Shown here one piece after another: positions 1-64,000 of a stretch of DNA of 64,000 bases. Positions within the stretch are counted from its first letter, which is position 1, and each line of letters begins with the position of its first letter. The position numbers and the translations under genes were made by a program. The DNA is taken from the NCBI GenBank assembly GCA_012515445.1, contig JAAYYI010000004.1:1-64000 (forward strand), written 5' to 3'. The notes beneath the pieces were generated by a model. It did not search any database. It had not been told where the DNA came from and saw only the letters and a list, made by a program, of their open reading frames with translations. Source of the DNA: Candidatus Bathyarchaeota archaeon. GTDB lineage: Archaea; Thermoproteota; Bathyarchaeia; Bathyarchaeales; Bathycorpusculaceae.

Positions 1-328
1 AAAATAATGGTTAAAACGTTTGATTCAATCAAGCAGAAGATGTTTGATCTAAAAATTGTCTGTGAAAGAAAAAACTTTGGTTCCCCCGAAAAAGACGATT
101 TTTTCTTCTTCTTAAACAAGCGCTTTTTCGAATCAAAATGGTAGAATGAGGTTTAACATTCTATGATTTTAATCTACCTGTTTAAAGAACAACAACGCTG
201 GAAAGAATTCTTTGTGGTTATTTCTACCGACCCACAGAGAAAAAAGGATTCTCAACAATTTTGATCTATTGTTAAAGCAGAAACGATTTAGCGAAGAACC
301 CACAAACCCTTTCTGAAGGCTTTACCCT

Positions 329-670
329 ATGGATGACTTTCCAGCTTTCATGAAGAACCCCAAAAACCGAGTGGAAAACAAAGACCAATACAGCAGGGAC
401 ATAGAGGGCTACTACTACACCGCCCTTGATGGGCAGCAGATGGCGTTCTGGACCGCCCACACCGCAGGAGTAAGCGCCACCCACACACACCCCTTCGACG
501 AATACGTGGTCTGCGTAGAAGGCCAATATGTCGTTTTAATCGGCGGCAAAGCAATCGTGCTGGAATCCGGCGACGAATTCGTTATCGCCAAAGGCATCGA
601 ACATGCTTGCAGACGCACCGCAGGAACAAGAACCATACACGCATTCGGCGGCAAGCGCATCCAAAAATGA
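329..670 (+). CDS. cupin-domain protein
   Basis: HTHPFDEYVVCVEG...GDEFVIAKGIEHA cupin motifs in a 113-aa ORF. Confidence 0.8.
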   Translation: MDDFPAFMKNPKNRVENKDQYSRDIEGYYYTALDGQQMAFWTAHTAGVSATHTHPFDEYVVCVEGQYVVLIGGKAIVLESGDEFVIAKGIEHACRRTAGTRTIHAFGGKRIQK

Positions 671-687
671 TTTGATTAGAAGGTTGA

Positions 688-766
688 TGGCGGGTCCGCT
701 GGGATTTGAACCCAGGACCTCCAGCTCCGCAGGCTGGTGTCATAATCCGTACTAGACGACGAACCC
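688..766 (-). tRNA. tRNA-Arg (anticodon GCG), CCA encoded
   Basis: Reverse complement GGGTTCG..CCAGC-CTGCGGA-GCTGG..CTGGG-TTCAAAT-CCCAG-CGGACCC-G-CCA folds as a cloverleaf; anticodon loop CTGCGGA. Confidence 0.93.
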
Positions 767-857
767 ACCCGGATTTGCACCCCAAAATTTCAGGGCAGAA
801 AGTAGTAAATACTCTACTTGAACTTAAAAATAGTGGTTCTAAAACAGGCAGCGGCTA

Positions 858-2852
858 TCATTTATTGGGGAAAGTTAAGGTGAAAGTGGTGCCGGCGCCG
901 GCTTTACTCTCAAACGAGATGGTGCCACCCTGCGCTTCCACCAGCCGTTTCACAACCGCCAACCCGAAGCCCTGCCCCTTGGATTTAGTTGTCATAAGAG
1001 GCTGGAAGATTTTGGGTTTAAACTCTTCTGGTATACCGGTGCCTGTGTCAGCGACAGTTATTACGGCATTACCGCCTTTGGCGGTGGCTTTTATGGTTAG
1101 TTTGCCGCCGTTTGGCATCGCTTGAACTGCGTTCATAGTCAAATTTACTAGAACACGTTTAAGGAAAGTACGGTCTATTTTGATTCTTGGCAGCGCCCGA
1201 TCACATTCTGTAACTGACACCACATTCTGCGGTATCTTGACAGTAGCAACTAGCTGGGGGATGACTATGCATAAGTCAACTTCCACCTGTTCAGGCTTAA
1301 GCGGTCTAGCGTAATCCTGTAGGTCAGCGATTATCTTGTTCATGTAGTCTATTTGCTCTTGAATTTCAACTAAGCTCTCCTTTACACTTCGTTTACACTC
1401 CGTGTCAGGTGACGCTTCTACATCCTCTGTTATCAAATATAAGTCGCCTGCGATGGCCTGCAGCGGGTTTCGAATATCATGGCCAATCATGCCTGCGGTT
1501 TGACCAATCGCCGCCAGCCGCTCAGCATCTTTTAACTGCCGCGTCCGCTCCTCAACTAGCCGCTCAAGGTTTTTGGCGTACTCCTCAAGTTTCTGCTCAA
1601 TCTGCTTGCGTTCGGTAATGTCCTGCTCTATTCCAGCAATAACTTTGGCTTTCTCTTCTTCATCTACTTCGCTTATCATCCGTTCCGAGTGTATGGCGCG
1701 GACGGTGCCGTCAGGCCGCTGGATATGGTAATCGAAACTTGCTTTAGAGTATAAGTGGCCGGTTGTTTGTAGCGCCATCGCTTTGTTTATGGCTTCCATG
1801 CTGTCTGGGTGAATTATTGAAAAATACTCTTTGATGTTTGGTCCATACTTCTGGATTGGGAGACCAAAAATGCGGAATAACTCGTCTGACCAAAGTGCCT
1901 TATCCTCTTTAACGTGGTATTCCCAGCTGCCCATATGCGCAATCTGCTGCGCCATCTTTAGGCGTTCCTCACTTTCCTTAAGTGTATTCTCGGTTTGTTT
2001 ACGTTCTGTAATGTCCTGTTCGACGCCCATAATGCGGGATGGGCGCCCCTGCTCATCTCGCTGACGTACTATCCGCTCGGTATGGATCGTTCGAACCGTG
2101 CGACTGGGTAAAACTATGCGATAATCAAAACTTTCGGAGCCCGTTAAGCGGCCGGAAAGCATATGCTTCTCCATCATCGGCCTGTCATCTGGATGGATGA
2201 GTGCAAGGTAGTTTTTTATGTTGGGCCCAAATTTTTGAGGGGTTAATCCAAATATGCGGAAAAGCTCCTCTGACCACACCGCTTGGTCTTCCTTAATTAT
2301 GTATTCCCAGCTACCCATGTGAGCGATCCTTTGAGCCATGTTAAGACGCTCTTCGCTATCCATTAATGCTTCTTGAGTTTGCATTCGTTCTGTTACGTCG
2401 TCAAAGATGGCAATAGCGCCGATTGCTTTGCCGTCTGCGTTGTATAAGGGTTTGGCGTTTACGTTGACGAGGAACCTTTCTCCGTCGGTTCGTTCTAGTA
2501 TTATGGGGGCGTCACGGAAGGTTTCGCCATGGAAGATGGCTTTGTAAATGTGGAGTTCTTCTGTAGGGCACAATTCGCCAGTTATGGAATAAATTTTGAG
2601 GTCAGATGATTGTTTCTCAATAGGTATACCACAGGGGTCTTTGCCGTGTAATTCGATGGCGCGTTTGTTAGCATAGATAACTTTGCCATTCGGTTCAAAT
2701 ACGACGACTGCAGAAGGGATATTTTCCAAGATGTCTTGCAGGCGGGATTTATCCAGTGAGTTGCCGCAGGAGGAACCGCTGGTTTTCTTTTCTTTTTTTT
2801 TCCTAAACGGGTCAGGTTTTCCGGTGGCAGCATCCATTATCTCCACCATCAA
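858..2852 (-). CDS. multi-PAS sensor histidine kinase
   Basis: Three PAS domains, HisKA (GHDIRNPLQ), HATPase_c (NAVQAM, DTGTGIP, GFGLAVVKRL). Confidence 0.9.
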   Translation of the reverse strand: MMVEIMDAATGKPDPFRKKKEKKTSGSSCGNSLDKSRLQDILENIPSAVVVFEPNGKVIYANKRAIELHGKDPCGIPIEKQSSDLKIYSITGELCPTEELHIYKAIFHGETFRDAPIILERTDGERFLVNVNAKPLYNADGKAIGAIAIFDDVTERMQTQEALMDSEERLNMAQRIAHMGSWEYIIKEDQAVWSEELFRIFGLTPQKFGPNIKNYLALIHPDDRPMMEKHMLSGRLTGSESFDYRIVLPSRTVRTIHTERIVRQRDEQGRPSRIMGVEQDITERKQTENTLKESEERLKMAQQIAHMGSWEYHVKEDKALWSDELFRIFGLPIQKYGPNIKEYFSIIHPDSMEAINKAMALQTTGHLYSKASFDYHIQRPDGTVRAIHSERMISEVDEEEKAKVIAGIEQDITERKQIEQKLEEYAKNLERLVEERTRQLKDAERLAAIGQTAGMIGHDIRNPLQAIAGDLYLITEDVEASPDTECKRSVKESLVEIQEQIDYMNKIIADLQDYARPLKPEQVEVDLCIVIPQLVATVKIPQNVVSVTECDRALPRIKIDRTFLKRVLVNLTMNAVQAMPNGGKLTIKATAKGGNAVITVADTGTGIPEEFKPKIFQPLMTTKSKGQGFGLAVVKRLVEAQGGTISFESKAGAGTTFTLTFPNK

Positions 2853-2948
2853 GATTCCTCCTTAACTAAAAATTGTCTCCATTAATTACTTGGTACAGGA
2901 AAAAGTTAAGGATTATGTCATAACAAAAACAGAAAATGGGGAAGCGCT

Positions 2949-4574
2949 TTATGCTTCCTCTTTTTTGCCGCTAAGCACCCGTTCCAGCGCGGCTAAAACG
3001 TTCTCTTTACCCATAGCAAGCACATAGGGGCCAAGCCTTGGGCCTTGAGGTGCACCCATCAGTATCTGGTAGAAGACTTTGAAGAGCGCTGCAGGTTTTA
3101 TCCCGTTATCTTTGGCTGCGTTGAATATGGCGTTCTGGATTGCGTCCGGTTCGGTTTCGGTCTTCAGCTTCTCTATAAATTCGACAACTGCTTTGCGTTC
3201 GGTGACTGATAACTCGACAGTGGTTTCTTTGATTTCGTTGAAGTCCGCAGACCAGTTCAATGCATATTGGATGCGCTGCTGCAGGTTCGCATCGATTGCT
3301 TGGCCCTTCTGCAGGTAGCCGTAGCTCTGAAGTTTCTCAGCGACGTACTCGTTTACATTGTCCTTGGGCGCCATCTTGACTAGGAATGCCATCAGGTTGT
3401 AGGGGACATGTATGCTTGGCTTGGCTGGGGGCTTCATGACATAGCAGTACTGGAAGAGGCCCTTGAGCCGCATGGCTTCTTTCTCGCCGACCTGCTTCTT
3501 GCCAAAGTAGACGTCTTCGAGGTAGTCGAGTTCATTCATGTATGATGGAATGTCAGATACATCGAGGCTGCGTGTACCCACGAAGCGCTTAAGCATGAGC
3601 AGTAAAAGCGACTGGGGCGAGCCATAGTTGAACCATACCTGCGGAGTAAACACGTTACCCGCTGACTTGCTGATTTTCTTGCCGCCCTTATCAAGAAACA
3701 TCTCGTACGCTGCGTGGCTCGGCGGCTCAAATTTGAGGACTTCGCGGCAGATGCGGTCGTTGATGCGCACGGAGTCAGCAATGTCTTTACCATACGCTTC
3801 GAAGCGGATATCAAGCGCACGCCAGCGTGCGGCGAATTCGCTTTTCCAAGTGAGTTTGCCCTGTCCGCTTTTAATGTCAACTTCACCCTCATGTCCGCAG
3901 CCAGCGATCATTTTGCCCCGGATTTCAAGCCCCTCACATTTGTAGGTGACTTTATCGGTTTTAGGATCGAACTTATATGCTCGGGTGGTGTAGAGATGTC
4001 CGCATTTTTCGCAGACAGCAAAGAATGGGAGAACTTCAGTGTAGGTTTCTTGCCCTACTTCTTCTTTAACGATTTTGCCGACTTGGTCAGCGTTTGTCAG
4101 GATGTCTCTGATTTCATTTAGTAGCAGGCCTTTCTTGTAAACCTCGTTCGCGCTGTAATACTTGTACTCGATGCCGCATTTGTCGAGTGCTTCGAGTAGG
4201 AGGTTGCTCATGTGTTTGCCGTAGCTCTCGTGGCATCCATATGGGTCGGGAATAGTTGAAACGGAATAACCGAGGTATTTCTCGAGCTTTTCAGCCATGT
4301 CTGCTGGTAGGCCCGCTGGAACCTTTCTGAGGCCGTCTTTGTCGTCGCAGAAGGCAACAAGCTCCGAGTTACACTCCATGTCTTTAAGTGCAAGGGTGAC
4401 TGCGTAGCTGCGGCTGGCGTCTCCTAAGCTGCCGATGTGCGGAAAACCGGATGCGCCGAGGCCCATTTCTGTGCGGACTCTACTCATGTCGCGTTTTAGT
4501 GATTGTTCTCGTTCGATGACTTTCTTAGCCATCATGTCGTACCATGTACCGTGACCGACGATTTCTTCAGACAT
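2949..4574 (-). CDS. lysS: lysyl-tRNA synthetase, class I
   Basis: HIGSLGD near the N-terminus and KISKSAG; start chosen at internal MSEEIVGHGTWYD. Confidence 0.9.
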   Translation of the reverse strand: MSEEIVGHGTWYDMMAKKVIEREQSLKRDMSRVRTEMGLGASGFPHIGSLGDASRSYAVTLALKDMECNSELVAFCDDKDGLRKVPAGLPADMAEKLEKYLGYSVSTIPDPYGCHESYGKHMSNLLLEALDKCGIEYKYYSANEVYKKGLLLNEIRDILTNADQVGKIVKEEVGQETYTEVLPFFAVCEKCGHLYTTRAYKFDPKTDKVTYKCEGLEIRGKMIAGCGHEGEVDIKSGQGKLTWKSEFAARWRALDIRFEAYGKDIADSVRINDRICREVLKFEPPSHAAYEMFLDKGGKKISKSAGNVFTPQVWFNYGSPQSLLLLMLKRFVGTRSLDVSDIPSYMNELDYLEDVYFGKKQVGEKEAMRLKGLFQYCYVMKPPAKPSIHVPYNLMAFLVKMAPKDNVNEYVAEKLQSYGYLQKGQAIDANLQQRIQYALNWSADFNEIKETTVELSVTERKAVVEFIEKLKTETEPDAIQNAIFNAAKDNGIKPAALFKVFYQILMGAPQGPRLGPYVLAMGKENVLAALERVLSGKKEEA

Positions 4575-4851
4575 ACTTTTGCCTTCTGTCAATTGTTCTG
4601 TGCGGGGGTATAGAAAAATGTTTAGAGCCAAAAGCTTTGCTATAGGCTAATGCTTATTCTTGGCGTGTTTAGAGTGCTTGGTTGTAATTAAAAGAGAGGC
4701 TTTATAGGGAAGAAAGGGAAATACTGCAGTAATCGCAAATGTTTGAGCCAATAATAATGCAAAAAGCAATAAAATTAATTAAAAATTATTTGATTCAGTT
4801 AAAAATTATTTTAAAATTATTAGCGATAAACAACATTTTTCAGGCGATAAA

Positions 4852-7269
4852 ATGAAGAATATCACAATCAAAGGCGCACACATCCACAACCTCAAAAACA
4901 TCAACGTCACCATCCCCAAAAACACACTAACAGTAGCCACAGGCGTCAGCGGCTCAGGCAAATCCAGCCTAGTCTTCGACATCATCTTTGAGGAGGGACG
5001 CAGACAATACCTCCGCTCCCTAGGCATACTCGCAGGCATCGAAGATGAAGCAAAATTCGACAGCATATCCGGCATAGGCCCCACAATAGCCGTCCAGCAA
5101 AGCGTCATCCGCCAAAGCAACCCACGCTCAACCGTAGGCACCCGAACAGGCATCCTAAACATACTCGCCGTACTCTATGCTGTAGAAGGCCAACCGACCT
5201 GCATAGCCTGCAAAACACCCGTAGATAGCCGCCTAACATGCCCTAAATGCGGCAGTAAAGAGGAACGGTTGCCGGCCAGTTACTTCTCCTATAACGCGCC
5301 CAACGGTATGTGCCCCAAATGCTCAGGCAGAGGCGCCACATTCGAAATCAACATGGAAAAACTCGTTCCCGACAACCAAATGACCCTCCAAGACGTGTTT
5401 AACAGGGTTAACCCGACGCCCGGTTACGCTAATTTGCTGCAGAAGCGCTTCAAAGAGCACCTGAAAATGCGCTTTTCAGAATTACCCGACGAAGTCAAAG
5501 CAGACGTTCTCTACGGCCACTTTGTAGAGAGCAACTATGATAAACGGAGTTATTGCCTGACAAGAATCCTGCAGGGCGGGCTCTACCGAAACCACGAGGT
5601 TGATGATGTTTACGCTATGACTGTTTGCTCTTCATGCCATGGTTTCCGTGTCGGCGAGGAAGCTCAGAGCGTACGCCTGAATGGGAAACACATTGGGGAA
5701 CTCGGTAAACTGATAATAAATGAACTCCAAGGCTACGTCGAAGACTTGGCGCAGGGTAGCTTTACGGGATTTGGTAAGAATCTCATTAAAGAAATTAAAG
5801 ACAAAACGGACCGGCTGGTTAAAGCCCGCTTAGGCCACTTATCGCTCTACAGGGAAATGCCAACGCTTTCCGGCGGAGAAATCCAGCGGCTATTCCTCAA
5901 CGCGCATCTGGATTCAAAGATGGATTCCCTAATCTACATACTCGATGAGCCAACCGTGGGCTTGCATGAATCCGAAAAAGCCGAACTATTAACATCCATT
6001 AAGGCGCTTAAAGAATTAGGCAACACAGTTATCGTGGTGGAACATGACGAGAACACCATAGCAATGGCTGAGCATGTTATCGATATTGGACCTAAAGCAG
6101 GTGTGGAGGGCGGCCAAGTTATCTATCAAGGCGACTACAAGGGATTGCTTGAATGCGAAGCCTCGATTACTGGCCAGTACCTCTCGGGCAAAGCAGCCAT
6201 GCCCAGCAGAACCAGTAGGTTAAACCAACAAACGGCGAAATCACTGACGATAAACCATGCAAAAACAAACAACCTCAAAGACGTCACAGTGGCTTTCCCC
6301 TTGGGTTGCCTCGTGGGAGTTGCAGGCGTTTCTGGAAGCGGTAAAAGCTCACTTGTCTCCGATACCCTTGTGCCCCTACTGAAAAATTACTTCCATGACG
6401 AACCGCCCAACAATGTAGAAAACCCTGCTGAGAACGGGGATGAAACAGACACCGTTATTGAAACGGTCGCAGAAAAACTGGAAGGCACAGAGCACCTCTC
6501 AGGATACGCCGAAGTCTCACAAGCACCCATCGGAAGAAACATCACCTCCAACCCAGCCTCCTATATTGGCATCTGGGACAAGATACGCAAACTATTCGCT
6601 AGCCAACCAGACGCATTGAAACTGGGCTTGACTGCCGGGCACTTCTCCTTTAACTCAGATGGAGCCTGCGCAGTATGCAAAGGTAGTGGCAACGAGAAAA
6701 TCTGGCTGGGCGGCGACACCTTCATCGATAAAGTCTGCAGCCGATGCCACGGTGAAAGATACAACGACGAAGCATTGTCGGTAAAGTACAAAGGCAAAAG
6801 CATCTTTGATGTTCTTGAAATGAGTGTTTCAGAAGCGGTAGGCTTCTTTGAGGATCAGCCGGCCATAGCTGCTATGTTGAAGATACTGGATAGGATTGGC
6901 ATGGGCTACATTGAGCTGGGGCAACCTACGCCTACGCTTAGCGGCGGGGAATCACAGCGTGTCAAACTTGCCAAGGAGATTGGGAGACGCCGAAAAGGCA
7001 ACATCCTCTATATGCTCGATGAACCCACCACGGGGCTCAGCCTATATGACACTGCCAAGTTGATCCAGCTGCTGGATGAGCTTGTAGCTAAAGGCAATTC
7101 GGTACTAGTAATCGAGCATGACCCTCAGGTTTTATCTGTATGTGACTGGATTGTAGAGCTTGGGCCAAAAGGCGGCGCCGAAGGCGGACGAGTCATCGCC
7201 GAGGGAACCCCACGTGAACTAAAAAACAATCCGCAGTCAGTAACAGGAGCGTATCTACATCCAAGATAA
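4852..7269 (+). CDS. UvrA-like ABC ATPase, short form (805 aa)
   Basis: Two ABC modules with SGSGKSSL, zinc-finger CxxC pairs and TLSGGEIQR/TLSGGESQR; shorter than canonical UvrA. Confidence 0.88.
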   Translation: MKNITIKGAHIHNLKNINVTIPKNTLTVATGVSGSGKSSLVFDIIFEEGRRQYLRSLGILAGIEDEAKFDSISGIGPTIAVQQSVIRQSNPRSTVGTRTGILNILAVLYAVEGQPTCIACKTPVDSRLTCPKCGSKEERLPASYFSYNAPNGMCPKCSGRGATFEINMEKLVPDNQMTLQDVFNRVNPTPGYANLLQKRFKEHLKMRFSELPDEVKADVLYGHFVESNYDKRSYCLTRILQGGLYRNHEVDDVYAMTVCSSCHGFRVGEEAQSVRLNGKHIGELGKLIINELQGYVEDLAQGSFTGFGKNLIKEIKDKTDRLVKARLGHLSLYREMPTLSGGEIQRLFLNAHLDSKMDSLIYILDEPTVGLHESEKAELLTSIKALKELGNTVIVVEHDENTIAMAEHVIDIGPKAGVEGGQVIYQGDYKGLLECEASITGQYLSGKAAMPSRTSRLNQQTAKSLTINHAKTNNLKDVTVAFPLGCLVGVAGVSGSGKSSLVSDTLVPLLKNYFHDEPPNNVENPAENGDETDTVIETVAEKLEGTEHLSGYAEVSQAPIGRNITSNPASYIGIWDKIRKLFASQPDALKLGLTAGHFSFNSDGACAVCKGSGNEKIWLGGDTFIDKVCSRCHGERYNDEALSVKYKGKSIFDVLEMSVSEAVGFFEDQPAIAAMLKILDRIGMGYIELGQPTPTLSGGESQRVKLAKEIGRRRKGNILYMLDEPTTGLSLYDTAKLIQLLDELVAKGNSVLVIEHDPQVLSVCDWIVELGPKGGAEGGRVIAEGTPRELKNNPQSVTGAYLHPR

Positions 7270-7336
7270 GGCACCAATCAAAAGGGATTACTGGCCAACA
7301 AAAGAATGGCAAACCGCAGCGCCGGAATCCGTCGGC

Positions 7337-8308
7337 ATGTCACCAGACAAACTCTCCGATTTAACCCAAGAGTTGGAAACGCAGTACCGAAACATAAACG
7401 GCTTAGTCATACTCAGAAATGGGTACATATCGTTTGAAAAGTACAGCAACGGCTTTGGTCCAAACGACACGCATCATGTGGCTTCAGTGACAAAAAGCGT
7501 CATCTCCGCGTTAATTGGAGTAGCCATAGACAAAGGATACATCAAAAGCGTCGACCAGAAAGTTCTGGATTTCTTCCCTGAATACAGTGCCGGAGCCAAC
7601 GATTTCGTAAAGCGTTCAATAACCATTAAGCACCTGTTGACAATGACTGCGCCGTTTGCGTGGAAAACCAACAGCAAACTTCGCTTTGAACCGCTTGATA
7701 GGCTGCGCAGGCAACGGGACTGGGTGACTTATACTCTAAACATTATGGGCCAAGGCGGACCGCTTGGCAGATTTCAGTACTGCACTGCAGCGCCGCATCT
7801 GCTTTCCGCAATCTTGACTAAAACAACAAAGCTATCTGCTCGTGAATTCGCCAACCAGCATTTATTCGGTCCCCTGGGTATGCAGGAAATTGTGGATAAC
7901 CCTATGCAGGCATGTGGCTTAGAGGATGTATTTTTAAAGGTAAAAGGTTGGATTCATGATCCTCAAGGTTACACGGTTGGCGGATGGGGGCTCACTATTA
8001 CACCTCGGGATATGGCGCGCTTCGGGTATCTCTACCTTAACGGCGGCGTTTGGGAGGAGAAGCAGGTTGTTTTAAAAGCGTGGATTGATGAATCGACCGC
8101 GTTGAACCAGAACAAGTACGGGTACCTATGGTGGCTCAGAGACGAAAACGGCATTGCAGCGTTTTCAGCGCTGGGTTCAGGAGGCAACGTTATCTGCTGC
8201 ATACCGCAAAAGGACCTGGTGGTGGCAATTGCATCTAAGGTTACTGGAAAGCCATATGACCCATGGATGCTCTTTGAGGATTTCATACTGCCAGCTGTAA
8301 AGGATTAA
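7337..8308 (+). CDS. serine hydrolase, class-C beta-lactamase family
   Basis: SVTKSVISALIG (SxxK), YCTAAPHLLSAIL, GGWGLTITPRDMARFG; frame is open upstream to 7244. Confidence 0.85.
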   Translation: MSPDKLSDLTQELETQYRNINGLVILRNGYISFEKYSNGFGPNDTHHVASVTKSVISALIGVAIDKGYIKSVDQKVLDFFPEYSAGANDFVKRSITIKHLLTMTAPFAWKTNSKLRFEPLDRLRRQRDWVTYTLNIMGQGGPLGRFQYCTAAPHLLSAILTKTTKLSAREFANQHLFGPLGMQEIVDNPMQACGLEDVFLKVKGWIHDPQGYTVGGWGLTITPRDMARFGYLYLNGGVWEEKQVVLKAWIDESTALNQNKYGYLWWLRDENGIAAFSALGSGGNVICCIPQKDLVVAIASKVTGKPYDPWMLFEDFILPAVKD

Positions 8309-8345
8309 GCTATAATTGCAATAAAAGAGAAAAAGAAAGAAAAAG

Positions 8346-8684
8346 CTACTTGTGTCTTAGTGCAGCTGCGATTGCCAAACCGGCAACAACCACCAAGATC
8401 ACTATCAGCGAATAGAGCCAGTTGATGCCGAACAGCGCCCATGCGCCGCCGACTCCGATAGCTACAAGCCCTAGCGCCATCGTGCTGAATCCGCTGCGTT
8501 CATACTTAACAGGGTTATTCATACGCATAACGCCAAGCGCCAGTAGCCAGAGGCCGGAAAGCAGAAGAACTACCGGCACAATCAGCGTCCAATCAATCAC
8601 TCCGGCGACGTAGAGCACTATAGCTACTACGACGGAGACTATGACTGCAGCGATCGTCAACAGTTCCCTATTGCTTTCACTCAT
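8346..8684 (-). CDS. small membrane protein
   Basis: 112 aa with several hydrophobic helices. Confidence 0.65.
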   Translation of the reverse strand: MSESNRELLTIAAVIVSVVVAIVLYVAGVIDWTLIVPVVLLLSGLWLLALGVMRMNNPVKYERSGFSTMALGLVAIGVGGAWALFGINWLYSLIVILVVVAGLAIAAALRHK

Positions 8685-8696
8685 ATCTACTAGCTC

Positions 8697-9677
8697 CTAC
8701 TCGATTTTTTGTCCACATTCGGGGCAGAACTTGCTGTTAGCCGGGATAGATTTACCGCATTTGGGACATGGGATCGCCTGCTGGCTTGGCGGTGTCAGGT
8801 TTGTTCCGCAGTTGGGGCAGAATTTGCTTGTCGCCGGCACTTTTTCTCCGCATTTGGGACAGATGACCAATGCTGCTGCTGGAGCTGCCTGTGGCGCGCC
8901 CTGCTGGTTCATTATCTGTGGGATGAGGACCATGCCTGCGCCGAGTGCTCCTGCTCCGCCGCCACCTTGGCCTAGGCTTGCTGCTGCGGATTTGACGGTT
9001 TCCATGCGTAGTACGTCGCCTGGTGCGGTTTGGCCTGTTTTAAGCCAGAAGAGGCGTTCACGGTACTCTGGTGTGGTGTCGATGCCTTCGAAGCGTAGGT
9101 CGGTTAATTCGACGCCGACGCGTTTGAAATAGTCAATGATGGTGTTTTTGACGATGATGCTTGTTTCGTCGAGTTTAGTGAATACGCTGATGAGGTCGTA
9201 GTGGCTGAGTTCATCGATGATTTTCTCGTTTAGGAAGCCGCGTAGAAAGTCGTTTACGGCTTGTGTTGTGTAGGCTTTTTGTCCGCCGACGACTTCGTTG
9301 ACGAATAGGGATGCGTCGCCTACTTTGAACCAGTACTGGCCGTATGCCTGGAGCGGGGCGAGTTCGGTGGTTTGTGCGCGTGTGCCCCATTTGCCTGCGA
9401 AGATTTTTGTGCTGACGAATAGGACTGTTGCTTTGAATGGTTTGTTGCCGCCAAACCCTGCAAGTCTTGTCAGTAAGCTTGTGATCAGCGGCAGGTTTAG
9501 GGTGGTTAATGTGTGTCTGCCAGCTTGGAATACGTCGTAGGCTTTTCCGTCTCGGAAGAACACTGCCATCTCGTATTCGTGTACTATTAATTGGGCGCCC
9601 CATGTGATGTCCTCGACTGGGTAGCGCCAAACTATGTCTTCTGCTCCAACGTTTGTCCATTCTATTACTTGTGGCAT
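8697..9677 (-). CDS. SPFH/band-7 domain protein with C-terminal double zinc ribbon (YdjI/virion-core-like)
   Basis: N-terminal MPQVIEWTNVGAEDIVWRYP typical of the YdjI-like SPFH family; two CPKCG..FCPxCG ribbons. Confidence 0.85.
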   Translation of the reverse strand: MPQVIEWTNVGAEDIVWRYPVEDITWGAQLIVHEYEMAVFFRDGKAYDVFQAGRHTLTTLNLPLITSLLTRLAGFGGNKPFKATVLFVSTKIFAGKWGTRAQTTELAPLQAYGQYWFKVGDASLFVNEVVGGQKAYTTQAVNDFLRGFLNEKIIDELSHYDLISVFTKLDETSIIVKNTIIDYFKRVGVELTDLRFEGIDTTPEYRERLFWLKTGQTAPGDVLRMETVKSAAASLGQGGGGAGALGAGMVLIPQIMNQQGAPQAAPAAALVICPKCGEKVPATSKFCPNCGTNLTPPSQQAIPCPKCGKSIPANSKFCPECGQKIE

Positions 9678-10216
9678 TATGCATTCACTCCCATGATTAC
9701 TTCTTGTCTCTTATCAAAAGCGTCTTCCAGCATGTCGAATTTGTCTGTGACGCCTTGGATTTTGTCCTTTAAGGCTGTGTAGTCGCCGCCTACCAGCTGT
9801 GTTTTAAGTTGGTCGATTGCGTCTGTTAGGGTGTTGACGCCGTCGAGGAGTTGATTATCGTAGGCGATCATGCGGTCAAGGTTATCTTCCTTGATCTTTA
9901 CTGTGTCAAAGAAGCCTGAGTAACCGTAGGATGCATGGTTGATTTTTTCTGTGATGCGATCCATCTTTGCTACTAATCGGTCGATATCTGGCATCACGTC
10001 TATGTAGCGTTTGTCTGCTATCCGCTGAGCAATATTCCTGACGTTATCTTTGCCTTTGGATAGTTTGAGGGTAAGGTGGTTTCGGATTAACTTGTCTGAT
10101 TCGCGGCGTAGTTCCTTCTCCTTGTAACCGCGGAAACCGGGCAGCGCAGCCGCAATGCGCTCGGAAAGCCTCATTTGGCTTTTCGCTTGGGCATAAACAT
10201 CTTTATTTTCGCTCAT
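9677..10216 (-). CDS. coiled-coil protein of unknown function
   Basis: 179 aa, charged helical; abuts the SPFH gene. Confidence 0.7.
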   Translation of the reverse strand: MSENKDVYAQAKSQMRLSERIAAALPGFRGYKEKELRRESDKLIRNHLTLKLSKGKDNVRNIAQRIADKRYIDVMPDIDRLVAKMDRITEKINHASYGYSGFFDTVKIKEDNLDRMIAYDNQLLDGVNTLTDAIDQLKTQLVGGDYTALKDKIQGVTDKFDMLEDAFDKRQEVIMGVNA

Positions 10217-10286
10217 TTCACGATTCCTCGATTATTTGCATTCCGTTATTAAAAAGACGCTTGCTTTTAAGGATTATCCAAATCAG

Positions 10287-11030
10287 CTAAAATCTGGTGC
10301 TGGGGATATCGCCCTTTAAAACCATGCCTTTTGCGCCATCAATCAGCATCTGGTAGCTGTTACCCTTGTACTCATATCGTATGAACCACACCGGCGCATG
10401 CAAGTACAGCATCTGCTTCGGCGTTATAGCTGTTGATGCTTCAACTATGCGGTCAACGTCTTCCTGCAGTAGGAATCGGTGGTGCGTATCGATCTGCTGC
10501 CGCGCCATATCTACCGCTTGATCTTTCTCCACTTCGCTGTTAAGCACTTTAGCGTAGCCCTCTATCTTACGGAAGTCGTAGGGCACCTTACCCTCAAGCG
10601 GAACATCATACGCCTGTGTGGGAAAATCCGAGGCTTGCCTAGCCAGAACGAGCCAGTTGTATTTCTTTTTTATTTCGCCTTCTTTAACGATGGCGGGGGA
10701 TATGCGTTCAAAAATGCCCTTGTATTTGGTTGAGGCTTCGCAGCTGATAACCCAGAATGGCAGATAAGTAAGCTCTTTCTGTGTGATTTTAGCCTTCTTC
10801 GCTAAATCCGAGGGCTTCATGAAGCCGCTGCGCATCCAGTCCCGTATAAGGTTATCCATAGCGTCGGGGCTATAACTGTTAAAAAGAATAGAGTGCTCAA
10901 AGACGAAGGCTTGGCCAGTTTGGATGACGGTAGTGAAGCCGCAGTACTTACAGGTAGCTATGATTTCGCCGGGTTTAAAATCAACTGGGGCGCCACAATG
11001 CGAACACCGTATGTTCTCCGCTACTGCCAT
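10287..11030 (-). CDS. zinc-ribbon protein of unknown function (YdjG-like)
   Basis: N-terminal CSHCGAPVDFKPGEIIATCKYCG ribbon. Confidence 0.75.
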   Translation of the reverse strand: MAVAENIRCSHCGAPVDFKPGEIIATCKYCGFTTVIQTGQAFVFEHSILFNSYSPDAMDNLIRDWMRSGFMKPSDLAKKAKITQKELTYLPFWVISCEASTKYKGIFERISPAIVKEGEIKKKYNWLVLARQASDFPTQAYDVPLEGKVPYDFRKIEGYAKVLNSEVEKDQAVDMARQQIDTHHRFLLQEDVDRIVEASTAITPKQMLYLHAPVWFIRYEYKGNSYQMLIDGAKGMVLKGDIPSTRF

Positions 11031-11038
11031 AGTTTAGA

Positions 11039-12424
11039 TTATGCCTTCGGTGCTTTTTCTCTCTTTAGGATTTCCCGTGCCACTATAACTCCGCTTGCTG
11101 AAGCTTGGATGAGTCCTCGGGTTACACCTGCGCCGTCGCCGATGGTGAACATGTTCTGGATCTTGGTTTCTAAGCTGTTGTTTAGCTGTAGGTGGCTGCT
11201 GTAGAATTTCACTTCGACGCCGTAGAGCAGTGTTTCAGGTGAAGCAACGCCCGGCGCGATCTTGTCGAGGGCTTCAAGCATTTCTTTGATGTCAGTTAGG
11301 TAACGGTATGGAAGCACGAAGCTGAGGTCGCCTGGAGTCGCATTTTTCAATGATGGCACCAAGACGCTATGTGCGATTCGCTCAGGCGTGCTGCGTCGTC
11401 CGTGAGTTAAGTCACCTAGACGCTGAACCATGACCCCGCCGCTGAGCAGGTTGCTGAGCCGAGCAATGTATTTGCCGTACGCGATTGGTTCCTTGAATGG
11501 TTCAGTGAACTGTGTGCTAACCAATATGGCGAAGTTGGTGTTGAGCGTTTTTGTTTCTGCGTGGCTGCCTCCGTTGACGGTTAAGACGCCGTCGTAGGAT
11601 TCCGTGGTGACTTCGCCGTGTGGCGAAACGCAGAAGGTTCGGACTTGGTCGTCGAATGAGCGTGAGAAGTAGATTAGTTTGGGCTCGTAGAGGACTTTAG
11701 TAAGTTTCTCTGTAACAGCCGCCAAGAGTTCAACGCGGACACCGATGTCAACGGGGTTGTTGACTGTTTTTAATCCGCGGACCTGTGCTTCGGTTTGGAG
11801 CCATTCTGCGCCGCCTCTGCCCGGGGCGATGATGACGTATTTGGCCATGATTTTTTCGCCGCTGACGGTTTCGACGCCCTGTATCATATGGTTGTCAACG
11901 ATTAAGCCCTTGACTTCTGTTTTAGGCATGAAGGTGATTTTGCTGTCAAGGTAGTTGCGCATCTCTTTTAGGACTTCGAGGCATCTGTCGGTGCCCATGT
12001 GGCGGACTTCTTGTTTAATGAGTTTGAGTCCTGCAAGGGAGGCTTTACGGGCGATTTCGTCGATTTCTTCGTTGTCGCCTCCGAAGACCTCTTTGCTGGC
12101 GCCAAATCTGATGTAGAATTCGTCGCAGTACTTGACGAGGGCTTCGAGTTCTTTGGTTGAGACGTACTGGTTTAGCCAGCCGCCTACTTCTGTTGATAAA
12201 GTAAGTTTGCCATCAGAAAAAGCGCCTGCTCCACCCCAGCCGTTTAGAACGTTGCATGGTTCGCAGTGTACACAGTCAAAGCCGCGTTGTGAGGGGCATT
12301 TACGTTTCTCTATATCTACTCCCCGGTCGATAACTAGTACGTTTAAGTTGGATTTTTCAGTTAGCTCTAACGCTGAGAAGATGCCTGCGGGGCCTGCGCC
12401 CACGATGATTACGTCGTATTTCAA
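11039..12424 (-). CDS. FAD-dependent oxidoreductase
   Basis: MKYDVIIVGAGPAGIFSALEL Rossmann motif; CPSQRGFDCVHCEPCNVLNGWGGAGAFSDGKL family signature. Confidence 0.88.
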   Translation of the reverse strand: MKYDVIIVGAGPAGIFSALELTEKSNLNVLVIDRGVDIEKRKCPSQRGFDCVHCEPCNVLNGWGGAGAFSDGKLTLSTEVGGWLNQYVSTKELEALVKYCDEFYIRFGASKEVFGGDNEEIDEIARKASLAGLKLIKQEVRHMGTDRCLEVLKEMRNYLDSKITFMPKTEVKGLIVDNHMIQGVETVSGEKIMAKYVIIAPGRGGAEWLQTEAQVRGLKTVNNPVDIGVRVELLAAVTEKLTKVLYEPKLIYFSRSFDDQVRTFCVSPHGEVTTESYDGVLTVNGGSHAETKTLNTNFAILVSTQFTEPFKEPIAYGKYIARLSNLLSGGVMVQRLGDLTHGRRSTPERIAHSVLVPSLKNATPGDLSFVLPYRYLTDIKEMLEALDKIAPGVASPETLLYGVEVKFYSSHLQLNNSLETKIQNMFTIGDGAGVTRGLIQASASGVIVAREILKREKAPKA

Positions 12425-12516
12425 AGGATAAATCCCTCTGGAAACCCCTTATTACATGCTAAGGGTAGCATATATTTGTTAGTGCCCGAACGCTTCAAAG
12501 AGGCAAATAGCCAATC

Positions 12517-12849
12517 TTAGGCGTCCATTGTTAAGCATATGAATCTAAGCGGTTCGCTACTCGTTGCTCTTAGCTGGTGGGGCTCGTTTGACGTTATGTG
12601 GACTATATCGTCTGTCTGGATCGCCGTCGCTTTTTCGCCGTCAAATACTACTCCGCTGCCTCCTGTAATGACGAGAATATGCTGGGGAGTGTGGCTGTGG
12701 AGGGAGCTGTAGCCGTCGGGGTTCATTTCAAAGAATTTTATGGTAAGCTCCTTGCCATCGCCTATTTTGGCGGTTAATTCCCTGATTTGAGTGTTTTTGC
12801 AGCAGTACTCGTTGTTTTCTTCCAGTTGCTTCTTGCTATAGAGTTTCAT
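12517..12849 (-). CDS. cupin-domain protein
   Basis: GYSSLHSHTPQHILVITGGSGVVF cupin motif. Confidence 0.8.
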   Translation of the reverse strand: MKLYSKKQLEENNEYCCKNTQIRELTAKIGDGKELTIKFFEMNPDGYSSLHSHTPQHILVITGGSGVVFDGEKATAIQTDDIVHITSNEPHQLRATSSEPLRFICLTMDA

Positions 12850-12936
12850 GCAGTTGCCTCACTAAATTATGTGTTTGATTGAGATATATCTAAATAGCAT
12901 GCAACACAATTAAGCATTTGAACAGACCTGACCAAA

Positions 12937-13392
12937 ATGCCAGAAACTAACCAAAAACAGGGCCTCGACGAACTGCTAAGCGACTTCAGCCGCTTCTACA
13001 TACTCACTATACTCTACGAAGGCCCAGCCCACGGCTACCAAATCATGAGTCAATTCAAAAAACGTGTAAAAAAAGAAATCAGCCCCAGCCTAGTCTACCC
13101 ATTTCTAGAGCAGCTAGAGAACAAAGGCTACGTAAAGCATACTCTGCAGCCAGTCGGCGATAAAATTAAGAAAGTCTTCGTCCTAACCGACGAGGGACGA
13201 GAGCTCTGCACCTGCCTCTTCAAACGTTTCGCTGGGTTAGTGTCCATCGCGATTGAGCCGAGCCTCTCGGTTTGTGCTCACTGCGGCTGTAAAGTCTACG
13301 AGGGCGCCTACAAAGAAGTTATCGACGGCAAAGAGATGGCGTTCTGCTGCATGCACTGCGCGGCGTCCTACAAAGAAAGCCGATGCCGATAG
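12937..13392 (+). CDS. PadR-family regulator with C-terminal Cys-rich metal-binding domain
   Basis: PadR-type wHTH (ILTILYEGPAHGYQIMSQF..PSLVYPFLEQLENKGYV) plus CAHCGCKVYEG...CCMHC. Confidence 0.82.
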   Translation: MPETNQKQGLDELLSDFSRFYILTILYEGPAHGYQIMSQFKKRVKKEISPSLVYPFLEQLENKGYVKHTLQPVGDKIKKVFVLTDEGRELCTCLFKRFAGLVSIAIEPSLSVCAHCGCKVYEGAYKEVIDGKEMAFCCMHCAASYKESRCR

Positions 13393-13458
13393 GTAAAAGA
13401 TGTGCGTTGAAACCAAAAGCAGGTTGAGGCTTAAATTACAAAAAATAAGACTAGAAAT

Positions 13459-13737
13459 TTAGTCTTTTATAGCTTCAATGAAGCTCATAACGTTCCAGAG
13501 TTTTACTCTGGTATAGGGCGGCATGTTGGGGTCCTGCAGTATCTCATCGAGCATCGACACTGCGTTAGAGGCTCTAACAGCAGGGGTATAATCGGAGCTC
13601 TGCAGTGCGTTCATTGCATCTTTTGCGGAGCGTCGAATGTTCCTTGGGGTTGTACTGTCTTCAGAAACCTCGCCGAGCACCTGTAACGCTTGCTTAATTT
13701 TAGCTTCATACTCTTCAGTTTTCTTTTTGCGAACCAT
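13459..13737 (-). CDS. UPF0147 family protein
   Basis: DSTTPRNIRRSAKDAMNAL..DPNMPPYTRVKLWNV. Confidence 0.85.
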   Translation of the reverse strand: MVRKKKTEEYEAKIKQALQVLGEVSEDSTTPRNIRRSAKDAMNALQSSDYTPAVRASNAVSMLDEILQDPNMPPYTRVKLWNVMSFIEAIKD

Positions 13738-13803
13738 AAATCAGTTCCCCTTTTACTGCAAGGAGCAGTAATCAAGTTATATATTTATTGATATGTATTT
13801 ACT

Positions 13804-14190
13804 TTGGGGTTTTACATGCAACAAGACAAGGAAAGCATCAAACGGATGGCTGAACTACTGCGGCAGGGCGCCACATTAACTGACCTCTCATGCCCAAACT
13901 GTAATTCGCCACTATTCCGCTTAAGAGACGCCACACTATGGTGTGCTAAGGACGAGCAGAAGGTCATCGTCGTCAAAGAAGGCGAAGAGCCACCCAAGAC
14001 AATGCAACCTCAAGCGGCGAAGTCAACGAATTCAGCGTATGATAAACTGGAAGCAACGCTTTTGAAGAAAATCGATGACGTTCAAGTCAAGATAGAGAAA
14101 ACAGAGGACATTGATGAACTCCAGAAACTCACTGTTGCACTCAGCGAGTTACTCAACAGCGTCGAGAAAGTTAAACGCGTGAAGGCTTGA
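13804..14190 (+). CDS. Sjogren's syndrome/scleroderma autoantigen 1 (SSSCA1)-like zinc protein
   Basis: MAELLRQGATLTDLSCPNCNSPLFRLRDATLWCAKDEQKV. Confidence 0.8.
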   Translation: MGFYMQQDKESIKRMAELLRQGATLTDLSCPNCNSPLFRLRDATLWCAKDEQKVIVVKEGEEPPKTMQPQAAKSTNSAYDKLEATLLKKIDDVQVKIEKTEDIDELQKLTVALSELLNSVEKVKRVKA

Positions 14191-14198
14191 CTCAGTAA

Positions 14199-14708
14199 TT
14201 GACGCTTGGATACTACGCCGCTTTTCCCGAAAACATCCACTACCTTTCTAACTATCAATCCTTTGTTTCTATCCGAGCGCTTCAGATGAGAATTCTCCAA
14301 TTCATTGGGGATATTAACCGTAAAGAACTCATTTTTGAGCAGATTTCAATACCCACCATACCTGATAGTATAGTGATTTTTGAGTTTGGATTAGCCGAGG
14401 ACGCGGGTTTCAACTACCTCAGCGCTGAAGAAACACAGCGGGCGCTGGATACCATAGAGGCGGAACATGTTGGTACTCTTGATTTCTTCTGCTCGATACG
14501 CTACTATAAAGATAATGGCGCAAAGCGTACTGCATTAAAATTTGATTACTTCATGCTTCGAACTGTTTTCCGGAAAGGCACCCTTGAAATGCGTGTTTTT
14601 CATGAAAGAGGCCCCCGATATCTTTTTCCGGAGGATTTAGCTAATTTTATTGTAAAGAACGTAAATGGCGAATCGAAAAAAACGATTCTGCGTGAAACAA
14701 ATTCTTAA
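14199..14708 (+). CDS. conserved hypothetical protein
   Basis: 169-aa ORF, TTG start, co-directional with the SSSCA1-like gene. Confidence 0.6.
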   Translation: MTLGYYAAFPENIHYLSNYQSFVSIRALQMRILQFIGDINRKELIFEQISIPTIPDSIVIFEFGLAEDAGFNYLSAEETQRALDTIEAEHVGTLDFFCSIRYYKDNGAKRTALKFDYFMLRTVFRKGTLEMRVFHERGPRYLFPEDLANFIVKNVNGESKKTILRETNS

Positions 14709-14823
14709 ATCCCCGCCGATTACTACAGAACAAAGTTATGTACTTTAGTTTCGAAAGTTATATCTTCAAACTGGTAGACAGTGACAGTATCACTTTCAGC
14801 TAAACTAGGAAGACAGGCAAAAA

Positions 14824-15777
14824 ATGTTACCTATTGAAGTATCAGACCTCAAAAAGAACTATGGCAGCCTAAAAGCCGTTGACGGCATCTCCTTTAGCGT
14901 CAAGCAGGGAGAAGTCTTCGGACTCTTGGGCCCTAACGGTGCAGGAAAAACCACCACCATCGAAATCATGGAAGGCCTCCGAGAACGCGACGGCGGAGAC
15001 GTTAAAATCCTGGGACTTGATCCTTGGAAGAACGGTTATGACGTTCACAAGAAAATCGGCGTTATCCCCCAGGAATTTACGTTCATAGAGAAAACAACCC
15101 CCCGGGAAGCGATACTCTACTACGCCGACCTCTTCAACGTCAAATGCGACCCCGACCAAATCCTAAAAGACGTGTTGCTTGACGAGAAAACAAAAACCTA
15201 CTTCGAAGACCTCTCAGGCGGACAGAAACGAAAAACAGGCTTAGCCCTCTCACTGGTTAACAACCCGGAAATACTGTTCCTCGACGAACCCACAACTGGC
15301 TTAGACCCCAACGCGCGCCGCGCTATATGGGAAGTCATCCGCAACCTCAAAGCCAAAGGCAAAACCATCATCTTAACCACCCACTACCTTGACGAAGCTC
15401 AACAATTAAGCGATCACGTCGCCATCATGGATCACGGCCGCATAGTCGCAATAGGAACCGTCGATGAAATCATACATCAGTACGGCTCAGGCGAACGATT
15501 AGAAATTCAGGGAACAGAAAAACTAGCCGAGTACATCAAAGCAAACACAGAATTAGAAGTCAGCTACGATCACACCAGACGCACAATCACTATACCCCTC
15601 AAAAAGAGAATCGACGCGTTAGCCGCGTTAGCAGCCGCAGAACAGTCAGGTATGGAATGGGGAGAGATACAAACACGCGAAGACAGCTTAGATGATGTCT
15701 TCATCAAACTCGTCAGTGAACCATTAGGGGAACAAGGCGAAACCGCTATAGATAGCGGTAAAAAGCGGAGGCGCTAA
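14824..15777 (+). CDS. ABC transporter ATP-binding protein
   Basis: GPNGAGKTTT, LSGGQKRKTGLAL, LFLDEPTTGLDP. Confidence 0.95.
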   Translation: MLPIEVSDLKKNYGSLKAVDGISFSVKQGEVFGLLGPNGAGKTTTIEIMEGLRERDGGDVKILGLDPWKNGYDVHKKIGVIPQEFTFIEKTTPREAILYYADLFNVKCDPDQILKDVLLDEKTKTYFEDLSGGQKRKTGLALSLVNNPEILFLDEPTTGLDPNARRAIWEVIRNLKAKGKTIILTTHYLDEAQQLSDHVAIMDHGRIVAIGTVDEIIHQYGSGERLEIQGTEKLAEYIKANTELEVSYDHTRRTITIPLKKRIDALAALAAAEQSGMEWGEIQTREDSLDDVFIKLVSEPLGEQGETAIDSGKKRRR

Positions 15778-15780
15778 ATT

Positions 15781-16902
15781 ATGATCAGTGGAAAAAGAAT
15801 CTACTCAGACTTTAAAGTGTTCAGCCGGGGCTTCCTACGTAATAAGTTCGGCTTGTTCTTCGGCTTAATCTTCCCAGTAGTATTAATCGTTATTTTCGGC
15901 GCCATATTCTCAGGTGGCGGGTCAGGAACAACCACTGTTTATGCCCAAAACCTCGACACAGGTTTCGGCGGCCAAAACTTAGGCAATGCATTCCTGGCAG
16001 CAATGAATGAGTCAGGGACATTTCAAGTGGTAACGGTTAACATTACAGGTGACTTCGGAGAATACTTGGCGGATAAGTCGCAGTCTGACGGTATAGCTAT
16101 CCCCGCAGACTTTAGCCAGAGCTACATAACTGGGCAGCAGGTAAACGTAACAGTTTACGGCAACCCAGCGTCAAGCAGCAGTGGCATAATCACAGGCTAC
16201 GTTAACGGCTACGCCAACTACTTTAACTTACAATATTATAGCAATGGCAGTGAACCAGCTAAAGCAATCATCGGTATACAGACCGCTTCAGTAAACACCC
16301 AACAGAACCAGTACATCGACTACCTGATTCCAGGCTTAATCGGCTTCTCTATCCTGACCAGCCCCATGTTCTCGCTAGTCAACATATCGAGTGACTACAA
16401 AAAGAACAAGCTCTTCAAACAGCTCAGCTTAACCCCGCTCACAAAAATGGAGTGGCTAACATCAAAAATCCTCTGGTACATCGTGCTGACAATCGCAGGC
16501 TTCTTCCTAATGTACCTCGTCGGCACACTCGCATTCAACGCTCACATCACCCTCTCACCGATGCTCATACCCTTCCTAGTCCTTGGTCCCATGCTCTTTG
16601 CATCGCTAGGCATGCTAGTCGGCACAGTCGCGAAGAACCCTGAAACAGCAGGCATCGTCGGCAACATCATCACCTTCCCAATGATGTTCCTTGCAGGCAC
16701 ATTCTTCCCAATCAGCCAAATGCCCGAGTACCTCCAGACTGCAGCGCATGTTCTGCCATTGTTCTATGTGACGGAAGGACTCAACAACGTTATGGTCTAC
16801 GACAATTTGGGTGGCGCATTAATCGACATAGCCGTGCTTGCCGTCATCACAATAGTTGTTTTCGTGTTGGCGGTTAAAGCGTTTAAGTGGCGTGAAGATT
16901 AA
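15781..16902 (+). CDS. ABC-2 type transporter permease
   Basis: ABC-2 membrane topology, directly follows the ATPase. Confidence 0.9.
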   Translation: MISGKRIYSDFKVFSRGFLRNKFGLFFGLIFPVVLIVIFGAIFSGGGSGTTTVYAQNLDTGFGGQNLGNAFLAAMNESGTFQVVTVNITGDFGEYLADKSQSDGIAIPADFSQSYITGQQVNVTVYGNPASSSSGIITGYVNGYANYFNLQYYSNGSEPAKAIIGIQTASVNTQQNQYIDYLIPGLIGFSILTSPMFSLVNISSDYKKNKLFKQLSLTPLTKMEWLTSKILWYIVLTIAGFFLMYLVGTLAFNAHITLSPMLIPFLVLGPMLFASLGMLVGTVAKNPETAGIVGNIITFPMMFLAGTFFPISQMPEYLQTAAHVLPLFYVTEGLNNVMVYDNLGGALIDIAVLAVITIVVFVLAVKAFKWRED

Positions 16903-16930
16903 GCCACAACCAACCCTTTCTTTCCCTTTT

Positions 16931-19288
16931 TTAATTCTTAATCATCGACTTACCCTTAATTCTTAAACGAAGGTAATGTGCCAATTGGTAGAGTAGATTA
17001 GCTATCGATAGGGCAAACGCTGGCATAGCCGGTAGTATGTACCAGAAAAGCTTGGTCTGGGCAATAGAAAACAACCCTAACACAGCAACAATCCAACCAA
17101 GGACCAAAACATCTGCTCTGCTCCGCTTAGAAGCAATATTGTAGATGCCAAACGCAAAGGCAAAGGGCAACATTACAGCCCAGAATATCTCGTTAACGAA
17201 TAGCTGCTGGAAGTAGAAGAAAAAGTCTCCACTGTGACCCTCAAGCGGAGTAGTGATGCGAGAAACGTTTGAATAAACAAAAAAACAATCCCAAAAGTCC
17301 TTCGAAAGCCATATGTTGTAGGCGATATACGGGATAAAGATGGCTGCGGCGACGCCGACAAAAACTGCGAAGGATTTAGTTACAGCAAAGCGGATGCGTC
17401 TTGTAAAGAGTAGATAAACCAGTAGTATTGCAGGTATGAGAAGCGCTTCAAGCTGCTTTGTCATCAGCGCCAAACCAAAAAAGGCTCCGCTCAATAAGGC
17501 ATACTTCAAGGGTGCCCCCTTGTCCTCTGTGCAATGCAGCAGGTAGTAGATGCTGGCGAGCATAAAGAAAATCAACGGAACATCCGTCATCATATGGGTA
17601 GAGTACTGATAGAATGTCACAAACGACCCCAAGACGACGATGGAAACCAAACCTACCCATGCGTTGTAGAGTTTCTTACCCAACAAATACACCATAAGCA
17701 GAGATAATGCTCCGAATAGAACCACCCAGATTCTAGCCGAAAAATTAGATATTCCAAAAACCTGATAGGAAACAGAAGTTAACCACATGAGAAGCGGCGG
17801 TTTACCCACCCACCAAGCAGGATCGCCAGTAACCCAAGGCGTCCAGTAGTCCCCGCTTGTTAAGAAGTGATAGGTGATTTGGCTGTAGGTTTTCTCGTCA
17901 GCAGCCCACATCGGTGGCTGGTTGAGGTTTAGCAGGTAAACTGCGGTGAAAACCAGAATTAACGCAGCGGCTAATAGGTTAATATGTTGTGTAAACCAGG
18001 CTTTGGGTGTGTTGTCGGTGGGGATTTGGGTGGCTTGCTTTTTTCTCAAAGAAAAATAGAGGTGTCGAGCAACCAGAAAAATAACTGTGCCCCATGCAAG
18101 ACAGAACAGTAAGTCAAAGACGACGGTGCTCCAAAAAATAGGTGTTGAAGCCTCGGCTACTTTAGTTAAGGCGTCACTTAGCTGAAACGCGTACAGATGA
18201 TAGTCGCTGGAGCCAAAATAGAGCATGTCCTCAACGACTGCGGGGGATGAATCGATGATGCATCCTGTCTCTATGCTCCATTTCAGGGCACCCGTGTACG
18301 CGTCGAGGCAGTATAGGTGATAGTCCTGGGAGCCTACAAAGACGCAGTCGTTAGCTACGGCGGGGGATGACCATACCCAGTAATCCGTTTTGGTTTGCCA
18401 CAACTTTGATCCATCAGACGCGTTAAAGCAGTATACGCTGCCATCTTCCGAGCCAATGTAGACTCGACCATAGGCAACTGCAGCCGAGGAAGCGGTGGTG
18501 TCATCAGTCTGATAAATCCATGTTCTTGCGCCTGAAGTAGCATTTGTACATGTTACCCAACCCATGTATGCGCCAGTATAGATGAAGCAGTCGCTGATGG
18601 CTGGAGTGCTAAAGTTGCTGCCGTTAAAGCTACGCCATATCTCCTCGCCTGTGGAAGCGTTTAGGGCATAGAGGTAGTAGTCATCGCAGCAAAAATAGAT
18701 CGTGCCGTTTGCTATTGCTGGGGAAGAGTTCACTCGGTACTTGGTTTGGTAAGTCCAAAGGGTGTCGCCGGTTGAAGCATTAAAACATAAAACATCGTGC
18801 AGTGGTGAACCGATGTAGACTCTGTCGTCGGCAACTAGTGGTGAAGATAGCACTTGGCCACCGAGGTATTTGCCCCATACAGGAACACCACTTGACAGGT
18901 TCAAGCAGTATACCCAGCCGTCGTATGAGCCAACATACACTTTTCCCTTGCAGATGGCTGGGGAGGAGTTAACTTCATGCGCTACCTTGAACTCCCAAAT
19001 AAGTTTACCACTTGAGGCGTTGACGCAGTAGATGTAGCAGTCTTTACAACCAAACACCAGTACACCATCCGCTATGGCCGGCGAAGATATGACTGAGGCG
19101 CTGGTTGGATATTTCCAGATAAGCTGCGCCGAGTTAGCTGTGGCGTTACTGGGTGTGGAGCCACTGCGTTCTGGGTTACCGCGAAACATTGGCCAATCAT
19201 CACTGCCTGAGGCTGCACACGATATTGGAGTTAATGATGAGAGAAATAGCATAAGTAGGCCGATTGTTAGCCAGTCATGTTTCTCCAT
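16931..19288 (-). CDS. PQQ-like beta-propeller fused to GT39/PMT-type membrane glycosyltransferase
   Basis: Signal peptide; repeated SSPAxxxGxxYxGSxDxxxYCxNAxxGxxxW blades; then multi-TM ADEKTYSQITYHFLTSGDYWTPWVTGDPAWWVGKPPLLMWL. Confidence 0.85.
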   Translation of the reverse strand: MEKHDWLTIGLLMLFLSSLTPISCAASGSDDWPMFRGNPERSGSTPSNATANSAQLIWKYPTSASVISSPAIADGVLVFGCKDCYIYCVNASSGKLIWEFKVAHEVNSSPAICKGKVYVGSYDGWVYCLNLSSGVPVWGKYLGGQVLSSPLVADDRVYIGSPLHDVLCFNASTGDTLWTYQTKYRVNSSPAIANGTIYFCCDDYYLYALNASTGEEIWRSFNGSNFSTPAISDCFIYTGAYMGWVTCTNATSGARTWIYQTDDTTASSAAVAYGRVYIGSEDGSVYCFNASDGSKLWQTKTDYWVWSSPAVANDCVFVGSQDYHLYCLDAYTGALKWSIETGCIIDSSPAVVEDMLYFGSSDYHLYAFQLSDALTKVAEASTPIFWSTVVFDLLFCLAWGTVIFLVARHLYFSLRKKQATQIPTDNTPKAWFTQHINLLAAALILVFTAVYLLNLNQPPMWAADEKTYSQITYHFLTSGDYWTPWVTGDPAWWVGKPPLLMWLTSVSYQVFGISNFSARIWVVLFGALSLLMVYLLGKKLYNAWVGLVSIVVLGSFVTFYQYSTHMMTDVPLIFFMLASIYYLLHCTEDKGAPLKYALLSGAFFGLALMTKQLEALLIPAILLVYLLFTRRIRFAVTKSFAVFVGVAAAIFIPYIAYNIWLSKDFWDCFFVYSNVSRITTPLEGHSGDFFFYFQQLFVNEIFWAVMLPFAFAFGIYNIASKRSRADVLVLGWIVAVLGLFSIAQTKLFWYILPAMPAFALSIANLLYQLAHYLRLRIKGKSMIKN

Positions 19289-19372
19289 ACGCTTGTGTAC
19301 CTGAGACCACTTGGATGGTATACCATATATATTCTCCTAAAGTCCAACTCGGGCATCGGCAATCGCTATAAC

Positions 19373-19500
19373 TGCTTGTAGAATAGCCCACAACCAACAA
19401 GCAACCCTAGCGATATGCTGATAACAAAACAGTTGTTTCTGCCAACTTCGTTGGTAGAAGAAGAGCAAGGGGGCTGCTGCCTTCTTCTTCTAATTTGAAA
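19373..19500 (-). repeat. copy C (inverted) of ~130-nt dispersed hairpin-bearing repeat
   Basis: Reverse complement shares AAATTAGAAGAAGAAGG, GCAGAAACAAC, TTGGTTGTGG and TCTACAAGCA with copy B in the same order. Confidence 0.75.
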
Positions 19501-19519
19501 ATTTCTGGTCAGTTGAGAC

Positions 19520-20293
19520 CTAAAAATTCACCGACGAATCCCACAGGAACTGGAAGTACTCGCGCGCAAACCCAACCAAACCCACATGGTTACTCCAAAT
19601 AACCAGCGTCGGCTTATCCTCACCCAAAAACAGCATAGCCTCCTTGCCGTCAGCGATTATGCCGCCGCCGAACATGTGGTCACGTATGCGGAGTTCTCCT
19701 AAACCGCCGAATTTCTTGATAAAGGCCCAATCACCTTTTCTGCCAGCCGCCATAAACTTGATCGTAACGCTCTTCTTGATAGCGCTACCGCCAAGCAACG
19801 GCTCTGCCAACGCAATCACCGGCTTAGCGAACTCTGGTGCTGCAACAACGATTTCCACAGAGGCCTTCTTTAATACGTCCTCTAGTTTTGATAGCACCTG
19901 CTGTTGACCTCTGAGAATAATCATTTCGGGCCGCTCAACGAGTTCCCTCTGCTCGTAGAGTGGCTGCAGAGATTCAACAACGGCGTTTTCCAGGTTAACG
20001 TACTTGTCTTCTATTCGCAGCCTAGTGAGTCTTGTAGCTTCCAGCGGCGGCACAGGGTAATACTTGAATGGTCGGCTCTCTGTGCTTTTAATCCAGCCCT
20101 TCTCTTTCAGGCTGTTTAGGACTTCGTACATTTTGCTGTAGGGTACGTTTGCTCGTTCGCTGATGTCCATGGCGGTTAATTGTCCGCCGCTTACCAGTAC
20201 AAGGTAGGTGTCTATTTCGTAGGCGTTTAAGCCCATTTCACGTAGCGCCGCCCGGGTTTCATCATCAATAGCCATAGTAATCCCCTCATTCAC
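19520..20293 (-). CDS. TrmB-family transcriptional regulator
   Basis: LREMGLNAYEIDTYLVLVSGGQLTAMDISERANVPYSKMYEVLNSLKEKGWI. Confidence 0.88.
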   Translation of the reverse strand: MNEGITMAIDDETRAALREMGLNAYEIDTYLVLVSGGQLTAMDISERANVPYSKMYEVLNSLKEKGWIKSTESRPFKYYPVPPLEATRLTRLRIEDKYVNLENAVVESLQPLYEQRELVERPEMIILRGQQQVLSKLEDVLKKASVEIVVAAPEFAKPVIALAEPLLGGSAIKKSVTIKFMAAGRKGDWAFIKKFGGLGELRIRDHMFGGGIIADGKEAMLFLGEDKPTLVIWSNHVGLVGFAREYFQFLWDSSVNF

Positions 20294-20382
20294 CGTGGGA
20301 AACAGTTGGAAAGATTATTATCCGGTCTAGTGCTCTTAAGCTCTTCGAAAGTAACGCTTACACGCTAGAAGGCAAATTCACA

Positions 20383-21873
20383 ATGAAAGATATTAAACAG
20401 ACTAAAAGCATCTGTCCCGAATGCCTCAAACCTCTAGACGCAACCATCTACGAGGATCAAGGAAAAGTTTTCATCAAAAAAACATGCCCCGAACACGGAG
20501 CCTGCACTGAACTTTACTGGTCAGACTACGACCAATACGTCCGCGCCGAAAAATTCCGCAACGAAGGAACAGGCGTCGAGAACCCTCGAACACAAAAAAA
20601 CAAGGGCTGCCCAAACGACTGCGGCCTATGCCCAGAACACCACTCCCACACCGCACTGGCAATCATAGACATCACCAACCGCTGCAACCTAAAATGTCCC
20701 GTATGCTTTGCAAACGCAAACTACGCAGGCTACGTCTACGAACCCACCATGGAGCAGGTTACCGGCATGCTGGAGAACCTGCGTGCAACTAAACCGGTCC
20801 CAGCTCAGGCGCTACAGTTCAGCGGCGGAGAACCAACAATCCGAAAAGAACTCCCCGCCATGGTTAGGAAAGCCAAGGAACTCGGCTTCAACCATGTTGA
20901 AGTTAACACTAACGGTTTACGCTTAAGCCAAGACGTTGAATTCGCCAAGGAACTAAGAGCAGCAGGCGTAAGCACAATCTATCTGCAGTTCGACGGCTTA
21001 ACCGCAGACGTCTACAAGTATATCCGCGGAGTCGACTTACTCGACATAAAAATGAAGGCGATTGAGAACCTCCGCGCAGCCGGCTGGAACAGCGTTGTCC
21101 TCGTCGTCACCCTCGTTAAAGGCGTTAACGACAAACAACTCGGCGACATAATCCAATTCGCAGCTAAAAACAGCGACGTCGTCCGATGCATAAACGTGCA
21201 ACCAGTCAGCCTCTGCGGACGCCTACCAGCGGACGAACGCGAAAAAATGCGTATAACCATCCCGGACTTTATGCGAGAAGTCGAAACACAAACCGAGGGC
21301 GTAATTAAACAAAGCGACTTCTACCCTGTCCCAGTCGTTGTCCCAGTCTCCAAAGCAGTCGGCGCCATCAAAGACAAACGCTACGTCGAATTTACCGCGC
21401 ACCCACACTGTGGCATGGCAACCTTCGTATTCATAGAAAACGGCAAAATCACACCTATAACCCGCTACGGCAACATCGAGAAATTCGTTGCTACTCTCCA
21501 AAGCGTTTACAACGATGCTGAAAAGGGCAGTAAGAGTAAAGCTAAACTCCGTTTAGTCGGTGCAGGCCGCCACATCAAGTTTGGCTTCCTCCGCAAATAT
21601 GTGCTTAAAGTGCTGGTTAACGGCGACTACAAATCCCTAGGAGACTTCGCCCGTTCTGCAATGCTCATATCTTCAATGCACTTTATGGATCCCTATAACT
21701 TTGACCTTGAACGTGTCTCCCGCTGTGTCATCCACTACGCAGTACCCGACGGCAGAATCATTCCTTTCTGCACAATGAACTCTATCCACCGCGCTGAAGT
21801 CGAAAAGAAACTCGGCATGCCTATTAAAGAATGGCAAAGCAAACATAAGGTTGAAATAAGCGAAACCGTCTAG
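20383..21873 (+). CDS. radical SAM protein, tetraether lipid synthase (Tes)-like
   Basis: CNLKCPVCFANAN radical-SAM motif plus N-terminal zinc ribbon CPECLKPL..CPEHG typical of the MJ0619/Tes family. Confidence 0.75.
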   Translation: MKDIKQTKSICPECLKPLDATIYEDQGKVFIKKTCPEHGACTELYWSDYDQYVRAEKFRNEGTGVENPRTQKNKGCPNDCGLCPEHHSHTALAIIDITNRCNLKCPVCFANANYAGYVYEPTMEQVTGMLENLRATKPVPAQALQFSGGEPTIRKELPAMVRKAKELGFNHVEVNTNGLRLSQDVEFAKELRAAGVSTIYLQFDGLTADVYKYIRGVDLLDIKMKAIENLRAAGWNSVVLVVTLVKGVNDKQLGDIIQFAAKNSDVVRCINVQPVSLCGRLPADEREKMRITIPDFMREVETQTEGVIKQSDFYPVPVVVPVSKAVGAIKDKRYVEFTAHPHCGMATFVFIENGKITPITRYGNIEKFVATLQSVYNDAEKGSKSKAKLRLVGAGRHIKFGFLRKYVLKVLVNGDYKSLGDFARSAMLISSMHFMDPYNFDLERVSRCVIHYAVPDGRIIPFCTMNSIHRAEVEKKLGMPIKEWQSKHKVEISETV

Positions 21874-21909
21874 ATGAGCGAAAATTAAATTATTCGGTAA
21901 GGTGAAAAC

Positions 21910-22239
21910 ATGGGTGGAAAAAAGAAGCTTGGCATAAAGCAGATGGAAAAGCAGCAGGATGATAAAGCGGCAGAAGAGAAGAAGTCAGACAAGAAAGCAG
22001 ATAAAAAGGGACCGCCAACCAGGAAAGCGAACATTAGCATCATTGCACCAGACGCAAAAGACCCCAAAGTCGTCGCTGAAGTCAAAAAACTCGGTGTCCT
22101 AACACCATACGCAGTTGCATCACGTTACAGCATACGCATCAGTGCAGCAAAAGACTTCCTCGAGCAGCTTGAAGCCAACGGCGCAATTACACAAGTATCA
22201 GGTAGTCATAACCTTAAAATCTACAAAGCAGAAGCATAA
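21910..22239 (+). CDS. rps25e: ribosomal protein S25e
   Basis: Lys-rich N-terminus; VLTPYAVASRYSIRISAAKDFLEQLEANGAI wHTH. Confidence 0.8.
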   Translation: MGGKKKLGIKQMEKQQDDKAAEEKKSDKKADKKGPPTRKANISIIAPDAKDPKVVAEVKKLGVLTPYAVASRYSIRISAAKDFLEQLEANGAITQVSGSHNLKIYKAEA

Positions 22240-22298
22240 AACTGCTCCCTAACATCTTTTATTCAACCAAACCCTTTCATATTTAGGAGTTTAATCGC

Positions 22299-22772
22299 TT
22301 GAGTTTCCCAGAAAAAGTCTATACTGGCAAAGAAGTAAAATCTGCTAAAGCGCTTGTTGACCAAGGCTACAAGCATAAGTTAATGGTCGAAGGTAAACCG
22401 GATTTTACACGCAAAGTAAAGGAAGCACTAGAGTATATCGAAACCGCAGGCTATCTTGATTACTTGCAGACTTTTATACGTAGTATTACTGAAATCGACG
22501 GCATGACGCAGCTACGGCAAACTGAAGTCGCGATTTGGGCTAACAAGTTCGCTGTCGATAACCCTGTGGATGCTGCAAGTCTCTTTATACAGAAAGCTTT
22601 CAGTATGCAGGAGTACTTGAATGGTAAACTCTACTATGGCGGCGCAGCAGAGAAGCGTTCAATCAATAAACGCATAGAGTTTCTGCAGGTGCTAAAAGAG
22701 AAAACTAGTGATCGCAGCGTAAAAGAGGAATGTGACCGGCTGCTCGGTCTATGGAACGATAGCTCCCTCTAA
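22299..22772 (+). CDS. conserved hypothetical protein
   Basis: 157-aa ORF, TTG start. Confidence 0.65.
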   Translation: MSFPEKVYTGKEVKSAKALVDQGYKHKLMVEGKPDFTRKVKEALEYIETAGYLDYLQTFIRSITEIDGMTQLRQTEVAIWANKFAVDNPVDAASLFIQKAFSMQEYLNGKLYYGGAAEKRSINKRIEFLQVLKEKTSDRSVKEECDRLLGLWNDSSL

Positions 22773-22781
22773 AGCCTTGTT

Positions 22782-23168
22782 TTATTGTGTTGCTAATGCA
22801 ACTCTAATTTTTGTGCCACTTTTAATCTGCTTGAACAAGTCAAGGTTAGAGGTTATTTTACCTAGAATGCTGACCGGGCTGTAGGGTTGGCTTTTACCGT
22901 AAAAGACACATATTGCGCTGCCCATGGGCCAGAATGCGATTGTGCCCTGTTCAACTGTGGCTTTTGCTTTTTCTTCGCCCATTTTGAGTGAGGTTTCGAA
23001 GTAGACTTCTTCTTTGTATAAGGCGGCTCTGCCTTCGATTGGTAATTTGCGGACGATTGTGTCGATGCTTCTAGGTGCGAGGAATCGTACTAATTCACCT
23101 TCGGCTTCGCCAAGGTTTTCAATGATAAATTTAACTTTGATGCGAGAGACGTCGCCTTCGATGCTCAA
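22782..23168 (-). CDS. cyclophilin-like fold protein (DUF369/TM1367-like)
   Basis: GTIAFWPMGSAICVFYGKSQPYSPVSILGKI. Confidence 0.75.
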   Translation of the reverse strand: MSIEGDVSRIKVKFIIENLGEAEGELVRFLAPRSIDTIVRKLPIEGRAALYKEEVYFETSLKMGEEKAKATVEQGTIAFWPMGSAICVFYGKSQPYSPVSILGKITSNLDLFKQIKSGTKIRVALATQ

Positions 23169-23266
23169 TTGGTTCTCATTCTCCTTAAAAATACCCGAAA
23201 ATCGGGTAAATCAAAAAATATAATGTGAATGTGTAATTTAACTATTACACTCCACTTTTGATTGGT

Positions 23267-24391
23267 TTACAGTAGACCAAGCACTGTTTCGCCGATAAGG
23301 GCGGCTTCGTCTTTTGTTACGCCCGGATGAACTGGCAGTGAGAAGACTTGTTCTGCGGCTTTTTCGGTTTCCGGCAGTAACTTGGCTCCGAAGTTGCTGC
23401 GGTAGTATGGCATGGTGTTTATGGGGTGAACGTAGTAGGCTTCTGCGCCTATGCCTTTGGCTTTGAGGTCGTCTAGTAGCTTGTTGCGTTTGGCTTCTGT
23501 TGCGTCGACTTGTCTGGCTGTGTAGAGGTACCAGCTGTGCTTGCGTTCAGGTGTTTCGTAGGGTAGGATGAGTTTTTTTGATTCTGAGAGGATTTTGGTT
23601 AATTGCTCAGCGTTCTCGCGGCGTTTAGCGACGAAGCCAGGTAGCTTTTTGAGTTGTACAATGCCGATGGCTGCTTCGAGCTCCGGCATGCGCAGGTTGC
23701 TGCCAAGCATTTCTGATGCATACTTGATTTTTTCGCCGTGGTTTCTGATCATGCGTAGTTTATCGTCTAATTCGTCGCTGTCTGTGGTGACTACGCCGCC
23801 TTCGCCTGTCATAATATTTTTGCTGGCGTAGAGACTCCAGCATGCAGAGTCAGCATATTTACCTGCTGGCTTTCCGGCGTAGGTTGCGCCGTGTGCTTGT
23901 GCATCGTCAGAGATTAGGGCTAAACCGTATTTGTCGGCGATTTCCCGCAGCGGCTTCATGTCTGCGGAGAAGCCGTACAGGTCAACTGGGAGCATGGCTC
24001 TGGTTTTTTTGGTGATTGTTTTCTCGACAGCTTCCGGTGAGAGCGTGTAGGTTTTTGGGTCGATGTCTGCAAATACTGGTTTAGCGCCTGCCAGTACGAC
24101 TGCTTCTGCGGTGGCTACGAATGTGAAGCTGGGCACGATGACTTCCTCGTCCCGTTTTACTCCTGCAGCCATAACTGCCGCTTGGAGCGCCGCTGTGCCA
24201 GTGTTTACGGCGACCGCATGTTTGACTCCGGCAAATTCAGCGAATAATTTTTCGAACTCTAAAACCTTTGGGCCCATGCCTAAAGCGTTAGTTACAGGAC
24301 CCTTACGCATGACTTCCATGACTGCTTGGATTTCAGCTTCGTCTGTTGACGGCTTGTTAATTGGTATCAAGACTTTTGAGCCTCGCTGCAT
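23267..24391 (-). CDS. DegT/DnrJ/EryC1/StrS aminotransferase
   Basis: KPSTDEAEIQAV..FAGVKHAVAVNTGTAALQAA..SDDAQAHGATYAGK..SLYASKNIMTGEGG. Confidence 0.93.
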   Translation of the reverse strand: MQRGSKVLIPINKPSTDEAEIQAVMEVMRKGPVTNALGMGPKVLEFEKLFAEFAGVKHAVAVNTGTAALQAAVMAAGVKRDEEVIVPSFTFVATAEAVVLAGAKPVFADIDPKTYTLSPEAVEKTITKKTRAMLPVDLYGFSADMKPLREIADKYGLALISDDAQAHGATYAGKPAGKYADSACWSLYASKNIMTGEGGVVTTDSDELDDKLRMIRNHGEKIKYASEMLGSNLRMPELEAAIGIVQLKKLPGFVAKRRENAEQLTKILSESKKLILPYETPERKHSWYLYTARQVDATEAKRNKLLDDLKAKGIGAEAYYVHPINTMPYYRSNFGAKLLPETEKAAEQVFSLPVHPGVTKDEAALIGETVLGLL

Positions 24392-24492
24392 AGTTTAAGC
24401 GGTGCCGCTATATTTCGTTTTTCCAGAAACACATCCAAAACCCAGTTGTCCGTAAACCATTAAACTGGATAAACTGGTTATATTGTGGTTTA

Positions 24493-24620
24493 TTTTTTAA
24501 ATCAGTAGAAGAAGAGAGTATGGCCCTGCTACTTCATCTTCTCTAACTTTTTGCAAAATATTGCTTTTTTAAATCTGCAGTTGGGAAGTGTTGCTTTTTG
24601 GTTGTGGCGTCAATACAAGT
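24493..24620 (+). repeat. copy A of ~130-nt dispersed hairpin-bearing repeat
   Basis: Shares GCCCTGCTACTTCATCTTC, TAACTTTTTGCA and TTGGTTGTGGCGTC with copy B in the same order. Confidence 0.8.
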
Positions 24621-24851
24621 TTGGTTTAAACGGCAACATAGAGGGTTTACGTTGCTCTCTGCAGACCCCCTCCCCTTATATAAAGCAGCCGAAAACCGAG
24701 AGTTTGTCAAGGCGCAAATCCCATCAGTACATTTAACCCGTCTATCTGAAGGTTTACTCAAAATGATTAATAAGAAAGTCTTCAGTTTTCAAGGAAGCCA
24801 AAGTGCATACTAACACATCTCTTAGGAACTAGAAAGGGGAGAATTAGCGAA

Positions 24852-25181
24852 TTGTTTGGCGTAGAAGCCTATTTCTGGTTGATACTGGGCGGCGTACTAG
24901 AACCCCTGTGGGTTCTGGCTATGAAGAAATCTGATAACTTCAAGAACCGCCTCTGGGCAGCCCTGGCTATCATCCTCATAGTCGCAAGCCCAGCATGTCT
25001 AGCACTGGCTATGAAGGAGATCCCTGTAGGAACTGCATATGCCGTATGGACCGGAATAGGTGCAGTAGGCACAGTTGTGCTCGGAGTAACGCTTTATAAA
25101 GAGAAGGTCAATTGGCGCGGAATCCTCTTCATTTCACTCATAATAATCGGAGCTGTGGGTCTAGGGTTGGGTGCGTCTTAA
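24852..25181 (+). CDS. SMR family transporter, subunit 1
   Basis: 4-TM, 109 aa; WLILGGVLEPLWVLAMKKS..IPVGTAYAVWTGIGAVG. Confidence 0.9.
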   Translation: MFGVEAYFWLILGGVLEPLWVLAMKKSDNFKNRLWAALAIILIVASPACLALAMKEIPVGTAYAVWTGIGAVGTVVLGVTLYKEKVNWRGILFISLIIIGAVGLGLGAS

Positions 25182-25549
25182 TGAAGGTCGGTGCTTGGAC
25201 TTGGATTCTGATCGGAGGTATATTTGAAACCGCATGGGCGGTTACCATGAAGTACTCCGAGGGATTTACCCAAATCTTCTGGACTGTAATCACGTTAGCC
25301 TTCTTATGCTGTAGCATTTACCTGCTTAATGGGGGCATGAGAAGAGGCGTCCCAGTAGGTGGGGGTTACGCCGTGTGGGTTGGTATCGGAGCTGTCGGCA
25401 GCATCATAATGGGGCTAATCCTGTTTTCCGAGTCACTTGATATCATGAGACTGACGTTCGCAGCCCTCATCATAGTCGGGATCGTAGGGGTTGAATTAAC
25501 CTGCTCGCCGGAAAAAACAAATGGAAAAACAGTTGGAAAGTTACGATAG
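25181..25549 (+). CDS. SMR family transporter, subunit 2
   Basis: TAATG overlap with subunit 1; WILIGGIFETAWAVTMKYS..VPVGGGYAVWVGIGAVGS. Confidence 0.9.
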   Translation: MKVGAWTWILIGGIFETAWAVTMKYSEGFTQIFWTVITLAFLCCSIYLLNGGMRRGVPVGGGYAVWVGIGAVGSIIMGLILFSESLDIMRLTFAALIIVGIVGVELTCSPEKTNGKTVGKLR

Positions 25550-25555
25550 TGTAGG

Positions 25556-25577
25556 CTTTTGACAGCCACATAGACTA
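25556..25577 (+). repeat. 22-bp exact repeat CTTTTGACAGCCACATAGACTA, copy 1
   Basis: Identical to 28001-28022. Confidence 0.95.
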
Positions 25578-25740
25578 GATATACCCTTTGGTTTTGTATA
25601 GTCTAATGGCGCAGATAGGCAACCAAATTTAGGATACAAAACCCTTGAATTACTGGATAAGCTCGCTACCTAAGCAGTTGGATTAGCACCAGCTACCACT
25701 AAGGGTATATCCTAGTTACTTCATTTTGAGTCAAAGGAGT
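25574..25740 (+). promoter_or_regulatory. candidate structured leader RNA upstream of a methyltransferase
   Basis: P1 ACTAGATATACCCTT/AAGGGTATATCCTAGT (15 bp, one bulged C); P2 GGTTTTGTAT/ATACAAAACC (10 bp perfect); CCTTTG also pairs with SD CAAAGG. Confidence 0.5.
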
Positions 25741-25749
25741 TATACCGCA

Positions 25750-26496
25750 TTGGACATCCCTCGAATCTTCAACATATCCGAAAGTGCACACCGTATCCAT
25801 AACCCGTTCACACCAGAAAAACTCGCCACCCTCGGCGCCGTATTGCGACTCCGACCGGGAACTCGAGTACTCGACCTCGGCAGCGGTTCAGGCGAGATGC
25901 TGTGCACCTGGGCACGCGACTACGGAATCACCGGCGTGGGCATCGACATGAGCCAGCTGTTCACTGAGCAAGCAAAACATCGCGCTCAAGAACTCGCAGT
26001 AGCCGACCGAGTCCAGTTCATTCACAACGACGCTGCCGGTTACATCGCAAAAGAAAAGGTCGGTGTAGCAGCCTGTCTCGGTGCCACGTGGATTGGCGGG
26101 GGAGTAGCCGGCACCATCGAGCTTTTGGTGAAGAGTCTTCTTCCGGGAGGAATAATCCTCATTGGCGAGCCCTACTGGCTGCAGTTACCATCTACTGAGG
26201 ACATTGCCAAGGGATGCTTAGCTCATTCTATCTCCGATTTTCTTATGCTTCCAGACCTTGTTGCGTCTTTCGGCGACCTAGGCTACGATGTTGTGGAAAT
26301 GGTTCTGGCCGACCAAGAAGGCTGGGATAGGTACGAGGCGGCCAAGTGGCTCACCATGCATCGATGGCTTGAAGCAAATCCAAACGATGACTTAGCGAAG
26401 GAAGTTCGAGAAAAACTGACTTTGGACCCAAAACGCTATGCTGCGTATACACGTCAATACCTTGGATGGGGCGTATTCGCGTTGATGCCGCGCTGA
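25750..26496 (+). CDS. SAM-dependent methyltransferase
   Basis: RVLDLGSGSGEMLCTW; TTG start 12 nt after AAAGGAG. Confidence 0.88.
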   Translation: MDIPRIFNISESAHRIHNPFTPEKLATLGAVLRLRPGTRVLDLGSGSGEMLCTWARDYGITGVGIDMSQLFTEQAKHRAQELAVADRVQFIHNDAAGYIAKEKVGVAACLGATWIGGGVAGTIELLVKSLLPGGIILIGEPYWLQLPSTEDIAKGCLAHSISDFLMLPDLVASFGDLGYDVVEMVLADQEGWDRYEAAKWLTMHRWLEANPNDDLAKEVREKLTLDPKRYAAYTRQYLGWGVFALMPR

Positions 26497-26674
26497 TATG
26501 CGAACCCAACTAGTGATTTTCAAAAGTTCTACACTCATACCGGGATTGAAATCCACGAGACTAACTTGATAGTTGGGCGAAAGTAATCGATTCACCAGTG
26601 TTTTCGTTGACGATTTATCCTTTTGGAAAGTGCTTCCACACTCTGCATTTAAGACTAATTTTAAACACTTTCAA

Positions 26675-26980
26675 TTACATTGTCAGGTAGTTGTTTTTTC
26701 TAAGCCAATCTGACTGATTCTTTCGGTACCGCCAAAAAATGTCACCCCGAGTTTCGGTCTGGAACTCCCATGGTGAAACCAGTACTATGTCGCCTTCGCG
26801 TATCCAGACACGCTTCTTCAGTTTACCTCTGATCCGGCAGAGGCGTTCATTTCCATCTTGGCATTTAACCATAATTCTTTCGGCACCCAGCATTTTCACT
26901 GCTATGCCTAAAACGTCGTTTGGCGAAGGTAGAACCATACCGTCTGTGTTGCCTTCATTTGTTACTTTTCGTTTACCCAT
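26675..26980 (-). CDS. eif1A: translation initiation factor aIF-1A
   Basis: MVKCQDGNERLCRIRGKLKKRVWIREGDIVLVSPWEFQ. Confidence 0.93.
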   Translation of the reverse strand: MGKRKVTNEGNTDGMVLPSPNDVLGIAVKMLGAERIMVKCQDGNERLCRIRGKLKKRVWIREGDIVLVSPWEFQTETRGDIFWRYRKNQSDWLRKNNYLTM

Positions 26981-27737
26981 TTTATGTTGTCCAGTGTGGT
27001 GTTTAAACCACGTTATAATCAGAATGATCAAAAGAAAAAGCGCCCAAATTTTGGGTTGACTCTTCCTTTAAAAATTCTAATAGCACATACATGGGCTTCA
27101 TCAAGTACATTAGGGTATCGCTAAAAAAAGGAGTTTTCTTGCTTAAAAACGACGAAAAGGCATTCTATTAGCTTTTTTTTTAAAAAAACCGAAAAAACAG
27201 TTTTAATTGAAAAAAAGCCAAATATTCTAACCTTTATTAGTCTGATACAATGGTATTGTTGACTGAAGAGTCTCTGTTATCCTCTTGGAATCGTCTGATT
27301 GAATAATTGATCCTTTTCTAAAAACAACAACATAGGTAAATAGACATGTGTCAACTTAGAGTTGGGCTAATTAAAAACTGCCGCAGATGTAAATCATCCG
27401 TACGGCCCCATTGCGAATTTAGAAAGAAAACAACCAAGAAAATCTTTGCAAATAATGTCAAGAAGAAAGAAGCATAGTACTTCCTTCCTTTTTTAGGTGC
27501 TTTCTGTGAGCAAACATAGTCAGAAGCGCTTTGACCGGGTAGAGTGTCAAGATTGCATGTATAAAGCGAGCACTTACTGCTAGAATTAGTGTTCACTTAA
27601 CATATGGAAAATATGCATTCAATGAATAAACTACAAGCGATACATTGATTCTGCAGAATATAGATGCCTTGCTTATAAAGTGTGATAATATTCTCGTAGG
27701 TATTATCAAATTAATTTCTGGAAGCGTGATATTTTAA

Positions 27738-27866
27738 TTGCTAGAATATACTGGTGAACTGTTTAAATGCCGAATTTGCAATACCGCTTTTCATAGTCCT
27801 GAGGAACTAAGAAGTCACAGGATGGTTCAACATAAAGGGCATATGCTATCGTTCAATCGCCGATAA
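27738..27866 (+). CDS. small C2H2 zinc-finger protein (42 aa)
   Basis: TTG-initiated ORF LLEYTGELFKCRICNTAFHSPEELRSHRMVQHKGHMLSFNRR; C-x2-C-x12-H-x4-H; absent from the ORF track. Confidence 0.65.
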   Translation: MLEYTGELFKCRICNTAFHSPEELRSHRMVQHKGHMLSFNRR

Positions 27867-28000
27867 AATTACTCATTACTGGTACCGCTCTCTGTATCGA
27901 TAGCCTCTAGCACCGTAAGATGGTACTTGTCATAAAGATTATTCCCTGTATTAAAGGGGATTAGGCTTCTTTTCATAACGGATAGCACAGTAGTGATTGA

Positions 28001-28022
28001 CTTTTGACAGCCACATAGACTA
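28001..28022 (+). repeat. 22-bp exact repeat CTTTTGACAGCCACATAGACTA, copy 2
   Basis: Identical to 25556-25577. Confidence 0.95.
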
Positions 28023-28062
28023 ATTACGGCTCCCTGAGTAAGCGTCCTTGAAGGAAAATGGT

Positions 28063-28455
28063 ATGGAAAACGAATTAATCGGTGAATTTAAGGGTAAAAA
28101 TACGGTTTATCGCGTGCTTCCCGATGGGGTTATGGAGGTTTCTGGGCAGGGAAACGGCAAAATCATGGGCGTAGACGCCTTTCTAGCGACGACAAGCATC
28201 GGAATCATGGAGAACGGCGTGTTCAGCGGCGAAGTAAATGCGTCTATAACTACTATGGCTGGGGACACGATTACTATGCAGGCTTATGCGGTAGGCTACC
28301 CGGCTCCCAACGGTAACGGCGGAGTAAGCAGGGCCGGCTCAACCCAGATGACTACTTCGGACAAGTTTACGACGCTAAACAAAGCAGTTCTGTTGCATGA
28401 GTACCTGACCGATATGGGCGATAACTGGACAGGTAAAATCTGGATGTGGAAGTAG
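28063..28455 (+). CDS. conserved hypothetical protein
   Basis: About 130-aa ORF with AAGGA upstream. Confidence 0.75.
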   Translation: MENELIGEFKGKNTVYRVLPDGVMEVSGQGNGKIMGVDAFLATTSIGIMENGVFSGEVNASITTMAGDTITMQAYAVGYPAPNGNGGVSRAGSTQMTTSDKFTTLNKAVLLHEYLTDMGDNWTGKIWMWK

Positions 28456-29592
28456 CTACTCAATCGTCATTTCCACAGTCGTTTTGTAGTCGGCAGTTAC
28501 TGTTACGCCCTGCCTTTTGAATTTACAGTCTAATTCCACGTCGCCGGTGTCTACTCTTAGGCTTTTTAATCGGTCAAGTTTGCTTTTGGTAGCGATGACT
28601 GTAATGTTTTCTAAGCCGACTTGGCGGATGACTCTGCTGCTGATCTGCTGGTTGCCTCTGCCGAAGATGAAGCCTTGACCGCCGATAGGTGTCACTATTA
28701 TTTGGGCTTTTTTGCCGCTGATTGCGTCGAGTATCTGTTTCTCGTTAACGTCTTTGGCGACTATCTGCTTGTTCACAATCAAGTCGACGCCTAAGAGGGT
28801 CTTTTTCTGATCCAGCAAGTCCGCGACGGTGCGGGTGGTCGTTCCCGGCCCAACAATGTAGGTTACGTATGGTTTCATCTCTTCGATAATGTAAACCGCT
28901 ACCGCCGCTTGGTTTTCAAGCTCGTTCTGCGTCATTGGGCTTTCAAGCTTGTTGCCCTGAATGAGGTGCGGTTCGAAGGGGCTAAGCATGTAGCCATAGA
29001 GTTCGGCTGAGAGGTGCCCTTCGCGGAAGGCTTGCTCGTCGATGTCCATGACTTCAGCTTCCCGCAGCGGTAGACCCTGCCACAGATAGATGATTGTAAC
29101 CCTTGCTGCTGCCGAGGGAGAAACTGCGAAGAGGGCGCTATGCATCTTAACGCCCGTTGGAACACCCAGCACAGGCACCTTCTTATCGACGATTTTTTCG
29201 AGGTCGCGGGTTGTGCCGTCTCCGCCGCAGTAAACCAGCAGATCCACGCCTGCCTCAAGGATGCCTTTCGCGATGGCTTGTGTATCCTGCGGAGAGGTTT
29301 CGGTTTTGGCTTCACCGACGACTGTGTAGCTGTAGCCCTGCTTTTTTGCTTCCTCCTCGCCCATCTGGCCAGCGCCCACAACCAGCTTCAGGTGGTCTTT
29401 AGCAGGGGCGAGTTCAGAGAGGAAGGTTTCTGCTCTCTGTGCCGCGATGGGTTTAGCGCCGAGCTGGATTGCTTGCTGGAGGATTGCTTTGCCGTCTGTT
29501 CCTTTTAATCCGACGGCTCCTCCCATGCCCGCGACTGGGTTCACTATTAAGCCCAGTTTTTTTGTTGGAATCTGCGGTTTTGGTGCTGTCAA
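28456..29592 (-). CDS. ATP-NAD kinase family protein
   Basis: LIVNPVAGMGGAVGLKGTDG..VYCGGDGTTRDL. Confidence 0.88.
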   Translation of the reverse strand: MTAPKPQIPTKKLGLIVNPVAGMGGAVGLKGTDGKAILQQAIQLGAKPIAAQRAETFLSELAPAKDHLKLVVGAGQMGEEEAKKQGYSYTVVGEAKTETSPQDTQAIAKGILEAGVDLLVYCGGDGTTRDLEKIVDKKVPVLGVPTGVKMHSALFAVSPSAAARVTIIYLWQGLPLREAEVMDIDEQAFREGHLSAELYGYMLSPFEPHLIQGNKLESPMTQNELENQAAVAVYIIEEMKPYVTYIVGPGTTTRTVADLLDQKKTLLGVDLIVNKQIVAKDVNEKQILDAISGKKAQIIVTPIGGQGFIFGRGNQQISSRVIRQVGLENITVIATKSKLDRLKSLRVDTGDVELDCKFKRQGVTVTADYKTTVEMTIE

Positions 29593-29719
29593 GGTGTGTT
29601 AACCTGTGTAGTAGATATGCGTAGGGGTTTAATAAAAAGAGGAATTTCGCTTCGGGGCTGTATGGATTATTTGGGTTCATGGCTTGGGCCTCTTAATGGG
29701 GAAGGGGTGGTGGGGGTGT

Positions 29720-30283
29720 TTATCTGCGGCTTAGCCACCAGATGACCCCGATTACTGCTGGAATCGCAAAGATTGCAGCTGCCCAGAGCAGTATAGTTAC
29801 CATTGAGCCCACGACGTAGTCCAGTGTCCAGTTTGCAATGGGTTGAGTCCAGTTGCCGTCGAAGTAGACTTTAATTGCGAACGCAATGAATAACAGAGGC
29901 GAAATGGCTCCTCCTGCGTCTCTACTTTTATGGCGTTTGCCAGTGTTGAGCCCTGCTTTCTCTGATTCAGGTATGCGCTTCCACCATTGCCACGCCGCTA
30001 TAGCTGCCAACGCTACGGGTATACCGACGACCGCGAGTTCCCAAATGATCGCGTAGATCATGAAGATAACTGCGCTGTTCATCGACCACAGGTTCAGCGT
30101 CGACGGCACAAGGCCGGTGGTTTGAGCGTTGCCAGTGAACCAGACAAAGAGGTAGACGGCTGCGGCTGCCGCTGCAATGGCTCCCGCCGTTAACACCGCG
30201 AACACTGCAGAGTGCCGCTTGATGAAGCTGCGCCAGTTTGCCTCTGTTGTGGGTTGTATTGGGGTTTGTGGTTGTTCGGTCAT
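29720..30283 (-). CDS. integral membrane protein
   Basis: Multiple hydrophobic segments. Confidence 0.65.
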   Translation of the reverse strand: MTEQPQTPIQPTTEANWRSFIKRHSAVFAVLTAGAIAAAAAAVYLFVWFTGNAQTTGLVPSTLNLWSMNSAVIFMIYAIIWELAVVGIPVALAAIAAWQWWKRIPESEKAGLNTGKRHKSRDAGGAISPLLFIAFAIKVYFDGNWTQPIANWTLDYVVGSMVTILLWAAAIFAIPAVIGVIWWLSRR

Positions 30284-30295
30284 TGTTATTTCCTC

Positions 30296-30919
30296 TTATG
30301 CGGTTTGTGTTTGGGTGGCTTGAGGTGAGGGGTTGGTTGGTGGTTGGGTGTATCCGTTGTATGATTGGTATTCTTTTGGCTTCATTACGGAGAAGCTGTA
30401 TATGATGAATATCCATGAGATAACTATGAGGATTACACCGATGCCGATTACGGTTAGGATTGCGCCGATGAAGAGTAGAGTGCTTGCAGTGTTGAATGAT
30501 TGCTCGCCTGTTTTCTGAGCGAGAGTATCGTATGCTTTTCGCAGGTTTAATGCTGCAAGTAGGTAGAAGACGAATGCAACTACCAACCCTCCAAGGATTG
30601 CTAGTATTCCGCTTACAATGCCTGCAGTGAAAGCGAATGGAGAGCCAGTGAATAATCCGGCTGTTGCGAAGCTACCTAGACCTATGCCTGTACCGACGGC
30701 AAGTGCAATTAAGGCAACTATGTAGTATTTGAGGCCGGTCCACGCGTTTTTGTGGATGCTCTCGTCTTGGTAGTAGTACGAGAGTTCTTTTGCGGCTCTT
30801 AGTAATAAGACTAAACCGACTATGGCGAGTACCCAGCCAATGGTTGGAAGCGGGCCAAGTAATAGGAGGATTGATCCTTCGATGGCCAATGTTTTACTGT
30901 ATTGGAAGTTTACGTTCAT
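30296..30919 (-). CDS. DUF996-like membrane protein
   Basis: EGSILLLLGPLPTIGWVLAIVGLVLLLRAAKELSYYYQDESIHKNAWTG. Confidence 0.75.
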   Translation of the reverse strand: MNVNFQYSKTLAIEGSILLLLGPLPTIGWVLAIVGLVLLLRAAKELSYYYQDESIHKNAWTGLKYYIVALIALAVGTGIGLGSFATAGLFTGSPFAFTAGIVSGILAILGGLVVAFVFYLLAALNLRKAYDTLAQKTGEQSFNTASTLLFIGAILTVIGIGVILIVISWIFIIYSFSVMKPKEYQSYNGYTQPPTNPSPQATQTQTA

Positions 30920-31084
30920 TTTGTTTTCCTCCGACTTTTTTGTTCGGTGAATCACTCTATATGGCCTTCGCGATATAGCCCTAACATTTAGAACCATGCT
31001 TCTGGGCTTTAGATGCGTGACTCTAAGGGTTAGAGTCATAAGCAAAAGCCAAGTTAGCGATAAAATAGACGATTTTTAGGGATT

Positions 31085-31615
31085 TTGGGGTTTAATTTAT
31101 TTGTACCCTCAGCAAATATCACTGCAAGGGTAAGGGCATTGGCTACAGCTAAGACCAGAGGAATCAGTTCCGATATTCAATCTCCGAGAACACGACTACT
31201 TTACCTCATCTACTCCGCACCTAATAGCCGCATCAAAGCCGCACCCGGAACAAAATCAAACATCGCCCATGTCTTAGGCTATAAGTCTGACGGACACTTC
31301 CACTACGACTGGAACTACCTCCTAGGCGCAAACATGATCGAGGAGAAAGCAGGCTATTACCAAGTCACCGACACAGGCAAAAAAGAGTTCGCCCTATACA
31401 GTACTCAGTCGATGAACAACTGGATCATGATAGTGATCGGCATCGCCATAGTCGTCTTCACAGTGGGACTGCGCTTCGAGTTTGTGCCAGTTGAGAGCGC
31501 TTTCGCGTTCGGCGCCATCCTAATTTTAGTGGGCGCAAACTTTCTTCTGGTAGGCAAAAAAACCAAACCAAAACTATCCGAAGAAGCTAAGGCGCTGATA
31601 AAAGAACTAAAATAA
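31085..31615 (+). CDS. winged-helix putative regulator with two C-terminal TM segments
   Basis: RTRLLYLIYSAPNSRIK...YDWNYLLGANMIEEKAGYYQVTDTGKKEFAL then two hydrophobic helices. Confidence 0.7.
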   Translation: MGFNLFVPSANITARVRALATAKTRGISSDIQSPRTRLLYLIYSAPNSRIKAAPGTKSNIAHVLGYKSDGHFHYDWNYLLGANMIEEKAGYYQVTDTGKKEFALYSTQSMNNWIMIVIGIAIVVFTVGLRFEFVPVESAFAFGAILILVGANFLLVGKKTKPKLSEEAKALIKELK

Positions 31616-31646
31616 AAACAAAGAAAAGAAAAAGTTGGCTGCAGGT

Positions 31647-33068
31647 TTACTGCTTGCAGGGTGTTATGTACTGCTTTGTAACGTCGTTTAGCCACGGGTA
31701 CAGCTTGCGCAGTTTATCCATGGATTCCGCGACTTTCTCAGCGGGGTACTCGTATGGCTGTAGCTTGCCGTTGAAGTACTCGTCATACGCGGTCATATCG
31801 AAGAAGCCGTGACCGGTCAACGCGAACAGTAACGTTTTTGAGGTGTTTGTTTGTGTGCATTTGCGTGCTTCATCGCAGACGGCTTTGATGGCGTGTGTGG
31901 ATTCAGGTGAGGGGATGATGCCTTCGCTTCGGATGAATATTTTTGCTGCGTCGAAAGCGTCTACTTGGTTGATTGCTAATGTGCTGATTTTGTTTTCCTG
32001 TGCAAGTACACTAATTGTTGGGGCGATGCCGTGGTAGCGTAATCCGCCTGCGTGGATGGGTGCAGGCATAAAGTCGTGGCCCAAGGTGTGCATGGGGACG
32101 AGTGGGGTGAGTTTAGCGGTGTCGCCGTGGTCGTAGGTGTAGTATCCGCGGGTGACTTTAGGGCACGCTGTTGGTTCACATGCAACAAAGCTTGTTTCTT
32201 TAGGTGCCTTCTTTGATACTTTATCGTAGTAGAATGGCCAGAACAAGCCACTGAAGCTGCTTCCGCCGCCTACACAGCCGTACACTGCATCGGGGTAATC
32301 GTCTACCATGGCAAGTTGCCTCTGTGCCTCTAATCCAGCGACTGTTTGATGCATGCAGACATGGTTAAAGACGCTGCCGATGGTATAGTTGGCTTTTTTG
32401 CCTGTTTTCTCGCTTGTAAGTGAATCTTCGACTGCTTCGCCGATGGCGATGCCTAGGGATCCTCTGTTGTCTGGGTCTTCGGCTAGCATTTTTCGTCCGG
32501 ATTCAGTGTGCATTGATGGGCTGGCGTAGACGGTTGCGCCGAACGCGTTCATCATGGCTTTGCGGTAGGGCTTCTGTTCGAAGGATGCGCGGACCATGTA
32601 GACTGTTGCTTCCAATCCGAAGACGCCTGCTGCGAAGCTTAATGCACTTCCCCATTGGCCTGCGCCGGTTTCGGTGGTGACGCGGGTGATGCCTTCTTTC
32701 ATGTTGTAGTAGGCCTGAGGTACGGCGCTATTGGTTTTGTGGCTGCCCGCTGGGGAGGTGCCTTCGTATTTGTAGTAGATTTTTGCTGGAGTTTTGAGTG
32801 CCTTCTCGAGTCCGTATGCACGGTAGAGTGGGGTTGGTCTCCAGATTTTGTAGACCTCGCGGACTTCGTCTGGGATGTCTATCCAGCGTTCTTGGCTGAT
32901 TTCTTGGCCGATGATTGCTTTTGGGAAAATTTTTGGGACGATGCCGACGCCTGGTTTGCCTGTTTCCGCTTCTATGAATGGCGGTAGCGGGTGTGGCAGG
33001 TCTGGTACGATGTTGTACCATTGTTTTGGTATGTCGGATTCTTTGAGTAGGATTTTTTTATCGTGCAA
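31647..33068 (-). CDS. trpB2: TrpB2-type tryptophan synthase beta chain
   Basis: YYKYEGTSPAGSHKTNSA, GAGQWG, CVGGGSSFSG. Confidence 0.93.
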   Translation of the reverse strand: MHDKKILLKESDIPKQWYNIVPDLPHPLPPFIEAETGKPGVGIVPKIFPKAIIGQEISQERWIDIPDEVREVYKIWRPTPLYRAYGLEKALKTPAKIYYKYEGTSPAGSHKTNSAVPQAYYNMKEGITRVTTETGAGQWGSALSFAAGVFGLEATVYMVRASFEQKPYRKAMMNAFGATVYASPSMHTESGRKMLAEDPDNRGSLGIAIGEAVEDSLTSEKTGKKANYTIGSVFNHVCMHQTVAGLEAQRQLAMVDDYPDAVYGCVGGGSSFSGLFWPFYYDKVSKKAPKETSFVACEPTACPKVTRGYYTYDHGDTAKLTPLVPMHTLGHDFMPAPIHAGGLRYHGIAPTISVLAQENKISTLAINQVDAFDAAKIFIRSEGIIPSPESTHAIKAVCDEARKCTQTNTSKTLLFALTGHGFFDMTAYDEYFNGKLQPYEYPAEKVAESMDKLRKLYPWLNDVTKQYITPCKQ

Positions 33069-33102
33069 TGATATTCGCCTTTGGGTGGAGAAATGTTCTT
33101 TG

Positions 33103-33139
33103 AAGCTTTATTTAAAGCTTTGGAGTACACTTATGTACA
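33103..33139 (-). promoter_or_regulatory. trpB2 promoter with palindromic TATA region and TGTACA (TRP-box-like) site
   Basis: AAGCTTTATTTAAAGCTT palindrome (33103-33120) and GTACA-CTTA-TGTAC inverted repeat (33125-33138). Confidence 0.6.
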
Positions 33140-33222
33140 TTAGGAGACAAAAGTTAACCCGAAATAGGTGCGGATAGTAAACCATATTTTCCCCAAGTTC
33201 CCATTATTTTCTGGCGCTCTTT

Positions 33223-34005
33223 TTGAAACATATGGTCTCTAAAGATAACACTCCCCTCGCATATGAGAAAAGGGGCAATGGTCCACCACTACTGCTGGTC
33301 CATGGTAGTGGAATAGATCACACTTACTGGGAAACAGTAACTCCCCAACTTGAGCGCCACTTTACGGTTTGTGCTATTGATCGACGGGGGAGAGGACAAA
33401 GCGGTGATAGCAGGTCTTACGCAATACAAAGGGAATTCGAAGACATAGCCGCCTTAATCGGTAACATTTCTGGACCGGTGGACGTCATCGGGCATTCCTA
33501 TGGTGCGCTCTGCTCTCTTGAAGCCGCCCTGCTTACCAGAAACATTCGCAGGCTGGTGTTATATGAGCCGCCGATTTACACGACCATAGATATCCCCTAC
33601 CCCGCTGATGCACCCGTACTATTCAACACATACATCAAAAATGGCAACTATGAGAAAGCGCTATTACTACTCTACAAGATTGGCGATGCACCAGTCTCCG
33701 AGTTGGACTTACAGAAGGCGCAGCCTAACTGGCAAGCTAGACTCGCCGCGACGCCGACGCTTGCTCGAGAGGCATTTGGCGCCAGAGGTTACAATTTTAG
33801 CCCCAACAGGTTCAGAAACATGGAGACGCCTACGTTGCTTTTGGTTGGGAGTAAAACGACGCCGTTTTACAAGGCGGCGACTGAGGCGGTGCATAGAGCG
33901 TTGCCAAACAGTCAAGTTGCGGTTCTGCATGGGCAGGGGCATGAAGCCGTAGTTACTGCTCCTGAACTGTTTCTGCGTGAGGTGCTCAACTTTTTGGCGC
34001 ATTGA
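33223..34005 (+). CDS. alpha/beta hydrolase
   Basis: LLVHGSGIDHTYW, VIGHSYGALCSLE, GQGHEAV. Confidence 0.92.
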   Translation: MKHMVSKDNTPLAYEKRGNGPPLLLVHGSGIDHTYWETVTPQLERHFTVCAIDRRGRGQSGDSRSYAIQREFEDIAALIGNISGPVDVIGHSYGALCSLEAALLTRNIRRLVLYEPPIYTTIDIPYPADAPVLFNTYIKNGNYEKALLLLYKIGDAPVSELDLQKAQPNWQARLAATPTLAREAFGARGYNFSPNRFRNMETPTLLLVGSKTTPFYKAATEAVHRALPNSQVAVLHGQGHEAVVTAPELFLREVLNFLAH

Positions 34006-34068
34006 GCCTTAGCATTGAATATTTAGCACAAGAGTAAACAACACATTTATACCTAAAAGAACAGAACT

Positions 34069-34590
34069 ATGCATAAGCGAACCGAAATGTGGAGCCAAAT
34101 TAAATCTGAACTTGAAGCATACCCAGAACGCCTCAAAGTCGCACGCGTCCTAATAGAGAATGGCTTATCGGCAAAAGAAGGCCAAATCTACCTAAACGAA
34201 ATAGAAATCCCGCCAGTCCGCATCGCAAGAGTCGCAGGCGTCGACCGCAGAACCGTCAACGAAACCCTCACCAGCATCCATGAAAACCCACAGCTCCGCA
34301 TAATATTTGAAGAAATACGCCCAGCAGGACACAGCCTAAAAGAAATCGCCAAGCACCTCAACCTCGGCGTCATCGAAATCACCCCCGCCAGCGCCCAAAT
34401 CCGAGGCATACTAGCCAACTCCGCACAAGTCCTTTTCAAAGCGGGGCTAGGCATACGGCAAGCCATAGTAGACGACCCCGAGCTCTCACCTGAGCCAAAG
34501 TGCACGTTAATTGTGGAGAAAAAAATCCCCGGTGAACTCATAACTGAGCTGCTAAAGATTCCAGGCGTAGCAAAAGTATCCGTATACTAA
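34069..34590 (+). CDS. HTH plus ACT-like domain amino-acid metabolism regulator (COG2150-like)
   Basis: IPPVRIARVAGVDRRTVNETL HTH; C-terminal ILANSAQVLFKAGLGIRQAIVDDPELSPEPKCTLIVEKKIPGELITELLKIPGV ACT-like. Confidence 0.75.
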   Translation: MHKRTEMWSQIKSELEAYPERLKVARVLIENGLSAKEGQIYLNEIEIPPVRIARVAGVDRRTVNETLTSIHENPQLRIIFEEIRPAGHSLKEIAKHLNLGVIEITPASAQIRGILANSAQVLFKAGLGIRQAIVDDPELSPEPKCTLIVEKKIPGELITELLKIPGVAKVSVY

Positions 34591-34592
34591 GC

Positions 34593-34901
34593 CTAAGCTT
34601 TGTCGTAGGCTTCTATCAGCGGCACAAGCGCGGTGTTAACGCCCTTCAATCCAACTACTGTGAGGGTCAAGAGCACTGTTTCCCGAATTTCCTCGCGGCT
34701 TGCACCGGCTTTCTTGGCAAACATGACATGCGCTAGCGCAGCGCCCAAGTCGTCGGTGACTATCTTCATCGCGATGTAGAGCAGTTGCTTGGTTTTACCA
34801 TCCAACGCAGACGGCTTAGCTATTGCCTCAATTAGCTTGTTGAATGCCCCTGCGATTTCAGGGGAATCAGATTGGAAAACCATGTATCCAGATTTACTCA
34901 T
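34593..34901 (-). CDS. carboxymuconolactone decarboxylase/AhpD-like protein
   Basis: LDGKTKQLLYIAMKIVTDDLGAALAHVMFAKKAGASREEIRETVLL. Confidence 0.85.
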   Translation of the reverse strand: MSKSGYMVFQSDSPEIAGAFNKLIEAIAKPSALDGKTKQLLYIAMKIVTDDLGAALAHVMFAKKAGASREEIRETVLLTLTVVGLKGVNTALVPLIEAYDKA

Positions 34902-35290
34902 AATAGGTCATCTAACGTTTGGTGTTTCGTAAATAAAATACTTACGAGAACCACTGGAAATATTGCTTCCAAATGGAAGAAAAAACTGCCACCTGCTGGT
35001 TTTTTTAATATATAGCTGTCTACCTAACTGCTCTATTAGAAACTCATTGCAGAAACCTATAGGGGGTCTCAACCTATTTGGAGCCTAATATTCAATGTAT
35101 GCACTGCACCTATAGAGGGGGTACCTGAACCGCTTAGTAGGGAGGGGGAGGTGCTTCTGAGACGGGTAGGTCTAGTCTTCAGCACTTTTTTAGGAGGCGG
35201 AAGGTTTGAGAGATCAACAAAGCATTGTCCACCTGAAAAATCCGCTTCACAGGCGGAATCATTTAATTAACATGCTTTTAATGGACCCGT

Positions 35291-36178
35291 ATGAATTATG
35301 CACGTTTACTGTCGCGGTTCTTATGGCTTGAAGCAAAAAGAGTCACTTACGGATTGAAGTACTTCGCGGAAATCGACGTAACCGACAACTGCAACCTCAG
35401 ATGCCGACACTGCTACCACTTCCACGGAAAAACCAGCTTCAAAATACAGGAACTCCCATTCACGGTCTGGAAGAAACGCTTCAGCGACCTGCACAAGTTA
35501 GGCGTCAGAGCTGTCCTTCTGGTAGGCGGTGAACCCGCATTGCGACCCGACGTACTGATGCTCGCCGACAAAACCTTCCCAATAGTCTATGTTATCACCA
35601 ACGGAACAATTAAAGTACCCGACGCATTCAAGCACAGACTATTCCTCTCAGTAGACGGCAGTCCAGAAACCAACGACGCCATCCGGGGAAAAAACTCGTT
35701 TAAGCGCCTTATGGACAACTACTCAGGCGACAGCCGTGCTATAATCAACATGACGCTAACCGCAAGTAACTACCAAGAGTTAGAGCAAGTTGTGGAAATC
35801 TCCGAAGCCAACGGTTTCGATGGAGTCGTATGCAATATTTGCTCGGGAAACATCGACTGCGACTCCAACATGAAGGTTACCGATAGGACGCAGATAATAG
35901 CTGAGATGCGACGGGTGAAGGCGCTGCATAAAAAAAGCTTCTTGATGACTCAAAGAATGATACGATGGTACGAGCAGCCGAACCACGCTGCCTCCTGCGC
36001 TTGGGGCACTGAAACGTTGCATCTGGATGTGCTGTGGAAACGGCGAAGGTGTTTCACTAATAATGCAGACTGCTCGAATTGCGGCTGCTTTGCGGGTTCG
36101 CTTCAGACGCCGCTAAAGATGCTAAAAAACCTGCCAACGATGATAAAGATCGCTGCTCCGAACTGCAACAAAATCTAG
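35291..36178 (+). CDS. radical SAM protein
   Basis: CNLRCRHCYHFHG; LLVGGEPALRPD; C-terminal Cys cluster. Confidence 0.88.
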   Translation: MNYARLLSRFLWLEAKRVTYGLKYFAEIDVTDNCNLRCRHCYHFHGKTSFKIQELPFTVWKKRFSDLHKLGVRAVLLVGGEPALRPDVLMLADKTFPIVYVITNGTIKVPDAFKHRLFLSVDGSPETNDAIRGKNSFKRLMDNYSGDSRAIINMTLTASNYQELEQVVEISEANGFDGVVCNICSGNIDCDSNMKVTDRTQIIAEMRRVKALHKKSFLMTQRMIRWYEQPNHAASCAWGTETLHLDVLWKRRRCFTNNADCSNCGCFAGSLQTPLKMLKNLPTMIKIAAPNCNKI

Positions 36179-36211
36179 ACCGTTGGATATAGCAGCTAGC
36201 AGCCACTCCGC

Positions 36212-36694
36212 TCAGTTGTTTAGCCACTCGTAATGTTCCCGTATAATCGGTCTCGCATTTTTTACTATGTGGTACGCTTCGTTTAGCTGCATTCCATACT
36301 GCCTCGCAATAATCGACGCTATAATAAACGGGCTACGATCTACGCCCTCGATACAGTGGACAAGTATCCTCGCTGTTGGGGTTTGCTGCAGGATGGCGTT
36401 GACGGTGTCTATTGCTTGATTGAGGCCTTTTACCCATGGGTCCTCGTTTGGGTAGGCTGTGCTGGTTGGTACGGGTTGGCTGTGGAAGTGGAAGCCGTTG
36501 TTTGATAATGCGAAGAGTTCTGCCTCTTTTCTTATGAGCTCTGGTTCGGGGCAGACGCTGACGACATGCGTAATGCCGAGGCTCTTAAGATTGCCCAGTG
36601 CCTGATTGGGTTCAGGCCCGAGCACGTCAAGTACTTGGCTTAAAAAAAGCTGGTCTGTAATCTGATTAATCACTCTATTTTCTCTCCCTTCCAA
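36212..36694 (-). CDS. dual-specificity protein phosphatase
   Basis: VHCIEGVDRSPF (HCx5RS). Confidence 0.9.
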   Translation of the reverse strand: MEGRENRVINQITDQLFLSQVLDVLGPEPNQALGNLKSLGITHVVSVCPEPELIRKEAELFALSNNGFHFHSQPVPTSTAYPNEDPWVKGLNQAIDTVNAILQQTPTARILVHCIEGVDRSPFIIASIIARQYGMQLNEAYHIVKNARPIIREHYEWLNN

Positions 36695-37082
36695 CTAATT
36701 TTTTGAGGCAACGAGGGAACGTATAAGGCCTTCGGCTAAGTCACCGAAAAATTCAGGCGACTACCCAAAAAAGCCCAAGACCTGGTTTAACTGTCGGTTG
36801 ACTACTCGGAGCCGCTTATATAAGGGGAGGGAGGTAGCTTTAAAACAACAGAAGTTCCCGATTTATCCTTTAAATAAGGGGGTCTAGCGAAAAATAGCAG
36901 TTAAAGCCCAACTCATTGCACCATGTGCCCCGCAACCCCAAAAAAGCCATCTCAGCCACCACCCGAGCAGTCATCGGTGATTACAATACGGCTTTCACGT
37001 AAGCTCTGGACTAAATTTATAAACTCAGAGTGTAATCATACCCTATTATAACAGATATTACTTGAGTGAGAGAGGATCAAAC

Positions 37083-37838
37083 ATGTTCAAGCTTAAAGTT
37101 TCAGACGCCAAAATGCTACGGGATATGTGCACCGCCATCTCGATTCTAGTCGATGAAGCAACCTTCAAAATCGAACCAGATGGACTAAAACTACGCGCAA
37201 TGGACCCATCACGTGTCGCCATGATCGACTTCGAATGGCCAAAAACCATCTTCCAAGAATACGTCTGCAGCGAACCCACAAAGATGTGCCTCAACATATC
37301 CGAACTCCTCAAACTACTCAAACGAGCCGGCAAAGAAGAATCCGTCGAACTAAGCTTAGATGACAAAACCGGCAGACTCCTAGTAACAATCCAAGGCAAA
37401 TACGCCCGCAACTTCAACATGCCAACACTCGAAGCAAGCGACGAAGAAGTACCAACACCAAAAATCAGCTTCAACGTTAAAGCAAAAACCACAACATCAG
37501 GCCTCAGCCAAGCAATAGAAGACGCACAACTAGTAAGCGACCACGTCAGAATTGAAGCAGAACCAGAAAAACTAACCCTAAGCGCATCCGGCGACCTCAT
37601 GGGCGCAACCATTATACTCCAGAAAGGCAACGACGCACTACTCGAACTCGACGTAAAAGAAAACGCTAAAGCAACATTCAGTCTAAGCTACCTCTCAGAA
37701 ATCATCAAAGCCGCAACCGCGACAGCAGACATCGCAACACTCGAATTCTCGACAGACATGCCAGTAAGAATCGACTTCCAGCAAACAAAAGAGGGCAAAC
37801 TAACCTTCTTCCTGGCTCCAAGAATCGAAACCGAATAA
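37083..37838 (+). CDS. pcn: DNA polymerase sliding clamp (PCNA)
   Basis: LKLRAMDPSRVAMIDFEW; full PCNA architecture. Confidence 0.96.
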   Translation: MFKLKVSDAKMLRDMCTAISILVDEATFKIEPDGLKLRAMDPSRVAMIDFEWPKTIFQEYVCSEPTKMCLNISELLKLLKRAGKEESVELSLDDKTGRLLVTIQGKYARNFNMPTLEASDEEVPTPKISFNVKAKTTTSGLSQAIEDAQLVSDHVRIEAEPEKLTLSASGDLMGATIILQKGNDALLELDVKENAKATFSLSYLSEIIKAATATADIATLEFSTDMPVRIDFQQTKEGKLTFFLAPRIETE

Positions 37839-37851
37839 GCGGAATCCAACA

Positions 37852-38922
37852 ATGGAATTGGCTGTAATTACTATTGAGGATTACGCCAAATACCCTTTTC
37901 TAAAACAGGCTTCTTCTAAAATCCAGAATCTAGATTTTACCATTCAAAGCATAGCCGAAGACCCATCTATCTTAAAACGGGCAGAAAAACGCATCGAAGC
38001 AGCAATACTTGACCTCACAACAGGCGAACCAGATAAAGACGAGCGCAACGAAATCACCGCATATGCAGCCTCACTAATAATCGCTATTGCCACCAAAAAA
38101 CCCTGGATAAAAAAACGCTACGCGCTCGCAGTAGCCAAAACAGCTTACTCAGACATGCTAAAATACAAAAACGCCAACGAGAAACAGGCAAAAACAAAAA
38201 TATACACAATCGCCCGCGACTTCGGCTGGAACATAATTGACGGCCAAAAAATCGCTGGACAAAGCGTCGGAAAAGACTTCGGCGTCCACTTCGCAAACTA
38301 CCTCAAAAACGCCGCCCACATGCATAAACCCGAATGGAAACTCGTCAACCAAATCATCAGCAACGGATACATCTACATAAACAAAGAAAAAGCCGCACGA
38401 CTTCTCCAAGAAGAAATCAAAAGCCGCGTAGAAAAGCGCCTCGATATTGACGAAATCAAAAACCTACCTGAAGACATCAACCTCATCACCAACAAACTAA
38501 ACGTGCTCGCGCAAGACATCATCGGACAAGAAACCGAGGAAATGCCAAAAGAAGTCACAATGACTGCGTTCCCACCCTGCATAAACGCCCTGATGATGGA
38601 AGCTAAACAGGCACATCACCTCTCACACATCGGAAGATTCACACTCACCAGCTTCCTGCTAAACATCGGCATGACCGCAGAAGCCGTAAACGAACTCTAT
38701 AAAACGTTTAGCGACTATAACGAACGCTTAACCCGATACCAAATCGAGCACATCGCAGGCGAGCGAGGCTCAGCCACCAAATACACGCCACCGCAATGCA
38801 GCATACTTCAAACACACGGCGTTTGCAGGAACCGCGATGAACTCTGCCGATACAGCTACCACCCGCTGAAATACTACAAGAAAAAGATAGAGAGCGCAAA
38901 ACCGAAAGCTAACTCACCATAA
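37852..38922 (+). CDS. priL: DNA primase large subunit
   Basis: C-terminal FeS-type region FPPCINALM..LSHIGRFTLTSFLLNIGM..YTPPQCSILQTHGVC. Confidence 0.92.
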   Translation: MELAVITIEDYAKYPFLKQASSKIQNLDFTIQSIAEDPSILKRAEKRIEAAILDLTTGEPDKDERNEITAYAASLIIAIATKKPWIKKRYALAVAKTAYSDMLKYKNANEKQAKTKIYTIARDFGWNIIDGQKIAGQSVGKDFGVHFANYLKNAAHMHKPEWKLVNQIISNGYIYINKEKAARLLQEEIKSRVEKRLDIDEIKNLPEDINLITNKLNVLAQDIIGQETEEMPKEVTMTAFPPCINALMMEAKQAHHLSHIGRFTLTSFLLNIGMTAEAVNELYKTFSDYNERLTRYQIEHIAGERGSATKYTPPQCSILQTHGVCRNRDELCRYSYHPLKYYKKKIESAKPKANSP

Positions 38923-38970
38923 AAAGTTTATTAACAAACTCACACTGCTATTGACAATTGATTATCACAT

Positions 38971-39711
38971 ATGGCCTACCAGATCACAGGAACTCCCCAG
39001 AACACCGAAATCGGGGTTATTCTCCCAACCTACGGCGAAGCAGAAAACATCGCTAACCTAATTGAGGACATAGAAAACCTCGGCTTAAACACCCAGATTC
39101 TAGTCATCGACGACTCAAGCCCAGACGGAACCGCAACCGTTGTTCAAGAAAAACAGAAGAAATACCCCAACCTCCTACTATACAGCAGACCAAAAAAAAC
39201 CGGGTTGGGCACAGCGATAACCGACGGATTTAAAATCTACCTCTCAGCCCAGAATCCGCCCAAATATGTATTCACAATGGATGCAGACTATTCACACAAC
39301 CCACAGGATATCCCAAAACTCCTCGCAGTAATGCATGAATCAGACTGCGCAATAGTCATCGGCAGCCGCTACAGCAAAGGCGGAAAAATCCAGGGTTGGC
39401 CGCTTACAAGAAAAATCATCAGCAAAACAGCAAACACCATTGCAAGAGCTCTTTTGGGATTGAAACTGCAGGATTGCACCGCAGGTTTCCGTTGTTACTC
39501 GACGACTTTTCTGCGTGAAGCTATAAGTAGTTTGCATAGTACGACTTATGAGATTCAGATTGAGACGGTTAGGCAGGCTTCGCTGCGGAATTTTGTGGTT
39601 AAGGAGACTCCTGTTTTGTTTGTGAATCGTAAGCAGGGGAAATCTAAGCTTGCTTGGGGAGAAATCAAAAGCTTTTTGACGTACACGATTCGGGCGGTTT
39701 GGCGTTCGTAG
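38971..39711 (+). CDS. polyprenol-phosphate mannosyltransferase (GT2)
   Basis: GVILPTYGEAENI, DDSSPDGT, MDADYSHNPQDIP. Confidence 0.93.
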   Translation: MAYQITGTPQNTEIGVILPTYGEAENIANLIEDIENLGLNTQILVIDDSSPDGTATVVQEKQKKYPNLLLYSRPKKTGLGTAITDGFKIYLSAQNPPKYVFTMDADYSHNPQDIPKLLAVMHESDCAIVIGSRYSKGGKIQGWPLTRKIISKTANTIARALLGLKLQDCTAGFRCYSTTFLREAISSLHSTTYEIQIETVRQASLRNFVVKETPVLFVNRKQGKSKLAWGEIKSFLTYTIRAVWRS

Positions 39712-39773
39712 CTTTATGACAAAGCTTTTTGTGTACAGTCAGGTTAACTCTTATTTGGAGTAGCGGCGATACG

Positions 39774-41576
39774 GTGAAGCTGGGCAGAACACGATTTTTC
39801 CTTTTAGTAGGCGCTTTGTTGATGGTGTTAAGTGTTGTTTTAGCGCTCTTTAGCATCTACGCCGACTTTACCGGTGAAGCCACCTCCAGAACCATAATTG
39901 ACACCACTTTTCGGTTGAGCCCAAATGAGGAGCGGCGTCAGGGTCTTGGGAACTTTCATGGGAACACCAGTTTAGGCAACGAGTCGTTAACTGTGCTGGT
40001 GGATGCTTCGGGTGATTTCGTCTGGAACTTTTCGGTTATCACTTATGGGCACAGCGTCTACAGCTATTTGGGTTCGGGGAATGTCTCTTACTCTTTTCAG
40101 AGCGGCGCAGACTACTATGAAGCGGTTTTTTGGGTTGACGGCTCCAATTCAGGTGAGTTGCGTTTTAGGGTGGTTGTGGATCAGGCTGAGTTCAGTTACC
40201 CTTATGTTTGGCTTTCTGAGATTGCGAAGCTGCTGTTTCTGGCGGCTGTTTCTGTGGTGCTGCTGGCTTTGCTGTACTGGGTTGTCTGTGAGAAGCCGCA
40301 TGTTTCGGACAAGTTGACTGTGACGGCGTTGGGTGATGGTGGTAGACGGCTTCTGCTTCTGCTGCTGGCTTTGTCGCTTGTGTTGTGGCTTGCCCTGTTA
40401 GCGTTTAATTCTAGTCCGCTGGCGACGTTTGATGACTGGTACACTGACCATGCGCGGCACACATACACTGCGAACCTGTTTTTGAAGGATGGTTTAGCTG
40501 TGTTTAGTGAGCCGATGGATGTGTTAGCTTCGGCGGATCGGTCGGCTTTTATGTTTGTTACTTGGCCTGAGATGCCGCATCTTTACCCTATTGGTAGTGT
40601 GCTGCTGTTTCTGCCGTTTAGCCTGCTGGTTGAAGCCGGCGTTGGGGCGGCTGTGGTGTTCAAGTTGGAGTTGGCGCTGTTTCTGGTGTTTAGCCACGTG
40701 TGCCTGTATTACTTTTTTATGCGTTATTTTAGTCAGCGACGTTTTCCGCTCTTTGAACTAAAAAGTGCGTCCGAGAATATTCGGCTATTGCGTGAGGGTA
40801 GCAGGCGTGAGCAGATGCCACTGTTGCGCGAGTACTTCGATTTTGCGCTACTGATGGTTGGCGTCTACATCATTTACATGTCGCTTGTGGTTTTCGCGGC
40901 GAACGGAATGTTTGACTCGGTGCCTTTCCTGTTTGGACTTTTGGCGGTGCTCGCTTTTTTGGGTGGACGCTATGACGTTTCGCTTTTACTGGTTGGGATT
41001 TCTGTGCTGTTTAAGTATCAGTCGGCGATTTTCCTATTTCCCATTGTCTTAATTGCTGGAGTGTTGTTGCTTCAGCAGAGAGGTGTTTTTGGTTTGCTGC
41101 GGAACAAATTTGTGGTTTCTGCGGTGGCGCTGGCGGCTCTGAGTGGGTTTACGGCGTATCTGAGTTTGCCGTATCTGCTGGGTACACGTGCCGAACTGAT
41201 AATGAACGGGGTAAACGCGTTTTCGCCTAACGCGCAGATCAACTGGTCTGTGCAGGCTGCTGCGGTGCTGTTAACGCTTGCGGGAACCCTGGTTTACGCC
41301 GCTTACATGCTAAACAAAAACAAGCTGATGTCGCTTTCCGCCGTTTTCCTGCTGCTGCCCTCGTTTATGCTGCCGTACTTCCAGAACTGGTATCTTCCTT
41401 ACCTGTTTGTGTATGTGTTGATTCCTCAGCGGAAGAACGAGTTGACGGCGACTTTGATCTGGCTGATCTTTATGGTTGTGGTGCTCTCGTATGGCGGAAG
41501 CGGCTTCAACCCAGCGCTGTTGACTTCGCACTTTGATAGCATGCTGAAAACAAGCTTCTTCGGCTTAGCTGAGTAG
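39774..41576 (+). CDS. polytopic membrane protein, possible GT87-like glycosyltransferase
   Basis: Multi-TM, GTG start, follows the GT2 gene. Confidence 0.7.
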   Translation: MKLGRTRFFLLVGALLMVLSVVLALFSIYADFTGEATSRTIIDTTFRLSPNEERRQGLGNFHGNTSLGNESLTVLVDASGDFVWNFSVITYGHSVYSYLGSGNVSYSFQSGADYYEAVFWVDGSNSGELRFRVVVDQAEFSYPYVWLSEIAKLLFLAAVSVVLLALLYWVVCEKPHVSDKLTVTALGDGGRRLLLLLLALSLVLWLALLAFNSSPLATFDDWYTDHARHTYTANLFLKDGLAVFSEPMDVLASADRSAFMFVTWPEMPHLYPIGSVLLFLPFSLLVEAGVGAAVVFKLELALFLVFSHVCLYYFFMRYFSQRRFPLFELKSASENIRLLREGSRREQMPLLREYFDFALLMVGVYIIYMSLVVFAANGMFDSVPFLFGLLAVLAFLGGRYDVSLLLVGISVLFKYQSAIFLFPIVLIAGVLLLQQRGVFGLLRNKFVVSAVALAALSGFTAYLSLPYLLGTRAELIMNGVNAFSPNAQINWSVQAAAVLLTLAGTLVYAAYMLNKNKLMSLSAVFLLLPSFMLPYFQNWYLPYLFVYVLIPQRKNELTATLIWLIFMVVVLSYGGSGFNPALLTSHFDSMLKTSFFGLAE

Positions 41577-42172
41577 CTTGGCAGAATTCTAACCCCCCTT
41601 ATTTATAGAGTCAACGTTTGCTCAATGAAGCGGCGCTGAGGTGTGCGTTAGCTGGATTGCGGTCATGGTGGCTATGCGGTTGCTGTGTTCTGTGCTGATT
41701 TTATCTGCAGCTGTTTTTAGGCGCTGGCTATGTTTGGTTGATGCTTCTGTATAAGGCGACCTTCTGTTGCTCTCAAGCTACCTCCCTCCCCTTATATAAA
41801 ACAGTGAAAGGCAGGTTCAACCCGTAATTGCGTAAAGCAATGATTGGCAATGAATAGCAAAATGCAGTCAGGCACTGGCATGGCTCATTCAACTCGATTC
41901 GTTTGAAAGTTGATTTTTATGAGATAAAAATGCATCTTAGCATTTTAGAATTTGCACATTTAAGGTATCCCAAACAACTTGACTTGCTATTAGATGACAA
42001 TGAACAGAATCTAAATCGGTTCTATACACAACGCTAATACACCTGAGGACTTAATCATACCATAAGAATAATCGATATCTTAATGCTGGATATACATTCA
42101 GTTGAAAGTGTTTTTAGCCTTATAAGTCATAAAGTATAAGAAGAAGTGTGTTTCCTTATTGGGAAGCTGGTA

Positions 42173-42457
42173 GTGAATAACGTGAACGTTCCTAAAGAAG
42201 TAAACACTTACTGTCCTAAATGTAAGCATCACACAGTCCACACTGTATCCCTCTACAAAGCTGGCAAACGCCGCGCACTCGCAGTCGGCGAACGCGCACA
42301 CGCACGCGAAAAAGAAGGCTACGGTGGACAAAAATATGCTCTACAGCACACCTTCGCAAAGACTACAAAGAAGCAGACTTTGCGCTTGAAATGCAAGACA
42401 TGTAGCTACATGTACCACAAAGACGGCATCCGCCTACGAAAGCTGGCGCTCGTCTAA
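42173..42457 (+). CDS. rpl44e: ribosomal protein L44e
   Basis: VPKEVNTYCPKCKHHTVHTVSLYKAGKRR..YGGQKYALQHTFAKTTKKQTLRLKCKTC. Confidence 0.95.
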   Translation: MNNVNVPKEVNTYCPKCKHHTVHTVSLYKAGKRRALAVGERAHAREKEGYGGQKYALQHTFAKTTKKQTLRLKCKTCSYMYHKDGIRLRKLALV

Positions 42458-42485
42458 ACCATTTAAATTAACAGGAGAAAAAACT

Positions 42486-42683
42486 ATGTCAGAATGGAAT
42501 AAACTCATCCCAAAACCACGCAGCGTCTTCCTACGCGTAAAATGCCAAAAATGCGGCAACGAGCAACTACTCTTCAGCAACAGCGTTAACAAAATCACCT
42601 GCAACGTCTGCGGCGAAACACTCGCAACACCAACAGGCGGAAGAGCAGAAATCAACGGCGAAGTCCAATCCGTATTAGAGTAA
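42486..42683 (+). CDS. rps27e: ribosomal protein S27e
   Basis: FLRVKCQKCGNEQLLFSNSVNKITCNVCGETLATPTGG. Confidence 0.95.
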   Translation: MSEWNKLIPKPRSVFLRVKCQKCGNEQLLFSNSVNKITCNVCGETLATPTGGRAEINGEVQSVLE

Positions 42684-42695
42684 ACGGAGCGCGAC

Positions 42696-43484
42696 TTGAT
42701 GGCTGAGCGTAAGCCGCAGTACCCCGAAACCGGCGACCTCGTCATCGCCACAATCGAAACCGTAACAGACTACGGCGCTTACGCTAAACTAGACGAATTC
42801 GACAAACGTGGATTACTCCACGTCTCGGAAATTTCTTCTTCATGGATCCGAAACATCCGCGATTTTGTACGCGAAAACCAGAAAGTAACCCTTAAAGTTC
42901 TAAGAGTTGACCGCGAAAAAGGTCACATAGACCTCTCCCTGCGCCGCGTAACCAAGCGTGAACGCATAGAGAAAGTCAAGAGCTGGAAGAAGGAACGCAA
43001 AGCCGACGCACTCATCCGCGGAGTCGCAGAAAAAACCGGCGTAACCTTGGAAGAAGTCATAGCTAAAACCATCCCAGCCATCACCCAGAAATACGATTTA
43101 TATGAAGCGTTTGAGAAAGCTGCAATCGAAGGCGCTGAAGTCCTAACCGACCTAGGCATAGACGCAGCCATCGCGGAGGCCTTCGCAACTGAGGCACAGG
43201 AACGCATCCACGTAAAACTAGTCAAAGTCCGCGGAGTACTAGAAATCAAAGCACCCTCAGAAAACGGCGTAAAAGTAATCAAAGAAGCATTTCACAAAGC
43301 TAAACCCGAAAAAGTAAAAGACGCAAAAATCACCTTCTACGTTGTCGCCGCACCCAAATACCAAATCGAGGTTCAGGCGGAGAACTATAAAAGGGCCGAA
43401 GACGTTATGCAGAAAACCGCTGACAACATCACCAGCTACGTCAATAAAGCCGGCGGAGAAGGCAGCTTCAGAAGGGAAAAATAA
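42696..43484 (+). CDS. translation initiation factor aIF2 alpha
   Basis: S1 domain YPETGDLVIATIETVTDYGAYAKLDEFDKRGLLHVSEISS; eIF2-alpha fold. Confidence 0.96.
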   Translation: MMAERKPQYPETGDLVIATIETVTDYGAYAKLDEFDKRGLLHVSEISSSWIRNIRDFVRENQKVTLKVLRVDREKGHIDLSLRRVTKRERIEKVKSWKKERKADALIRGVAEKTGVTLEEVIAKTIPAITQKYDLYEAFEKAAIEGAEVLTDLGIDAAIAEAFATEAQERIHVKLVKVRGVLEIKAPSENGVKVIKEAFHKAKPEKVKDAKITFYVVAAPKYQIEVQAENYKRAEDVMQKTADNITSYVNKAGGEGSFRREK

Positions 43485-43664
43485 TTGGTTTGGCAACTTC
43501 GTAAATGCACTAAATGCAGCCGCTACACGCTGCACACAGATAAATGCCCCGTATGCGGCGGAGCAGTAAAGCTTCCTCATCCAGCAAAGTTTTCGCCAGA
43601 TGACAAATACCTAAAGTACCGCATGGCCGCAAAGATGGCTCAAACCCAAGAACAGGAGCAATAA
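43485..43664 (+). CDS. nop10: Nop10 H/ACA RNP component
   Basis: TTG-start 59-aa ORF LVWQLRKCTKCSRYTLHTDKCPVCGGAVKLPHPAKFSPDDKYLKYR; absent from the ORF track. Confidence 0.95.
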   Translation: MVWQLRKCTKCSRYTLHTDKCPVCGGAVKLPHPAKFSPDDKYLKYRMAAKMAQTQEQEQ

Positions 43665-43668
43665 GAGA

Positions 43669-44439
43669 TTGAAGGAAACATACATTAAAGAATTCACAGA
43701 AATCACACCTAACAACCCGGTTCTCATCGAAGGCCTCCCCGGCTTGGGCCTCGTAGGCAAAATCGCGCTGCGCTACCTCATAAAGCAGCTTAAACCCAAA
43801 AAATTCGCTTACCTATACAGCCCGCACTTCCCATACTTCGTACTCGTCAACAAAAAAGGCAACGTACGACTACTCAGAGGCGCCTTTTACTACTACCAGA
43901 ACCCCAAAGGCTCAGATATCATCCTATTCACAGGCGACTCACAATCGCAGACGATTGAGGGACAATACGAAATCGCCGACCGCATGCTAGACTTCTCAGA
44001 GAAACACGGCGTCAAAACCATCGCAACCATCGGCGGCTACCGCATGGAACCCAAAGAGAAACCCAAAGTCTACATAGCAGCCACCGACCAAACTATCCTC
44101 CACAAAGCACTCGAAGCAGGCGCAACACTCTCAACATCAGGCAGCCCAATCGTCGGCACAGCCGGACTCATCCTCGGACTCAGCAAATTCAAGAACATCG
44201 AAGCCATCTGCCTACTCGGCGAAACACGCGGCTACCTCCCAGACCCCCAAGCAGCCAAATCCGTGCTTGAAGTCCTAAGCGGCACATTCAACTTCGAACT
44301 CGACCTAAAAGGCCTCGACGAAGAAATCCAGAAAGCCGAAACCATGGTATCCAAGCTACAGGCCATCGAGCAGAAACGCGTCCTGCAAGCTGAAGAGACC
44401 CGAAAGCAAGAGGATAAGAAGACAACCTACATATCCTAA
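43669..44439 (+). CDS. PAC2 family proteasome assembly chaperone-like protein
   Basis: LIEGLPGLGLVGKIALRYLI.. Confidence 0.9.
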   Translation: MKETYIKEFTEITPNNPVLIEGLPGLGLVGKIALRYLIKQLKPKKFAYLYSPHFPYFVLVNKKGNVRLLRGAFYYYQNPKGSDIILFTGDSQSQTIEGQYEIADRMLDFSEKHGVKTIATIGGYRMEPKEKPKVYIAATDQTILHKALEAGATLSTSGSPIVGTAGLILGLSKFKNIEAICLLGETRGYLPDPQAAKSVLEVLSGTFNFELDLKGLDEEIQKAETMVSKLQAIEQKRVLQAEETRKQEDKKTTYIS

Positions 44440-45557
44440 ACAAAGCTTTCTTTTATTACCGCCACAGTCCTCTGCGCTGCTGAGCCATCCCCGAAGGGCG
44501 ACTCAGCCGGCAACACTTTCTCTGCATTCAAAGCTTCATTCATAGCCGACAGTATCCACCTCGAATCCGTACCCACCACTGTGGCGAAACCCGCTTCAAC
44601 CGCTTCCTGCCGCTCAGTAGACAGCCTTATCACTAGCACCCGCTTGCGAATAGCTGGCGCAGTCGCCTCCTCCTGAACCCCGCCCGAATCCGTAATAATC
44701 AGCTTACAGTTGCGCATAAGCACAAGAAAGTCAAGGTAACCCGTGGGCGGCAAAACATGCACATTCTTCATACCCTCAACCTTGCCAATCAACCCATTCT
44801 CCGCTAGCCTCCTGAGTGTGCGTGGATGCATTGGGTAAACAAGCGGCAGCGGCGAGCGCTCAAAAACCTCAAGGAACGAGCCCAGCACAGTGGGGTCGTC
44901 CACGTTCTCTGCCCGATGCGCCGTCACCAACGCGTATTCCTCAAAAGGCACCTGCTCCATGACACGCGATGACCTCTCCGCAATCGGCAAATGCTCCTTT
45001 ACAGCGTCAATCGAGGTGTTACCCGTCAAAAACACTTTCCCCCACACATTCTCAGCCTTCAAGTTAACCACCGCATGCTGTGTCGGGGCAAACAGGAACT
45101 GCGATATGTGATCGGTTAAGCGCCTGTTATGCTCCTCAGGCATACGTAGATCATAGCTGCGCAGCCCCGCCTCCACGTGGCCGAGCGGCACAACACGCTT
45201 ATTAGCCGCCAAAGCAGCCGACAAAACCGAATTCGTATCACCCTCAACCAGCACAACGGATGGCTCAACTTTGCCGAGTAACTCATCCATCTTCATCATG
45301 ATCTCAGCCGTCTGCGCACCCGACGACGTGGACTCAATCTTGAGCCAGTAACCGGGCTTTGCAAGCTCAAGGTTCTCGATGAACTGCTGTGCCATGTTAT
45401 AGTCATAGTGCTGGCCACAGTGCACAAAAATGTAGGGCAACCCTTCGGCTTTTAGCGCGCGGATGATGGGTGCCATCTTGATGATCTCCGGCCGAGTTCC
45501 AGTAATCACCAAAACCGGTTTCTGCTTACCATTCACGGGTTTCCTGCTTGCCAACAT
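44436..45557 (-). CDS. wecB: UDP-N-acetylglucosamine 2-epimerase
   Basis: VITGTRPEIIKMAPI, GHVEAGLRSYD, TDSGGVQEEA. Confidence 0.94.
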   Translation of the reverse strand: MLASRKPVNGKQKPVLVITGTRPEIIKMAPIIRALKAEGLPYIFVHCGQHYDYNMAQQFIENLELAKPGYWLKIESTSSGAQTAEIMMKMDELLGKVEPSVVLVEGDTNSVLSAALAANKRVVPLGHVEAGLRSYDLRMPEEHNRRLTDHISQFLFAPTQHAVVNLKAENVWGKVFLTGNTSIDAVKEHLPIAERSSRVMEQVPFEEYALVTAHRAENVDDPTVLGSFLEVFERSPLPLVYPMHPRTLRRLAENGLIGKVEGMKNVHVLPPTGYLDFLVLMRNCKLIITDSGGVQEEATAPAIRKRVLVIRLSTERQEAVEAGFATVVGTDSRWILSAMNEALNAEKVLPAESPFGDGSAAQRTVAVIKESFV

Positions 45558-45692
45558 CCCAACCGCCCCAATGATGCTGGGTCAGCGTATTTAGTTTTAA
45601 GCTTTTGCTAAAAACAAGCAATAAAGAATCGATTGAATGAAATAGGACTTGCAAATGATAATATTGCAACTGTTGGCTCAAGGTGTATCTGC

Positions 45693-47723
45693 TTAGGTCT
45701 TCTTCAAGCAGCCCTCACGAGGCTCATAAACCGTTCCCTCACGCAGCAACTGGCTAAGCATACGCTCAATCTCGCCCTTGGCAATCTTATGCTTAGTCTC
45801 CAACTCGTTAACCAAAGCGTCACGTTCAACCATACCTGTAACCTTCTCCATCTCAACAATCGTCGAAATAACGATTCCTAAGCGGTCGCGGATGCTCTTG
45901 GGCCTGCCAGTCATGATTAAGTCAATGTCCACTTTGTAGCTGGACATATCAATGCCCACTTCTTCGAGTGAGCGTTTCATAATCGCGATAGCTGCTTCTG
46001 CATCCTCAGGCGTAACAGTTGGACGCAGTGCGACTTTTGCTCTGGCTTCGGCTACTCGGACAAGCGATTCAAGCTGACGGGCCGTGATTGCGACGGGTGA
46101 GCCTTCGGTTTCGCTTGCGCTACGCATAGCCAAATAGAAGTCACTAAGCCGCTTCAACGCATCCTCGCTCAACTCCGGCTTTATGTTCTTGGCGTAGCTG
46201 ACGTATTTGCGGAGTAATTCAGCGTTAATCTGGGCTTCAACTGGAGTTCTGCCGAAACGGTGCATCTCCAAAATGTGCCGAGACATCTTACCATCGGACT
46301 CCTTGTTAGGTATGTCACGCAGCACAAATATGAGGTCGAAACGCGACAGGATAGTGACTGGCAGTGAAATGTTCTCGGCAACCGTACGGTTCGGCTCATA
46401 CCTGCCTAATGAGGGGTTGGCTGCCGCGAGCACGGCTGTTCGCGCGTTAAGGGTAGCGACGATGCCTCCTTTAGCAACTGAAACGGTGTGCTGCTCCATG
46501 GCTTCGTGGATGGCAACGCGGTCTTCGGGGCGCATTTTGTCCATTTCGTCGATGCATGCAATACCCTTATCGGCCAAGACGAGTGCGCCTGCTTCAAGAC
46601 TCATGCTTCCGCCTTTTTCGCGGACGACTGCTGCTGTTAAACCCGCCGCGGTGGTACCTCTACCTGAAGTATAGAGCCCTCTGGGTGCTAAACGTGAGAT
46701 GTACTGAAGCAACTGTGACTTGGCGGTACCGGGGTCACCGATAATAAGCGCGTTAATTTCGCCTCTGATGTTGACGTCTGGCAGTTGCCGTGATACTCCG
46801 CCGAAGAGCAGGTACATGACTGCCTCTTTGAGGTGCTCGTTACCGAAGATAGAGGGTGCAATAGAAGTCATAATTTTCCTATGCACTTGAGGGTCTTTTG
46901 ATAACTCGACGATTTCGGCTTCTTCTTCAGGAGTCGGCGGAGAACTTTCAGGTTCCTTACCGAGAACTTCAACAGAATTAGCATCAAGTTGAAGAATAAA
47001 CGTGCGAAGCTTTCCCATACCCTGAAGCGAAGGCGCGAACGCACGGACGATGCCAACGATTGAAACGTGATCTCCGGGACGGGCTAAGTCAACTATTTCG
47101 TCGCCGATCAACTTCACCGCGAGCACACGGGGAAGCTGTCCAGGCGGCAAATCCTCAGGTTTTTCCTGTAACCTGAGGTCCTGTGAGTCGATGAACTGTG
47201 AATCTTCCTGTGTAAACTCGAATGGTCCGTCTCTGCCGCAGTCTGGTGCCATACAAATTGAGGGTGCCTTAAGAAACTGCCCGTTCTGGTCAAGATAATT
47301 CATGGTTCCACAACGTTTGCATTTAAACGCGGCAATCTGCACCATCGGACGTACTGGCGTGGCGCGGACAATGATGCCTTCAACCATCACCATCTTGCTC
47401 ATGTTCTTTGAGCCGAGCTTACGAAGCTGCTCTTTAGCAAGAAGTTTAACGACGCGGACAATAATCTTCTCTATTTTCTCAGCGTACTCAGCGTCTTCGA
47501 TCCGTAGCTGCTCATAGGCGCCTTTGCTGGCGTGCTGCAGGTACTCCTCGGGCTTCGCTAAAACTAGTTCTGATAGTGTCTGGTCAAAGCCGTAGAGTTC
47601 CTCAAACTCGATTGTTAACGAGTTCTTGCCGCTGATCGCTAGCTGCGCGATGCGTTGTCTGTATTTTTCTTTCTTGAAGAATTCTTGGAAGCGCTGAGTC
47701 GGGTCTATAGCCTCAAGAGTCAC
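45693..47723 (-). CDS. mcm: replicative helicase MCM
   Basis: GDPGTAKSQLLQYISRLAPRG, IDEMDKM, LSRFDLIF. Confidence 0.97.
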   Translation of the reverse strand: MTLEAIDPTQRFQEFFKKEKYRQRIAQLAISGKNSLTIEFEELYGFDQTLSELVLAKPEEYLQHASKGAYEQLRIEDAEYAEKIEKIIVRVVKLLAKEQLRKLGSKNMSKMVMVEGIIVRATPVRPMVQIAAFKCKRCGTMNYLDQNGQFLKAPSICMAPDCGRDGPFEFTQEDSQFIDSQDLRLQEKPEDLPPGQLPRVLAVKLIGDEIVDLARPGDHVSIVGIVRAFAPSLQGMGKLRTFILQLDANSVEVLGKEPESSPPTPEEEAEIVELSKDPQVHRKIMTSIAPSIFGNEHLKEAVMYLLFGGVSRQLPDVNIRGEINALIIGDPGTAKSQLLQYISRLAPRGLYTSGRGTTAAGLTAAVVREKGGSMSLEAGALVLADKGIACIDEMDKMRPEDRVAIHEAMEQHTVSVAKGGIVATLNARTAVLAAANPSLGRYEPNRTVAENISLPVTILSRFDLIFVLRDIPNKESDGKMSRHILEMHRFGRTPVEAQINAELLRKYVSYAKNIKPELSEDALKRLSDFYLAMRSASETEGSPVAITARQLESLVRVAEARAKVALRPTVTPEDAEAAIAIMKRSLEEVGIDMSSYKVDIDLIMTGRPKSIRDRLGIVISTIVEMEKVTGMVERDALVNELETKHKIAKGEIERMLSQLLREGTVYEPREGCLKKT

Positions 47724-48288
47724 GTTTGTCCGCTCCGTTCTGCTCTAAAATCTTAGCCTTCCATTCCGTGATTATTCTACAAATCTGATCGTAAACGATT
47801 CTTTCTTCAGCCGTTAAGTTCTTAGTAACTTGATCGCTCAGTGCTGGGGTAGCAGCTAAAGATACTATTTTTCTTAGCCGTGAATTTACAATGTCGCGTG
47901 AGAGCTGCTTTGTTCGGTCGTATTCCTGGAATTTCTCTGATTGCTGAGTCTGGGTTGCCTGATCCTTTAACTCCACTAAATACCTGCGAAGCTTGGGGTA
48001 GAAGTCGCTTGGTATGTCAGTGATTTGGTCAGGTGCCTTTTTGCCTTCCTTAAAGTTGATGCGGTAAATTTTTGTGTTATCTAAGAGGTCGTCTTCGCGG
48101 AAGTGAACCATTGCGGTTGCTGCGAGTTCCTTTGCTACCCAAAGATAAACCTCGTATTCGTTGCCTTCGTCGAATGGTCCAACAGTTAATCCCGCCAACT
48201 TTATTTCGGGGCAGTTTCGGTTAGCGACAATCTTTACCATAGAATTCTCATAACAGAAGTCTAAAGTACAGATTTTTTTTGCTGTCAT
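47713..48288 (-). CDS. GINS subunit
   Basis: GINS-like sequence (VGPFDEGNEYEVYLWVAKEL), overlaps the mcm start. Confidence 0.8.
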   Translation of the reverse strand: MTAKKICTLDFCYENSMVKIVANRNCPEIKLAGLTVGPFDEGNEYEVYLWVAKELAATAMVHFREDDLLDNTKIYRINFKEGKKAPDQITDIPSDFYPKLRRYLVELKDQATQTQQSEKFQEYDRTKQLSRDIVNSRLRKIVSLAATPALSDQVTKNLTAEERIVYDQICRIITEWKAKILEQNGADKRDS

Positions 48289-48573
48289 CGCTAATTCCCT
48301 TCTCTACTTGCCCACTGTGGGATTCACAGATATGGTGTCGGTGATGTAAAAAGGCTTTGCTAGCGAAAGTCTGCTAAAAGAGATGTAGAACTCGAAGATT
48401 CTTATGTGGTAAATAGCTACCTTTTCATATTTTACGGTATTTTTAAAAAATATCTAACGCGTTAACTCTCAATACCTCGAGTATCTATATGGCGGACTCC
48501 TCATCAGCCTTTAAGGCGAACAATAACTGGTTATGCGGAAATATCAAGAAACTTAAGGACCCTGCTGCCTGCT

Positions 48574-48798
48574 TCAGGCTGTTATTTCTAGTTGCGTTTC
48601 GCCTGTTTTAGCCTTAACGATGGCAGCGAAAATGTCCCCCATAAACTTGCTAGCGTTTAAGATTTCAATTTCAGCTGGTTTCCCTTTTTCGTCAAAGTTA
48701 ACTATGACTGCGCCATGATCCTCTGCATACGCTATCTGCTTCTTGCTAAAAAGTATACTGAGCGTATCGCTTACACCGTCATAAGTTACTTTACTCAT
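48574..48798 (-). CDS. DUF2283 family protein (possible antitoxin)
   Basis: VTYDGVSDTLSILFSKKQIAYAEDHGAVIVNFDEKGKPAEIEILNAS. Confidence 0.85.
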   Translation of the reverse strand: MSKVTYDGVSDTLSILFSKKQIAYAEDHGAVIVNFDEKGKPAEIEILNASKFMGDIFAAIVKAKTGETQLEITA

Positions 48799-49078
48799 AT
48801 CGCTTCCTCTTTGCTGGATATAACGTTACTATCAAGATGCTATTATCAGTTTCTTCATTGATAACTCGGAGTAGAAGATCATCTGAAAGGATCGATTGGG
48901 CGATTTTTCGTCCTAAATAACCTGAAGTAACATGGTCGGGTTTCTGAATAGTATCAATCGCTTTTTGTTGAGTAATGCCATTTTGCTTTAATCTGCCAAT
49001 TTTATCGATTGTGTGTGGCGAAAAGATAATTTGTTTTTTATCCGGAAGTTTGAAATTACGGTAATAATGTTGACGCAT
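48791..49078 (-). CDS. DUF4258-like protein (possible toxin)
   Basis: FSPHTIDKIGRLKQNGITQQKAIDTIQKPDHV..VTLYPAKRKRYE; overlaps the DUF2283 start by 8 nt. Confidence 0.8.
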   Translation of the reverse strand: MRQHYYRNFKLPDKKQIIFSPHTIDKIGRLKQNGITQQKAIDTIQKPDHVTSGYLGRKIAQSILSDDLLLRVINEETDNSILIVTLYPAKRKRYE

Positions 49079-49255
49079 ATTAATTTGTTGTATTTGATAC
49101 GGTTTGCTTAAGAACTTTATGAATATAACAATGGTTGATTAGGACTGAAAACCAATAGTTTTATCACATTTACCTTTTATCAATACCCATATCAACTTAC
49201 CCGACCGTATATCGTTCTCTTCCTGACTGCAAAAGAAAGAAAAGCAGAGAGGATT

Positions 49256-50866
49256 TTAGAAGTCAAGGATTTTTTTGACCACGTCGTTTTCCACTTCATG
49301 CGCCAACGGAATACCTGTCACCTGAGTGGCAATTGTGCTAAGGCTCATGAGATCGCCTCTGTTGAGCAGGTTTAGGTTCCATTTGCGATTACCCGCCATC
49401 AACTGCTTCAAACCCACGCCGACACGGTCCATCAGGTACGTGTAGACGCCAACGCTCTCCAGCGGAATCTCGCCGAAGCGGTCGCCGTATTTTGCTTTAA
49501 GCTCTGGAGTTGAAATGAAGAACTTGTCAGGTGACGCGCCAAATTTGACAGTGAAGCTCTTGGGCAGTCTGCCTTCAGCCGCTAACTGCTTGAAGTAGCC
49601 CGCCTTCATAGCTGCAGTGATTGGTGAGCGACCCATCAGCACTGCCTTAACAAGAGGACCGCCGCCGAAGTTGCTTAATGCTATAGTTTTGAATATGCTA
49701 GTTTCCTCTATAAATCCGCCAGCCATGACGAGGTCAGGGACGTATTTTCCTTTACCCTTTAGAATCTGTGCGCATTGCAGTACCAGCGCCTGCAAGTAGA
49801 GTGTTGGGGTACTCATTTCATCCATCATTGGCACTGGGCTCATGCCTGTTCCGCCGCCTGCACCGTCGAAGCTGAGTGCGTCGATTTTTGCTTCAGAAGC
49901 CCACTTCATAGTATAAGCTACTGCCGATGGGCGGTACGCGCCTGTTTTTAAGAAGACCTTCTTGGCGCCCTGCTTGCGAAGCGACTCGACATCCTCTAAG
50001 AAGCTTTTCTCTTTTGGAATGCTAACTCTGCTGTGGCGCTCAAAAGTGTTGAACACGCCCTGTTTGAAGGCTTCCTGTACAACTGGGTCTTCTGGGTCGG
50101 GGATGATGATGTAGCCGCGTTTCTTTAGCAGAATTGCCTTCTGAATATCTTTTAGGCGTACTTCGCCGCCGATGGCTTTAGCGCCTTGCCCCCAGTTGCG
50201 CTCGATAATGTTCACTTCCAGTTTAGAGAGGACATATGAGTCTACGCCAAGACGCTGGTCCTCAACGTTTGTCTGTATTATAACATCGCCGTATTTTCCA
50301 TCCCAAAACTTGCGGAAGCTGTCTACTCTGCGTTTCAATTCAGGAGAATGAGTGACTTTGCCACTGGTTAATTCTGACTGGACATCCATACCTGCGATGT
50401 TTTGGCCGACGGTGATGGAGACACCTGCAAGGGCAGCCCCGATTGCTAATCCATCCCAGTTAACGCGTGCGACCTCTGTTGAACCAAACGCTCCTGTGAG
50501 AATCGGAAGCTTTAGCTTCATGCCGCCGACTACTGTTTCAGTTTTGGCGTTAGTAAAAATCGCTGCTTCACTGTTTTCCTCTATTCCTTGTGCTTCAAAC
50601 AGGCCTGCTTGTATGCTAAAGTGCGACCAGTCTAAACCGAAGTTTTTGAGCGCTCCCGCGGTGCTGGTGCCGAACTGTGCTGGTTCAGGGTAGAGTGCTT
50701 CGTGTCCACGGAATGCGGATAGGCTTATTTCGCACATGACGGGGCAGTCGCGGATGCATATGGAGCACATGCCGCTGATTGCGCTTGCATCTTTGAGTCT
50801 TGTGTTGGTTCCGACGGTGGATTTGCCGTTTAGGTAGGAGCCGTTATCATGTACTCTCTCGGTCAA
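49256..50866 (-). CDS. FMN-binding glutamate synthase family protein
   Basis: SFDGAGGGTGMSPVPMMDEMSTPT; GltS-type FMN domain. Confidence 0.9.
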   Translation of the reverse strand: MTERVHDNGSYLNGKSTVGTNTRLKDASAISGMCSICIRDCPVMCEISLSAFRGHEALYPEPAQFGTSTAGALKNFGLDWSHFSIQAGLFEAQGIEENSEAAIFTNAKTETVVGGMKLKLPILTGAFGSTEVARVNWDGLAIGAALAGVSITVGQNIAGMDVQSELTSGKVTHSPELKRRVDSFRKFWDGKYGDVIIQTNVEDQRLGVDSYVLSKLEVNIIERNWGQGAKAIGGEVRLKDIQKAILLKKRGYIIIPDPEDPVVQEAFKQGVFNTFERHSRVSIPKEKSFLEDVESLRKQGAKKVFLKTGAYRPSAVAYTMKWASEAKIDALSFDGAGGGTGMSPVPMMDEMSTPTLYLQALVLQCAQILKGKGKYVPDLVMAGGFIEETSIFKTIALSNFGGGPLVKAVLMGRSPITAAMKAGYFKQLAAEGRLPKSFTVKFGASPDKFFISTPELKAKYGDRFGEIPLESVGVYTYLMDRVGVGLKQLMAGNRKWNLNLLNRGDLMSLSTIATQVTGIPLAHEVENDVVKKILDF

Positions 50867-51047
50867 ATGTCCAAGTCTCCAGCGTAATATATGCTAATTT
50901 GAAAATCAGTGCGTTTGTTCAGTATTTATTCCTATGTTACAGCAATTATACGAAAAAACTGCGGTGCTAGTGAAATAAATGTAATAAATGCACAGCCAAG
51001 CATATACTCAAGCAGACAGATGCACAGCCCGAAATTACTGGACAAGT

Positions 51048-51386
51048 TTAGAACTTTGTAAGGTACTCCTCAAAGTTCTTACGGTCACGAAGACACTGTG
51101 GACAGACACAGCTAAACGGCAGATTCTTAGTCGTACACATTTCAATATAACTGCAACCCTTACATGGGAACGCTTTACCGCAGCGGATACAGTTCTGCAG
51201 AAACACAACTTCGTCACCTAAAATGCTGCTTACGGTGTCTATGACCTGCTCGATGTTGTTGTAGCTCTTAATCGAGAACAGCATCGTGTCCCGGCTGTAA
51301 TCCAAGCCAAGATGCATCAGGTTAACGAATTTCTCGCGTTCCAGCCGCGGCAGCTTGAAGCCCTTACTGTTCAAAACAATCGTCAT
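51048..51386 (-). CDS. Cys-rich conserved hypothetical protein next to RFC
   Basis: CIRCGKAFPCKGCSYIEMCTTKNLPFSCVCPQC. Confidence 0.75.
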   Translation of the reverse strand: MTIVLNSKGFKLPRLEREKFVNLMHLGLDYSRDTMLFSIKSYNNIEQVIDTVSSILGDEVVFLQNCIRCGKAFPCKGCSYIEMCTTKNLPFSCVCPQCLRDRKNFEEYLTKF

Positions 51387-51390
51387 AGCC

Positions 51391-52620
51391 CTAGTACCTT
51401 CCCATCTTAGTTAAATAATCGACTTCTTCGGGTGTAAACTCGAAGTATGCAGCAAGCGGGTTCCTGGGCTTCTTGATCAGCATCAGGCGTATATAGGGAA
51501 CATAGGCTTCTCTTGCCCTCTCAACGGATACATGGCACTTGGCGCCAATTTTAGCACATATCGCTTGAAGCAGGCTGCGTTTGGGTTTAGTCCAGAACAA
51601 CGTCATGATGCGAATCGGCGGCGTGATCAAAGTGAAAGGCTTGTAGGATTCAGGGTTAACTGCTGAGGCTTCCGCGAGTGCGTTGTTGAAGTACTTGAGC
51701 AGATGCCAGTTTTCCGTGCCGATTCTGCCGCGGAAAAGGTCCGCCCGCGACACATAATCAAAGGCTTTAGCAAGCTCCGTCGCGTCAGTGTAGCGCTTCG
51801 GTAGGTTATCCGCAACCGAAAGCAAAAGATCATCATAGTCCACGCTGGAGAACAAGAGCAAACTCGACGTCTCCACGATTGACTGAGCCGAGAAGTAACG
51901 CCGAAGCGTCTCATCCATGCTAACATCCTTGTTGCGGCTAGATAGCATCATGGTATCCTGCAGGGTCAAGGAGTTGTTTTCTTCGCTTAAGCTCTGCAAG
52001 TCATTGATTGCACTTCGTACATCGCCTCTGCTGTTCTGCGCTATACGCTCCAACGCTTCGAATTCGGCTTTAACATGCTCCAGCAGGCAGATTTTCTGCA
52101 GAAGCGCAATTATGAGTGGGATGCGGACCTGCTGGAAACGCACAAGCAAACAGACCTTTTTGAGTGGACGCAGTTTGTCTATGTCGGGATCGTTAGCAGC
52201 CATAATCACCGGCACAAGCGACTGCTCCACGATTTTTATTATCGCGTTCACGCCGCCTCTGTCCTCGTTGCCTGCGATGCCGTCAACCTCGTCGAGGAAC
52301 AATACGTTACCGAGGCTTTTAGCACCCTCCGCGAAGCTATCCAGAGAAGTATAAGACGTAGCAGGCTTAGCAACTGCGTTAATGGCTTTTTCGCTACGGG
52401 TGTCGCTTGCGTTCATTTCGACCACGCCGAAGCCGAATTCGCGTGCTGCAGCCATAACCAGCGTGGTTTTGCCGACGCCCGGCGGACCATAAAGCAGAAC
52501 AGCTTTCTTTGTGTGCCTCTTGTTCTTTAGCCACTCAATAAACAGCGCTTTAGCTTCGTCGTTGCCGGTGACGTCCTCGATTTTTCTGGGTCGGTACTTC
52601 TCAACCCAGAGGAGCTGCAT
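51391..52620 (-). CDS. rfcL: replication factor C large subunit
   Basis: LWVEKYRPRKIEDVTGN, YGPPGVGKTTL, LFLDEVDGIAG. Confidence 0.95.
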   Translation of the reverse strand: MQLLWVEKYRPRKIEDVTGNDEAKALFIEWLKNKRHTKKAVLLYGPPGVGKTTLVMAAAREFGFGVVEMNASDTRSEKAINAVAKPATSYTSLDSFAEGAKSLGNVLFLDEVDGIAGNEDRGGVNAIIKIVEQSLVPVIMAANDPDIDKLRPLKKVCLLVRFQQVRIPLIIALLQKICLLEHVKAEFEALERIAQNSRGDVRSAINDLQSLSEENNSLTLQDTMMLSSRNKDVSMDETLRRYFSAQSIVETSSLLLFSSVDYDDLLLSVADNLPKRYTDATELAKAFDYVSRADLFRGRIGTENWHLLKYFNNALAEASAVNPESYKPFTLITPPIRIMTLFWTKPKRSLLQAICAKIGAKCHVSVERAREAYVPYIRLMLIKKPRNPLAAYFEFTPEEVDYLTKMGRY

Positions 52621-52621
52621 C

Positions 52622-53638
52622 TTACTTTGCGTCTGCATAACTGTCCTCTATATTTTTACCGAATTTTGCGAACTGGGCGAGGAGCGCGCTGAGTTGGATG
52701 TCGCTGTTGGCGCCTTCTGTTAAGCGGAAATCATACTCCCCGATAACTCCTGAGAGGTCCGCTTTTTGCTGCGGGGTTAAATCGCTCATTTTGAAGATTT
52801 CCCGCTGGACTTGGCGGATGATTTCTGTGCCGCTGAAGCCGAAGTTGCCCATGATGTCATACATGGTTTTTCGAGCTTCCATAAAGTCGCCGTAGAGTGC
52901 TTTTCTGATCATCTTCTGAACCTGCATAGGGCTTGCTTCGCCAATCACGAGTGCAACGGTTTTCTCGTCAATTACTCCGTCCTTGTAAGCGGATGCAGTC
53001 TGCAATGCGTTGATCGCGTGGCGCAGGTCGCCTTCCGAGAAATCCACAATGCGATCTGCTGCTTCGGGCAAAAGCGTGTACTTCTCTTTCTCTGCGATGT
53101 CGATTAGGTGCTGCTTCATCGCCTGTTTTTCTACGCGGCTAAAACGGAAAATCGCGCATCGACTCTGGATCGGCTCAATAATTTTGCTTGACTGGTTGCA
53201 GATAAGTATGAATCTGGATGTGCGGCTGCCGACTTCCATGATGCGGCGAAGCGCGGTCTGTGCTGGGCCAGTCATCTGGTCGCATTCGTCCAGAATAATG
53301 AGTGCGAATGGGACGTCTCCGCCTCCGAAGCCTGCTCGGCTGTAGCGGCTGAAGTCTTTGATGCGGTCGCGGACGGTGTCGATGCCGCGTTCATCTGAGG
53401 CGTTGAGCTCAAGTGTGAAGCTTTTCCAGTTTGGCCCATACAGGGTGTGGGCGATGGCTAGTGCAAGGGTTGTTTTGCCGGTGCCGGGGACGCCTGCGAA
53501 CATGAGGTGCGGCATGGTTTTTGGGTTCTTCATGAACGCTTTTAGGCTGTCCACGATGTCTTTTAAGCCTACGACTTCGTCGAGGGTTTTCGGGCGGTAC
53601 TTTTCAACCCACATAAGAGCTTCTTCGGATGCTGCCAT
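52622..53638 (-). CDS. rfcS: replication factor C small subunit
   Basis: VEKYRPKTLDEVVGL, AGVPGTGKTTLA, ILDECDQM. Confidence 0.97.
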   Translation of the reverse strand: MAASEEALMWVEKYRPKTLDEVVGLKDIVDSLKAFMKNPKTMPHLMFAGVPGTGKTTLALAIAHTLYGPNWKSFTLELNASDERGIDTVRDRIKDFSRYSRAGFGGGDVPFALIILDECDQMTGPAQTALRRIMEVGSRTSRFILICNQSSKIIEPIQSRCAIFRFSRVEKQAMKQHLIDIAEKEKYTLLPEAADRIVDFSEGDLRHAINALQTASAYKDGVIDEKTVALVIGEASPMQVQKMIRKALYGDFMEARKTMYDIMGNFGFSGTEIIRQVQREIFKMSDLTPQQKADLSGVIGEYDFRLTEGANSDIQLSALLAQFAKFGKNIEDSYADAK

Positions 53639-53907
53639 AAAGATGACCTTTGATAAGTGTAGAGAATATCTCTGGCGATAATAGATTTAACTTTTCTGTA
53701 CATGCTTGAATAAATTTCGGGAGGTATTGGAGCCAAGTGGTTTTTAGTCTGACGCTAGCGTGCGATTTTTGACTAGACCCCCCTTATTTAAAGGCGCAAG
53801 TATAGGTTCAACTTCCGATTCACTTGGAAGCTTACTAAGACATGACTTGCAGAAAACATAGTTGGCAGTCACAATACGTGGGTATATAGCGGTTTGGTAA
53901 CCCCGGA

Positions 53908-54255
53908 TTAATGGATGGTTGCCCCGATAATCATCCCTATAAATGAGGTAATGATCCCCAGATAGGCTGAAGATTGCTTGCCAATCTGCTTGTCAATGTG
54001 CCACGAAAGGCCAGTTATAACCAAGCCGCCAACAAAACCCAGCGGAAACACTAGTCTACCATTCACTTTAAACCATAAAAATGACACCAGAAACGCCATA
54101 ATTATCCAGACGTAAGTGTGGGTGTTAATTTTCCGTTCGTGTATAGCTACCGGAGTGGGTGAACTCTGGCTTGGAAGATAGTTGCCGCAGTTAGAGCAGA
54201 AAAGTTGCCCAGATGGTGCTGCTGTTCCGCATTTAGGGCAAATCACAGTTGACAT
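53908..54255 (-). CDS. zinc-ribbon membrane protein
   Basis: CPKCGTAAPSGQLFCSNCG plus TM segments. Confidence 0.75.
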   Translation of the reverse strand: MSTVICPKCGTAAPSGQLFCSNCGNYLPSQSSPTPVAIHERKINTHTYVWIIMAFLVSFLWFKVNGRLVFPLGFVGGLVITGLSWHIDKQIGKQSSAYLGIITSFIGMIIGATIH

Positions 54256-54365
54256 AGCTATTCGTTTGTCAATTATTACTTTAATGGATAAAACTTGTGC
54301 ATATCAAGGGGAGAAATCAAGTGGGCCCTAAAAATAGGATCCCTTAAAAGGAGCTTGACTGTAAT

Positions 54366-54722
54366 TTAGCCGATTTTTGCGCCTTCAGCTACATCCTTCT
54401 CTGGCTGAAGCACAGACACAACACCCGCTGCGTCCTCAGCCGCTAAAACCATAGCCTGAGACTCCGAACCCGCAATCATCCTTCGCCGAAGGTTAAGCAG
54501 AAAAACGAATTTCTTGCCAACTACCTCTTCGGGCTTATAGTACTTCTGCAATCCTGCAATGCACTGGCGCTTCTCTGTGCCAAAGTCAACCTGCATTTTC
54601 AGAAGCTTCTTGGATTGGGGAACCGCTTCCGCCTCAACGACTTTTCCGACTCTTATGTCGAGTTTTTCAAAGTACTCAAAGGATATCTCTTCTACTGTTG
54701 TCGGCTTGGTTTCTTCTGCCAT
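54366..54722 (-). CDS. stand-alone tRNA-binding OB-fold protein (MetRS-beta/EMAP-II-like)
   Basis: FEYFEKLDIRVGKVVEAEAVPQSKKLLKMQVDFG. Confidence 0.9.
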   Translation of the reverse strand: MAEETKPTTVEEISFEYFEKLDIRVGKVVEAEAVPQSKKLLKMQVDFGTEKRQCIAGLQKYYKPEEVVGKKFVFLLNLRRRMIAGSESQAMVLAAEDAAGVVSVLQPEKDVAEGAKIG

Positions 54723-54843
54723 GCTGTTCACGCTTAAGCGTAGGTATCTGCCTCTCTGGATATTTACTTTTTCGCCAAAAGGCGTGACCACCTACCTATC
54801 TCAGTGGTACCTACCTCTCCCTACCTAACCAAAATCGGTACCC

Positions 54844-55506
54844 TCAAAGGTGCCCCTCTGCAAGTTTACTTTTGGTTCTGGCGGCTAGGTTGTGGGCTTG
54901 GAGGGTTGGCTCCGGTACTCGGCTTCGGCTGCATTGGTGCACGATTTCGACGGCGGTTTCCAGTGATACCATGTTGCCGACGCTCACATAAACAGGCTTA
55001 GAATGTTCCTTAATGGTTACGGCTTCACCGATTGCTTCACCCTTATCTAACAGCAAGGTTCTGCCATCAACCTCTGTGGGTTCGCCGATTAGCCTGCTCT
55101 TGGCTACTCCAACCGTCGGTTTACACAGCGCCAAGCCAAGATGACATGCGAACCCGCACCTGTATGGATGAGCCCAGCCCTGTGCATCAACAAAAAACAC
55201 ATCCGGCTGCACCTTTAACCGCCTAATTGCAGCCAAAGCGGGCGGAAGCTCCCTGAAAGACAGCAAAGTCGGAATATAAGGCACCTTGACTGGGCAAGTG
55301 GCAACTGCTGATTCTAAGATTTCAAGTGTACTGTAATCAAGAACCACAGCCGCAGCAATGCCAAAACCACCTAAATAAGCAACATCGACGCCGCCAACCA
55401 ATCGAATCTCACTGGGTAGCCTGTTCTGTTTTATGACAAGTTTGGATAAACAAAGTTGTGTACGGTGGGCTTTTTTGACAGAAAAGTTTTGAGGTAGCCC
55501 CGGCAA
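54844..55506 (-). CDS. nfi: endonuclease V
   Basis: VGGVDVAYLGG, YIPTLLSFRELPP, FFVDAQGWAHPYRCGFACHLG. Confidence 0.94.
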   Translation of the reverse strand: MPGLPQNFSVKKAHRTQLCLSKLVIKQNRLPSEIRLVGGVDVAYLGGFGIAAAVVLDYSTLEILESAVATCPVKVPYIPTLLSFRELPPALAAIRRLKVQPDVFFVDAQGWAHPYRCGFACHLGLALCKPTVGVAKSRLIGEPTEVDGRTLLLDKGEAIGEAVTIKEHSKPVYVSVGNMVSLETAVEIVHQCSRSRVPEPTLQAHNLAARTKSKLAEGHL

Positions 55507-55507
55507 T

Positions 55508-56176
55508 TTACTTTTTTGCCTTCGCCCGTTTGCGGCTGCCCTTAGCTTCGGCGGTTGGAGGCGTGAACTTTTTCAGTTCGTCCTCAAGCGATTTACGCCT
55601 AACCTCCAGAGTGATATCTCCGCGGGTAGCTTCGATAATTCTGCGTGATGCATCAGATTTATGGCGCAGACCAGGCACCAGCATGTACGCCTCGTCCAAA
55701 GCTAAGAGTTGGATAAAGATTTCGTCCATGATTTCCAGGCACCGCACGCCTTTCTCTATCTCGCCATAGCGCAGGCTATCAAGGGCAAGACGCCGGTACT
55801 CCCCTATTACGTCTGCTAAGCCCAGTACATAATCCACTGGGGGCACTTTGATTTCTTGAGGAGTGACGAATCGATCCTCTTTTACCAGTGTTAGGAGTAT
55901 GTTTGCTTCGGCGTATTCCTGCTGAGCGGCGCTAAGCATGCCTCCCGAGACGATGTCAGGGTAAGCGTCAGCTTGCTTCTGCAGGCTTGTGATTAACTCT
56001 CTGGCGTTTGCAGCCATCTTCTCAGCGTCTTCTATGCGCTTTTGGTGGATTAGCAGAATTGACTGTTTGGATAGGCTTGTGGCTTTACGCATATCTTCGT
56101 GAGTTGATTCGCGGATTTTGTTATTAGCCATTAATTCGGTTTTGATGTTGCTGATAACTTTTTCTAGGGAAGACAA
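55508..56176 (-). CDS. translin family protein
   Basis: Translin-like helices; YVLGLADVIGEYRRLALDSLRYGEIEKG. Confidence 0.85.
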   Translation of the reverse strand: MSSLEKVISNIKTELMANNKIRESTHEDMRKATSLSKQSILLIHQKRIEDAEKMAANARELITSLQKQADAYPDIVSGGMLSAAQQEYAEANILLTLVKEDRFVTPQEIKVPPVDYVLGLADVIGEYRRLALDSLRYGEIEKGVRCLEIMDEIFIQLLALDEAYMLVPGLRHKSDASRRIIEATRGDITLEVRRKSLEDELKKFTPPTAEAKGSRKRAKAKK

Positions 56177-56235
56177 AATTGCACCAATAAATAGAGTATA
56201 TGGGTGGCTTATTTAATTTCTCAGAAAAAGAGTGT

Positions 56236-56418
56236 TTACTCTCCGGCTAACTTTTCGATAACCAGTTTGCTGTCGCCTAATGCAAAGCTGACTTTAACGA
56301 ATATAGTGTCGGAGCCTTTAAATGGGAACATGCTGTCTTCCGCTAAATCTTTAGGCAGATAGACCAAGTATTTGCCGTCCTTTCTTCTGAATAATCGGCC
56401 TTTTCCTTCGCTTACCAT
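56236..56418 (-). CDS. small conserved hypothetical protein
   Basis: 60 aa, GRLFRRKDGKYLVYLPKDLAED. Confidence 0.65.
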   Translation of the reverse strand: MVSEGKGRLFRRKDGKYLVYLPKDLAEDSMFPFKGSDTIFVKVSFALGDSKLVIEKLAGE

Positions 56419-56592
56419 AGCTGTTTACCGCTGTCAATATTGGCTATTAAAAATATTAACGGCTGAGCGATGATATTTAAGGCTTCACCCAATTTCTTAG
56501 CGCCCCTCTTATAAGTGAACTGTTGTAGTGTATGCACTTACAATTTAACCGAAGAAATAACCACACGTTAACACACTTGCAACTAAAGCCGC

Positions 56593-57555
56593 TCAATTAC
56601 TCCCTAACTGAATAGGCTTCTCCAACTTACTTAACAAAACAACCCTGCTCTCCGGCGCCTCATTCACAACCCTGTAACCTGTTTCCGCCGCCAGTTTATC
56701 CGCGAATTCCCTGACCTCATGATGCATAGGCATACTGTTAAAACCCAACCTTAGACTCGAGAAGCCAATATGCATGTACGCCTTCGCCTCAATGTAGGTC
56801 GGATTGCCTTTCTCTACAAGCTTCGCATATTGACTGACTAATTCCATATTATGACTTTTAACCATGGTCATGCGGACCGCAGTTGGGCAACGGAAGCTCT
56901 TGAGCATCTCCAGCGTCTCATTTAGCTTTGACCAAGCAGCAGGGAAGTTCGGTCGGCATACTCTGTTGTAGACCTCTTCGTTAGGCGCGCAAAGCGAAAC
57001 ATAGAGCTGGCTGGGTTCTTGACTTAACCTTGATAACCTAGACGGCAATGTGCCGTTAGTCACAAGAAAAGTCGTTAAGCCCTTCTGCCGGAAAAGCTTA
57101 ATCAAGTCGCCCAATGGTTCGTAGAGTGTAGGTTCCCCAGTTAAGCTGATAGCAACTTGGCTTGGCCTATGTGCTTCCTGAAATTTTTTCCAATCAGTCT
57201 TCTCGTTGCCTTTATACCCTGAAATGATTTTCTCCTGTGCCTTAAAACAGCCCTCAACAATCTGCTCCGGTGTATCCTTGTTGGGGTTATGCATCTCGTT
57301 CCACCTCGCATCCATGTCTCCGCTTTGTGCACGCCAACAGAACAGGCATTGCTGAGTACAGTAGTAAAGTGACGGCGACATCTGCATGCATCGGTGGCTC
57401 TGGATGCCGTAGAACTTCTGCTTATAACAGGGACGATTGTTTACTATGGATTCGTAGAGCCATTTGCATCTCTTAACAGCTGAATGAGCACCGATTAAGT
57501 GGTATTTCTGCTTTTTTAGGGCAGCTAAAAGCGGGGATGCAGCGGTTTCTTCCAA
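56593..57555 (-). CDS. taw1: 4-demethylwyosine synthase (TYW1/Taw1)
   Basis: QMSPSLYYCTQQCLFCWR radical SAM signature. Confidence 0.95.
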   Translation of the reverse strand: MEETAASPLLAALKKQKYHLIGAHSAVKRCKWLYESIVNNRPCYKQKFYGIQSHRCMQMSPSLYYCTQQCLFCWRAQSGDMDARWNEMHNPNKDTPEQIVEGCFKAQEKIISGYKGNEKTDWKKFQEAHRPSQVAISLTGEPTLYEPLGDLIKLFRQKGLTTFLVTNGTLPSRLSRLSQEPSQLYVSLCAPNEEVYNRVCRPNFPAAWSKLNETLEMLKSFRCPTAVRMTMVKSHNMELVSQYAKLVEKGNPTYIEAKAYMHIGFSSLRLGFNSMPMHHEVREFADKLAAETGYRVVNEAPESRVVLLSKLEKPIQLGSN

Positions 57556-57706
57556 ATCCTACACCGAATTTTCTGTTAATTTAAGAAAACACTGCCATTT
57601 AAGAATCCCTGTGCAGAAGTAATGTTTTGGGATAAAGTATAAATCTTCAGTAGGCTAAACTTGAGCATCAAGCTATGAAGGCTATCTATTTCGGGAGCAG
57701 AGACGT

Positions 57707-59737
57707 TTGAACCATAAAATTGTTGCAGTATCAATCTTATTCGTGTTAGCATTCTCTATCTTAACTTTACCATTAGCTACGCTGGGTCAAAACAGCATGG
57801 GCATAAACATCCTACAGTTAACACCCTCCGATGCTGTAGGCTCCAAAGGTGAAAACGTCAATCTTATAGGAACAATCTACACTTCAAACGGCTCCTATCA
57901 GGTTTTCATAGGCAAAACCATGGTTGCCCAAGGTAACGCCCAAGGATACTATGTGGAGGCAAACTTTACCGTGCCTGAACTCCCGGCCGCATCATATGCA
58001 CTTATTCTTAGAGACGTAAAAATCAACGTAAACGCCTCAGACACATTCACTGTACAGACAGGTTACGATGTAACACCCTCCTCAAGCTCAATCCAAGAGG
58101 GCGGCAGTGTAACATTAACCGCAGCAGTATACGGTGGCTCCCTCGGAACCAGCTACGGCGCAACAGTCACGGTTACTTCCCCCAGCGGCACAACCTACAC
58201 CGCAACCACCAACTTGGGAACACCCGACGTGAAGGGAACCGCAAGCAAAACACTCACCTTCCCAAGCAGCGACTTCTCCTCATCCGGTGACACAGCCGCT
58301 TCAGGCTCATACAAGCTTAGTTTCAATACAAGCTTGGCGACAAACTCATTTAACGTGAACATCCTTGACGAAATCACATACCACCGTGGTCAATCAATGA
58401 CGATCCGCGCGATCGGCTATACACCTGATTCAGCCGCAACCATAACCATCGCTGGATCCTCAGGAACCATAGAAACCCTGAGCGTAACAGCCGACTCCAG
58501 CGGCGTCATCCAAACAACATGGACGGTCGCATCTAGCACTCCAATAGGTGACTGCTCAGTAAAGATATCCGGATCAGGCAAATCAACCGAAGACAAACAG
58601 ACCTTCACGGTTTCAGGGTACTCTGTAACCATAAAAGTCGTTAACCTATCAGGCACAGCAGTGCCCGGCATAAACGTGGAATCCGTTGACTCAGCCACTG
58701 GAACAAAAACTAACCAGACAAGCGACTCCTCAGGCTCAGCAGTTTTCGGTCTTGAAACTGGAGTTCATAAACTAACCGCTTACTGGAACAGCGTAAAAGT
58801 CGGCGAAACAGACATAACCGTTACCGGCGACGGAACATTTACCTTAACATGCCAGCTAAGCGACATGAAAATCACTGTAAAAGGTAAAGACGGCACACCG
58901 ATACCATTCGTTGACTTAGCCATAAGTTACCAAACTCAAGGCGGAAGCGGCTCCTCAACAGGCCAAACAGGCCCAGCCGGCTCCTACACGCTATCCTCAA
59001 CTGTTGCTGGCGCAACATACACAATCGCTGCTTCACTCTACGGGCAAATCTTCAACAGCGGAAACAACACAGCAGTCAGCCAATCAACTGCCACCACGCA
59101 GGTAACGATTATCTGTCCCAGCGAAGTCCTTACACTTACCGTAACCGGCTATAACAACCAAGCTATATCCGGTGCCAAAGTCGAGCTTATCGAAGTCACA
59201 AACGGATTATTCTATTCAGCAACTGTCGGCAGCGATGGAGTCGCAAACCTAGAAGCGAACTTCGGTACATACCGCCTAAAAATCTACAAAGATAACGCCC
59301 TGATCAGAGAGACAACACAGGAATTATTTGCTTCAAACCAGAAAACAGTCCGATGCACAATATACGGAATCGACCTGTCGGTTAAGGTAGTTGACCTCTT
59401 AGGTTCCCCCATCTCGAACGCTCAGGTAACAATCAACGGCGCTCAGCAAACATCCGCATCCACTGCAAGCGATGGCAAAGCAACATTCGGCAGCATCATC
59501 GGCGGGGACATGCAGATAGTAGCGCAAATTCAGGGTACAAGCGGCGCATCGCAGGCCATTGCAGTCTACGTTAATGAACCAACAACTGTACAGGTTAAAC
59601 TGGAAAACTATGTTTCAGTCGGCGGAATGCTAATGCAGGCAAGTACACTCACAACCATAATTATAGTGCTGGCCATCGCTGTCATCTTTGCCATAATCGA
59701 GGTAGTTAGACGAAAGAAACCGAATCTGCCGCTGTAA
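57707..59737 (+). CDS. large secreted, membrane-anchored protein with Ig-like/carboxypeptidase-regulatory-like repeats
   Basis: Signal peptide, Ser/Thr-rich beta repeats, C-terminal TM plus RRKK. Confidence 0.8.
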   Translation: MNHKIVAVSILFVLAFSILTLPLATLGQNSMGINILQLTPSDAVGSKGENVNLIGTIYTSNGSYQVFIGKTMVAQGNAQGYYVEANFTVPELPAASYALILRDVKINVNASDTFTVQTGYDVTPSSSSIQEGGSVTLTAAVYGGSLGTSYGATVTVTSPSGTTYTATTNLGTPDVKGTASKTLTFPSSDFSSSGDTAASGSYKLSFNTSLATNSFNVNILDEITYHRGQSMTIRAIGYTPDSAATITIAGSSGTIETLSVTADSSGVIQTTWTVASSTPIGDCSVKISGSGKSTEDKQTFTVSGYSVTIKVVNLSGTAVPGINVESVDSATGTKTNQTSDSSGSAVFGLETGVHKLTAYWNSVKVGETDITVTGDGTFTLTCQLSDMKITVKGKDGTPIPFVDLAISYQTQGGSGSSTGQTGPAGSYTLSSTVAGATYTIAASLYGQIFNSGNNTAVSQSTATTQVTIICPSEVLTLTVTGYNNQAISGAKVELIEVTNGLFYSATVGSDGVANLEANFGTYRLKIYKDNALIRETTQELFASNQKTVRCTIYGIDLSVKVVDLLGSPISNAQVTINGAQQTSASTASDGKATFGSIIGGDMQIVAQIQGTSGASQAIAVYVNEPTTVQVKLENYVSVGGMLMQASTLTTIIIVLAIAVIFAIIEVVRRKKPNLPL

Positions 59738-59845
59738 ACGCGGCTTAACTTTCACTTTACCTGGAACAAAGTTTATATTGGTTTTTAGGAACAATAAGAA
59801 ATCTAAGGACTTACACGTAAAAACAAATATTTTGACAACATTGAG

Positions 59846-60169
59846 GTGTATCTGTTGGCTCAATCAAAACCTTGTTCTCCAACATGTCAATCCTTTAAAT
59901 GTGGAAAAAACGCAGCGATTTTCAGGCGCGATTCAGTTTGGTGCAGAGACGGCGAAGAACCCTGCAGCGTAGCCAAATGCATGTATGCCATGTGCTTTAA
60001 ACGGCGCCTGTTACCGGGGGCTATTTGCGGCGAAACAGTCAAGCGGAAAACATTCGAACATGACCTTGACGGCGACAACTTCTATGAAGACAAAAAGTCT
60101 GCTGTGCCACCGGTTAAAATGAAGGGAAAGGCTCTGCGTAAACTCGGAGACGAAGACGACTACTACTAA
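59846..60169 (+). CDS. Cys-rich conserved hypothetical protein
   Basis: CSPTCQSFKCGKNAAIFRRDSVWCRDGEEPCSVAKCMYAMC. Confidence 0.7.
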   Translation: MYLLAQSKPCSPTCQSFKCGKNAAIFRRDSVWCRDGEEPCSVAKCMYAMCFKRRLLPGAICGETVKRKTFEHDLDGDNFYEDKKSAVPPVKMKGKALRKLGDEDDYY

Positions 60170-60192
60170 AGATTTTAGAAAACAAAATTGTG

Positions 60193-60210
60193 CTCGTGCA
60201 AACGCACGAG
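60193..60210 (-). terminator. hairpin with downstream T-rich tract, 3' of rpoP
   Basis: CTCGTGC-GTTT-GCACGAG followed by cacaattttgttttc on the minus strand. Confidence 0.4.
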
Positions 60211-60220
60211 TATCCCAAAC

Positions 60221-60382
60221 TTATTTTGCTTGAATTCTCTTAACAACTGGCGGCTTAACTTTCTTTAAAATTCTGTATCCACAGATAATGCATTTGGTTT
60301 CTCCGCCTCTAAGCTCAAGCTCTTCAGATGGAACTCGTGAGCCGCATCTCATGCATTCGTAAACAATTCCTGATTTTTCCAT
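60221..60382 (-). CDS. rpoP: RNA polymerase subunit P
   Basis: MEKSGIVYECMRCGSRVPSEELELRGGETKCIICGYRILKKVKPPVVKRIQAK (53 aa), absent from the ORF track. Confidence 0.95.
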   Translation of the reverse strand: MEKSGIVYECMRCGSRVPSEELELRGGETKCIICGYRILKKVKPPVVKRIQAK

Positions 60383-60460
60383 TGGAAACGCCTGTTCCCA
60401 TAAAGAAAAGCATTTTACTTTTAAACATTTCCAATACGTTGCACGATTGAGGATATACAG

Positions 60461-61324
60461 TTGAGGGAACGCCTTAAAAAGAAGCTTACAAGCACCCTAT
60501 CACAGGAAGCTCTGGGCAAAGTCGTTAGCTCTTTTGACCTCGTAGGTGACATAGCAATCATAAAAGCCCCCGCGAACCCGGAGGATGCAGAAGCAATCGC
60601 GAAGCAGCTGATGGCGGTTCATAAATGCGTAAAAACGGTACTGGCTCAATCTAGCCCCGTAAGAGGCGACCACCGCACACGAGAGCTAACGCTTCTGGCG
60701 GGCGAAAACAAAACAGTCGCCAAATACAAGGAAGCAGGCTGCATATTCGCGGTTGATGTAGAAAAATGCTACTTCTCCCCCAGATTAAAACACGAACGGC
60801 TACGAATAGCAGGCCTTGTCTCGCCCAACGAAACTGTCGTGAACATGTTCGCCGGCGTCGGCTGCTTTAGCATAATAATCGCCAAAAGGGTACCTCAAGC
60901 CAAGGTTTTCTCAATCGATATAAATCCAGCGGCGTACCGGTTTATGGAGGAGAACATACGCTTAAACAGGGTTTTCGGCAGAGTCCACCCAATTTTGGGG
61001 GATTCGCAGGAGATCGTGCAAACGCAGTTGAGGGGTGTCACCGACCGAGTCTTGATGCTTTTGCCAGAGAAAGCGCTTGAGTACCTGCCAGCGGCACTAT
61101 CGGCGCTTAAAAGATCAGGTGGCTGGATACATTACTATGACTTCCAGCACGCCTACGACAACGAAGACCCCGTGAAGAAAACCGAGCAGAAGGTCGCCGA
61201 GAAACTAGACCGCTTAGGCGCCAAATACTGCTTTACCTGTGGCAGAGTTATCCGCAGCACAGGCCCCAACTGGTACCAGACAGTGCTAGATATCCAAGTA
61301 ACTGATTACTCCAGCAAGTCTTAA
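60461..61324 (+). CDS. trm5: tRNA (guanine37-N1)-methyltransferase, Trm5 type
   Basis: FSPRLKHERLRIAGLV..NMFAGVGCFSI..DINPAAYRFMEENIRLN. Confidence 0.92.
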   Translation: MRERLKKKLTSTLSQEALGKVVSSFDLVGDIAIIKAPANPEDAEAIAKQLMAVHKCVKTVLAQSSPVRGDHRTRELTLLAGENKTVAKYKEAGCIFAVDVEKCYFSPRLKHERLRIAGLVSPNETVVNMFAGVGCFSIIIAKRVPQAKVFSIDINPAAYRFMEENIRLNRVFGRVHPILGDSQEIVQTQLRGVTDRVLMLLPEKALEYLPAALSALKRSGGWIHYYDFQHAYDNEDPVKKTEQKVAEKLDRLGAKYCFTCGRVIRSTGPNWYQTVLDIQVTDYSSKS

Positions 61325-61360
61325 TAACACAGGTACTCAACTATTCAACTGGGAACTACT

Positions 61361-61636
61361 ATGAAACGTAAGTTAATGGAAATCCTCGCCTGTCCAATTG
61401 ACAAACATCACCCGCTTGAACTATACGTATTCGAAGAGAAAGACGAAATCGTTGAAGGCTTAATCGTTTGCCCAAAATGCAACCGCTGGTACCCGATCCG
61501 TGAAGAAATCCCAGAGATGCTTCCAGACGAGTTGCGAAAAGAAGCTGAGGACCTGCCGTTCCTTAAGAAGTGGAAGGATAAGGCACCAGAGAAGACGGTT
61601 ACTGAAGGCAAGCCGTTTAACCTAAAATCTGAATAA
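61361..61636 (+). CDS. Trm112 family protein
   Basis: LMEILACPIDKHHPLEL..EGLIVCPKCNRWYPIREEIPEMLPDELR. Confidence 0.9.
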   Translation: MKRKLMEILACPIDKHHPLELYVFEEKDEIVEGLIVCPKCNRWYPIREEIPEMLPDELRKEAEDLPFLKKWKDKAPEKTVTEGKPFNLKSE

Positions 61637-61680
61637 ACTTTCCTTTTTCCTATACCAGTCGAAGTAGTCTGATTTTTTAT

Positions 61681-61806
61681 TTTAAATTAGAAGAAGAAGG
61701 AAGTGCCGCCCTGCTACTTCATCTTCCATAACTTTTTGCAGAAACAACCGTTTTTAGTTCAGCGTCTGGAATGCGTTGCAGATTGGTTGTGGCGTCTCTA
61801 CAAGCA
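61681..61806 (+). repeat. copy B of ~130-nt dispersed hairpin-bearing repeat
   Basis: Matches copies A and C in ordered blocks. Confidence 0.8.
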
Positions 61807-61817
61807 AGAGCAGGCAT

Positions 61818-62768
61818 TTAGCTTTCAAGTTTAACAGCCATATTCTTAGCCGACGACTGCAAAGCTGCCGTCGCAACTTCCAGCGCCTTAACGCCGTCTT
61901 CACCTGTCACTATGGGCGTGGTTGTTTTGTTGATGCAGTCGACGAAGTGCTGCAGTTCAGCTTTTAGTGGTTCCTGGAATGCCAATCTTGGTTGTACCGT
62001 CTGTGCTTTCTCTTCTACCGTGAGTTCCTGTGTATTGTAGTCTAGTTTCATTATGGCTTCTGTGCCTGTGGCGATTAGTGTGCGGGTTTTGTAGGGTGTT
62101 AGCCAGTTTGATTCGATGAAGGCGGTTTCTCCGTCAGCGTATGTTAGCATGATCTGTGCGTAGTCCTCAAATTTCTGGATGCGTTTGCTGCCCATCTTGG
62201 CGTAGACGCTTACGGGGTCTTGCTTGGATATGAAGCGCATTACGTCTATATCGTGTATGGCGGTGTCTTTTACGACTCCGACGTCGCCTATGCGTTCGGG
62301 CCACTGGGAGACGCGTTTGGCTGTTACGCTGACTAGGTCGCCGATTTTTTTGTTCTCAACCGACTGGCGGATGTGCTGTAAGCCGGGTATGAAGCGCATC
62401 AGAAAGCCTACGGTTAGGTGCAATCCGTTTTCTTCTGCGGTTTTTACGAGTTGGCGTGCTTGGTCTGGGGTGGTGGACATTGGTTTTTCTACGAGTACAT
62501 GTTTGCCTGCGTTCAGGGCTTTACTTGCTTCTTGATAGAGGATTGTTGACCATGTGCATACGTTAACGGCTTGTATGTCTTTGTTTTTTAGCATCTCGGT
62601 GCTGTCGCTGTAGGGTTTTGCTCCGTATTGGTCAGCCATGGCTTTGGCGCGGTCTGCGTTTACGTCGCATACTGCAATTAGCTCTGTTGATGGTAGTTCT
62701 TTGTAGACGCGGGCGTGGTTTTTGCCCCATTGCCCTGTTCCGATTACTGCAACGCCTATTTTCGTCAT
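61818..62768 (-). CDS. Gfo/Idh/MocA family oxidoreductase
   Basis: GVAVIGTGQWGKNHARVYKEL; HVLVEKPMS. Confidence 0.94.
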   Translation of the reverse strand: MTKIGVAVIGTGQWGKNHARVYKELPSTELIAVCDVNADRAKAMADQYGAKPYSDSTEMLKNKDIQAVNVCTWSTILYQEASKALNAGKHVLVEKPMSTTPDQARQLVKTAEENGLHLTVGFLMRFIPGLQHIRQSVENKKIGDLVSVTAKRVSQWPERIGDVGVVKDTAIHDIDVMRFISKQDPVSVYAKMGSKRIQKFEDYAQIMLTYADGETAFIESNWLTPYKTRTLIATGTEAIMKLDYNTQELTVEEKAQTVQPRLAFQEPLKAELQHFVDCINKTTTPIVTGEDGVKALEVATAALQSSAKNMAVKLES

Positions 62769-64000
62769 TTTTTGTCAGTTCCTCTTCCTAATCCAGTGTA
62801 TATGAACCCTTCTGTGTCCACCTGTGTTGGGTCAATTCTGCCTACTAAATCCACTACAGCGGCAGGCGACTTAACTAAAGCTTTTAACTTTTTGAGGTTT
62901 ACATGGCTGTATTGTTCGCTGTCGGATAATAGTACGATGCAGTCAGCGCCCTCTACTGCCTCATTTAGGCTGCTTTTAACGTCGCCTAATTCCGAGTTTC
63001 CCTTCTTAGCGGTTGGGTTGTACTGGGTTATTTTTGCGCCTTTCTGCTCAAGCATCTTCACAAATAAGCCTGAACCGGAATCTGGAATAACTGGGCCTAA
63101 AACCGCCACCTTGGAGCGCCGTATTGATTTGTTGCATCGCTTAAGCCCTTCAATTGCTAAATTCGCTGCGTGACGCACTATGTCCTCGTTGATTTGTCTA
63201 GCTAAGGTGGTCAGCCTGAGTTTAGCGTTGATGTTTTCGGCAGCGTCCATTAAGAGGTATGCTTGGTTTTTGTTTTCTTCCTCTGCGATTGTTGGGTGGA
63301 ATTCAGTGCTGTTTAGGTTAAGTGCATCTAGCACTTTGAAGTAGTCGATTTTTGCATTTTCGCAGAAGACTGATAACTCGTTGGCGAGTGCGGTTGTTGT
63401 ATCCTGCTTGGCGACTTCGAATAGTGCTGCTGCCTCTGCGGTTCTCAAGTCGCTGACTTCTTTCACTTTTTTGGTAATTGTTACGAGGATAGTGGCTGCT
63501 GCTTTGAGGCTGACTTCGTCAGTGGCTGCTATTTTCAGCTCCAAATCTGCTGATGCAACACCAGTGTTCAGTATGGGGCTGTAGGCTAAGGCGAAGTCTT
63601 TGCCTGCTTTTAATCCAGATGCATTCTCAAGCGCCTCTTTTAGGGTGCCCTCCATGAAGTTCAATCCAGCGATTCCACCGTAAATTACCAGTACACCGGA
63701 ATGGATAGCGGCTCCAATCTGCTTACAGATGTTTGCAACACCGGTACAATCGTTGTTTTTCTGCTCATCGATTTTTGCAGTAATTGCCACTACTATAATA
63801 TCGCTTTTTGCTACCGCCTTTTTTAGTTCGCTAGTCACATCGATTTTTTCTGCGGCGATGTGGCTTTTAAGTTTAGTTTGAGCTTCTGGCATTGCAAAGG
63901 CTGTTTTTCCCCTTGCCGCCTTCTTAACCACTGATGCATCTGAGTCTGTACATAATACATTGAAGCCTGCGTCGGCGAATGCATTAGCGTAAAAGATTCC
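62765..64000 (-). CDS. nucleotide-sugar (UDP-glucose/UDP-ManNAc-type) dehydrogenase, 5' end off window
   Basis: Reading frame continues upstream of the listed Met as GIFYANAFADAGFNVLCTDSDASVVKKAARG to the window edge. Confidence 0.88.
   Translation of the reverse strand, partial: GIFYANAFADAGFNVLCTDSDASVVKKAARGKTAFAMPEAQTKLKSHIAAEKIDVTSELKKAVAKSDIIVVAITAKIDEQKNNDCTGVANICKQIGAAIHSGVLVIYGGIAGLNFMEGTLKEALENASGLKAGKDFALAYSPILNTGVASADLELKIAATDEVSLKAAATILVTITKKVKEVSDLRTAEAAALFEVAKQDTTTALANELSVFCENAKIDYFKVLDALNLNSTEFHPTIAEEENKNQAYLLMDAAENINAKLRLTTLARQINEDIVRHAANLAIEGLKRCNKSIRRSKVAVLGPVIPDSGSGLFVKMLEQKGAKITQYNPTAKKGNSELGDVKSSLNEAVEGADCIVLLSDSEQYSHVNLKKLKALVKSPAAVVDLVGRIDPTQVDTEGFIYTGLGRGTDKK

Follow-up and report, generated by a model that had tools for sequence, protein, structure and literature searches.

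A high-copy family of short repeats in Bathyarchaeia, probably MITEs mobilised by an ISH3-type transposase

Three short intergenic repeats in the genome of a Candidatus Bathyarchaeota archaeon, here called copies A, B and C, can with good confidence be placed in a family of about 100 MITEs, which would have been mobilised by a distinct element that has the same ends and encodes an ISH3-type transposase, and would have lost their own ends later. They lie in the window, by which we mean the whole 64,000-nucleotide stretch of DNA that was analysed. The terminal inverted repeats (TIRs) of the full-length members, the 4-bp duplications beside them and the transposase element with the same ends together lead us to regard the family as a set of MITEs. 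Several observations stand against this explanation: no transposase was found in the host, many copies have no ends, the core is better conserved than the ends, and the ISH3 match of the transposase lies below the curated cut-off.

Copies in the window and in related genomes

Copy A (24489..24621, + strand) matches the profile of the family with an E-value of 2.3e-29 and lies upstream of a DegT-type aminotransferase gene. Copy B (61674..61806, + strand), flanked by a Trm112-like gene and a Gfo/Idh/MocA oxidoreductase gene, gives the best profile match (3.6e-34) and is near the consensus of the host-genome family. Copy C (19373..19503, - strand) has the most divergent core of the three (4.4e-20) and sits between the genes of a TrmB-type regulator and a PQQ/PMT-domain protein. 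The first-pass annotation had described a three-copy repeat outside genes with ordered blocks shared between the copies. All of the blocks are present at the positions it gave, the alignment holds from end to end, and all three copies are intergenic, beside ordinary genes. What all three lack are recognisable terminal inverted repeats, which were sought in each of them; the ends of copy A are at noise level, with 5 and 6 mismatches of 13, and those of copy B have 6 and 6. A and B are MITE-family cores without recognisable ends. A GACCCCCTCCCCTTATATAA-like stretch at 24659-24690 of the window recurs before or after several copies (L032, L039, L157, L167 and L170) and could be a promoter motif or belong to a further dispersed repeat.

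The number three is true of the window but is a large undercount for the genome, and the similarity goes far past what chance would give. When copy A is used as the query at least 40 other places are found in the host, nearly all with E-values of 1e-14 to 1e-35, and queries with A or B give at least about 60 distinct copies in the host genome (2.44 Mb in 127 contigs). The wider search that had been proposed in the first-pass annotation, done with a sequence-only profile (R1), finds 101 host places at E≤0.01 as well as matches in sister species, all of these counts being taken from the searches and the retrieved stretches. At E≤1e-10 the profile has matches in nine genomes belonging to the genus, one of them the host. 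Its matches come to at least 22 places in each of G013, G018, G029 and G015 and to 19 in G024, and outside the genus there is one strong copy (1.4e-17) in G117, which belongs to another genus of the same family. The phage and plasmid collections that were searched gave no match to the family, and neither did an exact-pattern scan over the genome contigs. No known family had been recognised from the letters alone, and Rfam agrees: at the gathering score the window gives only a tRNA, and around copy B there is nothing at E≤1.

A tree of the copies places 57 of the 58 host copies in one group, and only 2 label changes are needed for the host copies in the tree of all 108. This clustering shows amplification within the host lineage. 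Positions common to different species are few. In the same tree the nearest neighbours of copy C come from other species, and a G029 copy follows the same gene as copy C does, with matching orientation, which suggests that copy C may be an old insertion. However, the aligned identity of these two is only 53%, so they could also have been inserted independently.

Some further features of the distribution were seen. At five places in the host (C58:18525-18826, C62:981-1272, C117:2058-2347, C13:25789-26080 and C56:28292-28547) two cores stand in tandem with a repeat length of about 160-176 nt, and G018 has a double element of 341 bp (L188) with two units within a single pair of ends. Four of 40 sister-species copies (L137, L140, L143 and L161) directly follow a tRNA gene and share its orientation, and L170 follows one as well, on the other strand. 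No bias was found in the orientation of copies relative to neighbouring genes, and a preference for the sense strand at the 3' ends of genes was tested and is absent.

Terminal repeats, target duplications and the transposase

The full-length members, which occur in the host and in sister species, are 171-197 bp long and have the inverted repeats CAGTAGATCAAAA/TTTTGATCTACTG around a core of about 130 nt, with a hairpin near the 5' end of the core. The core-bearing ones measure 171-185 bp in the sister species and 176-197 bp in the host, and some copies reach to the left end TAACAGTAGATCAAAA and the right end TTTTTTGATCTACTGTTA. The end sequence has 63 matches in the host compared to 7 for a reversed control. 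Many of these matches form inverted pairs with a spacing of about 180-190 bp, and many lie at contig ends, as would be expected if repeats break assembly. The window itself begins at the start of its contig, and a terminal repeat, AATTTTGATCTATTGTTA, at 257-274 within its first 274 positions probably marks the right end of a further element that has these ends and was cut by the contig break.

Exact direct repeats of 4 bp flank 17 of the 41 elements bounded by TIRs, where 7.1 are expected by permutation (p<0.0002), this set being a pool of all such elements, core-bearing or with other interiors, with two loci counted twice. Among the lengths from 2 to 8 that were tried, the excess is seen at four only. 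Target-site duplications, suggested in the first-pass annotation as something to look for at the boundaries, are thus found in the family. The same ends also bound unrelated interiors, namely M1 (L086-L089, about 180 bp) and M2 (L090-L092, about 420 bp, L091 being a shorter form) in the host and M3 (L189, about 273 bp) in G018. On host contig C8 a TIR pair spanning 1.8 kb was considered as a candidate for the autonomous element and rejected, its interior being ordinary genes.

An element that could serve as the autonomous partner was found in G018. It is 1,113 bp long (L176), has the terminal repeats of the family at both ends with TTAT/TTAT at its flanks, and encodes a protein of 347 aa with a match to DDE_Tnp_1 (1e-11). 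The best model for this protein is the ISH3 transposase (NCBIfam NF033541, 4e-51), and because its score of 173.8 bits is under the curated cut-off of 225 we call it ISH3-type and not ISH3. A partial and degraded homologue lies within a TIR pair in G012, and a search of the host assembly for a homologue found none. The ISH3-type transposase is the probable mobiliser of the family, which was probably moved in trans. In the proposed course of events the transposase, supplied by the separate element, would excise the units and insert them at TTAA/TTAT/ATAA-like sites with duplication of the four bases, and after insertion the copies would shed their ends. The homogeneity of the core might then be upheld by repeated bursts, by ectopic gene conversion or by selection on the hairpin. 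No empty insertion site was seen. The first-pass annotation had offered an ncRNA family or a MITE as candidates. The latter is supported at the level of the family by the TIRs, the 4-bp duplications and the ISH3-type element, while A, B and C themselves are without TIRs. As for the other properties of MITEs, the elements are short, they occur in about 100 copies, and they appear to be non-coding, their open frames being near the level of shuffled sequence.

The conserved core, its hairpin and the alternative readings

Most of the host copies have the core but no recognisable ends. With at most 3 mismatches in 13 allowed, the left end is present in 10 of 58 and the right end in 12 of 58, and most of the others are at noise level, so that the presence of ends is near all-or-nothing rather than graded. 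The copies without recognisable ends (43 of the 58 host copies examined) have a sharp-edged core with a mean identity of 83% to the consensus and a column variance 8.6 times the binomial, and they still show a trace of the inner part of the right end (8.14 matches vs 6.49±0.25). The copies with TIRs are spread over the tree, with 11 changes among 15 such copies, so the ends have apparently been lost repeatedly. Near-identical blocks amid differing flanks (L136/L137, L149/L153 and L152/L154/L150) point to recombination or gene conversion. A core that is better conserved than the ends is not what simple neutral decay would be expected to leave; a sharply bounded core without ends could come from selection, from gene conversion or from deletion of the ends.

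The hairpin near the 5' end of the core (stem I) has in copy B the arms GAAGA (61690..61694, + strand) and TCTTC (61722..61726, + strand), the latter position being one where the arm swaps across species. In copy C the arms TAGAAGAAGA (19483..19492, - strand) and TCTTCTTCTA (19455..19464, - strand) form a perfect 10-bp complement, 19492-19483 with 19464-19455, in line with the near-perfect stem that had been noticed there; copy B has an A-A mismatch in this stem. The first-pass annotation had taken the stem as a sign of structure conservation. This could not be inferred from the copies of this genome, which give no consensus fold and no more covariation than shuffles, but the arms do compensate across species. 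Within the host the search for structure gave little: RNAalifold found no consensus structure for 66 copies, covariation of the proposed stems in host copies is no greater than in shuffles, and the signals of all-pairs covariation scans are mostly local or non-Watson-Crick.

Between species, the two arms swap jointly (GAA/TTC, GTT/AAC and GAT/ATC). The host and G013 carry the pair GAAGA/TCTTC. G012 has GTAGATGAT/ATCATCTAC, which G024 matches nearly, and GTTGTTGTTG/CAACAACAAC occurs in both G018 and G012, with a similar arm pair in G015. Duplexes of the trimmed arms in non-host copies average -7.66 kcal/mol compared to -5.75±0.40 when permuted (0 of 20,000 permutations), a test that ignores the relatedness of copies, with arm swaps mostly between subfamilies, and that is somewhat biased, as the trimming was decided with the alignment in view and four of the copies were entered manually. 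The excess also holds without the host, G013 and G018 copies. Within single genomes p is 0.02 for G018 and 0.55 for the host, the arms do not match in a few copies (L179 and L185), and an earlier test, in which the windows were wide, gave no significant excess (p=0.58 over all copies and 0.11 for relatives). Given that the arms change together across species, the hairpin looks to be a real and conserved feature of the element, which may matter as RNA or as DNA.

Conservation of this kind could mean that the family is a structured RNA or cis-regulatory element, in which the core is transcribed, the hairpin is under selection and the MITE ends are an eroded vehicle (exaptation). The joint arm changes, the sharp bounds and identity of the end-less cores and the copies downstream of tRNA genes are all what such an element might show. 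Despite this we think it rather unlikely, given that the host copies have neither covariation nor a consensus fold, orientation shows no preference, Rfam has no match, few positions are shared between species, and the host copies group by species in the manner of bursts or concerted evolution. The conservation of the hairpin could also serve transposition. A genus-wide form of exaptation, where dozens of end-less cores per genome are selected as an RNA or DNA element containing the hairpin and descend from a MITE that an ISH3-type transposase had mobilised, is likewise given a low probability.

Much less probable is movement by an IS200/IS605 (Y1) transposase, with the repeat as a hairpin-ended element that inserts beside T-rich sites without target duplication. 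A hairpin near the 5' end, a T-rich left flank and the many host copies without recognisable terminal repeats would fit, and the host does have one IS200-type Y1 transposase gene (L200, C103:62901-63260). This gene, however, is flanked by unrelated GC-rich palindromes and shows no match to the core on either side, copy-rich G013 and G018 have no Y1 gene, and the full-length copies show terminal inverted repeats and 4-bp duplications; the idea was rejected, as no Y1 element with matching end hairpins turned up in the host, G013 or G018. That the repeats are remnants of a short coding sequence is extremely improbable and was dropped, for although a GAAGAAG tract differs in length by 3 nt and a frame stays open across several sister-species copies, the longest open stretches (43.5 and 39.5 codons) are little above those of shuffled sequence (37.8 and 38.3) and host copies have stops in these frames.

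Significance and comparison with known systems

With the MITE explanation the Bathyarchaeia, a large and almost uncultured group of archaea, gain a high-copy MITE family together with its probable mobiliser. The family also serves as a caution that dispersed hairpin repeats in archaea which look like ncRNA genes can be remnants of mobile elements. On the sharply kept core of the end-less copies one could test whether dispersed repeats have evolved in concert or been exapted. Given the terminal repeats at many contig ends, elements with these ends probably affect the assembly of these genomes. Within the part of the literature on mobile elements of Bathyarchaeia/Bathyarchaeota that was covered, at the level of titles and abstracts, we found no MITE family of this group. 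The family is new but of a type already known, and its odd feature is the core conserved better than its ends.

The ISH3-family insertion sequences (NF033541) come close in that the G018 element sharing the ends of the family encodes a DDE transposase for which ISH3 is the best model; the differences are that the protein scores under the cut-off and that the MITE shares terminal repeats alone with the element, the interiors being different. The nearest counterparts of the family itself are some Sulfolobus MITEs and the bacterial ERIC and Correia repeats. The bacterial ERIC and Correia repeats, which have tens to hundreds of mostly intergenic copies and can affect transcripts (PMC10969869), are by description a similar kind of repeat and occur in unrelated hosts. 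The Sulfolobus MITEs SM3A (164 bp) and SMN1 (320 bp), whose transposition relies on the ISC1058 and ISC1733 transposases (PMC3718332), are by description also short, non-autonomous archaeal elements that depend on the transposase of another insertion sequence, whereas the family described here has an ISH3-type transposase as its probable partner, more copies and a conserved internal hairpin.
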